From: a virus
Strand: one strand, 5' to 3'
Virus record (IMG/VR): IMGVR_UViG_3300013004_000076
Location: 1 to 40,631 of that record
Length of the DNA stretch: 40,631 bases
Shown here one piece after another: positions 1 through 40,631 of the stretch. The position numbers were made by a program, and so were the translations under genes. Position 1 is the first letter of the stretch; each line of letters opens with the position of its first letter. The notes under the pieces are model-generated. The model did no database searches, was not told the DNA's origin, and saw nothing but the letters and a program-made list of their open reading frames with translations.

Positions 1-229
1 AAGGGGGTGTGGGGGAAAGAGAGGGGGGAACAAGGGGGGAGGAAGGGGTGTCACTTTCCGTCACAACCGTAACAAGTGACGCTTTGTTACGCCTGTAACG
101 CTCTTGCCGCACCGCACCGCTCGACCGCACCGGCTGCGCAGCGGCTTCCATTTCGGCAACAGCCGCAACAATGGCTTCCGGCGACATGCCAGCGGCGATC
201 ATGTGCTTGACGGCAACGGCGATGCTCAT
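1..229 (-). CDS. Phage replication-type protein, N-terminal part (truncated by window edge)
   Basis: The ATG at 229-227 overlaps the stop of the RusA gene (ATGA), and the frame stays open to the left edge, giving 76 visible residues. The N-terminus is an alanine-rich helix (residues about 1-30, with AAGMSPEAIVAAVAEME), then a basic patch RQERYRRNK, then a Ser/Thr/Pro-rich linker coded by the purine/pyrimidine-biased bases 1-50. This order (short helical domain, arginine-rich patch, SPPxP linker) resembles replication proteins found beside helicase and RusA genes in alphaproteobacterial phages. That family assignment is from memory and only moderate. The C-terminal domain lies outside the window. 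Confidence 0.6.
   Translation of the reverse strand, partial: MSIAVAVKHMIAAGMSPEAIVAAVAEMEAAAQPVRSSGAVRQERYRRNKASLVTVVTESDTPSSPLVPPSLSPTPP
68..91. repeat. 8-bp inverted repeat with nearby GTAAC copies
   Basis: CGTAACAA (68-75) and TTGTTACG (84-91) form perfect 8-bp arms around an 8-nt loop. A further GTAACG lies at 95-100. GTCAC occurs at 50-54 and 60-64 and GTGAC at 76-80. The cluster sits inside the replication-type gene, where lambdoid phages carry origin iterons, so an origin or initiator-binding role is possible but unproven. Confidence 0.4.
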
Positions 230-591
230 GCCACCACCTCAACAGGCGTGAGAGTGACGACGACGCGGCCCGGTTTCTCAGGCTTTGCCATGACAGGTGC
301 GGCCCAGATCCAGCGGCTATCGTCAATTCCGATGGCGTCTGATATTCCGTCGAGGTGCGGCTTAATTGAAGCGATGCAGTTGTCGAGATCGCGGCGTCGG
401 GCGTTCGGAGGAATGAATGTCACCTGGATGCTGACCGATGCCCAAGTCGTCGGCAGGTAGGTGGACGCGGAAAACGTGGCAAGATGTCCTTCACGACGCG
501 CAGCCTTCTTCGCCCTCGCCAGCGTTGCCCAATGGCTGCGTGCGTTGGGGGATAGGGCGCGGGAAGGCCAGCCGAGGGTTACGGTCATCAT
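226..591 (-). CDS. rusA: RusA-family Holliday junction resolvase
   Basis: This 121-aa protein has the usual RusA length and motifs. RRRDLDN (about 65-71) followed by GIDDSRW (about 88-94) supplies the catalytic aspartates D68, D70 and D90/D91, equivalent to D70, D72 and D91 of E. coli RusA. An N-terminal SPNARSHW segment fits the substrate-binding loop. RusA cuts four-way DNA junctions, resolving recombination or replication intermediates before packaging. The start codon overlaps the methyltransferase stop (ATGA), and the next gene starts on its own stop, so it is translationally coupled at both ends. Confidence 0.9.
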   Translation of the reverse strand: MMTVTLGWPSRALSPNARSHWATLARAKKAARREGHLATFSASTYLPTTWASVSIQVTFIPPNARRRDLDNCIASIKPHLDGISDAIGIDDSRWIWAAPVMAKPEKPGRVVVTLTPVEVVA

Positions 592-1493
592 GTGGCCACC
601 ATCTTTGACACCAGATCGCCCTCGGTGCCGGTATCCTCTGCCATCTTGAGATTGCGAACAGCCTGCTTGAAATACGCGGGCTTTAGTTCGGTGCCGGCGA
701 ACCTGCGACCGTGCTTGATCGACACATAGCCTTCCGATCCGATGCCCATAAATGGCGAGTAAACCAGATCATCCGTGTTGCTCCACAGATGCACGGCGCG
801 TTCGATCACGTCCAACTGGAGCGGGCAAAGATGGCGCTCGTCCTTGTCATCGCGCGCAACAGCGACATTGAGAACGTCTGTCTGGTCAATCGTGGTCCAG
901 ACCGGCGATGCCGCTTCCTGCCACCATGAGACAGGATAAACACCGGGATCATGCGTTACCGGCTCCGGCGTCTTGCCGTCGCTTTCCTTGCGGAACACCA
1001 TCAGATAATCAGGCATCCCGACACGAACCCGGCTGCCATCGGTGCGCAGTGTCTTGTAAAGCAGGCCATGCGCCTTGGTGCGGGTCATCTCGACCACGGG
1101 GCATTTCCAGATGGTCACGCGGGAGTGGTAAACCCAGCCCTCATCTTCGTGAACCTGGCGGATGAGACCCGGCAGATCGAACAGCCCAATTACGCCATCG
1201 CGCTGCTTGCTGGTCGGCAGGTCGGAGCAATGGACGGCACTAATCCTGCCGGGTTTGGTGACGCGCAAAAGCTCACGCACAAGGTAACGATAGCGCTCGG
1301 CGAACTCGTCATGGTCTGCCACGTTGCCCATATCGCGCTCGCTCTCGGAATAGACATAAAGCTGCGAGAATGGCGGCGAATAGACGGACAGGCCGACGCT
1401 GTTATCTGGCATCGTGGCGGTGAACTCCACCGTGTCGGCATTGTATGCGGCAAAGCGGTTGGAAATGTGCTGGTCAAGAACTGCGTTGGTCAT
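588..1493 (-). CDS. DNA amino-methyltransferase (N4-cytosine or N6-adenine, beta-type motif order)
   Basis: The start chosen is the ATG at 1493, which overlaps the helicase stop as ATGA and has GGA about 8 nt upstream; an in-frame ATG at 1505 would add four residues. The 301-aa protein carries catalytic motif IV as SPPF (about 39-42) near the N-terminus and the AdoMet-binding motif SPFMGIGSEGY near the C-terminus, the beta order. SPPF/SPPY is commonest in N4-cytosine enzymes, but N6-adenine is not excluded. No restriction endonuclease lies beside it, so it is an orphan phage methylase. It may protect phage DNA or mark replicated DNA. Confidence 0.88.
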   Translation of the reverse strand: MTNAVLDQHISNRFAAYNADTVEFTATMPDNSVGLSVYSPPFSQLYVYSESERDMGNVADHDEFAERYRYLVRELLRVTKPGRISAVHCSDLPTSKQRDGVIGLFDLPGLIRQVHEDEGWVYHSRVTIWKCPVVEMTRTKAHGLLYKTLRTDGSRVRVGMPDYLMVFRKESDGKTPEPVTHDPGVYPVSWWQEAASPVWTTIDQTDVLNVAVARDDKDERHLCPLQLDVIERAVHLWSNTDDLVYSPFMGIGSEGYVSIKHGRRFAGTELKPAYFKQAVRNLKMAEDTGTEGDLVSKMVAT

Positions 1494-2887
1494 GACATCA
1501 TCCATGCAGGAACAATCGCCTGCTTGCGGGGTTCATAGGAATGAAGGCGGGTTTCGGTGCGATGGGCGCGGGCCATGGCCTGCGTCATCTCGCGTTTCAT
1601 GGCGTTGTGGTCTCCGGCTTTGCGGCTCACAACATCCCAGATGGCGGCTTCGGTATCGGCAAAGACAACATGGCAATCGACCGGGCGCGTCTGGCGAAAG
1701 CGCCAATGCCGACGAACAGCCTGATAAAATGCCTCGTAGGAAAAGCTCATCCCTGCAAAGACAGTGCGGGCGCAATGCTGCCAGTTCAGGCCAAATCCTG
1801 CGATGCTGGCTTTCGTGACGAGAACGCGGATCTGGCCTTGCGTGAACGCCGTTAGCCGCTCTTCCTTCTGTTCGGCGGTCATCGAACCGCGAACCTCAAC
1901 GGCTCTAGGTATTGCCGCCATGATGGCATCGGCGTCGTAATCAGTCTCGACCCAGACCGTCCATGGCTCGTTTGGTTCGCGTGCCACGATGTCTGCAACC
2001 ATCGAAGCGCGGGCCTCGCATGTCAGCCGCTTTTCCTGATGCACGGACGTTGCCGACATGTCAGGCATTCGGAACAGATGGGCTTGCCCGTCCTTCTCTT
2101 CGCCCTTGCCCTTTGTGCGATCAGCCGCGACTAGGTGCCGGTGCATGTTCAGTTCCGGCATATCAAAGCCGGCATCCGAGAAGCCCAGATCAGACGGCTT
2201 GCTGACGCACCTTGCCCATGACGCCACCCAATCCCAGAACGGGCGCACGCCATGGCCTTTAAGCCTCCATGTGCCGGTGTCTGCGCTGTCATGCAGGAAC
2301 CAACGCATAAGCATCTGATCGCGTGTCATGATGCCAAGGAACTCAGCGTGAGTGCCAAGCTCGGTGTGGTCATTCGGCGCCGGCGTAGCAGTGCAGGCCA
2401 GCCGGTAAGGCGTGCGTGCAAATGCCTCGATCAGCCGCTTTGTGGTCTGGCCTGAAAAGCTCTTGAGGATCGAACTCTCATCAAGAATGATGCCGGAAAA
2501 GTCAGACGGGTTGAACAGGTGCAGCCGCTCATAGTTGGCGATGACGATGCGCGCATCTTGCGGTCCACCGTCGCGCGAAACACAGGCATCTATGCCGATG
2601 TCGTCAGCCTCGGTCTTGTGCTGGCGTGTAACGCCAAGAGGGGCCAGCATCAGGACAGGCTTATTCGTGCGGCTGACAACCTCCTGCCCCCATGCAAGGG
2701 CGGAACGTGTCTTGCCCAGTCCGGTGTCAAGGAACATCGCACTAGACCCGGCGCGAAGGCTGAACTCAACAGCGGCCTTCTGGTGCGGAAACAGCGATGA
2801 CGGAAGGTCGAAGTCACCATCGAAGCCGACCGGCACAAATGCGCCATGGCTTTTGGCGATAAGGTTTCGGTAATCGGTCAGGCTCAC
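1490..2887 (-). CDS. Superfamily 2 DNA helicase/translocase (SNF2-like)
   Basis: In this 465-aa protein the N-terminal RecA fold has Walker A DTGLGKT (54-60, K59) and a Walker B variant LDESS (about 135-139). TATPAPND follows as motif III. The C-terminal lobe has LVTKASIAGFGLNWQ and motif VI QAVRRHWRFRQ, the arginine-finger region. The order matches SNF2/DEAD-like ATPases common in phage replication operons. It starts with GTG overlapping the stop of the DnaA-like gene (GTGA). It probably remodels or unwinds DNA at phage origins or forks; the exact substrate cannot be read from sequence. Confidence 0.88.
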   Translation of the reverse strand: MSLTDYRNLIAKSHGAFVPVGFDGDFDLPSSLFPHQKAAVEFSLRAGSSAMFLDTGLGKTRSALAWGQEVVSRTNKPVLMLAPLGVTRQHKTEADDIGIDACVSRDGGPQDARIVIANYERLHLFNPSDFSGIILDESSILKSFSGQTTKRLIEAFARTPYRLACTATPAPNDHTELGTHAEFLGIMTRDQMLMRWFLHDSADTGTWRLKGHGVRPFWDWVASWARCVSKPSDLGFSDAGFDMPELNMHRHLVAADRTKGKGEEKDGQAHLFRMPDMSATSVHQEKRLTCEARASMVADIVAREPNEPWTVWVETDYDADAIMAAIPRAVEVRGSMTAEQKEERLTAFTQGQIRVLVTKASIAGFGLNWQHCARTVFAGMSFSYEAFYQAVRRHWRFRQTRPVDCHVVFADTEAAIWDVVSRKAGDHNAMKREMTQAMARAHRTETRLHSYEPRKQAIVPAWMMS

Positions 2888-3453
2888 GATGCCACCTTTG
2901 TATTGCGCTTGCTGCGGTATGTCTTGATGGCCGAGCGGTTTTTATCCCGCTGCCGGTCGAGCAGGTGTGCGGCCTCTTCTGGCGTATAACCACGGATGGT
3001 CTCGCCTGTTTTGACGGCCTGTGTTCTGATAGCGTGCAAGATTGTGGTGTGGTCTCGGTCGCCGAAAAACCGGCCAATCTGGGGCAGGCTCCACGCATAC
3101 CGAACCTGCGCGACGGCAACGATAGCCTCGAACCGAGCGGCCACGATTTTAGCCCTCCGGCATGGTCCCATGATGTCCTGAAACGTCACGCCGTGGCGCT
3201 TGGCAATGGCCGCTACAAGCTGCTTGGTTTCGGCCATCCCGATGGGGCCTTGAGGCGTTGAAACGTACAGATATTTGGCGATAATCGTGTCAACCAAGGG
3301 CGCGGGCGGTGCTGGCTTTGCCGCAACCATGTCCGGTTTTTTGGCCGGTTCGCGCGGAATAAAAACCGGGCTGCTGGCTGCTGGTGCAAGGCCCATCCTA
3401 GCGCGACGGGCTGCATGGTCTGCGGGTGTGGGGATATACTCAATCATGGACAT
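2884..3453 (-). CDS. Stand-alone DnaA domain IV-like DNA-binding protein
   Basis: This 189-aa protein lacks any AAA+ ATPase. Residues about 75-145 match the DnaA C-terminal DNA-binding domain: a helix containing HGVTFQDIMGPCRR, then the helix-turn-helix SLPQIGRFF and the signature GDRDHTTILHA (131-141), which in DnaA contacts the DnaA box. A Pro/Ala-rich N-terminus (about 20-55) replaces domains I-III. Such proteins could occupy host or phage DnaA boxes, either recruiting replication factors or competing with host DnaA. It is second in the leftward operon, directly before the helicase. Confidence 0.85.
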   Translation of the reverse strand: MSMIEYIPTPADHAARRARMGLAPAASSPVFIPREPAKKPDMVAAKPAPPAPLVDTIIAKYLYVSTPQGPIGMAETKQLVAAIAKRHGVTFQDIMGPCRRAKIVAARFEAIVAVAQVRYAWSLPQIGRFFGDRDHTTILHAIRTQAVKTGETIRGYTPEEAAHLLDRQRDKNRSAIKTYRSKRNTKVAS

Positions 3454-3492
3454 GGGCGCACTCTGAATAAAAGGGACGCGACCGAAGCCGCG

Positions 3493-3717
3493 TCAGTTAC
3501 CATCGCGCAGGGAGGGACACGATGGGGGAGGGGTGAATGGTTTTGCAGCGGTAAAATCGTCGGCCAGGATGACGCCGCCTGATGCTTGCAGAATTGGCAG
3601 ACGCCACCGATGTGGAACCGAGCCGCGTTGACGCCATTTCCGGCGCGCTTCGATCTTGACGCCGAGGCGCTCGGCAATTGCGTCGATGTGTGCCCACTTG
3701 GGGATTGCGTTTGTCAT
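3493..3717 (-). CDS. Small Cro/CI-type helix-turn-helix regulator
   Basis: This 74-aa protein begins with a short HTH: AIAERLGVKIEARRKWRQRG (helix 2, turn, recognition helix), then SVPHRWRLPIL, the pattern of small phage Cro-like proteins. No ribosome-binding site precedes the ATG. The TTGACG-17-TTATAA promoter just upstream would start transcription about 2 nt before the ATG, so the mRNA is effectively leaderless, as for lambda cI from PRM. It is first in the leftward replication operon and probably acts on the divergent region 3718-3843. Whether it acts as repressor or Cro is not decidable here. Confidence 0.75.
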   Translation of the reverse strand: MTNAIPKWAHIDAIAERLGVKIEARRKWRQRGSVPHRWRLPILQASGGVILADDFTAAKPFTPPPSCPSLRDGN

Positions 3718-3725
3718 GGCGCTTT

Positions 3726-3754
3726 TTATAAGACAGACCGTCCGGCACCGTCAA
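3726..3754 (-). promoter_or_regulatory. Leftward early promoter
   Basis: Reading the minus strand, TTGACG (3754-3749), a 17-nt spacer and TTATAA (3731-3726) form a near-consensus sigma70-type promoter. The predicted start, about 7 nt beyond the -10 box, is at about 3719, only 2 nt before the HTH gene's ATG. Confidence 0.75.
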
Positions 3755-3776
3755 GCCCCAATAATTCCGAAACTAA

Positions 3777-3798
3777 GACAAAATGTCCTTGACATGTC
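3777..3798. promoter_or_regulatory. Candidate operator with repeated GACA/TGTC half-sites
   Basis: The sequence reads GACA-aaa-TGTC-ctt-GACA-TGTC. It contains the perfect palindrome GACATGTC (3791-3798) and the inverted repeat ATGTC-ctt-GACAT (3783-3795), overlapping the -35 box of the rightward promoter. A dimeric HTH regulator is the likely ligand; this is inference. Confidence 0.55.
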
Positions 3799-3817
3799 GT
3801 TTGGGTTGATCCATTAT
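3789..3817 (+). promoter_or_regulatory. Rightward early promoter
   Basis: TTGACA (3789-3794), a 17-nt spacer and CATTAT (3812-3817) precede the strong Shine-Dalgarno sequence AGGGAG upstream of the ATG at 3844. It would drive the plus-strand recombination operon. Confidence 0.75.
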
Positions 3818-3843
3818 CCAGACACACACAAGGGAGACAGGCA

Positions 3844-4092
3844 ATGACGCCAGCAACACAAATTTTCGTCGAGTTCCGCAATCGCCGCTTTCCGGTTGCT
3901 GATTTTGCCGCCGCGTCTGCGCTGTATTGCAAGAAGCGCGATGCGCTCGGCAAGGGCAACAGCCAGACACCAAAAGCACGCATCGTTGACGCCAGCGGCG
4001 AGCCGGTTGCGCGCATTTCATACAATGGCCGCATCTGGCCCGATGCCGAATGGTTCGACGGCATGACGCCGCTTTTTTGCAACCGCACGTGA
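3844..4092 (+). CDS. Small hypothetical protein, first gene of rightward operon
   Basis: This 82-aa protein has an excellent start: AGGGAGACAGGCAATG follows the rightward promoter. The sequence has a basic first half (VEFRNRRFPVADF, YCKKRDALGKG) and a C-terminal strand-rich part ending near WPDAEWFDGMTPLFCN. No known motif was recognised. As the first early gene it could be an antirepressor-like or host-takeover protein, but nothing in the sequence shows this. Confidence 0.75.
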   Translation: MTPATQIFVEFRNRRFPVADFAAASALYCKKRDALGKGNSQTPKARIVDASGEPVARISYNGRIWPDAEWFDGMTPLFCNRT

Positions 4093-4103
4093 GGGAGACG
4101 GCA

Positions 4104-4442
4104 ATGCCCAACTACACCAACCACCCCCACTACCCGCCCGGATTTGCCGGCACGAATTACGAATCCAGCCTCGTTCCAGATCAGGTCAACGTGTCGCTGG
4201 AACAGTTCAGCTTTGGGCCTTTCATCATCAGCATCGAAGGCATGAATGACCGCATCGAGGCTGTGTATGACACTGAGCAGGGCCACGTTATCGGATACCG
4301 CGAATACCACGAAGGCGCGTGGCGTCGTTACATGATGCCGGTCTGCCTCGCCGATGTCATTGAAGCGTGGTTCTCGACTGGCGATGGCCTGCGCGCCGTC
4401 CAGCAGGCAATCCAAGAAGCGATCGAGGAGGCGCTGTCATGA
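4104..4442 (+). CDS. Hypothetical early protein
   Basis: The start is the ATG at 4104, preceded by GAGGGAGACGGCA, a near copy of the ribosome-binding leader of the previous gene. The 112-aa acidic protein contains a central strand-rich region (FGPFIISIEGMNDRIEAVYD) and a C-terminal helix (VQQAIQEAIEEAL). No family was recognised. Its stop overlaps the next ATG. Confidence 0.72.
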   Translation: MPNYTNHPHYPPGFAGTNYESSLVPDQVNVSLEQFSFGPFIISIEGMNDRIEAVYDTEQGHVIGYREYHEGAWRRYMMPVCLADVIEAWFSTGDGLRAVQQAIQEAIEEALS

Positions 4443-4555
4443 GCCTCTTTCTCGCATCCATCCGCAAGGCTGACATCACCGACTTGATGGCGCTCGTCAT
4501 CATCATCGCAACCGGCGCGCTGGGTTATGCGCTCATCCCGATGGTGCAGCCATGA
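4439..4555 (+). CDS. Small single-pass membrane protein
   Basis: This 38-aa ORF overlaps the previous stop (ATGA) and is overlapped by the next start. After a short amphipathic start (MSLFLASIRKADITD), residues about 16-35 (LMALVIIIATGALGYALIPM) form a clear transmembrane helix. Mini membrane proteins of this type are common in phage early operons. No function can be assigned. Confidence 0.6.
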   Translation: MSLFLASIRKADITDLMALVIIIATGALGYALIPMVQP

Positions 4556-4767
4556 GCGAGATTGACGACGTGGCAGAGCCAGATGGCGCGCCAGTATTTC
4601 AGATGCAGCACGATTTGCGGCTTCGCGATTGGTTCGCAGGGCAAGTGCTGACAGGGATGCACGCGCGGGACGCGCACGACGAAGGTCTGGCAACGCCGCA
4701 ACAGCGCGCACGCCTTGCATACATTGATGCCGACGCCATGCTTGAAGCCCGCAAGGTGCAACCATGA
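4552..4767 (+). CDS. Conserved small phage protein (RDWFAGQ-type)
   Basis: This 71-aa protein contains LRLRDWFAGQVLTGM followed by a helix ending IDADAMLEARK. The RDWFAGQ...ADAMLxAR layout is seen in many small phage proteins of unknown function (from memory). The start overlaps the preceding stop and the end overlaps the following ATG, fixing both ends. It is soluble, acidic at the N-terminus and lacks a catalytic motif. Confidence 0.75.
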   Translation: MSEIDDVAEPDGAPVFQMQHDLRLRDWFAGQVLTGMHARDAHDEGLATPQQRARLAYIDADAMLEARKVQP

Positions 4768-4916
4768 GCGAGCTAATCGGCCTTCTTATATTCGCCGGCC
4801 TTGTCGGCTTTCTGTGCGCCATCGCACTGCGCGGGACTGTCAACGCCATCGCACCAGAGCCAGACAATGAGCCGCGCCGCACACCCGAACAGCGCTATCG
4901 GGAGAATGCAGAATGA
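4764..4916 (+). CDS. Small membrane-anchored protein
   Basis: This 50-aa ORF starts ATGAGC at 4764, overlapping the previous stop, and ends TGA at 4914-4916, overlapping the next ATG. Residues about 4-22 (LIGLLIFAGLVGFLCAIAL) are a transmembrane helix, followed by a charged tail with PEPDNEPRRTPEQRYRENAE. The perfect overlaps on both sides support it as real. Function unknown. Confidence 0.6.
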   Translation: MSELIGLLIFAGLVGFLCAIALRGTVNAIAPEPDNEPRRTPEQRYRENAE

Positions 4917-5101
4917 GCCTCGCAAACGCATTCATTCGGCTGGCCAAAACGCAGCGCCAGATTGCCGGCGAATACGCTGCCGAGATCAAGGCCGGCCTGC
5001 ACGTAAAGTGCATTGACCAGAAGCGCACCGAGATTGCGCGGCTGCGTAAGGCAGTGAAAGAAAACTTGAATTGGGCGCGTCGCGAAAGGGAAACGACATG
5101 A
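4913..5101 (+). CDS. Small basic helical protein
   Basis: This 62-aa protein is mostly alpha-helical and basic (ANAFIRLAKTQRQIAGEYAAEI, then QKRTEIARLRKAVKENLNWARRERE). It is coupled by ATGA overlaps to both neighbours and sits directly before the Gp157 gene. The charge and heptad-like pattern would suit a DNA- or partner-binding coiled coil. No family was recognised. Confidence 0.65.
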   Translation: MSLANAFIRLAKTQRQIAGEYAAEIKAGLHVKCIDQKRTEIARLRKAVKENLNWARRERETT

Positions 5102-5589
5102 ACCCGCAATTTCTTCAACAGCTTCGCGCTGCACATGCCTCGCTGATCGAAGCACACCCTGGAATCGCCGAGGATGACGCATTCCTTGCGGACATCATAG
5201 AAGGGGAGACGGACGCCAACGCCATCATGGAACGGCTTGTAATCGAACGCCGTGAAGCCATGGCTAACGGTGAAGCCATGGACAAATTGGCGGAGGATTA
5301 CGCGAGATTGTCCGACCGCTGGACAGCCCGAGCCGAAGCCCGCCGAAAGCTGATGGGCTTGGTTCTGGACGCAACCGGGCTGCGCAAGATGCAGACCCCA
5401 GCCGGAACCGTGAGCATGTCACCGGGCCGCGTGTCGCTGGCTTTGGCTGACGATTTCACGCCGCCGCAGGGCTATGCGCGAACCAGAATTGAACCCGACA
5501 AAGCCGCGATTAAAGCCGCTTTGGAGGCAGGTGAAACCATGCCCGGTGCGTCACTCGTGACCGGCAAGCCAATCGTGAAGGTGCTGTGA
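5098..5589 (+). CDS. Gp157-family phage protein
   Basis: The start at 5098 overlaps the previous stop. The 163-aa protein matches the Siphovirus Gp157 family layout. An N-terminal helix is followed by EGETDANAIMERLV, a long helical coiled coil with ARRKLMGLVLDATGLRKMQTPAGTVSM, then a strand-rich tail with PDKAAIKAALEAGETMPGASL. The family is typically next to recombinase or annealing genes, as here. Its biochemical role is not established; it was first noted in Streptococcus phage-resistance work. Confidence 0.85.
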   Translation: MNPQFLQQLRAAHASLIEAHPGIAEDDAFLADIIEGETDANAIMERLVIERREAMANGEAMDKLAEDYARLSDRWTARAEARRKLMGLVLDATGLRKMQTPAGTVSMSPGRVSLALADDFTPPQGYARTRIEPDKAAIKAALEAGETMPGASLVTGKPIVKVL

Positions 5590-6227
5590 TGACATTCGAC
5601 AAAGACATCATCAAAGCGTTGTCCGGCAAGCTCAATCCTGAGCACGTCAAAGAGCGCTCGCAGTCTGGCCGCAAGCTGTCCTACGTCGAAGGCTGGCACG
5701 CCATCGCGGAAGCCAATCGGATCTTCGGCTTTGACGCATGGAACCGCGAGACGGTTGACATCCGGCTTGTCCAGGAGCGGGAGCGGACAGTTGGGCAAGG
5801 CACCGGCTGGGGTGTGACTTACATCGCCCGCGTGCGTGTCACAGTTGGCAGCATCATTCGCGAGGGTGTCGGCTCCGGCCATGGCATTGACCGCGATCTG
5901 GGCCTAGCGCACGAAAGCGCAATCAAGGAAGCCGAAACGGACGCAATGAAACGCGCCCTGATGACATTCGGCAACCCGTTCGGGCTGGCATTGTATGACA
6001 AAGATCAATCGAATGTCGGCATTGATCCGCCCGAATTGTCGGCACCAGCCAAGGTTATGCTCGCTACGATTGACAGCCTGACAAGCCGATCTGACGTGTC
6101 GGAATGGGTGTTCGCCAATCGTGAAGCCGCCGAACGTCTCAAGGATGGCGCTGCCGTTCTGGCCCATGCCCGCGCACATTTCAAAGCGCTGCCGGAAGAG
6201 TTGCAGTTGCATGAGGCTGCCGAATGA
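5589..6227 (+). CDS. Rad52/Rad22-like single-strand annealing protein
   Basis: The start is the ATG at 5589, overlapping the Gp157 stop (TGATG); a GTG at 5586 is the alternative. The 212-aa protein has YVEGWHAIAEANRIFGFDAWNRE, then ARVRVTVGSIIREGVGSG and AHESAIKEAETDAMKRALMTFGNPFGLALYD, the diagnostic core of the Rad52/Rad22 DNA-binding fold. Phage members anneal complementary ssDNA and drive homologous pairing. Gp157 upstream and NinB two genes downstream place it in a recombination module. The C-terminal 50 residues are variable and probably bind partners. Confidence 0.92.
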   Translation: MTFDKDIIKALSGKLNPEHVKERSQSGRKLSYVEGWHAIAEANRIFGFDAWNRETVDIRLVQERERTVGQGTGWGVTYIARVRVTVGSIIREGVGSGHGIDRDLGLAHESAIKEAETDAMKRALMTFGNPFGLALYDKDQSNVGIDPPELSAPAKVMLATIDSLTSRSDVSEWVFANREAAERLKDGAAVLAHARAHFKALPEELQLHEAAE

Positions 6228-6616
6228 CAAGCAAAGCGGAATGGCTTGCGCTGGCCGAGCGCTGCGAGAAGGCGACGGGGTCGGATCGGGACATCGAGCG
6301 CTGCATGGGCAGCCTGCTGCCAGAAGGGTTCCAGATGATCCCGTATTTCGGTTTCACCGGCTCCCTCGACGCCATCACGTCGCTGATCGAGCGGGAGTTG
6401 CCGGAAATGCGGTGGCTGTGCAGGCCGGATAAAGAAGGCGGGTTTGGGACGTTGTATGCCGCGCCGGAGGCAATCGAGCAGGGGTCTCTCAAGACATGGA
6501 AGACAATCAAGCAGGAATCTCTCAAGGAATGGCCTTGTTGGGCTTATGCCGATACGCCAGCCCTCGCCCTATGCGCCGCGTTCTGCCGCGCTATGGCTGA
6601 GAAGGTGACAGCATGA
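6224..6616 (+). CDS. Conserved phage hypothetical protein
   Basis: This 130-aa protein reads LAERCEKATGSDRDIERCMGSLLP, FTGSLDAITSLIERELP and a C-terminal YADTPALALCAAFCRAMAEKV. The layout (ATGxDRxxD, SLDAxxxLI, TPALALCAAxxRA) recurs in uncharacterised phage proteins (from memory). It overlaps both neighbours by 4 nt, between the annealing protein and NinB. No catalytic motif is visible. Confidence 0.8.
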   Translation: MTSKAEWLALAERCEKATGSDRDIERCMGSLLPEGFQMIPYFGFTGSLDAITSLIERELPEMRWLCRPDKEGGFGTLYAAPEAIEQGSLKTWKTIKQESLKEWPCWAYADTPALALCAAFCRAMAEKVTA

Positions 6617-7008
6617 GCCGCGCCGTTCTCGTCATATCATCGGATGACATCCGCCAGAAGGCAGCGAACTGGTGCGCCAAAGCCCCGCCGATGACGCGCG
6701 TGGAGTTCAAGGCACCCAAGCGCACGCTGCCACAAAACGCGCGTATGTGGGCGATGCTCACGGACATCGCAGGGCAAGTCGAGTGGCACGGGTTGAAGCT
6801 GTCAGCCGATGACTGGAAGCTGATCTTCCTCGACGGCCTCAAGTCCGAATTGCGCCTTGTGCCGAACCTGAACGGGACTGGCTTCGTCAATTTAGGCCGG
6901 TCGTCATCTGATTTAACAGTGGCCGAGATGGGCGACTTGATGACGCTCATGGAAGCGTTCGGTGCGAACCGTGGCGTTGTGTTCCATGATCAAGAAAGGG
7001 CAGCGTGA
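6613..7008 (+). CDS. ninB: NinB-family recombination protein
   Basis: This 131-aa protein contains the NinB core KRTLPQNARMWAMLTDIAGQVEWHG, then LSADDWKLIFLDGLK, LNGTGFVNLGRSSSDLTVAEMGDLM and the end GVVF. Lambda NinB (Orf) binds ssDNA and SSB and helps phage recombination without RecFOR. Its position after the annealing protein gene fits that role. The ATG overlaps the previous stop. Confidence 0.9.
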   Translation: MSRAVLVISSDDIRQKAANWCAKAPPMTRVEFKAPKRTLPQNARMWAMLTDIAGQVEWHGLKLSADDWKLIFLDGLKSELRLVPNLNGTGFVNLGRSSSDLTVAEMGDLMTLMEAFGANRGVVFHDQERAA

Positions 7009-7244
7009 TGAAACACCGTGAGGTTAAAGTCGCTACGATACCGCATACAAACGACGATGGCGCATCGCTTGATTGGTATTATATTGTGCCGTCGGATACT
7101 AAAGACTTGGATATTTTTGTATATTTTCAGGCCGAAGATGGGCCTGAAGAACCGCCTTTTGATATTATCGCAGAGTGCGAAAACCTTGATTGTGCGATTG
7201 AGATTATGCGCCTGTGGAATGAACACCACGGGCAACGCCTATGA
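7008..7244 (+). CDS. Small acidic hypothetical protein, A+T-rich
   Basis: The start is the ATG at 7008, overlapping the NinB stop (TGATG). The 78-aa protein is acidic with aromatic strands (LDWYYIVPSDTKDLDIFVYFQAEDG) and a C-terminal helix with ENLDCAIEIMRLW. The DNA is visibly more A+T-rich than its neighbours (for example 7076-7130), suggesting a later insertion into the operon. No family was recognised. Confidence 0.7.
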   Translation: MKHREVKVATIPHTNDDGASLDWYYIVPSDTKDLDIFVYFQAEDGPEEPPFDIIAECENLDCAIEIMRLWNEHHGQRL

Positions 7245-7651
7245 GCCGAGCCGTCAAGGAATGGGTGGGCAAGACGCCCGACAGCAAGATACCGCCACGG
7301 GTGCGGCTCAGGATATTCGAGCGGCATGGCGGGGTGTGTCACCTGTCAGGCCGCAAGATAGCAGCCGGTGAGCCATGGGATTGTGACCACATCATCGCGC
7401 TTATCAATGGCGGGGAGCACAGAGAGACGAACCTCGCCCCGGCATTGCGTGACAAGCACAAGGCCAAGACTGCCGATGACGTGGCTGAGAAGGCCAAGGT
7501 CGCGCGCAAGGCGAAGGCTAACTTGGGGTTAAAGCCAGCCCCAGCCAAGCCGATCCAATCCGCAGGCTTTGCACCGAAGCCAGCGAAACCATCCACCGCC
7601 AGACAGCCTAGCAAGCTAGAAGGCCTGCCGAGAAGAGCGATTTACCGATGA
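7241..7651 (+). CDS. HNH endonuclease
   Basis: This 136-aa protein has an HNH beta-beta-alpha-metal fold. RLRIFERHGGVCHLSGRKI brings the first zinc-site-like C, WDCDHIIALINGGEHRETNLAPAL supplies the D-H pair and central Asn, and RDKHKAKT the final His. The C-terminal 60 residues are Lys/Pro/Ala-rich and probably bind DNA. Stand-alone HNH proteins in phages can be homing enzymes, junction or replication nucleases, or packaging helpers. This one lies in the recombination operon rather than beside terminase. Confidence 0.85.
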   Translation: MSRAVKEWVGKTPDSKIPPRVRLRIFERHGGVCHLSGRKIAAGEPWDCDHIIALINGGEHRETNLAPALRDKHKAKTADDVAEKAKVARKAKANLGLKPAPAKPIQSAGFAPKPAKPSTARQPSKLEGLPRRAIYR

Positions 7652-7857
7652 CACCCAAACGCAGCGAACATCAAGAACGCATCAGCCAAGCCATGAAATT
7701 GCACTGGAAGAAGCGCAAGGCCGGCATCGACGCGCTGGCGCTTCTGCTCGACGAGGATCGGCTAGAGGAAATCATCACTGACAGCATAGACCTAGACTGG
7801 ACGCCTCGCACCGCAGCTAGGGCTATCGTGCGAGCGATGAAAGGCGGGGATACATGA
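7648..7857 (+). CDS. Small basic helical hypothetical protein
   Basis: This 69-aa protein has a basic N-terminus (MTPKRSEHQERISQAMKLHWKKRKAG) and an acidic helix (LLLDEDRLEEIITDSIDLDW) ending in TPRTAARAIVRAMKGG. The PKRSEHQERISQAMKLHW segment resembles short DNA-binding regions of NUMOD3-like type, but is too short to call. It overlaps both neighbours. Confidence 0.65.
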   Translation: MTPKRSEHQERISQAMKLHWKKRKAGIDALALLLDEDRLEEIITDSIDLDWTPRTAARAIVRAMKGGDT

Positions 7858-8054
7858 CACGCCCCGCCCGCGTCACGATGTCAGACATGGCAAGGGCCGT
7901 CCGTGCGGCTGATGCTGGACGTGTGCCGCGTGCCGTCGAGATAGCGCCTGATGAGACAATCCGCATTGTGCCGGTTGACCCATCACCCCGGCCCGTCATA
8001 ATGCCCGCACCGTGGATGCCAGACCAGTGGCTTGGATATGGGAAGGTGGATTGA
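7854..8054 (+). CDS. Small hypothetical phage protein
   Basis: This 66-aa protein begins with TMSDMARAVRAADAG, then a strand-rich proline-containing half ending PAPWMPDQWLGYGKVD. No known motif was recognised. The 4-nt overlap upstream and TGATG overlap downstream support the reading. Confidence 0.62.
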   Translation: MTRPARVTMSDMARAVRAADAGRVPRAVEIAPDETIRIVPVDPSPRPVIMPAPWMPDQWLGYGKVD

Positions 8055-8269
8055 TGCCTCCCGACATCAGCATGTGCGCCGATGACGAATGCCCATCGCG
8101 GGCCGAGTGCTATCGAAGCAAGGCAAGCGGAACTGTGCCGCATGTGCCGTGGCAGGCGTTCACGGATTTTCAACGGCAGCCGGAAGATGAACGGTGCGGC
8201 GATTTCTGGCCGGTTTTACATACAAACCGCATTTTTGTAGTGCAAAGCGAACAGAAGGACAAGCCATGA
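8054..8269 (+). CDS. Small Cys-containing phage protein
   Basis: The start is the ATG at 8054, overlapping the previous stop. The 71-aa protein has MCADDECPSRAECYRSKASG followed by FTDFQRQPEDERCGDFWPV. The four cysteines in C-x5-C-x5-C and a later RC-x-DFW pattern suggest a small metal-binding fold. This CPSRxxCYR...CxDFWP arrangement recurs in small phage proteins of unknown role (from memory). Confidence 0.72.
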   Translation: MPPDISMCADDECPSRAECYRSKASGTVPHVPWQAFTDFQRQPEDERCGDFWPVLHTNRIFVVQSEQKDKP

Positions 8270-8811
8270 CTGACACAAACGATCTGGTGGCGAGGCTGCG
8301 AGCTTACGAGCCATACAACCATTTCAAGGATGGGCCGCTTATCCGCGAAGCCGCCGACACCATCGAGCGGCTGACGATCGAGCGGGATGAGGCGCGGCTG
8401 AGAGGCGACGTGCATCAAGGCCCGATGCAAGGCTTTGCGGCGATTGACCCAGCGACGGCGAACGTCGATTGGCGAGCCCGTGCCACAAACCTCGCCGCCG
8501 AGATTGCGCGGCTGACACGCGAGCGGGACGAGGCGCAACGTGAGAACATGGACATGGTGTGGCAACGGCGCAGTGCAGAGTTTCGCGCCCGCGTCGACGA
8601 GAAGCGGATTGCCAAGCTGGAAAGCGAGCGGGACGAGGCGCGGGCAGCGGCGTTGGAGGAAGCGGCGAAGGTAGCGGATGCACGCGAACTGCACTGGTCA
8701 GAGGACGCGGAACAATCAAATTCCGGGGCCGCTGCGCACATCTTCCGTCGCAAGGCTGACGCTGCCGAGCAGATCGCTGCCGCCATCCGCGCACTGAAGG
8801 AGCCGACATGA
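8266..8811 (+). CDS. Coiled-coil early protein (Ead/Ea22-like style)
   Basis: The start is the ATG at 8266, overlapping the previous stop. The 181-aa protein is almost entirely helical, with repeated segments such as TIERLTIERDEARLRG, EIARLTRERDEAQREN and KLESERDEARAAALEEAAKVAD, each a coiled-coil stretch. The C-terminus (FRRKADAAEQIAAAIRAL) is typical of Ead/Ea22-type phage early proteins. The role is unknown; oligomerisation is likely. Confidence 0.72.
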   Translation: MTDTNDLVARLRAYEPYNHFKDGPLIREAADTIERLTIERDEARLRGDVHQGPMQGFAAIDPATANVDWRARATNLAAEIARLTRERDEAQRENMDMVWQRRSAEFRARVDEKRIAKLESERDEARAAALEEAAKVADARELHWSEDAEQSNSGAAAHIFRRKADAAEQIAAAIRALKEPT

Positions 8812-9161
8812 ACCGCCAAGCCAGAACAAGCAGCCCTGATGGCGCATACGTCGCTGATGAGTTCAAGACACATCAGGAAGGGGACGTGGTGAGCATCTAT
8901 GTGCCGGATAACCCGCTTTTGTATGACGGCTGGACGCCACCACCACCACCGCCAGCCGATATGGTCGAGCGCGCTGTATCGCTTTGGGGTTATGCCGCGC
9001 TTATCATTATGAAAGATGGCACGTTCCGGCTGACATTTGACGCCGAGGACGCCTTTCACAATGAAACCGGCGATATTGTCAGCCCTGAATTTGCCGCCGC
9101 CGCCATCAATGAATTTGAACACGCCGCCATCATCCCGATCGGGACAGTTCCGGCTGATTAG
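8808..9161 (+). CDS. Hypothetical protein at end of rightward operon
   Basis: This 117-aa protein has an N-terminal basic and polar region, VVSIYVPDNPLLYDGWT, a run of six prolines at about 44-49, then a compact C-terminal half (VERAVSLWGYAALIIMKDGTFRLTF). Its TAG stop is the first part of an 18-bp perfect palindrome. No family was recognised. Confidence 0.65.
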   Translation: MNRQARTSSPDGAYVADEFKTHQEGDVVSIYVPDNPLLYDGWTPPPPPPADMVERAVSLWGYAALIIMKDGTFRLTFDAEDAFHNETGDIVSPEFAAAAINEFEHAAIIPIGTVPAD

Positions 9162-9176
9162 TCCAAATTTGGACTA
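9159..9176. promoter_or_regulatory. 18-bp perfect palindrome overlapping a stop codon
   Basis: TAGTCCAAATTTGGACTA is self-complementary and starts at the TAG stop of the gene before it. There is no loop and no T-run, so an operator for a dimeric regulator is more likely than a terminator. Confidence 0.5.
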
Positions 9177-9209
9177 GGACTACACCGAACGGGATAATTC
9201 CGCATATTG

Positions 9210-9248
9210 CAGCCTGTTTTTCCGCCGATGAAAACAGACCGCAGGCTG
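9210..9248. other. Nested inverted repeats in intergenic region
   Basis: CAGCCTG (9210-9216) pairs with CAGGCTG (9242-9248). Inside it CTGTTTT (9214-9220) pairs with AAAACAG (9231-9237). The two hairpins share bases and are alternatives. No T-run follows, so intrinsic termination is doubtful. The gap 9162-9333 otherwise holds only the promoter/operator at 9280. Confidence 0.35.
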
Positions 9249-9279
9249 ACTAGAACGAGCGTTTCGCCTCTTTTAGCGC

Positions 9280-9319
9280 TTGACATATGGTGTCAATATG
9301 ATACCTTGTCTATGTCAAC
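9280..9319 (+). promoter_or_regulatory. Promoter/operator of second rightward block
   Basis: TTGACA (9280-9285), TATGG and TGTCAA (9291-9296) form a perfect 6-bp inverted repeat whose left arm is a consensus -35 box. TGTCAA recurs at 9314-9319. A TATGAT lies at 9297-9302 but only 11 nt from the -35, and TACCTT at 9302-9307 gives a 16-nt spacer, so the -10 is uncertain. The half-sites resemble those at 3777-3798. Confidence 0.5.
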
Positions 9320-9333
9320 AGGGAGACACGCAG

Positions 9334-9678
9334 ATGCTGAAGACCAAAACCGGATACGCCGAAAAGACTGGCGAGTGGCGCGACGGCGCATTCCCAAAAG
9401 CAACAGGTGGGGTTGCCCGTCTTACCGTCCGTGACGACCAGACCAACGCAGTTTGGAAGTTTACCGGCAAGCAAAACGATGCAGTCGCCGCGATTGCCGG
9501 TGCCTACATCAACAAAGGCTTCGGACGCGACAAGGTTGCCTGCCTCTATGGCTCGCACATTGAAATCGAAAGCCAGCCCGAAGGCTTCTGGGTTGGCAAA
9601 GGCAAGCCAAACGAAGACGGAGAGTTTGACGACTTTGAACCCAATCTGACCGCGTTTCCAAACGTTGTGGCATATTGA
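9334..9678 (+). CDS. Hypothetical protein, first of second rightward block
   Basis: The start is the ATG at 9334, preceded by AGGGAGACACGCAG, the same leader style as the genes at 3844 and 4104; an upstream in-frame ATG at 9280 falls inside the promoter. The 114-aa protein is strand-rich (GGVARLTVRDDQTNAVWKFTG, KVACLYGSHIEIES). No domain was recognised. Confidence 0.7.
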   Translation: MLKTKTGYAEKTGEWRDGAFPKATGGVARLTVRDDQTNAVWKFTGKQNDAVAAIAGAYINKGFGRDKVACLYGSHIEIESQPEGFWVGKGKPNEDGEFDDFEPNLTAFPNVVAY

Positions 9679-9699
9679 CATCAGAGAGGAGCAACGGAC

Positions 9700-10077
9700 A
9701 TGCGAATCATTCTCATCGACAATTACAGCGGCTACATCTGGGGCGATAGCGCCGACTATAAAGGCCGGACCTTCACGCTTGACGACGCCCTGTCGTTTAA
9801 GGCTGACCTTAGCGCGACAAGCGAAGATGATTTCGCGTTGGCTTACGCTGCGGCGATGGATGCTGACATTGGTGGCGAGCCAAGATCCTACGGCATGCAC
9901 CGTGCTTCATGCGCGCGGAATGGCGGTTCGGGATATATGGCATATCGCGCCGACGTTGATGGGTCTGAAGCCGTGCCAGTTGTTCATGATGGGCAAGACA
10001 GCGATACGATTGAAGCCGTTGAGGCAGATTGCCGTTGTCTCGGTTTCATTTCTTACCATTCAGCAGAGCAGGAGTAA
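9700..10077 (+). CDS. Hypothetical protein
   Basis: GAGAGGAGC precedes the ATG at 9700. The 125-aa acidic protein has RIILIDNYSGYIWGDSADYKG, a helical centre (EDDFALAYAAAMDADIG) and a C-terminal region with two Cys (ADCRCLGFISY). The start resembles small phage proteins that act late in host takeover, but no family was recognised. Confidence 0.68.
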   Translation: MRIILIDNYSGYIWGDSADYKGRTFTLDDALSFKADLSATSEDDFALAYAAAMDADIGGEPRSYGMHRASCARNGGSGYMAYRADVDGSEAVPVVHDGQDSDTIEAVEADCRCLGFISYHSAEQE

Positions 10078-10082
10078 GGCAA

Positions 10083-10283
10083 ATGACAAAAACCAAAGCC
10101 ACAGAAATTGCTCAGGCGTTCAAGGCCGCATACATAAACAAAAACCGCCAGTGGAACGTAGCAAGCTTGGAAACAATACTGCCAGACGGTTATTCAATGC
10201 CCGCTGCGACGGATGAGGATTTTATGCCGCCGACAATTGAGGTCATCGCCAACGCAATTTACAAAAACGCGCAGAAAATTTGA
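10083..10283 (+). CDS. Small hypothetical protein
   Basis: The start at 10083 follows GCAGGAGTAAGGCAA, a strong ribosome-binding site that overlaps the previous stop. The 66-aa protein has a basic helical first half (KATEIAQAFKAAYINKNRQW) and a C-terminal helix (EVIANAIYKNAQKI). The AYINK motif also occurs in the product of the gene at 9334 (GAYINKG), perhaps by chance. Confidence 0.6.
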   Translation: MTKTKATEIAQAFKAAYINKNRQWNVASLETILPDGYSMPAATDEDFMPPTIEVIANAIYKNAQKI

Positions 10284-10284
10284 G

Positions 10285-10464
10285 ATGACACCAGATCAAT
10301 TCCGCGAAGCGCGCAAGTCTTTTGGCCTCACACAGTCCGCATGGGCTAAAGCGCTGGGCCTTAGCCTGTCGCATACAAAGAAAATCGAGGGCGGTGGCGC
10401 TGTCACGCCAACGATTGCCCTGCTCATCCAGTCTTATTTAACGCACGGACTAAAAGGGGAATAA
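10285..10464 (+). CDS. XRE-type helix-turn-helix protein
   Basis: The ATG at 10285 lies 1 nt after the previous stop. The 59-aa protein is one HTH domain: MTPDQFREARKSFGLTQSAWAKALGLSLSHTKKIEGGG contains the classic LTQsaWAkaLGLSlshtkkiE two-helix core, followed by a terminal helix. This is the layout of small XRE/Cro-type transcription factors. It could control the promoter at 9280, but this is unproven. Confidence 0.82.
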   Translation: MTPDQFREARKSFGLTQSAWAKALGLSLSHTKKIEGGGAVTPTIALLIQSYLTHGLKGE

Positions 10465-10465
10465 G

Positions 10466-10729
10466 ATGTTCCACACCTACGTGCTGGTCCACGCTCAAGA
10501 CCCGATTAAGGGCGGGAAGAAGCTGGTCGATATCGACCGCGCCAGCTTCTTGATGGACAAGACGCTGCTTGCGCAGTCCATAAAAGCCATGAACGACGAA
10601 CGCGACAATGACCCACGCCACGACGCAGTTTATGACGCGCAATGGATTTGGGACTACTACTGCCAGCGGCATTGTGAGAAATATGGGCAGGGCTTCGGTC
10701 CAGACATTGACCCAAACTGGGATCAATAA
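10466..10729 (+). CDS. Hypothetical protein, last rightward gene
   Basis: The ATG at 10466 follows AAAGGGGAATAAG, a strong ribosome-binding site. The 87-aa protein has a strand-rich start (FHTYVLVHAQDPIKGG) and an acidic, aromatic C-terminus (QWIWDYYCQRHCEKYG). It converges with the minus-strand gene ending at 10723, overlapping it by 7 nt. No terminator hairpin is evident at this junction. Confidence 0.7.
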   Translation: MFHTYVLVHAQDPIKGGKKLVDIDRASFLMDKTLLAQSIKAMNDERDNDPRHDAVYDAQWIWDYYCQRHCEKYGQGFGPDIDPNWDQ

Positions 10730-11745
10730 ACCTGAACGCCTTGCTGTTTGGCCCACTCAAGAATTTGCTGTCCAGTTAAAGCAGCACCAGCAGCACCAGC
10801 CAAGCCAGCGGTGATGTCTCGGAAATGAGCCTTTGCCGGATCAAACTGCGCCGAAGAAAGCCTGATGCCGTCGCCCGTGAGCTTAAGCACTTCATGCCCA
10901 TTGCCGACGGCATCAAAACCTGCCTCCTTAAATATTGTTTGAGGGGCGGCGCTGCGTCTCATAGCTGCCCGAATTTCATGCCCGCTATTGTCCACAATTG
11001 CATCCGGCCTTACGCGGCCATAGTTCAACACAGTGGCTTGATCCCTGCCAACCAACGACGCCAAATCAACAGCTAATTTGGGGTCGTGCTTCTGTGCAGC
11101 AGCCAGCAGGTTACTAAGTTGCTTTGCTGTTACAGGATTTTCGTCGAGGAATGCGTTTTGTAAATTTAACCTGAACTCACGGTTTTTGCCAAAGCCCTTG
11201 TCGCCAGTTGATCCGCCTGCGTTGTATTCTGGGTTGCGTGTGAAGTGTGCGCCTCTTGGGTATTCACTGGGGTCTTTTCCCTTATCGCCACGATAAAACG
11301 CACCTTCGTCATATCCCATTGACTTGGCACGCGCCATTCTTGCTGCGTCGTCGCCTCCCGGCCCTCCTGGTGGCTTGATGCCCATTCGCAACTCATTTGG
11401 ACCGCCCGACCGGATCGCGCCAGCGCCAAGCGTCATCAGGCCCGCAAACTCCGCCGCACGTCCAACAGCCTCGTCAGACATGGGGTTGACCTTGCCCGCA
11501 TACACGTCACCGGGAAGCGTCACAGCGCCGTAAGCGCTTTTGGCAAGTTCAGCCGGCCATGACTGCATCAAGGCATCCGAAATGCCTGCCCGGTAATCCT
11601 GCGCCCGCCGCTGGTCGGCTTGATACAGGTCGGACGCCATGCCCCGCAGCGACATATCAGCATCTTGACGTTGGTCCGGAAATGCGGCCATCGGCTGGCC
11701 GACGCCGCGCATCATGGCTTCAGCAATTTTATATCGTGCGTCCAT
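10723..11745 (-). CDS. Probable virion-associated ADP-ribosyltransferase-like protein
   Basis: This 340-aa protein is last in the late operon. Residues about 144-305 have the layout of bacterial/phage ADP-ribosyltransferases of the ART-PolyVal type. GAFYRGD gives a candidate NAD-binding R152, RGAHFTRNPEY (164-174) the S/T-x core strand, and FKEAGFDAVGNGHEVLKLTGDGIR a candidate catalytic Glu (E285), ending in SAQFDP. The helical N-terminus (about 1-60) and Gly/Ala-rich tail resemble virion proteins, so it may be packaged and injected. The domain call is inference from motif order and needs a profile search. Confidence 0.5.
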   Translation of the reverse strand: MDARYKIAEAMMRGVGQPMAAFPDQRQDADMSLRGMASDLYQADQRRAQDYRAGISDALMQSWPAELAKSAYGAVTLPGDVYAGKVNPMSDEAVGRAAEFAGLMTLGAGAIRSGGPNELRMGIKPPGGPGGDDAARMARAKSMGYDEGAFYRGDKGKDPSEYPRGAHFTRNPEYNAGGSTGDKGFGKNREFRLNLQNAFLDENPVTAKQLSNLLAAAQKHDPKLAVDLASLVGRDQATVLNYGRVRPDAIVDNSGHEIRAAMRRSAAPQTIFKEAGFDAVGNGHEVLKLTGDGIRLSSAQFDPAKAHFRDITAGLAGAAGAALTGQQILEWAKQQGVQVY

Positions 11746-11754
11746 GTCGCTTCC

Positions 11755-11994
11755 TCAGTTGTCACGCGGCGCTAGGTGATTGATTGCACGCCGTAGATGC
11801 CATTCGGCCTTCTGTGCCTGCTCCATCGTGTCGCCCTTCTTGCCAGCCCTTAGAAGGTATTTCAGGGCCGCCGCGATATTGTAAGCTGCTACCGGGTTGC
11901 CGTTCTCGGAGACGGCTGACATCACGTCCTCCATCACGTCGATCGCCTGCCATTTGGCATTCTGGTAGTGGTGCGGGTTGATGCTGTCAGTCAT
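11755..11994 (-). CDS. DUF3310 protein (T7 gp1.7-like)
   Basis: The start at 11994 overlaps the stop of the phosphoesterase gene (ATGA). The 79-aa protein matches DUF3310: INPHHYQNAKWQAIDVMEDVM, then AYNIAAALKYLLRAGKKGDTMEQAQKAEWHLRRAI. The NIxxALKYLLRAGKK...KAEWHL core is diagnostic. T7 gp1.7, a member of this family, has nucleotide kinase activity; whether this protein does is not shown by sequence. Its place in a late rather than early operon is unusual. Confidence 0.85.
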   Translation of the reverse strand: MTDSINPHHYQNAKWQAIDVMEDVMSAVSENGNPVAAYNIAAALKYLLRAGKKGDTMEQAQKAEWHLRRAINHLAPRDN

Positions 11995-13070
11995 TGCGCC
12001 TTCACCTTCGTCTTTGCGCCGCGCTCGAACCGCGCCCGGAGCCAGTCGAGATAGTCCGCGCCTTCCTCGACAGTCGGTGCGCACCAGACCCGCGAGCGGC
12101 AGTTGTCGGGCTTTGACGGGTCAATGATAACCATGGCTGAGGGGTGGATCTTGCGCGCCCTGAACTGGCCCTGCTTGGCGTAATCGTCCACAACCTTATA
12201 GCCGCTCGTTCGGACAAGCTGCGTCACCGTTCCGCATGGCATCACGTCGCCGGCATCCGCGCCCATGTGCAGGTGGCCGGCGACAACGATGTGATCCCGG
12301 TGTCCGAATAGCTGCTCCCTTGCGAGGCCATGAAGCGGGTTGAACTGGCTGTTGCCTTTGAAGTTGTGCCTTGCATTGATGCGGGTTTCGACGCCGTTCG
12401 GATGGTCCAGCGCGAGCCTTACGCCGTGGGGCTGGTCAACGCCTTCCGAGCCTCGCATGATCCAGTCGAGCGGGTCTGATGGCCCAGACCAAGCGTCATG
12501 ATTGCCCCGCACAAGGAACAGCCAATTGACGCCAGCCCCCCGCAACATCCATTCGGCCAGCCGCCATGCGTCGGAAACGGTTGTGCCGCTTTCGGCATAA
12601 AGCCGCTGCAATCGACCGACCCAGTTATCGGTGAGGTCGCCGATGTTACCCGCAAACACGTATTCGGGCCGCTTGGCAGCGATGCCCAAATGGTCATGCA
12701 GCAGCTTGAAATTGCAGCCGCTATTGTCAACGTGCGGATCACCGAACACCATCAAGCCGATGGGGCCGGGTGTGTTCAATCGGATGCGGATGAGGTGCGT
12801 GGCGTCATCCGCCTCAATGACACGCTCGCTCTCGGCAATGCGCTTTTTTATCAAGTCGGCCAGCGGCAGCTTGCTTGATGGCAGGACCGGAGCGACGAAG
12901 GGCCTTGACTGAGACTGAGCCTTGAGCGCTGTGGCCCGGTTCAAGCGGTTGGCGAATGTCTTGCGCGGGATGCCGAGCGCGTTGGCTGCGTGTGTCTGGT
13001 TTCCGTTGCACTGTTCAAGTGCGCGAAAAATGGCGTCAACGTCAGCGGCAGAAAGTGACGGCGCTCCCAT
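11991..13070 (-). CDS. Calcineurin-like metallophosphoesterase with N-terminal Fis-type HTH
   Basis: The start is the ATG at 13070 (TAATG overlap with the previous gene), giving 359 aa. Residues about 6-48 (ADVDAIFRALEQCNGNQTHAA, then NALGIPRKTFANRL) are a Fis/HTH_8-type DNA-binding unit. The catalytic domain follows: GDPHVD (110-115, D111, H113), GDLTD (144-148), RGNHD (188-192), ARHNFKG and AGHLHMG, the complete two-metal set. The fusion suggests a phosphodiesterase or DNA nuclease targeted to DNA. It lies between the lysis genes and DUF3310. Confidence 0.85.
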   Translation of the reverse strand: MGAPSLSAADVDAIFRALEQCNGNQTHAANALGIPRKTFANRLNRATALKAQSQSRPFVAPVLPSSKLPLADLIKKRIAESERVIEADDATHLIRIRLNTPGPIGLMVFGDPHVDNSGCNFKLLHDHLGIAAKRPEYVFAGNIGDLTDNWVGRLQRLYAESGTTVSDAWRLAEWMLRGAGVNWLFLVRGNHDAWSGPSDPLDWIMRGSEGVDQPHGVRLALDHPNGVETRINARHNFKGNSQFNPLHGLAREQLFGHRDHIVVAGHLHMGADAGDVMPCGTVTQLVRTSGYKVVDDYAKQGQFRARKIHPSAMVIIDPSKPDNCRSRVWCAPTVEEGADYLDWLRARFERGAKTKVKAQ

Positions 13071-13477
13071 TAGCTGCGCCACCCCATGATGCGGGCGACA
13101 ATCTGGTCCCATGCCTCCGGAGGTATGCGGGCGGAACCGCAATACATGCCAGCCGGCCCCACCAGGATAGCGCCACCAACGGGCAGGAACACCAACGCCG
13201 CGCTGGCCGAATTGCTGATCGTGGCGGGCGGGATGCTGTCATAGATAGCTGCCGCACGCTTGGCTTGGTCTGGTGTAAGGTGGACAATGGCAGCGCCTGC
13301 CCGGTCGGCCTGTTCTGTTGCTTGCGCGAGCGTGACGCATTGTGGTGCAGAGTTCTGCGCATTTGACCGGCTCGCGACTGTTAAAACGAACAGCAGCACC
13401 AGAAACCACACGATGAAATCCATGGGCCTTGTCACACGCCGGGGCATAGGCGTGCCGGGGATGGCATCTTTGAACAT
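13070..13477 (-). CDS. Exported or membrane-anchored hypothetical protein
   Basis: The start chosen is the ATG at 13477 because AAAGGA lies 8 nt upstream; a TTG at 13504 is the upstream alternative. The 135-aa protein has a basic N-terminus, a hydrophobic segment FIVWFLVLLFVLTVASRSNAQ with a signal-peptidase-like SNA site, and a mature part with two Cys and a second hydrophobic stretch (ALVFLPVGGAILVG). Placed at the edge of the lysis cassette, it probably acts in the envelope. No family was recognised. Confidence 0.68.
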   Translation of the reverse strand: MFKDAIPGTPMPRRVTRPMDFIVWFLVLLFVLTVASRSNAQNSAPQCVTLAQATEQADRAGAAIVHLTPDQAKRAAAIYDSIPPATISNSASAALVFLPVGGAILVGPAGMYCGSARIPPEAWDQIVARIMGWRS

Positions 13478-13532
13478 GGGAGTTCCTTTCGGGGGGATGT
13501 TCAACGCGGGCTAAAACTGTTGAAAGCCGTCG

Positions 13533-13754
13533 TCAGCCGTCGATCTGGCCGTTGTCGCGCCAGTGGTCGATCTGGCGTTGCAGGTCTCGGAGAAGTTCCG
13601 TCGCGAGGCCGTGGCCTAGGTGCTGAGACACGACAGCAAGCCCCGCGTGCATGACACCGGCAGCGGCTATCGGCTGAAGGATGGCGGGGATGATTGCCAG
13701 ACGGTCGAGAGCGTCCATCGCGTGCTCGTCGGTCTGCGCGTCTAGGAATGTCAT
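13533..13754 (-). CDS. Small hypothetical protein in lysis cassette
   Basis: The start is the ATG at 13754, which overlaps the previous stop (ATGA); an ATG at 13775 would add seven residues. The 73-aa protein has a helical first half (TDEHAMDALDRLAIIPAILQPIAAAG) and a second helix (LATELLRDLQRQIDHWRD). It lacks a clear transmembrane segment. It could be a lysis regulator, but nothing shows this. Confidence 0.6.
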   Translation of the reverse strand: MTFLDAQTDEHAMDALDRLAIIPAILQPIAAAGVMHAGLAVVSQHLGHGLATELLRDLQRQIDHWRDNGQIDG

Positions 13755-13978
13755 CTGGGCGTGAACGTGAGCCACGGCATGAACGCCGCCAGCTTTGCGC
13801 TAACGAACCCACCGAGCGCCGCAGCCGTCAGGATTAGCCACCTAGCCCCGCGTGCCTGCTGGAGCAGGTCATGCATGGCCGTGACCTTGGCCGACATTCC
13901 ATCGACGGCATCCGTCAAGTGCTTCAGGTCGCTTTCGAGTTTAATCACCCGGTCTCGCGTGTCGGTGGATTCGCTCAT
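13751..13978 (-). CDS. XhlA-like holin-associated membrane protein
   Basis: The start at 13978 overlaps the previous stop. The 75-aa protein has an N-terminal coiled coil (RDRVIKLESDLKHLTDAVDG, then MSAKVTAMHDLLQQA) and a single C-terminal transmembrane helix (WLILTAAALGGFVSAKLAAFM), the hallmark of XhlA-type proteins that work with holins and endolysins. It follows the spanin-like pair in the lysis cassette. Confidence 0.75.
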   Translation of the reverse strand: MSESTDTRDRVIKLESDLKHLTDAVDGMSAKVTAMHDLLQQARGARWLILTAAALGGFVSAKLAAFMPWLTFTPR

Positions 13979-14193
13979 TTCGTCACCCTCGACCAGCATC
14001 CGGCTTGCACGCCTGCTTCAAAGTGCCGTGAGATCCGCCGCTCGCCGTCGCGGGTTGTGGCCGTGACCGTCATCAGGCTATCGGTGAGGACGCCGCAGGG
14101 TTTACTTACCGGGACTGAGGATGCACACGCCCCTAGCGCGGCTCCAATCGCCGCCGCGAGCGTAACAGTCGTCAACATTCTGGATGCCCGCAT
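13975..14193 (-). CDS. Rz1-like outer-membrane spanin lipoprotein
   Basis: The ATG at 14193, with AAGGACAAGG upstream, lies inside the preceding Rz-like gene in another frame. The 72-aa product has a signal (MRASRMLTTVTLAAAIGAAL) ending in the lipobox LGAC. After cleavage a small lipoprotein with two further Cys remains (KPCGVLTD and AGCWSRV). Nesting in the Rz gene and continuing past its end is the classic Rz/Rz1 arrangement. The mature part is not proline-rich, unlike lambda Rz1. Confidence 0.72.
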   Translation of the reverse strand: MRASRMLTTVTLAAAIGAALGACASSVPVSKPCGVLTDSLMTVTATTRDGERRISRHFEAGVQAGCWSRVTK

Positions 14194-14368
14194 CGGCCTT
14201 GTCCTTTGCCTTCTGGTTTGCGTCTGTGATTGCTTTGATTGCCTCGGCTTTTCCAGCCTCATAGGCGGCATTCGTCGCGCGCCAGTGATACAGGCCCGCA
14301 GCGGCCAGAACGCCAGCCACAAGCCACGCTGTGAGCGGGACGGCACGTAAAAGCGAAAGGGGCATCAT
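14102..14368 (-). CDS. Rz-like inner-membrane spanin
   Basis: The ATG at 14368 overlaps the endolysin stop. The 88-aa protein has an N-terminal transmembrane anchor (AVPLTAWLVAGVLAAAGLYHW), a helical periplasmic segment (YEAGKAEAIKAITDANQKAK) and a C-terminus with two Cys (DDCYARGGDWSRARGVC). Anchor plus periplasmic coiled coil is the i-spanin plan, although it is shorter than lambda Rz. With the nested lipoprotein it would span the envelope and fuse membranes at lysis. Confidence 0.72.
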   Translation of the reverse strand: MMPLSLLRAVPLTAWLVAGVLAAAGLYHWRATNAAYEAGKAEAIKAITDANQKAKDKADAGIQNVDDCYARGGDWSRARGVCILSPGK

Positions 14369-15039
14369 TCGTCACCGCCTTGTGGTCCGCGAGCGTCATC
14401 CCAACGGGCATAAATGGCCAGCGCCGCACCTGCGAAGATCAACACGCCGATGACGATGCCTAGAACCGAGCCGGTGCTGAGTGGACCGGATGCCTGCTCC
14501 AGTGCCGTGCGGGTTTCGGAGACGGCAACCGCCGCACCACCCATCAGGGACACCGCGCCACCGGCCATCGTGCGGGACCGTGATAGGTCCGTTACCTTGC
14601 GTTCGGTGATGGGTTCTTCCGTCGCAGCTTCGGGCGGGATATTCTTTGCCGGAAAGCTGGCCCAAGGCAGTTGCCAGTGCGGGCCGTCTCTGAATTTTCG
14701 CCAGTCTCCGCCCCACTCGATTGGCACGCCTTCGGCCTGTGCAGCGCTCTTGATGGCCCTCGCAAGGGGATAATACAGCGGCCAATCCCATGACACATTG
14801 CCGGAAGCATCCACCGGCACGATGTCAACCGCGTGGCCTGTCAGGTGGCGTGAGTTCAGCGTCTTGGATGCGCCACGCTTTACAAGTTCACGCTGCCGGC
14901 TGAGTGTGCGTGTTCCTTCGATGACGCGGAACCGGGGAGCGCCTTCACGGGCAGCACGTTCGACAACGCCGACAAGCGCCAGGTGGACGCCTTGCAGCTT
15001 ATTGTTGGATGAATGATCCAGCTTCCATGCGGTTCTCAT
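14365..15039 (-). CDS. M15-family peptidase endolysin with C-terminal membrane helix
   Basis: In this 224-aa protein residues about 1-130 form a VanY/M15-type zinc peptidase. SRHLTGHAVD (63-72) supplies H65 and D72, and GGDW (110-113) with GPHW (119-122, H121) completes the site. These enzymes cleave peptide cross-links in peptidoglycan. Unusually, the C-terminal 75 residues carry one weak and one clear hydrophobic segment (VLGIVIGVLIFAGAALAIY), so the enzyme may be membrane-tethered like a signal-arrest endolysin but at the opposite end. Confidence 0.88.
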   Translation of the reverse strand: MRTAWKLDHSSNNKLQGVHLALVGVVERAAREGAPRFRVIEGTRTLSRQRELVKRGASKTLNSRHLTGHAVDIVPVDASGNVSWDWPLYYPLARAIKSAAQAEGVPIEWGGDWRKFRDGPHWQLPWASFPAKNIPPEAATEEPITERKVTDLSRSRTMAGGAVSLMGGAAVAVSETRTALEQASGPLSTGSVLGIVIGVLIFAGAALAIYARWDDARGPQGGDE

Positions 15040-15042
15040 GCG

Positions 15043-15621
15043 TCACCTCTGGTTAATGCTGCGTCCGACTTCGCGAGATACGCCGCCCCAGTCTGTGCGA
15101 TCCCGTGGCACGGCGCATCCGGCAAGCATGACAGCCAGCAGGCCAATCAATGCCCCCTTGCCAGCTTCACCAACACGGACATGCGGGCCGACTGTGACGG
15201 CTGCCAGAGACGCCGCGTAGATGCCGATGGTGATGGGTGTCAGTGCCAGCCAGAAAGGCGATGCGAACACAGCCAAGGGCAGCGCAAATGCCGTCCCGCT
15301 GATGAGCCATGCGAGGGCGTCGGCCAGATCACGGCGCTCCGGAAACGCCCGATCTGCCAGTTGCTCGATGGGTTTTTCCCACCGGTTCGCGGAGCCGGAC
15401 AGGTCACGGTCAACCTGCCCGAGCGTGTACCACCGCCCCCACGGCTGAGTGAGCCAGAGCCAGAGGCCACCGGCAACGATAGACGCCGTGATGATGGGCG
15501 AGCCTGCGAACCACGATGCCATACCAGCGGCAACGCCGATCACGGGACGGAGCCAGCCGAGACCGGAGCCACGAACCGCATTGAGTGTGGCGCATACGAT
15601 AGCGGAGATGAGCGCTGTCAT
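15043..15621 (-). CDS. Multi-pass membrane protein, holin candidate
   Basis: This 192-aa protein has hydrophobic segments at about 24-60 (PVIGVAAGMASWFAG, ASIVAGGLWLWLTQPW), about 103-146 (ALAWLISGTAFALPLAVF, LALTPITIGIYAASLAAV) and about 156-168 (ALIGLLAVMLAGC, also lipobox-like but internal). It is directly upstream of the endolysin, the usual holin position. It is larger than classic holins, so the holin call is positional inference. Confidence 0.62.
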   Translation of the reverse strand: MTALISAIVCATLNAVRGSGLGWLRPVIGVAAGMASWFAGSPIITASIVAGGLWLWLTQPWGRWYTLGQVDRDLSGSANRWEKPIEQLADRAFPERRDLADALAWLISGTAFALPLAVFASPFWLALTPITIGIYAASLAAVTVGPHVRVGEAGKGALIGLLAVMLAGCAVPRDRTDWGGVSREVGRSINQR

Positions 15622-15623
15622 GG

Positions 15624-17033
15624 TCAGAACCTATCTGTTACCGTTGCGCCAAATGAGAATACCCGCGCCGTCGATGTGACGTTGCAAACAGCGGAGACGC
15701 GGAAGCCGGTAGCGTTGGCCAGAGCCAATGTTGGCGCGTTAAATCCGGTCATATTGTTGGTGAGAGCAACCGATGGCGTGCCAGTTCGCTTTGTGACTCT
15801 GTATGGAACCCCAAATGAGTAGCTTTGCAGGTTTGTTGCGTCGATTGACCAAAGCATTTCAGTCGTTGAGAATGTTTCGTAATACCGCAGACATGCCCGC
15901 AAATCCGCATCCCATGCAGGCAATTCCCATGACGGTGCTGCACCGATAGCCAGCGCATCCACATACAAGCCAACGTCGAATAGCTCGAACGTGGCGCTGG
16001 CCGTTCCCATGAAGTTGGTTTGTGCTGATGTGGTCGTGATGTTGGAACCCTGCCATGAGCCGGCAGTGCCTTGGAATGTCGTTCCGGCTGCAAGCGTGAT
16101 TTGAAAGGTCAAGCCAATGCCGGTATCGGTCAGCCATGTTCCAGACGTGTCGCCGGGAATGACAATCGTGCGAACCAAATCCGTGTTGATTTCGCCACCT
16201 GCAATGGCGAAAGTGGTGACATAAGAACGATTGGTTGCGCTGTTCGTCAGGCGAAAACCGAACGTGCCGGCGAGCGAGGAACGGACGCCAAAACGGATAA
16301 CAATTTGACGGGCCGATGCAGTGCCGAAACGGGCATCGGCAACCATCTGGCCTTCGATGGACTGAGATATGCCGTAAAAGTCGCCTGCCGCAATGCTGGC
16401 ATCTGCCGCTTGTGCTGTATGCCGTAGCCGGAATGGCGAACCGCCCGGTGTTGCGCTCGCGACTTGCTGCACGCGCAATGTGCCGCCCGGTGTTGTTGAC
16501 AGCGACGCAATCCACTGGTCCACGGCATAAACCGCGCTGGTCGTCAGATCGACAAGCGTAGTCCCCCGCTCTTGGCTGATCTGCATGCCGGGGTTGATGA
16601 TGCGGTTGCGGTAGGTCTCGCCGAGATAGCGGACGTCAGCCGTGATGCGGTTGAGCAGATGCCCGTCAGCCGTAGCAGCCGCACCAGAGACAACGCCGGA
16701 GAATGTGCCAGTCGTGCCGCTGATGCCGCCCGTGAACGTCGCGCCAGTAAGAGCCGCCTTCTCGGTATCCAGTTCCGCAATAGCCGCTTGGGTGTTCGTC
16801 GCCGCGATGTTGCCAGCCGGGGTGAACGGCGTATTCGTCGCGCTGATGCCGAGGTTCGTCCTCGCATCCGACGCATTGGCTGCACCTGTGCCACCAGCCG
16901 AGACGGGACGGGCTGCATTGGCATCCGTGACAAGATCGTCTATCGTGGTGTTATAGGCTGCGCTCTGGATGGTTGTTCCAGAGACAACGCTGGGGCTGCC
17001 CTTGCTATATATACCGCCGCCGTTTCGAGGCAT
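15624..17033 (-). CDS. Tail fibre or spike protein
   Basis: The start at 17033 has AAAGGA 8 nt upstream. The 469-aa protein opens with SKGSPSVVSGTTIQSAAYNTTIDDL, DANAARPVSAGGTGAANASD and repeated Ala/Thr/Gly segments such as ITATNTPF-type linkers, the N-terminal plan of many phage fibres. The remainder has alternating strands (RNRIINPGMQISQERGTTL, then a C-terminal region with SWELPAWDADLRACLRYYETF) like receptor-binding domains. It is separated from the genes before it by a terminator, so expression may be controlled independently. Confidence 0.8.
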   Translation of the reverse strand: MPRNGGGIYSKGSPSVVSGTTIQSAAYNTTIDDLVTDANAARPVSAGGTGAANASDARTNLGISATNTPFTPAGNIAATNTQAAIAELDTEKAALTGATFTGGISGTTGTFSGVVSGAAATADGHLLNRITADVRYLGETYRNRIINPGMQISQERGTTLVDLTTSAVYAVDQWIASLSTTPGGTLRVQQVASATPGGSPFRLRHTAQAADASIAAGDFYGISQSIEGQMVADARFGTASARQIVIRFGVRSSLAGTFGFRLTNSATNRSYVTTFAIAGGEINTDLVRTIVIPGDTSGTWLTDTGIGLTFQITLAAGTTFQGTAGSWQGSNITTTSAQTNFMGTASATFELFDVGLYVDALAIGAAPSWELPAWDADLRACLRYYETFSTTEMLWSIDATNLQSYSFGVPYRVTKRTGTPSVALTNNMTGFNAPTLALANATGFRVSAVCNVTSTARVFSFGATVTDRF

Positions 17034-17050
17034 GGGGTGTCCTTTCAACG

Positions 17051-17074
17051 AAAAAACCCGCCGGTTAGGGCGGG
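17051..17074 (-). terminator. Intrinsic terminator within the late operon
   Basis: On the minus strand CCCGCC, loop CTAACC, GGCGGG and TTTTTT make a stem of 6 G-C pairs followed by a U-run. It lies between the ejection protein gene and the tail fibre gene, ending about 18 nt before the fibre ATG. Confidence 0.85.
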
Positions 17075-17086
17075 CTGTGAGGTCTG

Positions 17087-17404
17087 ATGCAGATTGACAG
17101 AAGCAAGCGGCCTTGGCCGATGAACCAAGAGCCGGGTGTTTTAATTGCTGGCCTTGCGATTGCGACAGCAATCACTCTTTCGGGTCGCGAGTTGCCGCCA
17201 ATCTATTTTGGCGACATCGTGGCTCTTGCGTTGATATGCCTGTTTATATGGTGGTGTTATCGCCCATCACGGAGCAGAGACGATGCCGCCGCCCATGATG
17301 AGAGCGGCAATAGCTTTGCGCTGCGTCTCGGAAAGTCGTTCAAGCGCATTTGGCGCACCAAAGGCGGCTTGGCGCGTTCCCCCGGCTCGAATAATCCGCT
17401 GTAG
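17087..17404 (+). CDS. Opposite-strand two-helix membrane protein, moron candidate
   Basis: This plus-strand ORF (105 aa) lies in an otherwise minus-strand operon. The ATG at 17087 has GAGG 4 nt upstream; an ATG at 17120 is the alternative. Two hydrophobic segments are clear: VLIAGLAIATAITLSG and FGDIVALALICLFIWWCY, followed by a basic/polar tail. The tail is antisense to the 3' end of the ejection protein gene, so only the first half lies in non-coding DNA. No promoter is obvious, and a chance ORF is not excluded. Confidence 0.4.
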   Translation: MQIDRSKRPWPMNQEPGVLIAGLAIATAITLSGRELPPIYFGDIVALALICLFIWWCYRPSRSRDDAAAHDESGNSFALRLGKSFKRIWRTKGGLARSPGSNNPL

Positions 17405-18751
17405 GTCGGCAACACGTGCGTTCTGAATGGCCTCAGACGATGCGCGAGCGCCCGCGCCAGCCGCTGCCGATAGAAGGCTTGTGCCACCTGTTGCGCCTGC
17501 TGCGCCAAGTTGAAGAGCCGCCATTAGACCGCCACTTGTAGGATCAAGGCGACCAACAAGGCGCAATGCGTTTTGTGCTGGCGTCCCAAATACAGCATCA
17601 CGGGCCGCGTCTAGTTCATCAGGCTTGAAGCCGCGCCTAAATTTGGGGTCCATCAAGATTTTAGCAATTTCTTGCCGCGTTGTGTTTTCGACATTACCAC
17701 CCGTGCCGGATTTGGCAGCGCGAATGCCAGCCCGTTCTAAAAGCTCTTCAACCTTCGAGTTTTTTGCCTGCATGGCATACAATTCGCGTGCCGTTTTAAT
17801 CGCGTCCGCCCCTGCCTTTGCGTCGCCCATCAGAACATCGCCTGACCGTGGGTTTGCAACAAGATTGTCAATCCCTTCCGCTATATCGCGGATCATGGCG
17901 TTGTTTTTTTTGTTGCCGGGGATAAAGCCACCAGAAGCAGCCTGTCGAAGCGTATCAAGTCCCTTTAGCGTGACATTGCCGCTCGCCTGATCTTGTATAG
18001 CGTTGAGCGCGTTAGCTACACCGGGCTGGTTTCCGGGAAGGTATCCCCGGCTGGTCAAATCGCCTTGGATGCGGGATTGCAGCGACTGCATTGCCTGTGG
18101 CGTATATACCACCCCAGCGTCATCAGCGGCGCGATACGCTGCGCTTGCACGAGCGGCAATATCATCGGCAGATGGCACTACAGGCTTAGTCTTGAGTGCG
18201 CGGCCTATTGAGCCGATGCCCTTGGCAATGCCCTCGCCAGCAAGGTTTCCGCCCGCGCCAGACAGAAGCCCGTAAACTGTGCCGCGCGCAATATCTTCGT
18301 TTTTTATTGCCGCTTCAGTTGCACCCATACCCGCGCCGATTGTGCCCATGCCAGCGGTTCTTGCAGCTAGACCAAGCCCGCCGCGCAATGCTGCTACAGA
18401 CGGGGCAACAGTGCGAACGGCAGCCGCGCCAAGGTTAGCCGCGCCAATTGCCGGAACAAAAGCGCCGCCGATTTCCGCGACTGTGCCAGCCCATCCGGCG
18501 CGGTCGGCTGCTTCTTTGGTCTTGGCTTCTTCGGATTGCTGACCAGAACCGGACATATAGCCCGCAAACCGATCAGCGCCGCCTAGAGTGACAGTGTTTG
18601 CGACAAGCCTTGCAATGTCGTCAGCGGCTCCGCCAAGCTTGGCATACCATGGGGCATCTGGTGCCGGCTGTTGTGGTTGTTGCGGGATCAGGTCATCAAA
18701 CGACAGATTGGGGTTGCCGGTCTGCTTTGGGATCAGGTCTGAAAAGTCCAT
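17267..18751 (-). CDS. Internal virion/ejection protein
   Basis: The start is the ATG at 18751 (TGATG overlap). The 494-aa protein opens with a repeated motif (FSDLIPKQ, FDDLIPQQ) before a long Ala/Gly-rich region with hydrophobic glycine-rich stretches (VAEIGGAFVPAIGAANLGAA, GLGLAARTAGMGTIGAGMGA), suited to membrane insertion on DNA ejection. The second half is helical and polar. The position after the 902-aa protein matches the ejection protein cassette of P22- and T7-like phages. Confidence 0.68.
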   Translation of the reverse strand: MDFSDLIPKQTGNPNLSFDDLIPQQPQQPAPDAPWYAKLGGAADDIARLVANTVTLGGADRFAGYMSGSGQQSEEAKTKEAADRAGWAGTVAEIGGAFVPAIGAANLGAAAVRTVAPSVAALRGGLGLAARTAGMGTIGAGMGATEAAIKNEDIARGTVYGLLSGAGGNLAGEGIAKGIGSIGRALKTKPVVPSADDIAARASAAYRAADDAGVVYTPQAMQSLQSRIQGDLTSRGYLPGNQPGVANALNAIQDQASGNVTLKGLDTLRQAASGGFIPGNKKNNAMIRDIAEGIDNLVANPRSGDVLMGDAKAGADAIKTARELYAMQAKNSKVEELLERAGIRAAKSGTGGNVENTTRQEIAKILMDPKFRRGFKPDELDAARDAVFGTPAQNALRLVGRLDPTSGGLMAALQLGAAGATGGTSLLSAAAGAGARASSEAIQNARVADLQRIIRAGGTRQAAFGAPNALERLSETQRKAIAALIMGGGIVSAP

Positions 18752-21459
18752 CAAAGACCTCCTGGATCAATGCCGGCTTGGCGCAGTCGGTCCATGACAG
18801 CTTCGCGAGGTGCGCCATCGGCAATGGCTTTGCGCGCGTTTTGTAGGGCGGCTGATGACTGAGCCGGTGTTGGCTGCGGCCTTGCAGCGTTCTGGTCAAT
18901 GAAGTTTGGACGCGCCCTGCCTTGGTCAGCCTGTGCCGCTTCCGATGCTGCCATGCGCTTCCGCTCTTCTGGCGAGAACGTGCGCCCATGAATGACCATT
19001 TCAAAGTCAGAACGAAGCCGTTCAAGATTGCGCCGGAATTGGTCGGCAGACTGAGATTGCTCAAGGTTGCCAGCCGATGCCGTGAGCAGGTCAAGTTCTT
19101 TAACAGCAATGCCGCCAAGCGCTCCCCCTGTTGGGCTGGCTGCACGCATAGCGCTCAACCGTTCAAAGCCGATGTTCGCCTTGATGGCTTCAATGGCGCG
19201 AGCCACGTTGTGAGCATTTGTGCCGGCAACGCCTGAAAGAGCCTGACCGATGCTGCCAGTGGTCGGGAACCAAGATCCCTTCATATTCTGGTCAATGTCA
19301 GCCACAGACCGGAAGATGACATTCGCATATCGCGCGTCCTGTGCGGTCGATTTGCCCTTCTTTTCTTCGGCCTCTTTAATGTCGCGTTCCTGCTGTGAGC
19401 CGGGGATGGGTTCGATCCGCTCAACATTGCCCTGTGGGTCGCGCACGGCACGATATCCGGGCTGAATTGCGCCTTCGGTCCGCATGTTATTGAAAATCTG
19501 CGTGCCACCAACACCCGACACCTTCCCGGTCTTGTTGCTGATCTGATACGGGCGTCGATCGTTCGGGTCGATGTTGTTTTGCAACCGTTCGGCTGGCGTG
19601 AGGTTTCGGAACGTCTCAGGGGCTTCGCGGAACTTGGCTTCTGTTGCCGCTTTGCCGATGACCGGGTTGGCAAGCAAATTCTCGTCAATACCAGCCGCAC
19701 GGGCCGCACGCACATTGTCGGCCTGCACCCGCGCCCGGTCTGCTTCCGCCTGCGCCATTGCACGTTCCGTCTGGATTTCAGCCATGGCTAGCTGCCGAAC
19801 TTCAGGGCGAACCATGGGATTGCCTGCAATTGATGCAAGTTCGGCAATCCGGCTGTTGGCCTGTGCCGGTGCCTGTGCAGCGGGAGCGCCGCCCATAGGC
19901 ATGGAACCGCCGCCAGCGGGCATCTGTGGGGCTTGTGGAACGAATGCGTTGTATATCTGCGCTGGAGGTGCGCCGATAGCTGACCGTGGGTCTGGCCTGC
20001 CTTCCCGGCGTGCGAATTCGCTTTCGATGAACTGCATCGCGCCGCCGCTGTTCTCGCCCGCTTCCATAGGTGTGATGGGCTGTCGCATAGCTTGTGGCAC
20101 AAGTGGGGATTGCGCGCGAAGGTCTGCCGGACGTGGGGGAGGCATCGGGGCTGTCACCATGCGAGGTGATACGGCTGCCGTCTCAGCGCCGGGTGCCGCC
20201 ACATCGGCAGGCGGGGCCATATTGCGAGGCACGAACGGATTAGCACCAATGCCCATCGGGACGGGAGAAAACACGTCATCTGCGTTTTGTGCGTTTGGCG
20301 TGATGGCGACCGTCTGGACTTGTGACGGGTCAGGCATGGGAACACCGCCCTGCTCTTGAGCCATGCGGGCTTCGAAGCCTTGGGTCTCGGCTTCGTTGTC
20401 AGCAAAGCCAACACCACGGGCGCTGAACATATCGCGCAAGGGGTCCGGCTGGCTGCCATCAAGCGGGGCTTGGAATGCGCCATCAGGTGACGGCGACTGA
20501 CCAGCCATCGCAGCACGTTCACGCATCTGGCGAGCGGCTTCGGGGTTGCCGTTCTGCTCGTAATAGTCGGCATCGGCAAGAAGCTGCTGCGCGTTGTCGC
20601 CTTGAACTGGTGCGACGGTCATGCCCGACTGATTAGCTCCAGGTGCCGGCAGATCGGCAAGGCCAGCGTTCGGCATAGGGGCTGTGCGGGCCTGCTGACT
20701 TGCAGGAGGCTGGAACATAGCCAAAGCGCGAGCGCGATGCCCCGCCATCTGCTGCTCAACCTTATCGCGAACCGTGCCGGGAGCGCCGCCGTTGTTGGCG
20801 TCCGAACGATTGTAGCGACCAACGCCGCCCGCATTGATGGCGCTGTAGATGTCCAGCAAGCCCATGCCGGGACGCACGCCAGTCGAGCGCAGATAGGATG
20901 CAACCGCGCCGTTAGGCCCAAGCTGCGAACCGACCGGATTGTTCCAGTCAACGCCGTGCTGTCTTGCCTGCGGCTGCCCGAACTGGATAAGCCCCTTGTG
21001 CTGTCCCCATTGCGTCGTTGGTCCGCGCTTGGTCGGGTCGAAGGTGCCGCCTGTCTCGTATGAGATAGCCGTCGCCAGATCCACCGGGTCAATTCCAAGA
21101 GATGACGCCGTTGTGGCGATGCCGTCCCTGATGGCTGGGTCAACAGGACCGCCGCGCGAGATCCGCGTTGCGCCCGATCCTGTCGCGACCGGATTGCCAG
21201 CCGATGCCGTGGGCGAGCCGAAACCGCTGTAGATGCCCCGCATGGCTTCAGCCGAGGAAGCGTTGCTGGCCCGCTCTTCCGCATCAGCACGCGAGCCTAG
21301 CACCGCCGCTTGCAAACCTTGACCGATGGCGTTCAGGCCCTCGCCAACGTCACGGGGAGCGCGACCGGTTTGCATAAGGCGAGCAATCATCGCACGCTTG
21401 CGCTTGATGCTTTCGGGCGAGGCATCTTCCTTGTTGCCGTCAAAAAAACCGATGGCCAT
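18751..21459 (-). CDS. Large internal virion protein with lysozyme-like domain
   Basis: In this 902-aa protein residues about 105-240 form a lysozyme/transglycosylase-like domain. IDPVDLATAISYETGGTFDP holds the likely catalytic Glu (E135), and GLIQFGQPQARQHG and AGVGRYNRSD-like segments follow the usual SLT order. A long low-complexity Ala/Pro/Gln-rich middle (about 250-560) and a helical C-terminus follow. Such proteins are ejected with DNA and open the peptidoglycan. Start and stop overlap the neighbours. Confidence 0.8.
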   Translation of the reverse strand: MAIGFFDGNKEDASPESIKRKRAMIARLMQTGRAPRDVGEGLNAIGQGLQAAVLGSRADAEERASNASSAEAMRGIYSGFGSPTASAGNPVATGSGATRISRGGPVDPAIRDGIATTASSLGIDPVDLATAISYETGGTFDPTKRGPTTQWGQHKGLIQFGQPQARQHGVDWNNPVGSQLGPNGAVASYLRSTGVRPGMGLLDIYSAINAGGVGRYNRSDANNGGAPGTVRDKVEQQMAGHRARALAMFQPPASQQARTAPMPNAGLADLPAPGANQSGMTVAPVQGDNAQQLLADADYYEQNGNPEAARQMRERAAMAGQSPSPDGAFQAPLDGSQPDPLRDMFSARGVGFADNEAETQGFEARMAQEQGGVPMPDPSQVQTVAITPNAQNADDVFSPVPMGIGANPFVPRNMAPPADVAAPGAETAAVSPRMVTAPMPPPRPADLRAQSPLVPQAMRQPITPMEAGENSGGAMQFIESEFARREGRPDPRSAIGAPPAQIYNAFVPQAPQMPAGGGSMPMGGAPAAQAPAQANSRIAELASIAGNPMVRPEVRQLAMAEIQTERAMAQAEADRARVQADNVRAARAAGIDENLLANPVIGKAATEAKFREAPETFRNLTPAERLQNNIDPNDRRPYQISNKTGKVSGVGGTQIFNNMRTEGAIQPGYRAVRDPQGNVERIEPIPGSQQERDIKEAEEKKGKSTAQDARYANVIFRSVADIDQNMKGSWFPTTGSIGQALSGVAGTNAHNVARAIEAIKANIGFERLSAMRAASPTGGALGGIAVKELDLLTASAGNLEQSQSADQFRRNLERLRSDFEMVIHGRTFSPEERKRMAASEAAQADQGRARPNFIDQNAARPQPTPAQSSAALQNARKAIADGAPREAVMDRLRQAGIDPGGL

Positions 21460-22637
21460 TAGCGCGCCCCCTTCTTGCCAGCGTTGAACAGTGCGCCGTA
21501 GTTGACCTTGAGATAGCCGCTCTCGGGGTCTTTCTTGACTGCATCAGGGCGCTTTTTGCGCACCTCTTGAGCCATGACGCCGATCTGCTTTTCGCCGCTG
21601 TCCTTCATGGTGTATTCGTAGAGCTTGTGGCCCTTGAGGGTGCCGACCGGCTCGATGTCCTCTTTCAGCCGTTCGTCCGAAAACCGGAACAGGCTCAAGG
21701 CCGATCCACCAAGGCCCATCAGCCCGCCCATCATGCGCTGGTTTTGCTGCTCTTCAGCCTGCCAACGCTGCATCTGGGCTTGGTCGTAATTCTGGATGAT
21801 GCCGGCGTTGTCAGTCGTTGGAATGCGGTTGACGTTGAAGGCTTGGAACTGTGGGTTTGCTACCTGCGTGCCGGATGCAAGCGCCATTGCCTTGTTAATG
21901 GGCTGGTTATCAAGCGCGAACGCTTCCTGCATGGTCTGCGCCCTGCCCGACAGGCCGGCGTTGTATTGGTCCATCTGGGCAGCATTGCCGAAGCCTGCCG
22001 ACTGACGGGCCAGATCCGCAAGGCGGGACTGCTCTTGCCCAGACGCCAAGATAGCAGCCATGCGAGCGTCATTCGACTGCTGCCCGAAGTTGGACATGGC
22101 CCGGTCATAGCCCGACGAGCCGAGCTTGATGCCTTGATTGCTCAATTGCGTTTCAAGGGCTGCCCGGTCCTGTGCAAGTTTCGGGTTGATGCGCGAAAAC
22201 AAGGCATCTTCCGTGCGCTGCCGGTCGGCTGTGAACTCGGTGTCATAGCTGGTGCGAAGCTGGCCCAATTCAGGGCGCGGGCCGAGGTCTGCCGCCGTCA
22301 ATTGCTTCTGCATGTTGCCGATCAGGTCGCGGGACGTGTTCGCGCCAAGCGTGGCAAGGTTCAGGTTCGCTTGATTGTTTTGCGCAAGCGTCTGCTGCCG
22401 GACGGGTGACAGGCTTTCGGTTCGCGTAAATGTCGGGATGTCATAGGACTGGCTGGTGTATGGGTCCGTGAACCGATAGGTTCCGGTCTGGTTCGTCATC
22501 TGGGTTGAACCATCCGCGCCGATCAGGTTCGCATTGCTCATAAAATTGTTAGCAATGGCCGTGCTGATATTCGCGCCGGTCTGGGCCGCCGATGTCTCCT
22601 TGGGAGGTGTCGGAGGCGGAGGGGATGAACCACCCAT
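21459..22637 (-). CDS. Virion protein with C-terminal S74 intramolecular chaperone
   Basis: This 392-aa protein has a Pro-rich start (SSPPPPTPP), a helical body rich in Gln/Asn with QSNDARMAAILASGQEQSRLA, and a C-terminal domain beginning FSDERLKEDIEPVG, then KLYEYTMKDSGEKQIGVMAQEV and a final LKVNYGAL. The latter is the peptidase S74 chaperone, which trimerises and then self-cleaves at the Ser of SDERLK. In fibres it assists folding; here the body is helical, so it probably aids assembly of an internal or tail protein. Confidence 0.82.
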   Translation of the reverse strand: MGGSSPPPPTPPKETSAAQTGANISTAIANNFMSNANLIGADGSTQMTNQTGTYRFTDPYTSQSYDIPTFTRTESLSPVRQQTLAQNNQANLNLATLGANTSRDLIGNMQKQLTAADLGPRPELGQLRTSYDTEFTADRQRTEDALFSRINPKLAQDRAALETQLSNQGIKLGSSGYDRAMSNFGQQSNDARMAAILASGQEQSRLADLARQSAGFGNAAQMDQYNAGLSGRAQTMQEAFALDNQPINKAMALASGTQVANPQFQAFNVNRIPTTDNAGIIQNYDQAQMQRWQAEEQQNQRMMGGLMGLGGSALSLFRFSDERLKEDIEPVGTLKGHKLYEYTMKDSGEKQIGVMAQEVRKKRPDAVKKDPESGYLKVNYGALFNAGKKGAR

Positions 22638-22639
22638 GG

Positions 22640-23092
22640 TTAGCTTCTCCTGATAAATCTGGATGCGTCGCGCTGCTCGACCGTCAGCGTCATGAATGAG
22701 CCGGCCTTGCCCTTGCCCCGTAGGTTCGGGATTAGGATTTGGTCAAAGCCAAGTGACTTGATGATGCGAATAACGCGCGTGTTTTCGGGGTCGTTTTGGG
22801 TCACTAAAAGCTGACACCCCAACTCGTCGAAAGCGTATCGGGCGATTTCACGAATGACGTTTCTTGATAGCCAGCTTTCGTCACCGCTTGCCGCTGAAAA
22901 TTCGATTGTCCCATGTCGCGGGTTCCAATCGTGGAACGCCACCGCGCCTTTAAGCTTCTGGCCCTTGAACACACCGAAACACAGGTTCGGCGTTTTAAGC
23001 TGCCGCTCGTCGCCGTAAATCTGATCGGACAGCCAGCCGGCCAAAGCGTGATTGAACTCGCTGTCCGCGCCTTGCGCCCAGACAATCTGCAT
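22640..23092 (-). CDS. T7 gp13-like GNAT-fold virion protein
   Basis: This 150-aa protein has the GNAT acetyltransferase layout. KGQKLKGAVAFHDWNP (beta strands 2-3), GTIEFSAASGDESWLSRNVIREIARYAF (beta 4, the acetyl-CoA loop region), then CQLLVTQNDPENTRVIRIIKSLGF (beta 5, helix 4). A canonical Q/RxxGxG/A loop is absent; the region reads SGDESWLSRN, so catalysis is doubtful. T7 gp13, an internal virion protein, has this fold, and the position between tail and ejection genes matches. Confidence 0.75.
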   Translation of the reverse strand: MQIVWAQGADSEFNHALAGWLSDQIYGDERQLKTPNLCFGVFKGQKLKGAVAFHDWNPRHGTIEFSAASGDESWLSRNVIREIARYAFDELGCQLLVTQNDPENTRVIRIIKSLGFDQILIPNLRGKGKAGSFMTLTVEQRDASRFIRRS

Positions 23093-24696
23093 CAGACGAT
23101 TAGCCCGCCCTGCTCATAGGCGATGTCGAACGCCACCAGTTCAACGCGAGGCAATGGCGTGACGCCGTAGGTGACTTGAACTTGTGGAGCGAATGAAAAC
23201 CCGGTTTCACCGATGCCGACCCAGCCGGTTTTGTAAGACGCCTTGATGTTGGACGTATCCCACAAGGCGCTATCCCATAGCCCGCTGTCCCATTCCGAGG
23301 TCAGGAAGTTCGCAGGTGACGATGGCGCGCTAGGCAACGTCTCGGCGTAATCGGTTGAACCGCTCACCTTGGCGATAATTGGCGTTGCGGCCTTGAAGAT
23401 GGTTCGGGCCATCGTGATTGTCTTGGTCACGCCCGGTGCGTCCAGATGGTCAAATGCCCCGCTATAGGCTGCCGTGTAGGGCGTGCCATCGTCAGAACCG
23501 CCCGCTTCCATCTCATAGATGCATCCATCGTTCGCGCCGAAGTAGCCACGTCCATTAAACAGCGACATGCACCGCGTCTGCCAGTTGGTGAACCTTGCCC
23601 ACGCGCCCGTCTGGATGTTGCAGACAAAACAAACGTCATCCAGCCCGGTCACGGGAGGCAGCGACACAACCATCATCGAATTGGCTGACCATTTCAGGAT
23701 CTCGAAGGGCAGCGAAACCCGGTCCTTGGCTTCCTTGCGCCATTCCGGTTCTATCGCGCGAGAGACGGCAGACAATGACAACGCAGCGCTGTCCTTGCTG
23801 ACGGCTTCCGACAAAGCGATAACGCCTTCCTCGGTCGCAATGAGCAAGTCCCCACCGGCCTGCATGATGGCCTTCATGCCGAGCGGGCGGCTGATGTTAT
23901 AGACGCCTTGGATTGACCACTTCGTCGGATCTGACGGGTCGGTTCCCTGATAGATGGCCACTTCACCAGTCGTGGAGACGAACACGCATTTCTGGTTCAC
24001 GCCATCGCCGGCATCAAGCGACCATGTAGCGCCGAACAGCAATGCGCCACCATCCTGGAACACGCCCGCAAGCGATATGTCCTGAGCGGCGCCGCCTACG
24101 CTATCGACCGGCAGGAACCATGCCGTCTGCGTGCCGCCCTGAACCATGAAGATGCGATTGGAGTAAACCCAGCCCTGAGACAGAAGCGAAGTCGTCACGC
24201 CCGTGATTGCCGGGGTTGAAACGCCCGTAATCGGTGTGAAGGTGGTGCCGTCATAAAGAAGCGGGCTGTTCGTGCCGTTGAAGCAGTATTGATAAATCCC
24301 GCCCGTGGTCGTCATCTGGACAGTGGAATAATAGCCCGATGTCCGCCCTGTTACCGTGGCCGAGATGGGCGTTGTCGGCGTGGATGGCGTCGTGATGTCA
24401 TAAACCTTGTCGAGATCCGCCGCGAACCGCTTGCGACCGGCTGAACCGATATATTCCCACATGGACCGCACCGGGATAGCACCAGCCAACGTAGCACTCT
24501 TGGCGCGTCCACCTCGCACGCGAATGCCGGTTGTGGTCGGAAACCAGTTGTCTAGGGTCAGTGCCGTTTCAGGTGACTGAATGGCGTAATTCTCGGACAG
24601 CACCCAGCCCCTACGTGGTGCCGGAAATGTCTTGGCCTTCATCGCTGCCGGTCGGGCTGCCGTTGGTCTAACCTGACCTCTTGCGGGCCGGATCAT
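23092..24696 (-). CDS. Tail hub/nozzle protein, P22 gp10/T7 gp12-like
   Basis: This 534-aa protein is almost all beta strands, with repeated blade-like units (VRGGRAKSATLAGAIPVRSMWEYIG, MVQGGTQTAWFLPVDSVGGA, GDLLIATEEGVIALSEAV, SLFNGRGYFGANDGCIYEME). This fits the beta-propeller-containing tail proteins of short-tailed phages. The opening LDNWFPTTTGIRVRGG is common in such tail proteins. It follows the adaptor genes as in P22/T7 morphogenesis. Exact family needs a structural search. Confidence 0.65.
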   Translation of the reverse strand: MIRPARGQVRPTAARPAAMKAKTFPAPRRGWVLSENYAIQSPETALTLDNWFPTTTGIRVRGGRAKSATLAGAIPVRSMWEYIGSAGRKRFAADLDKVYDITTPSTPTTPISATVTGRTSGYYSTVQMTTTGGIYQYCFNGTNSPLLYDGTTFTPITGVSTPAITGVTTSLLSQGWVYSNRIFMVQGGTQTAWFLPVDSVGGAAQDISLAGVFQDGGALLFGATWSLDAGDGVNQKCVFVSTTGEVAIYQGTDPSDPTKWSIQGVYNISRPLGMKAIMQAGGDLLIATEEGVIALSEAVSKDSAALSLSAVSRAIEPEWRKEAKDRVSLPFEILKWSANSMMVVSLPPVTGLDDVCFVCNIQTGAWARFTNWQTRCMSLFNGRGYFGANDGCIYEMEAGGSDDGTPYTAAYSGAFDHLDAPGVTKTITMARTIFKAATPIIAKVSGSTDYAETLPSAPSSPANFLTSEWDSGLWDSALWDTSNIKASYKTGWVGIGETGFSFAPQVQVTYGVTPLPRVELVAFDIAYEQGGLIV

Positions 24697-25301
24697 GGGG
24701 AACGATCCCGCGCGTCATATGCAGCGTAATCAGCCAGAGCCGCTTCAAATTCAGCCATCTGGTCGGCGAAGTCCTGCCCGACATGCCGACGTTGACGCCA
24801 GATAGCGCCCTTCACAAGCAAGTCCTCGGGGAATAGCGCTGTCTCGGCATCAAGGCTCATGCGGCTGGTGCCGTTCGATGCCCAATTCAGGGTTTGCACC
24901 GTCACGCTTGCCGTCGCGGCATTGGCGAGGAATGGGTAGAAGCTGATGGTTGAACCGACAAGCCGGAAGAACCGGGGCGTTCCTTGGATAGGGGTCAACG
25001 ATGCCCATTCATCAGGCGACAGGCCACCACGAACCGGAACACCGCCAGCGTTCACCGCATTGCCGTTTATCAGGCGCGAGAAGCCCGTAGGCAGGGCATG
25101 GGCCACCAGCGCGCCCGTGCCTGTCACGGTCGTTGTCTGCCGCAGCGCGCCCCAATCCACGCGCCGTGCAACATCAAGCCCGGTATCATTGATGAACTGC
25201 ACGACATTGACAATCTCTCTTGATGTCGAACCGCCAGCAGTCGCCGGAACGTCTAAAGCCGTGTTGCGGGCGACATCTTGGGTTATCGTGAGCAGCGTCA
25301 T
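24693..25301 (-). CDS. Head-tail adaptor/tail protein, P22 gp4-like
   Basis: This 202-aa protein resembles small connector components. An N-terminal helix with VVQFINDTGLDVARRVDW is followed by a strand-rich region (GTGALVAHALPTGFSRLI, FFRLVGSTISFYPFL) and a C-terminal helix RQRRHVGQDFADQMAEFEAALADY. The last helix, reading RRHxGQDFADQMAEFEAAL, is typical of phage adaptor proteins such as P22 gp4 or T7 gp11-type factors. It overlaps both neighbours by 4 nt. Confidence 0.65.
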   Translation of the reverse strand: MTLLTITQDVARNTALDVPATAGGSTSREIVNVVQFINDTGLDVARRVDWGALRQTTTVTGTGALVAHALPTGFSRLINGNAVNAGGVPVRGGLSPDEWASLTPIQGTPRFFRLVGSTISFYPFLANAATASVTVQTLNWASNGTSRMSLDAETALFPEDLLVKGAIWRQRRHVGQDFADQMAEFEAALADYAAYDARDRSP

Positions 25302-25888
25302 GGTGTGATTGTCCTTTGCCGCACGATGCCGTTAGCCCAACGGTCCCGCTCGTCATTGATAAGCATGTCATTCAATGCGCCGGCGAATAGCTGATCGGTC
25401 ATTGCCGCAAGTTCTGGATCACGCAGGAACTTGGCAGCCTCAAAACCCACCGCGTACAGATAGACTTGCGGATGGGCAGCCAGAAGCCAGTTGCTCGTTG
25501 TAGTCGATGTCGTCAGCGTCGGAATGGCTGCGAAGTAGATGACCGACCGCGTTCCGGATGCACCATAAACCAGCACATTTGAACCCGAGACAGCGTAGGC
25601 GTCATCACCGGATGCAGTGTCCCGCGTATCGACAATCGAACCCGCCCGCATGGTCGTTGTGGGGTTGAAAAACAGTGAGATGATTTCAAGGCAGTCAGCC
25701 GGCAAAGGCGCAACGCCATCGGTGAAGGTCAACGTCCCGTTGGTGATCTGCTGCCGGGTGCGCAGCTTCTTGTTCAACGTCGCCTCGGCCATCTTCACCA
25801 AGCGAGGGAACACGTCGCTAATGGCACGATTGCCGACATGCTCAGAGACGGCTAGCCGAAGATCCAGATAGTCCGCAAAAGCGCTCAT
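25298..25888 (-). CDS. Head-tail adaptor protein (SU10/T7 gp11-type)
   Basis: The start is the ATG at 25888 (ATGA overlap). The 196-aa protein has FPRLVKMAEATLNKKLRTRQQIT, TDGVAPLPADCLEIISLFF, strands SVIYFAAIPTLTT and a C-terminal helix with FLRDPELAAMTDQLFAGALNDM. The LxxAEATLNKKLRTR...LPADCLE pattern is characteristic of adaptor proteins that extend the portal in SU10/T7-like phages. It lies beside a second adaptor-like gene and a DUF5309 capsid gene. Confidence 0.8.
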   Translation of the reverse strand: MSAFADYLDLRLAVSEHVGNRAISDVFPRLVKMAEATLNKKLRTRQQITNGTLTFTDGVAPLPADCLEIISLFFNPTTTMRAGSIVDTRDTASGDDAYAVSGSNVLVYGASGTRSVIYFAAIPTLTTSTTTSNWLLAAHPQVYLYAVGFEAAKFLRDPELAAMTDQLFAGALNDMLINDERDRWANGIVRQRTITP

Positions 25889-26211
25889 ACGGTGCCATCC
25901 TTTGTCCGCCACGCCTTGTTATCGCTGTCATTAAGCCAGCGTGACACAAAGGCGGTATCGCCTTCCGTATGGGCCTGCGCTATGCCGCTATCGTAAAGGA
26001 CGTTGAGCGGGATTGACGCGACGTGATGATAGTCGCCAGACCATCCTGGCGCTGCCATGTTCCGCTGAGCCGTGTTCATATCAATGGTCGGCTCGACTTC
26101 GTAATCTGTCCGGAAGGTGAGTGTGCCGTCTGGGTTCTCACGTCGCCAGACCTGCCGGCCCAGTTTCGGTTGCCAGTCGTGCAGGATCCAGTCACCATCA
26201 CGGATCTGCAT
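25885..26211 (-). CDS. Conserved hypothetical virion-region protein
   Basis: The start is the ATG at 26211, just after the stop of the preceding gene. The 108-aa protein has IRDGDWILHDWQPKLGRQVW, RRENPDGTLTFRTDYEVEPT and NTAQRNMAAPGWSGDYHHVASIPLNVL. This layout is a recurrent neighbour of capsid and adaptor genes in related phages (from memory) without known function. The Asp- and His-rich middle has no catalytic signature. Confidence 0.75.
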   Translation of the reverse strand: MQIRDGDWILHDWQPKLGRQVWRRENPDGTLTFRTDYEVEPTIDMNTAQRNMAAPGWSGDYHHVASIPLNVLYDSGIAQAHTEGDTAFVSRWLNDSDNKAWRTKDGTV

Positions 26212-26212
26212 G

Positions 26213-26497
26213 TCAGCCGCCCTTGTGCCGTTCGAACATGCCGGCTTCGATGCCGTCAAAGGCAGCATCAACCGACACTTCAATGATCGAACCGGCAACA
26301 ACGCGGTCCTCGGTGCCGTCCGGCTTTTCCTCGCGCCAGAAGTCGCGAATGACCTTGACCTTGACCGAGCTGACGGCAACGGGTGCGGGGGATTTGGTAT
26401 CTGCCACAATGGCCTCGTCTGGTTCGGGTGAAATGGAAAGGGGCGGCATTGCTGCCGCCCCTTGTGGTTTGCGTGGAACGCCTTTAGGCCAACCCAT
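26213..26497 (-). CDS. Small hypothetical protein coupled to capsid gene
   Basis: The ATG at 26497 overlaps the capsid stop (TGATG). The 94-aa protein begins with a basic low-complexity WPKGVPRKPQGAAAMPPLS, then strands SVKVKVIRDFWREEKPDGTE and VVAGSIIEVSVDAAFDGIEAGMFERH. The VKVIRDFW...GSIIEVS segment resembles small beta-barrel capsid accessory or decoration proteins. A strong hairpin lies over codons 12-20, with a second possible start (MPPLS) in its loop region. Confidence 0.65.
   Translation of the reverse strand: MGWPKGVPRKPQGAAAMPPLSISPEPDEAIVADTKSPAPVAVSSVKVKVIRDFWREEKPDGTEDRVVAGSIIEVSVDAAFDGIEAGMFERHKGG
26438..26463 (-). promoter_or_regulatory. Strong hairpin just downstream of the capsid gene
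   Basis: Minus strand: AAGGGGCGGCA, loop GCAA, TGCCGCCCCTT, a perfect 11-bp stem, followed by TCCATTTC. It lies 34-59 nt after the capsid stop, inside the next gene. The following bases are only weakly T-rich, so partial termination, mRNA 3'-end protection or start-site masking are all possible. Confidence 0.6.
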
Positions 26498-27489
26498 CAG
26501 GTCGAGGAGGTCAGACCAAACACGTCAGCACAGACGCCAAGGCCCTTCTCATTCTTGACCTTGAGAGCGCCTTCACCGATCAGGACGAACTTCTTGGCGT
26601 CGCCGGTCTTGGCAACTTCCTTGTCTTCCTTGATTTTGCGGAACCAGCCGAACTGAAGAAACTCGGGGTCCACAAAGAACACGTTACGGGCCAGCGTAGC
26701 CGAGCCTGCCATCACGCGGTTGGGGTGGATCATGACCTTGCCGAACGGGCCTTCGTAAACGTCAGCATTGGCAATGATGCTGTTGTTCTTGCCGGTGGAT
26801 GCAGCGTAGCGGAAGGCCGCGACGTTGGTATCCGACATGAAGGTGACGAACACCGACTTGACGTAAGGCGAGGTGAACACATGGCGGAAATTCGCTCCGT
26901 TGGTGTAGCCTGACTGCATGACGGTATCCATGAGCACCTTGGTGAAAGCGCGCTGGGTGCCGTTGGTCGGAGCGGCTGTGAGGCCGGTGCCGGTATTGTA
27001 TCCGCCGTTAGCGCCGGTCGCACCGCGCGAGACGTTCGACGTGATCCAGGTGTTGAGCGAACCGAACTCACGGGTAGCGCCTGCCACCTGTGCGTTGGTG
27101 TCAACGATGGCGAACTCGGTATCCTTGCGAAGCTCGACGCCCTTCTTGAGCTTCTGATACTTCACCTGCTCGACGTTGCCGGCGTTGTTGGTGGCATCCT
27201 GCGTGCCAGAAATGACGCCATCCTTGCGCATGATCTGGGTGTAGGAGCCGAGACGAACGGCAGCGCTGGTTGCGCCGAAGGTGTATTCGTCACCTTCAAG
27301 CTGGATGTTGGCGACTGGGGCTGCCAGATCATCCACCAGCCATTCAGGGTGAGTGGTATCGAAAGACACCTTTTCAATCATGGAATAGATCGGGGTATCT
27401 TCCGGCGTGATGCGGCTGATAACGTCGGAGAGTTCTTCGCGATTAGCCTTCGCAGACGTGCTCTGGAAGGTGTTTGCAACGATAGCCAT
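26497..27489 (-). CDS. Major capsid protein (DUF5309/SU10 type)
   Basis: This 330-aa protein has an AAAGGA-type site before the ATG. The N-terminus NREELSDVISRITPEDTPIY, then HPEWLVDDLAAPVANIQLEGD, VRLGSYTQIMRKDGVISGTQ and the C-terminal YEGPFGKVMIHPNRVM...NVFFVDPEFLQFGWFR match the DUF5309 major head protein family, an HK97-fold group known from SU10-like phages. Following the scaffold gene and preceding adaptors fits. It is the most confident virion call here. Confidence 0.93.
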   Translation of the reverse strand: MAIVANTFQSTSAKANREELSDVISRITPEDTPIYSMIEKVSFDTTHPEWLVDDLAAPVANIQLEGDEYTFGATSAAVRLGSYTQIMRKDGVISGTQDATNNAGNVEQVKYQKLKKGVELRKDTEFAIVDTNAQVAGATREFGSLNTWITSNVSRGATGANGGYNTGTGLTAAPTNGTQRAFTKVLMDTVMQSGYTNGANFRHVFTSPYVKSVFVTFMSDTNVAAFRYAASTGKNNSIIANADVYEGPFGKVMIHPNRVMAGSATLARNVFFVDPEFLQFGWFRKIKEDKEVAKTGDAKKFVLIGEGALKVKNEKGLGVCADVFGLTSST

Positions 27490-27522
27490 TGTGATAGTCC
27501 TTTCGGGGGATGATGATGAGGG

Positions 27523-28494
27523 TCAGTCAAAATCAATCCGCATTGCGTCACGGATCGATCCAGATCGAGCCAGCTTCGCCATGGCATCACGATTGTTGGA
27601 CGTTGGTGCCGCCTTGGTCCGCTTTGGAGCAGCGACGGGTGGCACGTCCTTCACCTTCTCTTGCGCCTTGGAACGCGCCGCTAATGCCCGCTTTCCGATG
27701 GCTGCGAAGTGCAGCGCCGCGAAAAAACGATGGTCTGTGACGGCAGACAATTCCTGCGAAGAAACACCGAGTTCCTGCGCCGCCTGATAGATATTGTTGA
27801 AGAACTTTTCACGCCCCGCACGGTCGCGCGTTTCAGGGAACGCGGCTGCCAGAGCCTCGTTTTCCTGCTTCAGCACTTCCTCACGGAGGCCAGTGTTTTC
27901 AACTGTCTTGGCGGTTTTGGCAGCTTCGGCACCCATCCGCACCAGTTGCTCAATCTGAGCGACCGCCGCATCGTGGGTTGCCTTCATCGCGGTAAAGCGG
28001 CCCGGATCTGAATAGGCCAGACTGGGGCTAGGTGCTTCCGGAATGTTCTGCGCAAGATATTCGGTGAAGGTGGCCGTAATAGCCTGTAGCTGACTGGCTT
28101 CCGCTTCGACGGCTCGACGATAGTTGCTCGTCTCCTGCGTCTTGCGGCTGTAGTCGGCTTGTCGCAGGTAGCCGTTTTTCAGTTCCGACAAAGGAACCTT
28201 TTCGCCTGACTGCAACTCAACGATAACGGTGTCGTCAACCTTGGCTGGCTTGGCGTCCTTGTCGGGCGCTTCGGCAGTCTCGGTCTCGTCGTCGTCGTCA
28301 CTGACTTCGGCCTCTTGGTCGCTCGCAGCGGCCTCATCCGTCTCACCATCGGTCTCGGTTTCCGTTGAGGTTTCTCCGTTGTCCTGATCTTCATCAGGGT
28401 CGAAGTAGTCCCAGCTTTCCGAGGTATCGCTTGAGGTAGAGGGTTGCGCGTTATCGGTCCCGCCCGTGGGCAGGTTGTCGTTTTCGCTTACCAT
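27523..28494 (-). CDS. Scaffolding protein
   Basis: This 323-aa protein has a strongly acidic, low-complexity N-terminus (about 1-85, e.g. SWDYFDPDEDQDNGETSTE). After it comes VIVELQSGEKVPLSELKNGYLRQADYSRKTQE, typical of phage scaffolds. Then a long helical rod follows (QIEQLVRMGAEAAKTAKTV, REEVLKQENEALAAAFPE) with a basic C-terminus (KRTKAAPTSNNRDAMAKLARSG) that would bind capsid subunits. It directly precedes the capsid gene. Confidence 0.85.
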   Translation of the reverse strand: MVSENDNLPTGGTDNAQPSTSSDTSESWDYFDPDEDQDNGETSTETETDGETDEAAASDQEAEVSDDDDETETAEAPDKDAKPAKVDDTVIVELQSGEKVPLSELKNGYLRQADYSRKTQETSNYRRAVEAEASQLQAITATFTEYLAQNIPEAPSPSLAYSDPGRFTAMKATHDAAVAQIEQLVRMGAEAAKTAKTVENTGLREEVLKQENEALAAAFPETRDRAGREKFFNNIYQAAQELGVSSQELSAVTDHRFFAALHFAAIGKRALAARSKAQEKVKDVPPVAAPKRTKAAPTSNNRDAMAKLARSGSIRDAMRIDFD

Positions 28495-28533
28495 GTCTGG
28501 GGTTGCCTTTCGGCGTTCGTGTGGACGCCCCGA

Positions 28534-28767
28534 TTAGACGGGTGCGCCTTTCGTCGGTCGATTGTCTCGCAGGGATGCTGCAAGGTTCGACCGGAAAGCT
28601 CTTACGGCACGGGCTTCGGCCATTGCTGACTGCCGTGTTTCGTGGTCATTCGGCGGGGCATAAATGCCGCGTTCGATTGCGTCGTGTTCCAGTTCGTTCA
28701 GCACCACTTCAAGCAGTGGGTTGCTGATAATCTGCTCTGCCAGCGATGCGCGGTCCTTGGCGTTCAT
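28534..28767 (-). CDS. Small conserved protein upstream of scaffold
   Basis: This 77-aa protein is mostly helical: DRASLAEQIISNPLLEVVLNEL, then EHDAIERGIYAPPNDHETRQSAMAEARAVRAFRSNLAASL. Such short helical proteins with an ISNPLLEVVLNELExxAIE motif often lie between portal and capsid genes in podovirus-like genomes (from memory). Function unknown. The start overlaps the previous stop. Confidence 0.72.
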   Translation of the reverse strand: MNAKDRASLAEQIISNPLLEVVLNELEHDAIERGIYAPPNDHETRQSAMAEARAVRAFRSNLAASLRDNRPTKGAPV

Positions 28768-30002
28768 GCAGCCAACAACAGCACAAGGGCTGCCTCTTCG
28801 TTGCGACGCCGGACCCGACGCCTGATTGTCTCGGCCTGTGCAAGCACCAGGTCACGCAGTTCCGCCGCGTCCATGTCGCTGGATCTGAATTGCGCGACGG
28901 CAGTTTTCAAATCAGCGATGGCGGTCGGCGACACCAGCGATGGCAGCGCTATCGGGTCGAATGCCGCGACGATTGCAGCGGCTTTTTTGGTTCGCGTCTT
29001 GTCGGGCCTTGTGAGCCTGACGGCGGCGCGTTCCAGTTCCTTGATTTGCTTCGTGTAGAAGAACCGGCGAGACTGGCCAGACGTTCTAAACCCGGCATCA
29101 TCACCGCGTCGGACTGTGATCGGTGCAGCGTTGTTAGCCACAACCTCGAAGGTGAGCGACGTTGCGCCTTCAATGTTCGTCGTGCCGGACAGCAGCGCAG
29201 ACGCGGCGAACGTCAGCGATGTCGAGCCTTCGATGTCTGCGACAGACGAGCCAGACCCGGTGAGGTCGCCCGATGTCGCGAATGTCAGTGACGTTGCAGC
29301 GCTAACAAGCCCGCCGCCGAACGCATCCCCAGCCGGGGTGAATGTGAGCGACGATGCGCCGTCAATCTGTGCCGCCGTGGTCGCCGTGGCGGTCGTCGTA
29401 AATGTCAGCGATGTTGAGCCGACAATATCACCGCCCGAACCGCTTCCGGTCAGGTTGCCAGCCGTGGTGAACGTCAGCGACGATGCCGCTTCGATCAGCC
29501 CGCCACCGAACGCCGTAGCGGATGGCGTGAACGTCAGGCTTGACGCGCCGAGAAGTGGGCCATCCCCGATCAGGGACGCCGCTGGCGAGAACGTCAGCGA
29601 CGTTGCGCCTTCAAGAGCGCCCGCGCTGCCAGACCCGGTGAGGTCTCCGGTTGGTGTAAACGTCAGCGACGATGCACCCAGAAGCGGGCCATCCCCCAGC
29701 AGCGTAGCCGCTGGCGAGAAGGTGATCGACGTTGCGCCTTCGATGTTAGCGCCGGCACTGCCAGACCCGGTAAGGTCTGCCGTCGTCGTGAACGTCAGGC
29801 TAGACGCGCCGTCAACCGCTGCGCCGCCTGTAACAGCACCGGCTAGCGAGAACGTCAGTGACGTTGAACCGGCTATTGCACCGCCAGCCGCTAGGGCTTC
29901 AGTCTGCCATGCGTCGGGCTGGAATGCGCCAGGTTGAAACGCGACGTTGATGCTGCCGCTTTGCTTGCCAAGGACGCCGGTTGCCAGCCAAAAGACAAGC
30001 AT
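28764..30002 (-). CDS. SLTF-repeat virion protein
   Basis: This 412-aa protein has an N-terminal VAFQPGAFQPDAWQTEAL motif, then 12 copies of a G-(A/S)-(S/T)-S-L-T-F repeat, spaced about 21 residues, between about residues 45 and 290. The final 110 residues switch to a basic helical domain (RRFFYTKQIKELERAAVRL, AETIRRRVRRRNEEAALVLLLAA). A regular SLTF strand plus Gly/Ser-rich turn would suit a beta-solenoid or adhesin-like stalk. It is in the structural block, so a decoration or fibre role is likely. Confidence 0.75.
   Translation of the reverse strand: MLVFWLATGVLGKQSGSINVAFQPGAFQPDAWQTEALAAGGAIAGSTSLTFSLAGAVTGGAAVDGASSLTFTTTADLTGSGSAGANIEGATSITFSPAATLLGDGPLLGASSLTFTPTGDLTGSGSAGALEGATSLTFSPAASLIGDGPLLGASSLTFTPSATAFGGGLIEAASSLTFTTAGNLTGSGSGGDIVGSTSLTFTTTATATTAAQIDGASSLTFTPAGDAFGGGLVSAATSLTFATSGDLTGSGSSVADIEGSTSLTFAASALLSGTTNIEGATSLTFEVVANNAAPITVRRGDDAGFRTSGQSRRFFYTKQIKELERAAVRLTRPDKTRTKKAAAIVAAFDPIALPSLVSPTAIADLKTAVAQFRSSDMDAAELRDLVLAQAETIRRRVRRRNEEAALVLLLAA
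29148..29870 (-). repeat. Twelve in-frame SLTF coding repeats
   Basis: The coding DNA contains 12 related units, each with gtcagcga-type bases encoding S-(L/I)-T-F. Two adjacent pairs share longer blocks (e.g. GPLLGASSLTF and DLTGSGSAG occur twice each), indicating recent duplication of two-repeat units. Confidence 0.85.
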
Positions 30003-30012
30003 CGCGCGTTAC

Positions 30013-30180
30013 TCAGTCGTTAGCGGCAAGCAGGGTGGCGAGCGTCAATTCAGTTTCGGCCAGATCCTCGTCAATTGATGCAACACGGGGGATGTCACCC
30101 AATGCCGCCGCGCTTGAACGCAACTGGCTCAGATAGGCGACACGGCGTTCCAGCATTTCGATGATCTGGTCAATGGTCAT
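30013..30180 (-). CDS. Small helical protein
   Basis: This 55-aa ORF starts ATG at 30180, overlapping the stop of the preceding gene (TGATG), and ends TGA at 30013. It is a two-helix acidic protein: TIDQIIEMLERRVAYLSQLR, then DEDLAETELTLATLLAAND. The spacing and coupling support it. It looks like a small connector or chaperone-type partner, but no family was recognised. Confidence 0.65.
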   Translation of the reverse strand: MTIDQIIEMLERRVAYLSQLRSSAAALGDIPRVASIDEDLAETELTLATLLAAND

Positions 30181-31610
30181 CAGATCACCATTTGCCGCAA
30201 GAGGACGTTGGAGGTGTTCAGCAGCATATAGACGTAGTAAATCTCGGTCGATCCGTCCTTGTAGAGCACATCAAACGCCGTATCGCCCAAGATGGCCGCG
30301 CCTTGCGGGTAAAGCATGGTGCTCCATGGGAACATTTCAGCCCGCGCGATGTCGAACGCGAACCAGCGGCCCGTTGCTTCCTTCTGAACGTAAATCGTGC
30401 CGCCGTGCAGCGCATACTTGGTGCCGGTCGTGAATGTATCTGCTGCGGGCGCATACGTGACCGCCGCCCATGAGTTCGCCGCAATGTCGTAACGGTCCAG
30501 CAGCGCACCTGCCGCGCCACGGAAAGAGTAAAGGAAGCGCCCGTTCTGGATTGCGCTTTCGTTGGTCCAGTCCGTTTCTGGGGACGAATGCACCCAATGC
30601 CCAGACATGCCGGTTGTCGGCGCACCGCCGCGAGCAACACCCGGCGAAAGTGTGGACCATGTGTTCGCCGTGATGTCGTAGCGATACATCGTGACCGCGT
30701 TGTTACCCATGTAATAGAGGAAGTTGTCGTTCCCCTCGATGGCATAGGTTGATGTTGCGTCCGGCGTGGTTGTCCAAGTGGCAACGGTCAGCGTGTCAGC
30801 CGTGTTTGCCGTGATGGTGCGGATTTGGCCCGCCCCGGTGCCGCCCGTGATACGAACCTGGCTGTTGATCCACGATGATGCGGTCCACGTCTTGCCGGTC
30901 TGGACGATGGTTGTGGAGGTCCCCGATGTCGCCGTGCCAGTCGCGAACGTCTTGAAGTCGCCGTCAACGATGGACGGGGTGGCGATAAGCTTGCCGTCAG
31001 TCGCCAGCGATGCGGGCAAGCCGGTCTGCGACAGCGTTGTCCACGTGTTCGTAGCGTAGTCGTAAACGCGGAACGAAGCAGACGCGAGCGTGCCTGCGCC
31101 AACGATATAATAGCGCGGGGTCAGCAGGCGATAGACCGTCGAGGCAGTGAATGCGCTGGCCTGCGTGGCAACCGTGATGACCGAGCTTGCGCCTGTGGTG
31201 TTTCTGACAATATCCAGAACCAAGCCGTTATTCGGGCCGGACAGGATATGCACCTTGTATCCGCGAAGGTCGCGCTGAAAATTCTGGTTGGTCGTGATGG
31301 TCGAGGTCGTGCCTGCCGTCGCCGTCAGCGAACCCGCGCCAACGGTCGAGCCGGTTGACCACGCGCCCGCAGTCCCGCTTGCACCCGCGCCGAATGTTCC
31401 AGCAAGGCCGACGGCAGGAAGGTTCACCCAGCCATCTTCAGCCGGGTTATACATGATTGCTTCCGAGTTCGACCGCACAAACATCTGTTGCTGCCGGAAG
31501 TGCCGCGATGACACAATGAACGCGCCCGCCTGCGTGCTGTTGGGTGCTGGGGCCATGAACTCCCAACGCTTTACGTCGAGAATTTTGCGGTTGCCGTTGG
31601 TTGTTGGCAT
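30180..31610 (-). CDS. Beta-propeller-like structural protein
   Basis: This 476-aa protein has repeated kelch-like blade motifs: MYNPAEDGWVNLPAVG, RVYDYATNTWTTLSQTGLP, MYRYDITANTWSTLSPG, DRYDIAANSWAAVTY. Two insertions carry GSLTATAGTTSTITTNQNFQ- and TSGTSTTIVQTGKTWTAS-type strand regions (the latter with INSQVRITGGTGAGQIR). The YxYDxxxNxWxxL pattern indicates a six- or seven-bladed propeller, which in phage is usually a carbohydrate-binding tail or capsid fibre component. Confidence 0.72.
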   Translation of the reverse strand: MPTTNGNRKILDVKRWEFMAPAPNSTQAGAFIVSSRHFRQQQMFVRSNSEAIMYNPAEDGWVNLPAVGLAGTFGAGASGTAGAWSTGSTVGAGSLTATAGTTSTITTNQNFQRDLRGYKVHILSGPNNGLVLDIVRNTTGASSVITVATQASAFTASTVYRLLTPRYYIVGAGTLASASFRVYDYATNTWTTLSQTGLPASLATDGKLIATPSIVDGDFKTFATGTATSGTSTTIVQTGKTWTASSWINSQVRITGGTGAGQIRTITANTADTLTVATWTTTPDATSTYAIEGNDNFLYYMGNNAVTMYRYDITANTWSTLSPGVARGGAPTTGMSGHWVHSSPETDWTNESAIQNGRFLYSFRGAAGALLDRYDIAANSWAAVTYAPAADTFTTGTKYALHGGTIYVQKEATGRWFAFDIARAEMFPWSTMLYPQGAAILGDTAFDVLYKDGSTEIYYVYMLLNTSNVLLRQMVI

Positions 31611-32065
31611 TATGTCACCGAGATGTTGCGGCGAAGGTTATCCGCCTGAAGGTGCATGAAAGCGGGGATTTGGTCGTTGGCTGAGAAGCCGCCGATCTGG
31701 CTTTGGTTCGTGAGCGTGGAAACCGTCGCAATCGTCTGCCCGCCCGAGATGCTGCCGACAGTCACTTGCAGGTTGCCAGCAGTCGCCTGCCGGGCTTCCA
31801 TGATGGGGAAACCCGATGCGTTGGGCAGCGCATAACCGATGGTCTTGGTCAGCGATGCAATCGCGAACCGCATGGCCTCGATGGCCTCGACCAGTTCGCC
31901 ATACGCCGCGACAGGCAGCGGGTTCGTGGCGCTGGCGTCCTCATAGGAGCCGTCAACACCAAAGCCCACCTTCGTGCGCGGGTAATTGACGCCGCCGATG
32001 TCGTCAGTGGCAAAGACGTCCGTGCCGGTGCCTGTGTTGGCTAACGCCGTGATATTGTCAGCCAT
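31610..32065 (-). CDS. Structural accessory protein
   Basis: This 151-aa protein begins ALANTGTGTDVFATDDIGGVNY and continues PRTKVGFGVDGSYEDASATNPLPVA, a segment widespread in phage virion proteins (from memory). A helix (ELVEAIEAMRFAIASLTKTIG) and a C-terminal strand-rich part with IGGFSANDQIPAFMHLQADNLR follow. It overlaps both neighbours by 1 nt. A trimeric decoration or fibre-adaptor role is likely but unproven. Confidence 0.72.
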   Translation of the reverse strand: MADNITALANTGTGTDVFATDDIGGVNYPRTKVGFGVDGSYEDASATNPLPVAAYGELVEAIEAMRFAIASLTKTIGYALPNASGFPIMEARQATAGNLQVTVGSISGGQTIATVSTLTNQSQIGGFSANDQIPAFMHLQADNLRRNISVT

Positions 32066-32511
32066 CAGTCGCAGTCCACATCAAGCACGCCGATGGCGAA
32101 AGTCTGTGTCGCGTTCGATGACGTGGTAACGCTGATCGAGGCAGTCAACGCGCCCTTGAACAGCAGGTTGCCAGCGCCCGAAGATGACGTGCCGATGCCG
32201 AAATGCGTAATGGTGGCCGAGCCTGCCGTGCAAGGTCCGAACACAACCGCCGCCGCGTTGGATGCGTTGTTGCCAGACACCGTCCAGCCGGAACCGGAGC
32301 GGGCAACAGCCTGCCGAGCGTATCCGGTGTAGGAAACCTCGGACGTGTTCTGTGCGCCGGCTTCTCCTGGATCTGCCGTGTGCAGCGACACATACAATGA
32401 ACCGGCAGTAGCGGAGGCAGGCAGGCCCGACACGTCGCCGATGTTGGCGATTGCCGAGTTCTGGAAGATGTGCTGCAAGAGCGATGTTTCAAAGGCATTT
32501 GAGGCTGACAC
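32065..32511 (-). CDS. Structural protein with LHTADPGE motif
   Basis: The start is GTG at 32511 with AGGAGA 6 nt upstream. The 148-aa protein has FETSLLQHIFQNSAI, then SLYVSLHTADPGEAGAQNTSE, VSYTGYARQAVARSGSGW and ITHFGIGTSSSGAGNLLFKGAL. This SLHTADPG...EVSYTGYAR pattern is characteristic of small phage tail or decoration proteins. The function is structural by family and context. Confidence 0.75.
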   Translation of the reverse strand: MSASNAFETSLLQHIFQNSAIANIGDVSGLPASATAGSLYVSLHTADPGEAGAQNTSEVSYTGYARQAVARSGSGWTVSGNNASNAAAVVFGPCTAGSATITHFGIGTSSSGAGNLLFKGALTASISVTTSSNATQTFAIGVLDVDCD

Positions 32512-32529
32512 GGTTGGTCTCCTGTCTGG

Positions 32530-33024
32530 TTAGTCGAGGGTTGCGGCGAGGCGGAACAGGTCATCAACCTGCTCAGATGTCGCGGCTCCACCCGCGATAA
32601 GCATTGCGAATACGGGATCGGCCCGGTGGAAGGTGTCGGAACCGATGATCTTCAATTCTGCATCCGTGCGCACGTTGGCTGGAATTTGAGCAACTGCCGT
32701 TTCCACAAATGCCGGAATGACACCGCGCGCCAGATAGGCTTTGGCTTCTGCTGTCGTGACGATGCCGACCTTGACAGCGGCGCGCATGAATTGGGTTTCC
32801 GTCACCTTTTCAGGAATTGGATCAGGCGCGGTTGTCGGCGGATTAGCGACCAGCGCTCGCACCGCAGCCTCATGTGTGGCCGGCACGAAAAGCGTGTATG
32901 CGGTTTCCCCTGTTTTGAAGTTCGACCCGGCATCAATCGCCGTCACGCGGTTGACGATGGCAGCCCGCAAAATGATGCAAGGATCAGGGCCAAAAGGGCA
33001 GGCGACTAAAATCATGTCGGTCAT
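32530..33024 (-). CDS. Hypothetical structural-region protein
   Basis: This 164-aa protein has a strand-rich N-terminal half (MILVACPFGPDPCIILRA, TAIDAGSNFKTGETAYTLFV) and a helical C-terminal half (TETQFMRAAVKVGIVTTAEAKAYLAR, TSEQVDDLFRLAATL). The last region resembles capsid or tail assembly proteins with a MxxAVxVGxxT motif, but no family was recognised. The start overlaps the preceding stop. Confidence 0.65.
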   Translation of the reverse strand: MTDMILVACPFGPDPCIILRAAIVNRVTAIDAGSNFKTGETAYTLFVPATHEAAVRALVANPPTTAPDPIPEKVTETQFMRAAVKVGIVTTAEAKAYLARGVIPAFVETAVAQIPANVRTDAELKIIGSDTFHRADPVFAMLIAGGAATSEQVDDLFRLAATLD

Positions 33025-33968
33025 GCCATAACCCCGCCCATCACACTACCTGACGCCCATCCGTAGTTTCTGGCCACGTTAGTTAATGTCCTGACGCATC
33101 CCCCAAAAACGGCAAACTCCACTTCTGTTGGCAAAGAAGTTGTAATCAAACTTGTCCAGTAAGTGCCAGTCTCAGGTCTGGAAAGAATAACTCTTACTTC
33201 ATTTGGCCTGTCATTGATAAAAGTGAGGTTCCATAAGTCAGTCATACTGGACACGAAGGGTATGCCTGTGTCCAAAACGACTGCACTTGATACAGCAGTG
33301 CCACGACGGACAAGCTGCCAGTTTGTGTCGCTTGCGTTCGTATCGTATCGCAGCCACATACCTGCCGCTTCCGCAGCGTCACCGGACTGCCCAAGTGCAT
33401 GGTCCGTTATCCACCCGAAGTTTGTGCCTCCAAAGAACCCCGCGACGATACGAGACCCCGTTGAACCTGATCCATAACTGGCATCTGGAAAGCAAAACTC
33501 CATTGTCAGCATTCTAGGCGGAAACCTGTTGTTCCCTGCCGAAGGGATTACAAAGCGGTTTTCGCCATCTTTATTTAGTCTTAACCCGTGAGAGGCCCTT
33601 GCATCGACTGTGGCGGCAGTTGCCATCCGCCCGGTATAAGGTCGATCCGTAACTGAGACATTTGATAAAGTGCCGTCGAAAACCTCTTCCGATGGACCGA
33701 TAGAGCTTGAACCGATGTTATTCGCCATCCTGCGTTGTATGGTTTTTGGAAAGTTAGACGCGAAATTTCGCACCAATTCCCACCGCGCCGCACCAGCCGT
33801 CACATCAAGCGCAACCCACTCCATCCCGCGTGCCGCCCACAGCCAGCGTGAGCCGACCGCATAGCCCTGCGTGTTGTCGTTTCTGACAGTTGGGGCAGAG
33901 GTGGCAGCATTGTTGTCAACCCGCGCCTTGTCCAGGGTTGCCGGCAGTCCTAGCAGGCCGCGATACAT
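33021..33968 (-). CDS. Fibre-like structural protein, lectin-type strand-rich, A+T-richer
   Basis: This 315-aa protein begins with the fibre-like MYRGLLGLPATLDKARVDN. It then has many strands (RMLTMEFCFPDASYGSGSTGS, GSRIVAGFFGGTNFGWITDHA, LWNLTFINDRPNEVRVILSR), a layout like laminin-G/lectin-type jelly rolls. The DNA is visibly more A+T-rich than the flanking genes. This suggests horizontal exchange of a receptor- or surface-binding domain. It is coupled by overlap to both neighbours. Confidence 0.65.
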   Translation of the reverse strand: MYRGLLGLPATLDKARVDNNAATSAPTVRNDNTQGYAVGSRWLWAARGMEWVALDVTAGAARWELVRNFASNFPKTIQRRMANNIGSSSIGPSEEVFDGTLSNVSVTDRPYTGRMATAATVDARASHGLRLNKDGENRFVIPSAGNNRFPPRMLTMEFCFPDASYGSGSTGSRIVAGFFGGTNFGWITDHALGQSGDAAEAAGMWLRYDTNASDTNWQLVRRGTAVSSAVVLDTGIPFVSSMTDLWNLTFINDRPNEVRVILSRPETGTYWTSLITTSLPTEVEFAVFGGCVRTLTNVARNYGWASGSVMGGVMA

Positions 33969-34360
33969 CAGAAGTCCCCGCCGAATGCGTGGGCGACGAA
34001 TGTCTCGGCATTGTGTGGCGCAAAGCCCAGCTTGTGCGTGCTTTCAAGCGTCAACACCTGCCCCGCCGTGCTTAGGTCAATCTGCGTCGTGAAGGCCGCG
34101 ACCGTGGCCGATGGCGTAATGGCCGTCACCAGCACTTCACGCAAAAGCCTGTAGTCCGTGCCGTTGTGCAGGAAAATGCGGACCATGCCTGCGGTCGTCG
34201 TGCCTTCTGCCGTGATTTCGATGCGTTCAATCTTGCGAGCACCGGAAGCGGTCGGCACGATGTCAACAATCGTTCCGGTTCCGTCGCGTGCGGTGTTCGC
34301 TGCCGTCGCGCGTCCCCGATACATGCGAGGCGTTGCGACAAAGTTGGGTGTGGTTGCCAT
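33968..34360 (-). CDS. Small beta-rich structural protein
   Basis: This 130-aa protein is mostly strands (TIVDIVPTASGARKIERIEI, GMVRIFLHNGTDYRLLREV, TLESTHKLGFAPHNAETFV). The GARKIERIEITAEGTTTAGMVRIFL segment is a recurring pattern in small phage decoration proteins. It ends by a TGATG overlap with the next gene. Confidence 0.72.
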   Translation of the reverse strand: MATTPNFVATPRMYRGRATAANTARDGTGTIVDIVPTASGARKIERIEITAEGTTTAGMVRIFLHNGTDYRLLREVLVTAITPSATVAAFTTQIDLSTAGQVLTLESTHKLGFAPHNAETFVAHAFGGDF

Positions 34361-34372
34361 GTCTGATTGTCC

Positions 34373-34687
34373 TCAGAACGAATACGGAATGAAGTGGGTT
34401 GCACCGCCACCGGATGCGTTCAGCGTCGCACCCGACATGCTCAGGTTCGTGCCGAGCGTAATCGCAGCCACGTCACCCGTCGCGCCACGTCCTAGCAATT
34501 GGCTGGCAGACAGCGTTACATCCGTCACCGCGCCACCAGTCGCCGCCGCACGGGCAACGACGCTATTCGCAGCCGCCGTCAGCGTGTGTTCGGCATTCCA
34601 GTGAGACGGCAGGACATGGCCAGCCGTTACCGATGCCGGGTCGTCTGCAATCGCGCTGTTAAAACCATGCTTGAGTGAGACGGTCAC
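34373..34687 (-). CDS. Small fibre-like structural protein
   Basis: The start is a GTG at 34687 overlapping the portal stop (GTGA). The 104-aa protein has [20 protein letters not shown] and [20 protein letters not shown], then [13 protein letters not shown]. The [29 protein letters not shown] pattern is typical of fibre shafts (from memory), though the protein is far shorter than a full fibre. It probably attaches to or extends another component. Confidence 0.72.
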
Positions 34688-37017
34688 TGAATCGTCTCCA
34701 CGCCGATGATGTCACCGCTTGCAGGATCACGCACCACACGCCTTGCAGATCCGCCGTCAACCTCAACGCCCACAATGTCGCCCGTCACCGGATCACGGAC
34801 AATGCGACGGGGTGCGCTATCGCGTGCGCCGATGCCCTCAATTTGGTTCGTCAGCATCTGGATTGCTTCGATCACCTGTTGCACGCCACTTTCGGCTTGT
34901 TCGACACCGCTCGACATGACGGCAAGTTCACGCTGCTGTGCCAGTTCAAGTAGTTTCAGTTCACGGGCCTGAGCCATCTTTTCACGCTCAAGGTTGGCCT
35001 TTTGCTCTTCCTTAATCGCATCAGCTTCCAGTTGTTCACGGCGCGCAATGGCGTCCTTTTCCATTTCAGCCGCCTTTACGCGAAGGTCAGCCTCCATCTG
35101 GGCGCGTTCCTTGTTCGTCTGCACTTCCATGTCGGCCTGTTTCACCTGCATTGCGATTTGAGCCTTCATCTGCTCAACCTGCATCGCCGCGTTGGCTTTA
35201 ATCATCTCAGGGTCTGGCTTGTTGCGGGCCATTTCCAGACGGGCTGCAACCTCTTGCGGATCTGGGTTGGTCACGAACCGGTCAGGCGTCTTGATGCCGG
35301 CTGCGCGCACAAGCTCTTCAAATGAGTTATAGACGTTCTCAGGCTTGACGAATGGATTGTCAGGGCCGAGCGCGGCGACAATCCGCTCCTGAAGCCCGAT
35401 AATCATCTGCATCATCATCATGTCACGTTCACGAGTGCCGGCACCCAGACCGACATTGATCGAGGCGTCCATTTCCGCATTCCAGTGACGCGGATCGAAC
35501 TCCACCCACTCGCCGCGCAGCTTGACCGTGCGGGGCTTATCCTGGTGGCGGATAACCAGCCTTAGAAGCCCCTGAAACATGGTCCTGAGGCCGTCCGCGA
35601 TCGTGCGCACCATCATCTCAGTCTGGGCCACACCGCCCTGCTCGATCATCGCAGAGGCTTTAGCCGTCATATTCTGCAAAGCATCTGGCGCAAGGCCATT
35701 CGATGCGTCGTTGATGCCGGTTCTGTCAGCCGCTTCGGCGTCCAGATATTCCAGCATCGAGAAGCTTTCCTTCGCGACGAAGGGCACCACCTGATACTGA
35801 ACCGCATCACGGACATTAAAGCCCTGCTTGATGCGGATTGGCAGGCCGAACTCTGGATTAAGCACCGCCTCGGGGTTGGATACCGCGCCCTCTTGAATGG
35901 CCGGCTGAAGGTTGTTCTGCCAGTAAAGGTTATCAAGCGTGTTACGTAGCAGCACCGTCTTGATGCGCTGCAATTCGATCAGGTCATCCGAGATTGCCAC
36001 GCCTTCCCACTGGTGCGGCTGGCGTTCGCAGACAATCGACGCGAACGGCACTTCATCGCATTCGTCGTTTTCAAGTTCGTTCTGTTCGGAGATTGAACCG
36101 GCATAAACAATGCGCCGCAGTTCAGCGATGCCGTCATCATCCTGATCGATCCGAACATACAGTTCGTAGTAGTCGATCTCTTGCGTGGTCCAGTGCAGGT
36201 CGTCACCGTCACGGCCTTCGATGACGTCGCGACGTTCCAGCCGCTCGAACTCTTCCGCGCTTTCGTCGCCTTCCGAAATGGGCAGTTCACGGATGCGCTT
36301 GGCATCGTAGCCCATCGCCACCAGATCAGTGCGGCGCATCTTGGTCTTGACGCCGACAATCGGGCTGTCTTCAAGCGTCACCGCGTCGGAGTGGATCAGG
36401 AACTCTTCAGGCGGGCGAGCGGCAACGCGAATGTTCTTCTTTGTGGACTTGCGGCGAATTTTGACATCGTGAACCGTAATCGGCATCTGGCCCTGTGGCC
36501 CGTCAACCATCTCCTGCCGTGCGCTGTGTTCCAGCACCTCAACGTCATCAGGCTCGACAAGCTGGGCAAAGGCCATTTCGTCAAGGCCGCTGTGCTCGCT
36601 GGTCTTGATCTCAATCTTGGTGTCAACGTACCAGTGCAGGATGCCATTGCGCAGCTTCAGCGCATCCATCACCGCGTCGTGAATGGCCTGCCGAACGCCG
36701 CATTCGTCCATGATAACCAGGTTGACGTAATCGCTGGCCTGCTGCGCTGTCTGTTCGTCGTTCTGGCCGACCGGCTGATATTCAACAACCTTATCGCCGC
36801 CGAGGATAACCCGCGTGATGGCAGGCAGCACCTTCTTGATCGCAGCGCGCACGTCACGGGTGACAACCGACGAACGGTTAGCCTGAAATGGCACGGCGGT
36901 GGGGTCGCCATCATAGAACGCCATCGCCTTGAGCCGGTCCTGTGACCGCTCGTCCCGGTAATCCTCGCAGTCACGCACCAGAGCACGCACGCGGCTGGGA
37001 ATGTCTTTCTCAGCCAT
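34684..37017 (-). CDS. Portal protein (P22-like)
   Basis: This 777-aa protein has AAGGTGAT upstream of the ATG. The N-terminal part has [24 protein letters not shown] and [20 protein letters not shown], then [16 protein letters not shown] and the stem region; all fit the P22 gp1-type portal. After residue about 560 comes a long coiled coil rich in Met/Gln/Lys. The extreme C-terminus has a tandem repeat, [16 protein letters not shown] then [16 protein letters not shown]. The portal forms the dodecameric DNA entry and exit channel. Confidence 0.92.
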
Positions 37018-37020
37018 GGG

Positions 37021-38325
37021 TTAGATCACCTTCCGTGCAGTGAATTTCCAAGCCTTGGAGGCTGGCTCTTCGTCAAAGCCCATCACGCCCGTTCGCATTG
37101 CATCAGCCCCATGTGAGGCCCAATCATGCAGCGGGCGCGTCTTTAGAACTTGGTTCTTGTCATCGTATTCGGCGCGATACATGCGCAGGCAATCAATGCC
37201 GCGTTCGCACTTGGCCTTGTCAAACCACATGCGGTTAAAGCGCATCCGAATGGCGTTAATGCCATCTTCAACCGGCGCACGAGGCACCACACGGCAGACA
37301 AGCCCGCGTCCCTCAAGATACGACAGCCGGCTCTTGCCAGTCTGTAGCTCCCGCGCCTCGGCGTCATGCGGCAACAGGTTCAGGTGGACCGGATAAGGCA
37401 GCGCCTTGATCCAGTCGGCGTAGTGGTCGAGCGCTTGCCCGGTGTTTTCGTAATAGCCGATCCAGTGCCATTCCTTGCTGACAACCTGCCCGATCCAGAT
37501 GGCAGTATGGTCAGCTAGGCCCAGATCCCATGCAGCGAACACGTCAGCTGCTTTATCGTAAGGCACGCGACCGATGCGGTCCTCGTTCTCAGCTTGTGAA
37601 ATGTCCTTGGCATAGAACGCGCCACGGGTCGCCGCCTCAAAGCTGCATTCGTATTCCTGCTGATAAGCCTCAATCGTCATCGACCGTTGAGCGTCAAGAA
37701 GCTCGTCGTGGTTGATGATGTTCGTCTGGCTTGCCTTCAGCCTTGCGCTAAACCAATCGTCAGACTTCTCGGCCTGCTCATGGATGGCGTAAAACTCGTT
37801 CCTGCCCTTTGGCGTGCCGATGAATGTTGCCCAGCCCTTACGGTCAGACAATGCCGGCCTGATAACCTCAGACCACGCACGCGGGTCGATGTCGCCAGCT
37901 TCGTCGATGATAGCGCCGTCCAGATACAGACCACGCAGCCGGTCGTAATTGTCGGCACCGTAAAGCCTGATGCGTGCGCCATTGTGGGGAAACGTCACGC
38001 TCAGTTCAGTCTCCGACTTTTCAATGCCGGGGATGCTGGCCGTGTATTCCTTCAGGTAGCTCCAGGCCACGTCCTTGGCTTGGGTGTAGGTCGGCGCGAT
38101 GTATGCGAACCGAGGTTCACGGCCCTTGTGGGCAATCGCCTTGACGATCAGATCCATGATGCAGGCGACAGTCTTGCCAGCCCTTCGATGGGCAACGACA
38201 CATGACCAGCGCTTATCGCGGTTCAGATAGGGCAGGAATTGGTCACGCGCGACAAACTTGAGTTCAACCGTCGTTGTTGGCAATTGTGCCGCCGATGGTT
38301 GCGCGGATGATGATGTCGCCACCAC
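37021..38325 (-). CDS. Terminase large subunit
   Basis: The ATPase domain of this 434-aa protein has Walker A VAHRRAGKT (about 44-52, K51) and Walker B AIIDEAGD (about 138-145, D141 and E142). The C-terminal nuclease has AAWDLGLADHTAIWIG, LLPHDAEARE and DWASHGADAMRTG, providing the metal-binding aspartates. It cuts and pumps DNA into the head. The start is uncertain: GTG at 38325 overlaps the small-subunit gene by 62 bp, and a TTG at 38283 is another choice. Confidence 0.94.
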   Translation of the reverse strand: MVATSSSAQPSAAQLPTTTVELKFVARDQFLPYLNRDKRWSCVVAHRRAGKTVACIMDLIVKAIAHKGREPRFAYIAPTYTQAKDVAWSYLKEYTASIPGIEKSETELSVTFPHNGARIRLYGADNYDRLRGLYLDGAIIDEAGDIDPRAWSEVIRPALSDRKGWATFIGTPKGRNEFYAIHEQAEKSDDWFSARLKASQTNIINHDELLDAQRSMTIEAYQQEYECSFEAATRGAFYAKDISQAENEDRIGRVPYDKAADVFAAWDLGLADHTAIWIGQVVSKEWHWIGYYENTGQALDHYADWIKALPYPVHLNLLPHDAEARELQTGKSRLSYLEGRGLVCRVVPRAPVEDGINAIRMRFNRMWFDKAKCERGIDCLRMYRAEYDDKNQVLKTRPLHDWASHGADAMRTGVMGFDEEPASKAWKFTARKVI

Positions 38326-38662
38326 CCGGCCCGCTGTGCTCAGTCGTCACCTTGTCGCCATAGACCTTGGGCTTACGCTTTCCGGCTGCCCACTTGAGAG
38401 CATCAATCCGAACACGCGCAACAGCCGGGTCAATCGTCGGGTCCATCGCGGTATCAACCACGCGGTCGGCGTAGATGTCGCCTTGAGCCTCGCGCGCGTG
38501 CGCGTATTGTTCACGAAGCTCTTTGCGGCTCGGATCTGCAAGCCACTTGCACAACAGCGATGGCGAAACACTCAACTCATCTGCGACACTTCGCATCGTG
38601 CCACCAAGCGCAATCAACTCAACGAACCGTGCTTCCTTATCGTCAAACGGCTCGCCAGTCAT
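38264..38662 (-). CDS. Terminase small subunit (Sf6 gp1-like)
   Basis: This 132-aa protein has an N-terminal HTH (ALGGTMRSVADELSVSPSLLCKWLADPSRKE) that would recognise pac DNA. A helical oligomerisation region follows (DTAMDPTIDPAVARVRIDALKWAAGKRKPK, with VYGDKVTTEHSG), matching the Sf6 gp1/terminase small subunit type. It overlaps the start of the large subunit gene. Together they select and initiate packaging. Confidence 0.9.
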   Translation of the reverse strand: MTGEPFDDKEARFVELIALGGTMRSVADELSVSPSLLCKWLADPSRKELREQYAHAREAQGDIYADRVVDTAMDPTIDPAVARVRIDALKWAAGKRKPKVYGDKVTTEHSGPGGGDIIIRATIGGTIANNDG

Positions 38663-38669
38663 GTCAGCC

Positions 38670-38789
38670 TCAATAGCCCTTCTTGGCTTTCATCGCCGGC
38701 TTGGCTGCTGGCTTGCTGGCCTTTGGTTTTGCGCAGTGTCCAGCCTTCGAGCAGGCTTTGGGGTTGGGGCAACCGGGGCAGGGCTTCAT
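38670..38789 (-). CDS. Cys-rich mini-protein with Lys-rich tail
   Basis: This 39-aa ORF has AAGGA 8 nt before the ATG at 38789 and ends 7 nt before the terminase small-subunit ATG. It reads MKPCPGCPNPKACSKAGHC, then AKPKASKPAAKPAMKAKKGY. Four Cys (C4, C7, C13, C19) plus His18 suggest a small zinc site; the basic tail suggests nucleic-acid contact. Its position between the ribozyme-like region and the terminase suggests a packaging role, but this is inference. Confidence 0.7.
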   Translation of the reverse strand: MKPCPGCPNPKACSKAGHCAKPKASKPAAKPAMKAKKGY

Positions 38790-39100
38790 GGCTTGTGTCC
38801 TTAACCGTGCGGGGCTGGTTGTCGTCGAATAAATGCCAATCCTAGGAAGCCAGTTATTCCCCGGCTAGGGCTTCTCCACGCGACACCTTGCGGCGTTTCT
38901 GCCTTTCGGCTTCCTCAGGCGTTAGTGCCGGGCTAGATGCTCACAAGTTCGATTGGCTGGTGAGCCACACGCTTCGTTGCCCCATCGGGCGAATAAGCTA
39001 GCCTTTCGGCTAGAGCCTGCCGCAAGCGACAGGTGGGTAATTCGTTGGGCGCGCGAAGCGCCAGCATGGGTTTCGGAAATACAGCAAACTTCGATTGGTG
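38790..39100 (-). other. Structured non-coding stretch between GIY-YIG and terminase genes
   Basis: This 311-nt stretch has no supported start-to-stop gene. Minus-strand hairpins in order include GGCGC/GCGCC (around 39045-39065), CCTG-CG/CG-CAGG, CTAGCC-gaaa-GGCTAG, TGGCT-cacc-AGCCA within GCTCAC/GTGAGC, the hammerhead-like core, and GAAGCC/GGCTTC. It looks like a folded RNA or a DNA packaging-recognition site. The hammerhead is annotated separately. Confidence 0.6.
38860..38932 (-). ncRNA. Type I hammerhead ribozyme candidate
   Basis: Minus strand, in order: outer stem I CCCGGC, internal loop, inner stem I ACGC; CUGAGGA (C3-A9); stem II GCC-GAAA-GGC flanked by an A·A mismatch; GAA (G12-A14); stem III ACGCC-GCAA-GGUGU; C17 (at 38882); then GCGU and the distal GCCGGG. 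All core consensus bases are present, including A15.1-U16.1 and the GUC cleavage triplet. The single exception is pair 10.1/11.1, A·A instead of a usual G-C. Cleavage would fall between 38882 and 38881, about 92 nt before the Cys-rich ORF. Confidence 0.7.
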
Positions 39101-39670
39101 TCAATACCCGCGTATTTCAGTCCTGCGAGCGTTTGCCTCATATCTGGCCTCGACGGGCCACATGGCGTTAATGCGCTTTTGCACCTCTTCGATCTTGTCA
39201 GTCGGAATATCAAATGACACGTTGATGCTCAGCGCCAGTGCAGCCCATTCAATGCGCTCTTTGGCCTCATCTGGGCGCGCATCAACCCATTCACCGAGAA
39301 GCCATTTGCCGCCATCAGCAAATTCAGCGTGAAGGTATTTTTCAATGGCGAAGGCGTCTGCCCGTGTCGCTGTCCAACAGCAATGTTCCACGCGGAGACG
39401 TTTCCAGTTCGCGCCTTGAAGCGCAAGAAGGCGTTTTTTCGGGTTTGATGATATGCCGACCTTCACAGGCCATTTGCCTTCCGGTGCAATGACGTAAACA
39501 AAGCATCTGTCATCACCATCGCCAAATGTCGCAAGCCACGGGTAGCTATGCGGGAAAGGCCACTCCGCAATTTCTAACCAATCAAGGGGCCGCGCGTTCT
39601 TACTGCCCTTTCCATTCGGGCCAATCTTGTCTATGTTCCGGCGCTTGTGAGCCATTCTGCCAACCTTCAT
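39101..39670 (-). CDS. GIY-YIG nuclease, MUG113/T5orf172 type
   Basis: In this 189-aa protein residues about 57-135 match the T5orf172/MUG113 branch of GIY-YIG nucleases. VYVIAPEGKWPVKVGIS gives the tyrosine and KVGI pair, PKKRLLALQGA the conserved Arg, and AIEKYLHAEFADGGKWLLGEWVD the metal-binding Glu and His. The N-terminus is basic. Two starts are possible: 39670 (ATGA overlap) or 39655 (with AAGG 8 nt upstream). It lies directly before the structured non-coding stretch, a place where homing endonucleases often sit. Confidence 0.8.
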   Translation of the reverse strand: MKVGRMAHKRRNIDKIGPNGKGSKNARPLDWLEIAEWPFPHSYPWLATFGDGDDRCFVYVIAPEGKWPVKVGISSNPKKRLLALQGANWKRLRVEHCCWTATRADAFAIEKYLHAEFADGGKWLLGEWVDARPDEAKERIEWAALALSINVSFDIPTDKIEEVQKRINAMWPVEARYEANARRTEIRGY

Positions 39671-40194
39671 GCAAGCCTAAGTCTATGCGCTATCAGGTTC
39701 AGCGAACACCTGAAATCACCTATTTCGCTGTGGCTAACAAGATCCTTGTCCATGATGCAGACCCGCACTAGCAGGCTGTTGCCGGCGTGGTGCAATCCGC
39801 CATCTGACAGCGCATCCTGGACCTCGGCATAGTCCGATCTGATCTGGGCTATCCGCTCATCTGTCATGTCAGCTTTGCAGTCGATGCCGCGCGCCACCAT
39901 GTCAGCCGAGACGGACGGAAAGCGCGGCACGCCACCAGACACCGCCGCCATGTAGGCGATGGCCCGTTGCATGAACACCTCGGCTGCCTCGAACTGGCGT
40001 TGATTGATGACGCCACCAAGACGCATCCGCCCATGTGCATAGCCTGCCCGTGGGTCTGTGCTGCCCTTACGGTGAGGCTGCGAGGCGATGAACGCCTTGT
40101 TCGCAGCCTCAACCTGAGCCTCGGTTGGCTGGACTATCTTGCCGCACTGGTGGCGCTCGACATCTGTTTTCCGTTTCCGTCCAGCCTGAGCCAT
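39667..40194 (-). CDS. Conserved hypothetical phage protein
   Basis: The start chosen is the ATG at 40194, which has AAGGAAAG 8-9 nt upstream; an ATG at 40239 would add 15 residues but lacks a good site. The 175-aa protein opens AQAGRKRKTDVERHQCGKIVQP, then AGYAHGRMRLGGVINQRQFEAAEVFMQRAIAY and a helical C-terminus. GRKRKTxxERxxCGKI is a recurring start in phage proteins before terminase genes (from memory). The role is unknown. Confidence 0.72.
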   Translation of the reverse strand: MAQAGRKRKTDVERHQCGKIVQPTEAQVEAANKAFIASQPHRKGSTDPRAGYAHGRMRLGGVINQRQFEAAEVFMQRAIAYMAAVSGGVPRFPSVSADMVARGIDCKADMTDERIAQIRSDYAEVQDALSDGGLHHAGNSLLVRVCIMDKDLVSHSEIGDFRCSLNLIAHRLRLA

Positions 40195-40242
40195 GATGTG
40201 ACTTTCCTTGCCGTTGGTGATGACGATGACGCGGCGCATGGT

Positions 40243-40518
40243 TCAGAACGGAATGCTGTCCCCACCGAGCGGGATCGGCTTCGCGCCGGCTGGCTCCGGT
40301 GCCATCTGACGCGCAAAGCCCTGCACGCCCGGCTCTGTCCGTTCACGTGGCTCTTCCAGAAAGCATGACACGCGGCCTTGCTCGTCTGGCAATGGCAGGG
40401 CGTCGAACTCCAGATACGTCACGCCCTTGTCATTCGTCCATGTGCTGCCGATGCGGATGGCGTATGCCTTGCCGTTGCGGCTCTTGCGCCAGCTTTTGAT
40501 GTCCATGCGAGTGCTCAT
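40243..40518 (-). CDS. Hypothetical protein with SSB-like C-terminal tip
   Basis: This 91-aa protein starts at 40518, overlapping the previous stop. It has strand-rich segments (DIKSWRKSRNGKAYAIRIGS, GVTYLEFDALPLPDEQGRV) and ends GGDSIPF. The ending resembles the acidic DDDIPF tip by which SSB recruits partners. The remaining sequence does not show an OB-fold clearly. The KSxNGKAYAIRIGS...LEFDALPLP pattern is known from uncharacterised phage proteins (from memory). Confidence 0.7.
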   Translation of the reverse strand: MSTRMDIKSWRKSRNGKAYAIRIGSTWTNDKGVTYLEFDALPLPDEQGRVSCFLEEPRERTEPGVQGFARQMAPEPAGAKPIPLGGDSIPF

Positions 40519-40631
40519 TTTTTCGCCTTCATTTCCTTGAGTTTGCTGCTGATAATTTCCCGAACGTCGCGCATCATTTCAGCGGTTGCCGGGTCCTCGA
40601 TGACCTTCTCGCCCATTTGAGAAGCGCCGAT
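40515..40631 (-). CDS. C-terminal part of a helical protein (truncated by window edge)
   Basis: The frame is open from the right edge to TGA at 40515-40517, overlapping the next ATG. The 38 visible residues contain MGEKVIEDPATAEMMRDVRE and end IISSKLKEMKAKK, helical and basic. An internal ATG (MGEK) has no clear ribosome-binding site, so the gene probably starts beyond the window. Function unknown. Confidence 0.6.
   Translation of the reverse strand: MGASQMGEKVIEDPATAEMMRDVREIISSKLKEMKAKK

Follow-up and report, generated by a model that had tools for sequence, protein, structure and literature searches.

Hammerhead ribozymes in phage intergenic regions, some of them with core variants, have been described from PaP3 and Bcep176 (Perreault et al. 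2011, PMC3088659). Two other groups of ribozymes invite comparison: the HDV-like theta ribozymes of gut phages, which are small, self-cleaving, tRNA-associated and found in Caudoviricetes (PMC10879173), and the non-circularly permuted hammerheads HRIMA-1 and type SGC, which combine a hammerhead core with pseudoknots (PMC10085705). In phage T4, the tRNA cluster ends with small RNAs of another kind, rnaC and rnaD (the species 1 and 2 stable RNAs).

The locus described here lies in a viral sequence of 40,631 nucleotides (IMG/VR record IMGVR_UViG_3300013004_000076, positions 1 to 40,631), referred to below in its entirety as the window. It is probably a true type I hammerhead that sits within a compact phage non-coding RNA with two pseudoknots; the hammerhead would cut this RNA between its two halves, and the RNA would probably act in trans. 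The locus resembles the type I hammerhead (Rfam RF00163 and related models) in having all core bases, three stems, H17 and an open stem I, and differs in that positions 10.1/11.1 are often A·A or U·U in the family and in being nested within another conserved RNA. The hammerheads of PaP3 and Bcep176 are likewise in phage intergenic regions, but a covariance-model search found the surrounding scaffold absent from both genomes, and the passages of Perreault et al. 2011 (PMC3088659) that were consulted have no mention of one. Theta ribozymes are also small phage ribozymes near tRNAs, but they have the HDV fold and cut beside the tRNA 3' end, while here the fold is that of a hammerhead and the predicted cut is inside a separate RNA. 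In HRIMA-1 and SGC the hammerhead itself is rearranged; here the type I core is normal and the surrounding RNA is circularly permuted in some members. T4 rnaC/rnaD and the T4 tRNA region gave no match to the covariance model, and the T4 tRNA region, PaP3 and Bcep176 were ruled out as homologues on that basis. The hammerhead is thus of a known kind, and the larger conserved phage RNA around it is previously unlisted; no description of the scaffold was found in the open-licence PMC papers searched.

The hammerhead at the window site

Read directly on the minus strand, all hammerhead core bases are present at 38922-38878. The elements follow in the order CCCGGC (38932-38927), ACUA, ACGC (38922-38919), CUGAGGA (38918-38912), A-GCC-GAAA-GGC-A (38911-38900), GAA (38899-38897), ACGCC-GCAA-GGUGU (38896-38883), C17 (38882), the predicted cut, GCGU (38881-38878), GGAGAAGCCCUA and GCCGGG (38865-38860). 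The sequence agrees with the original prediction, which had given these elements in this order, including an A·A at 10.1/11.1 and a cut at 38882/38881. That chance agreement is small, as had also been proposed, depends on how much of the motif is counted. A strict descriptor (core, three nested stems, A15.1-U16.1, H17 and a four-pair stem I, with 10.1/11.1 left free) has exactly one match in the window and none in 400 dinucleotide shuffles, but the bare CUGANGA...GAAA...GUC pattern has two matches in the window against 0.63 expected, which is not significant alone.

A low-stringency blastn search against annotated phages was the seed step in collecting relatives. It matched Mycobacterium phage Gaia, Arthrobacter phages and prophages of M. 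abscessus; the matches to Pectobacterium, Dickeya and Enterobacter phages were shorter. The matched sequences share the hammerhead core plus a common surrounding frame. Patterns restricted to frame bases that lie outside the hammerhead were then run over 2.9 million viral contigs and gave 157 distinct members, nearly all phage. The hammerhead is readable in 116 of the 157 and its core is intact in 114-116, all recruited by scaffold bases only. Because the core was unused in recruitment, its conservation is independent evidence. The spacing from GGAG to GGGGAAUAACUG is fixed at 11 bases in 155 of the 157. The elements of the window hammerhead are listed below, with counts from an alignment of 44 members or from the 116 members that could be parsed.

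38919..38922, minus strand: stem I, 5' strand ACGC (pair 1.1-2.1 in 116 members: CG 57, GC 51, UA 6, GU 2)
38912..38918, minus strand: core CUGAGGA, C3-A9 (U4, G5, A6 and A9 in 44/44; C3 and G8 in 43/44 each)
38900..38911, minus strand: stem II with GAAA loop and A·A at 10.1/11.1 (10.1/11.1 varies in the family)
38897..38899, minus strand: core GAA, G12 A13 A14 (44/44)
38883..38896, minus strand: stem III, ACGCC-GCAA-GGUGU (99.5% paired; 4 of 5 pairs covary)
38881..38882, minus strand: predicted cleavage site, C17 (38882) / G1.1 (38881) (position 17 never G in 116 members)
38878..38881, minus strand: stem I, 3' strand GCGU (44-row pair counts and 116 parsed members)

Nine positions (U4, G5, A6, A9, G12, A13, A14, A15.1 and U16.1) are invariant in the 44 aligned members, and C3 and G8 are kept in 43 of these each and in 115 of the 116 parsed members. 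The sole parsed member without C3/G8, Mycobacterium phage Gaia, has U3/A8. C3 and G8 pair in hammerhead crystal structures, so the change in Gaia can be read as compensatory. A U3/A8 core was seen both in Gaia (NC_026590.1:77851-77995), where the stems are intact, and in a second member (L249), where stem III is weak. As expected for H17, G never occurs at position 17 of the parsed members, which have C there in 73 cases, A in 40 and U in 3. The 15.1-16.1 pair is A-U in 116/116, and 15.2-16.2 is C-G in 110/116. All three stems covary, both in the 44-row alignment and in the 116 parsed members; stem II ranges from 8 to 23 nt among relatives, and its recurrent loop types in the parsed members are GNRA, CUGRRAU and GUAACGCC, with no stem I contact partner identified.

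A G10.1-C11.1 pair is a strong preference of hammerheads, not a defining requirement, and an A·A in its place may slow cleavage. The window copy has A·A here. Among the 116 members the combinations are GC 65, AA 25, UU 20, CA 3, GU 2 and AG 1, and by these counts the A·A of the window is a family trait (25/116). It is probably also one reason for low Rfam scores. A search with the Rfam hammerhead type I model had been proposed as a check on the prediction; scanning the window, or the candidate alone, gave no hammerhead match even at E 10. None of 16 member loci scanned reaches the Rfam hammerhead gathering score either, the best below-threshold score being 28.7 against 34 bits. Relatives with canonical cores were also unmatched, so the miss is probably a limit of the model, and the comparison shows that this was the wrong test for this RNA. 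Single-sequence thermodynamic folding of the candidate (z about 0, no better than chance) is uninformative as well, because of the pseudoknots in the actual fold. A search for sigma-70-like promoters near the RNA gave none.

The likeness could in principle be accidental, arising in a protein-coding stretch (...SPALTPEEAERQKRRKVSRGEALAGE*), as there is an open frame with natural-looking codons between about 38943 and 38857. This frame has no start codon and has an in-frame TGA directly upstream; indels among the relatives are not multiples of three (stem II, 8-23 nt), and the changes are compensatory pairs, not synonymous codons. The zero count of the strict descriptor in 400 shuffles also stands against it. 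Covariation and indels rule the coding explanation out, and its probability is close to nil. Core bases varying freely beside a conserved peptide frame had been named as a sign that the prediction was wrong, and the opposite is seen: the core is conserved and the stems covary, in 116 relatives recruited without the core, which bears out the identification as a hammerhead. The window site almost certainly has the hammerhead fold, and this copy very probably cleaves itself.

The surrounding scaffold

The hammerhead is the central insert of an RNA of ~140 nt (38971-38835). The interval originally proposed, 38860-38932, does contain the hammerhead, but the conserved RNA is larger, and the distal GCCGGG/CCCGGC that had been counted as stem I belongs to the outer scaffold (c/c' below). 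Stem I of the window hammerhead is only 4 bp long. The covariance model made from the alignment (R1) spans 38827-38971 in the window. The parts of the scaffold are as follows.

38835..38971, minus strand: whole structured RNA, scaffold plus nested hammerhead (covariance search 134.2 bits, E 8e-39)
38960..38965, minus strand: helix x1, 5' strand GCUCAC, half 1, partner GUGAGC at 38944-38939 (99.6% paired; two-sided changes in 5 of 6 pairs)
38952..38957, minus strand: strand b, GCCAAU, in loop 1, pseudoknot with b' at 38840-38835 (94.3% paired; 6 of 6 covary)
38939..38944, minus strand: helix x1, 3' strand GUGAGC (44-row pair counts)
38927..38932, minus strand: strand c, CCCGGC, tail of half 1, pairs with c' at 38865-38860 (100% paired; 3 of 6 two-sided, 3 invariant)
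38869..38874, minus strand: helix x2, 5' strand GAAGCC, half 2, partner GGCUUC at 38851-38846, crossing c/c' (100% paired; 4 of 6 covary)
38860..38865, minus strand: strand c', GCCGGG, in loop 2 (44-row pair counts)
38852..38862, minus strand: near-invariant GGGGAAUAACU (invariant alignment columns)
38846..38851, minus strand: helix x2, 3' strand GGCUUC (44-row pair counts)
38835..38840, minus strand: strand b', AUUGGC, 3' end of the RNA (pair counts and swapped-partner control)

There are two pseudoknots in the scaffold: b crosses x1, and x2 crosses c. In the 44-row alignment, 95.9% of the pairs in the full pseudoknotted model are standard pairs, compared to 70.1% when shuffled and at most 43.7% when slid. 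Two-sided changes occur in 27 of the 37 pairs, and the covariation score is 0.648 versus 0.162, a value reached in 0 of 500 shuffles. The b/b' pairing scores 19.4, versus 10.6 with swapped partners; in hammerhead-free members the mean is 19.8 versus 10.7.

The two halves are alike, each running CGUGG, hairpin strand, loop, hairpin strand, AUCUG or CUAGG, and tail. The scaffold resembles a single-chain, domain-swapped dimer, in which each loop would pair with the tail of the other half; this symmetry is interpreted from the sequences, not derived statistically. Three unpaired stretches of the scaffold are highly conserved (GGGGAAUAACU, AUCU and CUAGG), though the invariance of GGGGAAUAACU is partly due to recruitment, as it is part of a recruiting pattern. 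A tentative long-range pair between the halves, CGUGGG/AAUAACUG, is CGUUGG/AAUAAAUG in five members (L222, L231, L232, L235, L239).

Scanned against Rfam 15, the scaffold had no match at the window site, nor at six member loci at E 1 (L118, L170, L171, L187, L213, L244). With no Rfam match where it was scanned for, and no annotation as RNA in the records inspected, the scaffold is evidently missed by annotation pipelines.

Hammerhead-free and permuted forms

About a quarter of the members have no hammerhead. In 24 of these, helices x1, c and x2 (18 pairs) are 100% paired, with a covariation score of 0.472 versus 0.151. Many are compact, about 90 nt long, with only 3-5 nt at J1, the junction that follows half 1 and leads into half 2, where the hammerhead would otherwise be placed. 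Another 15 distinct members are circularly permuted, with the order hammerhead, half 2, hairpin, half 1. All helices are kept in the permuted members: x1 and x2 have 6/6 pairs, and b has 6-9 bp. One member (L281) is both permuted and without a hammerhead.

In a tree built from the scaffold only, members with and without the hammerhead are intermixed, with 26 changes, at least eight of them forced by supported branches. A single clade of hammerhead-free members is rejected (p 0.0008). This tree has 97 columns and is weakly resolved, and repeated switching between presence and absence is suggestive, not firm. The scaffold is likely to represent an undescribed class of phage RNA with the architecture of a domain-swapped dimer and two crossing pseudoknots, occurring in two permutations, in which the hammerhead was repeatedly gained and lost; the phages concerned would be those of Proteobacteria, Actinobacteria, Clostridia and Cyanobacteria.

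The benefit of the hammerhead is not obvious, since about a quarter of the members do without it. It could be a neutral or selfish insert that is tolerated at J1, the scaffold alone being functional and cleavage without purpose. The existence of the scaffold without the hammerhead, a J1 that may be as short as 3-5 nt, and the repeated switches on the tree (26 changes, p 0.0008) are all compatible with this, as is one member (L174) that resembles a decayed copy. A neutral insert would decay, however, and every core base is kept in 114 of the 157 members, with covarying stems; the hammerhead also holds its place in the permuted RNAs, and the tree in favour of neutrality is the weakly resolved one of 97 columns. 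Such an insert is considered unlikely. A ribozyme appears to be held by selection at one fixed junction, and RNAs of closely related structure lack it. With and without the ribozyme, and in permuted order, this one RNA amounts to a natural experiment on what a small ribozyme is for. The junction inserts at L174:9467-9610 and L165:460-595 resemble decayed hammerheads or other inserts.

Genomic context and proposed function

In the window, the RNA stands ahead of the terminase genes. The location given in the original prediction, between a GIY-YIG gene and the terminase genes, agrees with the database matches of the two flanking genes:

39101..39670, minus strand: T5orf172/GIY-YIG-like gene, upstream of and outside the RNA (PF10544, E 2.2e-8)
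38264..38662, minus strand: terminase small subunit gene, downstream of and outside the RNA (phrog_1482, E 2.7e-26)

A role linked to the terminase, which had been suggested from this position, did not hold up. Several other members are near terminase, portal or head genes, as would suit an element dedicated to the terminase transcript, for processing late mRNA or as a packaging RNA. Others are in tRNA arrays, lysis regions and non-structural regions, beside scaffold, tail or capsid genes, or in an antitermination-holin gap, and the RNA is absent at the terminase genes of three sister phages with related terminase small subunits (L004-L006). A phage packaging RNA would be expected to have a constant association with packaging genes, and here the neighbours vary. 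A terminase-specific element is therefore very improbable. In one of the sister phages (L004), tRNA-like fragments are found where the window has the RNA. Taken with the absence of the RNA beside related terminases, this suggests a swap site at the position, with the RNA as an accessory cassette.

Members are found in tRNA arrays and late-gene regions of phages from several host phyla. A tRNA is within 1 kb of 27 of 102 members, compared to 2.5-5% of random positions, and it is always on the same strand. By form, the count is 12 of the 27 members scored as hammerhead-free and 15 of the 75 with a hammerhead, a few contig-end and degenerate copies being scored as hammerhead-free. In one contig (L171) the RNA fills the slot between a tRNA ending at 3425 and a tRNA starting at 3525. 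Other members are near terminase, portal, scaffold, tail, capsid, head or lysis genes, and their neighbours include no conserved gene that would suggest a function. There was one copy per genome in six of seven records checked. The seventh, a 4.2-kb contig, has two: tandem copies on the minus strand (L201:2558-2697 and 2730-2876), each with a hammerhead and 32 nt apart, so that cutting at both hammerheads would release a permuted unit. Two member contigs also encode a tmRNA (L118:3523-3882 in 266 kb and L185:10261-10608 in 142 kb).

Among 84,980 bacterial and archaeal species (one genome each), an exact pattern gave five true cases. Four of the five neighbourhoods were examined: two have clear phage genes (terminase, DNA polymerase), one has repressor-like genes, and one has a phage SbcC-like gene (L210 and L212, L211, and L213, respectively). 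The permuted form is present in 15 of 5,426 E. coli genomes, and in the inspected case it lies between the antitermination gene and the holin of a lambdoid prophage. This unannotated permuted hammerhead RNA was recorded at NZ_CM129886.1:1490951-1491151 and in 14 other E. coli chromosomes. Only the seed genome has the RNA among 385 alphaproteobacterial genomes surveyed, and a scan of a plasmid collection gave nothing convincing.

Another function to consider is that of a natural aptazyme or switch, in which the scaffold would respond to a ligand, protein or ion by gating the hammerhead and so control a late transcript in cis. The highly conserved unpaired bases of the scaffold (GGGGAAUAACU, AUCU, CUAGG) would fit a sensor, as would a hammerhead inside a separate conserved domain and the position of some members early in late regions. 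Against this, the downstream genes vary between phages, about a quarter of the members have no hammerhead to gate, and many of these hammerhead-free members are packed in tRNA arrays with no close downstream coding gene. A switch of this kind is doubtful, slightly more so than a neutral insert.

The location in tRNA arrays, the single orientation, the mostly single copy and the strong structure suggest a stable RNA acting in trans, a role that is favoured here with some reserve. In the proposed mechanism, the RNA would be transcribed from the minus strand together with the late genes. The hammerhead at J1 would cut itself at 38882/38881, so that half 1 would end in a 2',3'-cyclic phosphate and half 2 would begin with a 5'-OH. 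Held together by b/b' and c/c', the halves would form a two-piece RNA with a nick. In a permuted member, cleavage there would remove a leader, and the 5' end of half 2 would be the end of the molecule. Since permuted RNAs would be cut at the same point, half 2 would have the same free 5'-OH end in both topologies. As a stable phage RNA, the mature molecule would most likely act in trans, late in infection. Some members occur in E. coli prophages and in phages cultured on Mycobacterium smegmatis, Arthrobacter and Pectobacterium, which makes the role of cleavage testable in laboratory strains.

Several other features are present around the RNA in the window. A hairpin, UUCGCCC-N4-GGGCAACGA, precedes it at 38974-38993 (minus strand) and is also found in six further phages (L103, L110, L126, L133, L138, L007); the RNA-less sister phage L004 has this hairpin too, followed by fragments resembling a tRNA T-arm. 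Just upstream of the RNA, at 38985-39050 (minus strand), are two stable hairpins closed by CGAAU/AUUCG (z -1.9), largely common to L004. On the other side, the region 38671-38790 (minus strand) contains an unlisted 39-aa Cys/Lys-rich ORF (MKPCPGCPNPKACSKAGHC...) with no Pfam match, which is conserved beside the terminase small subunit in L004-L006.
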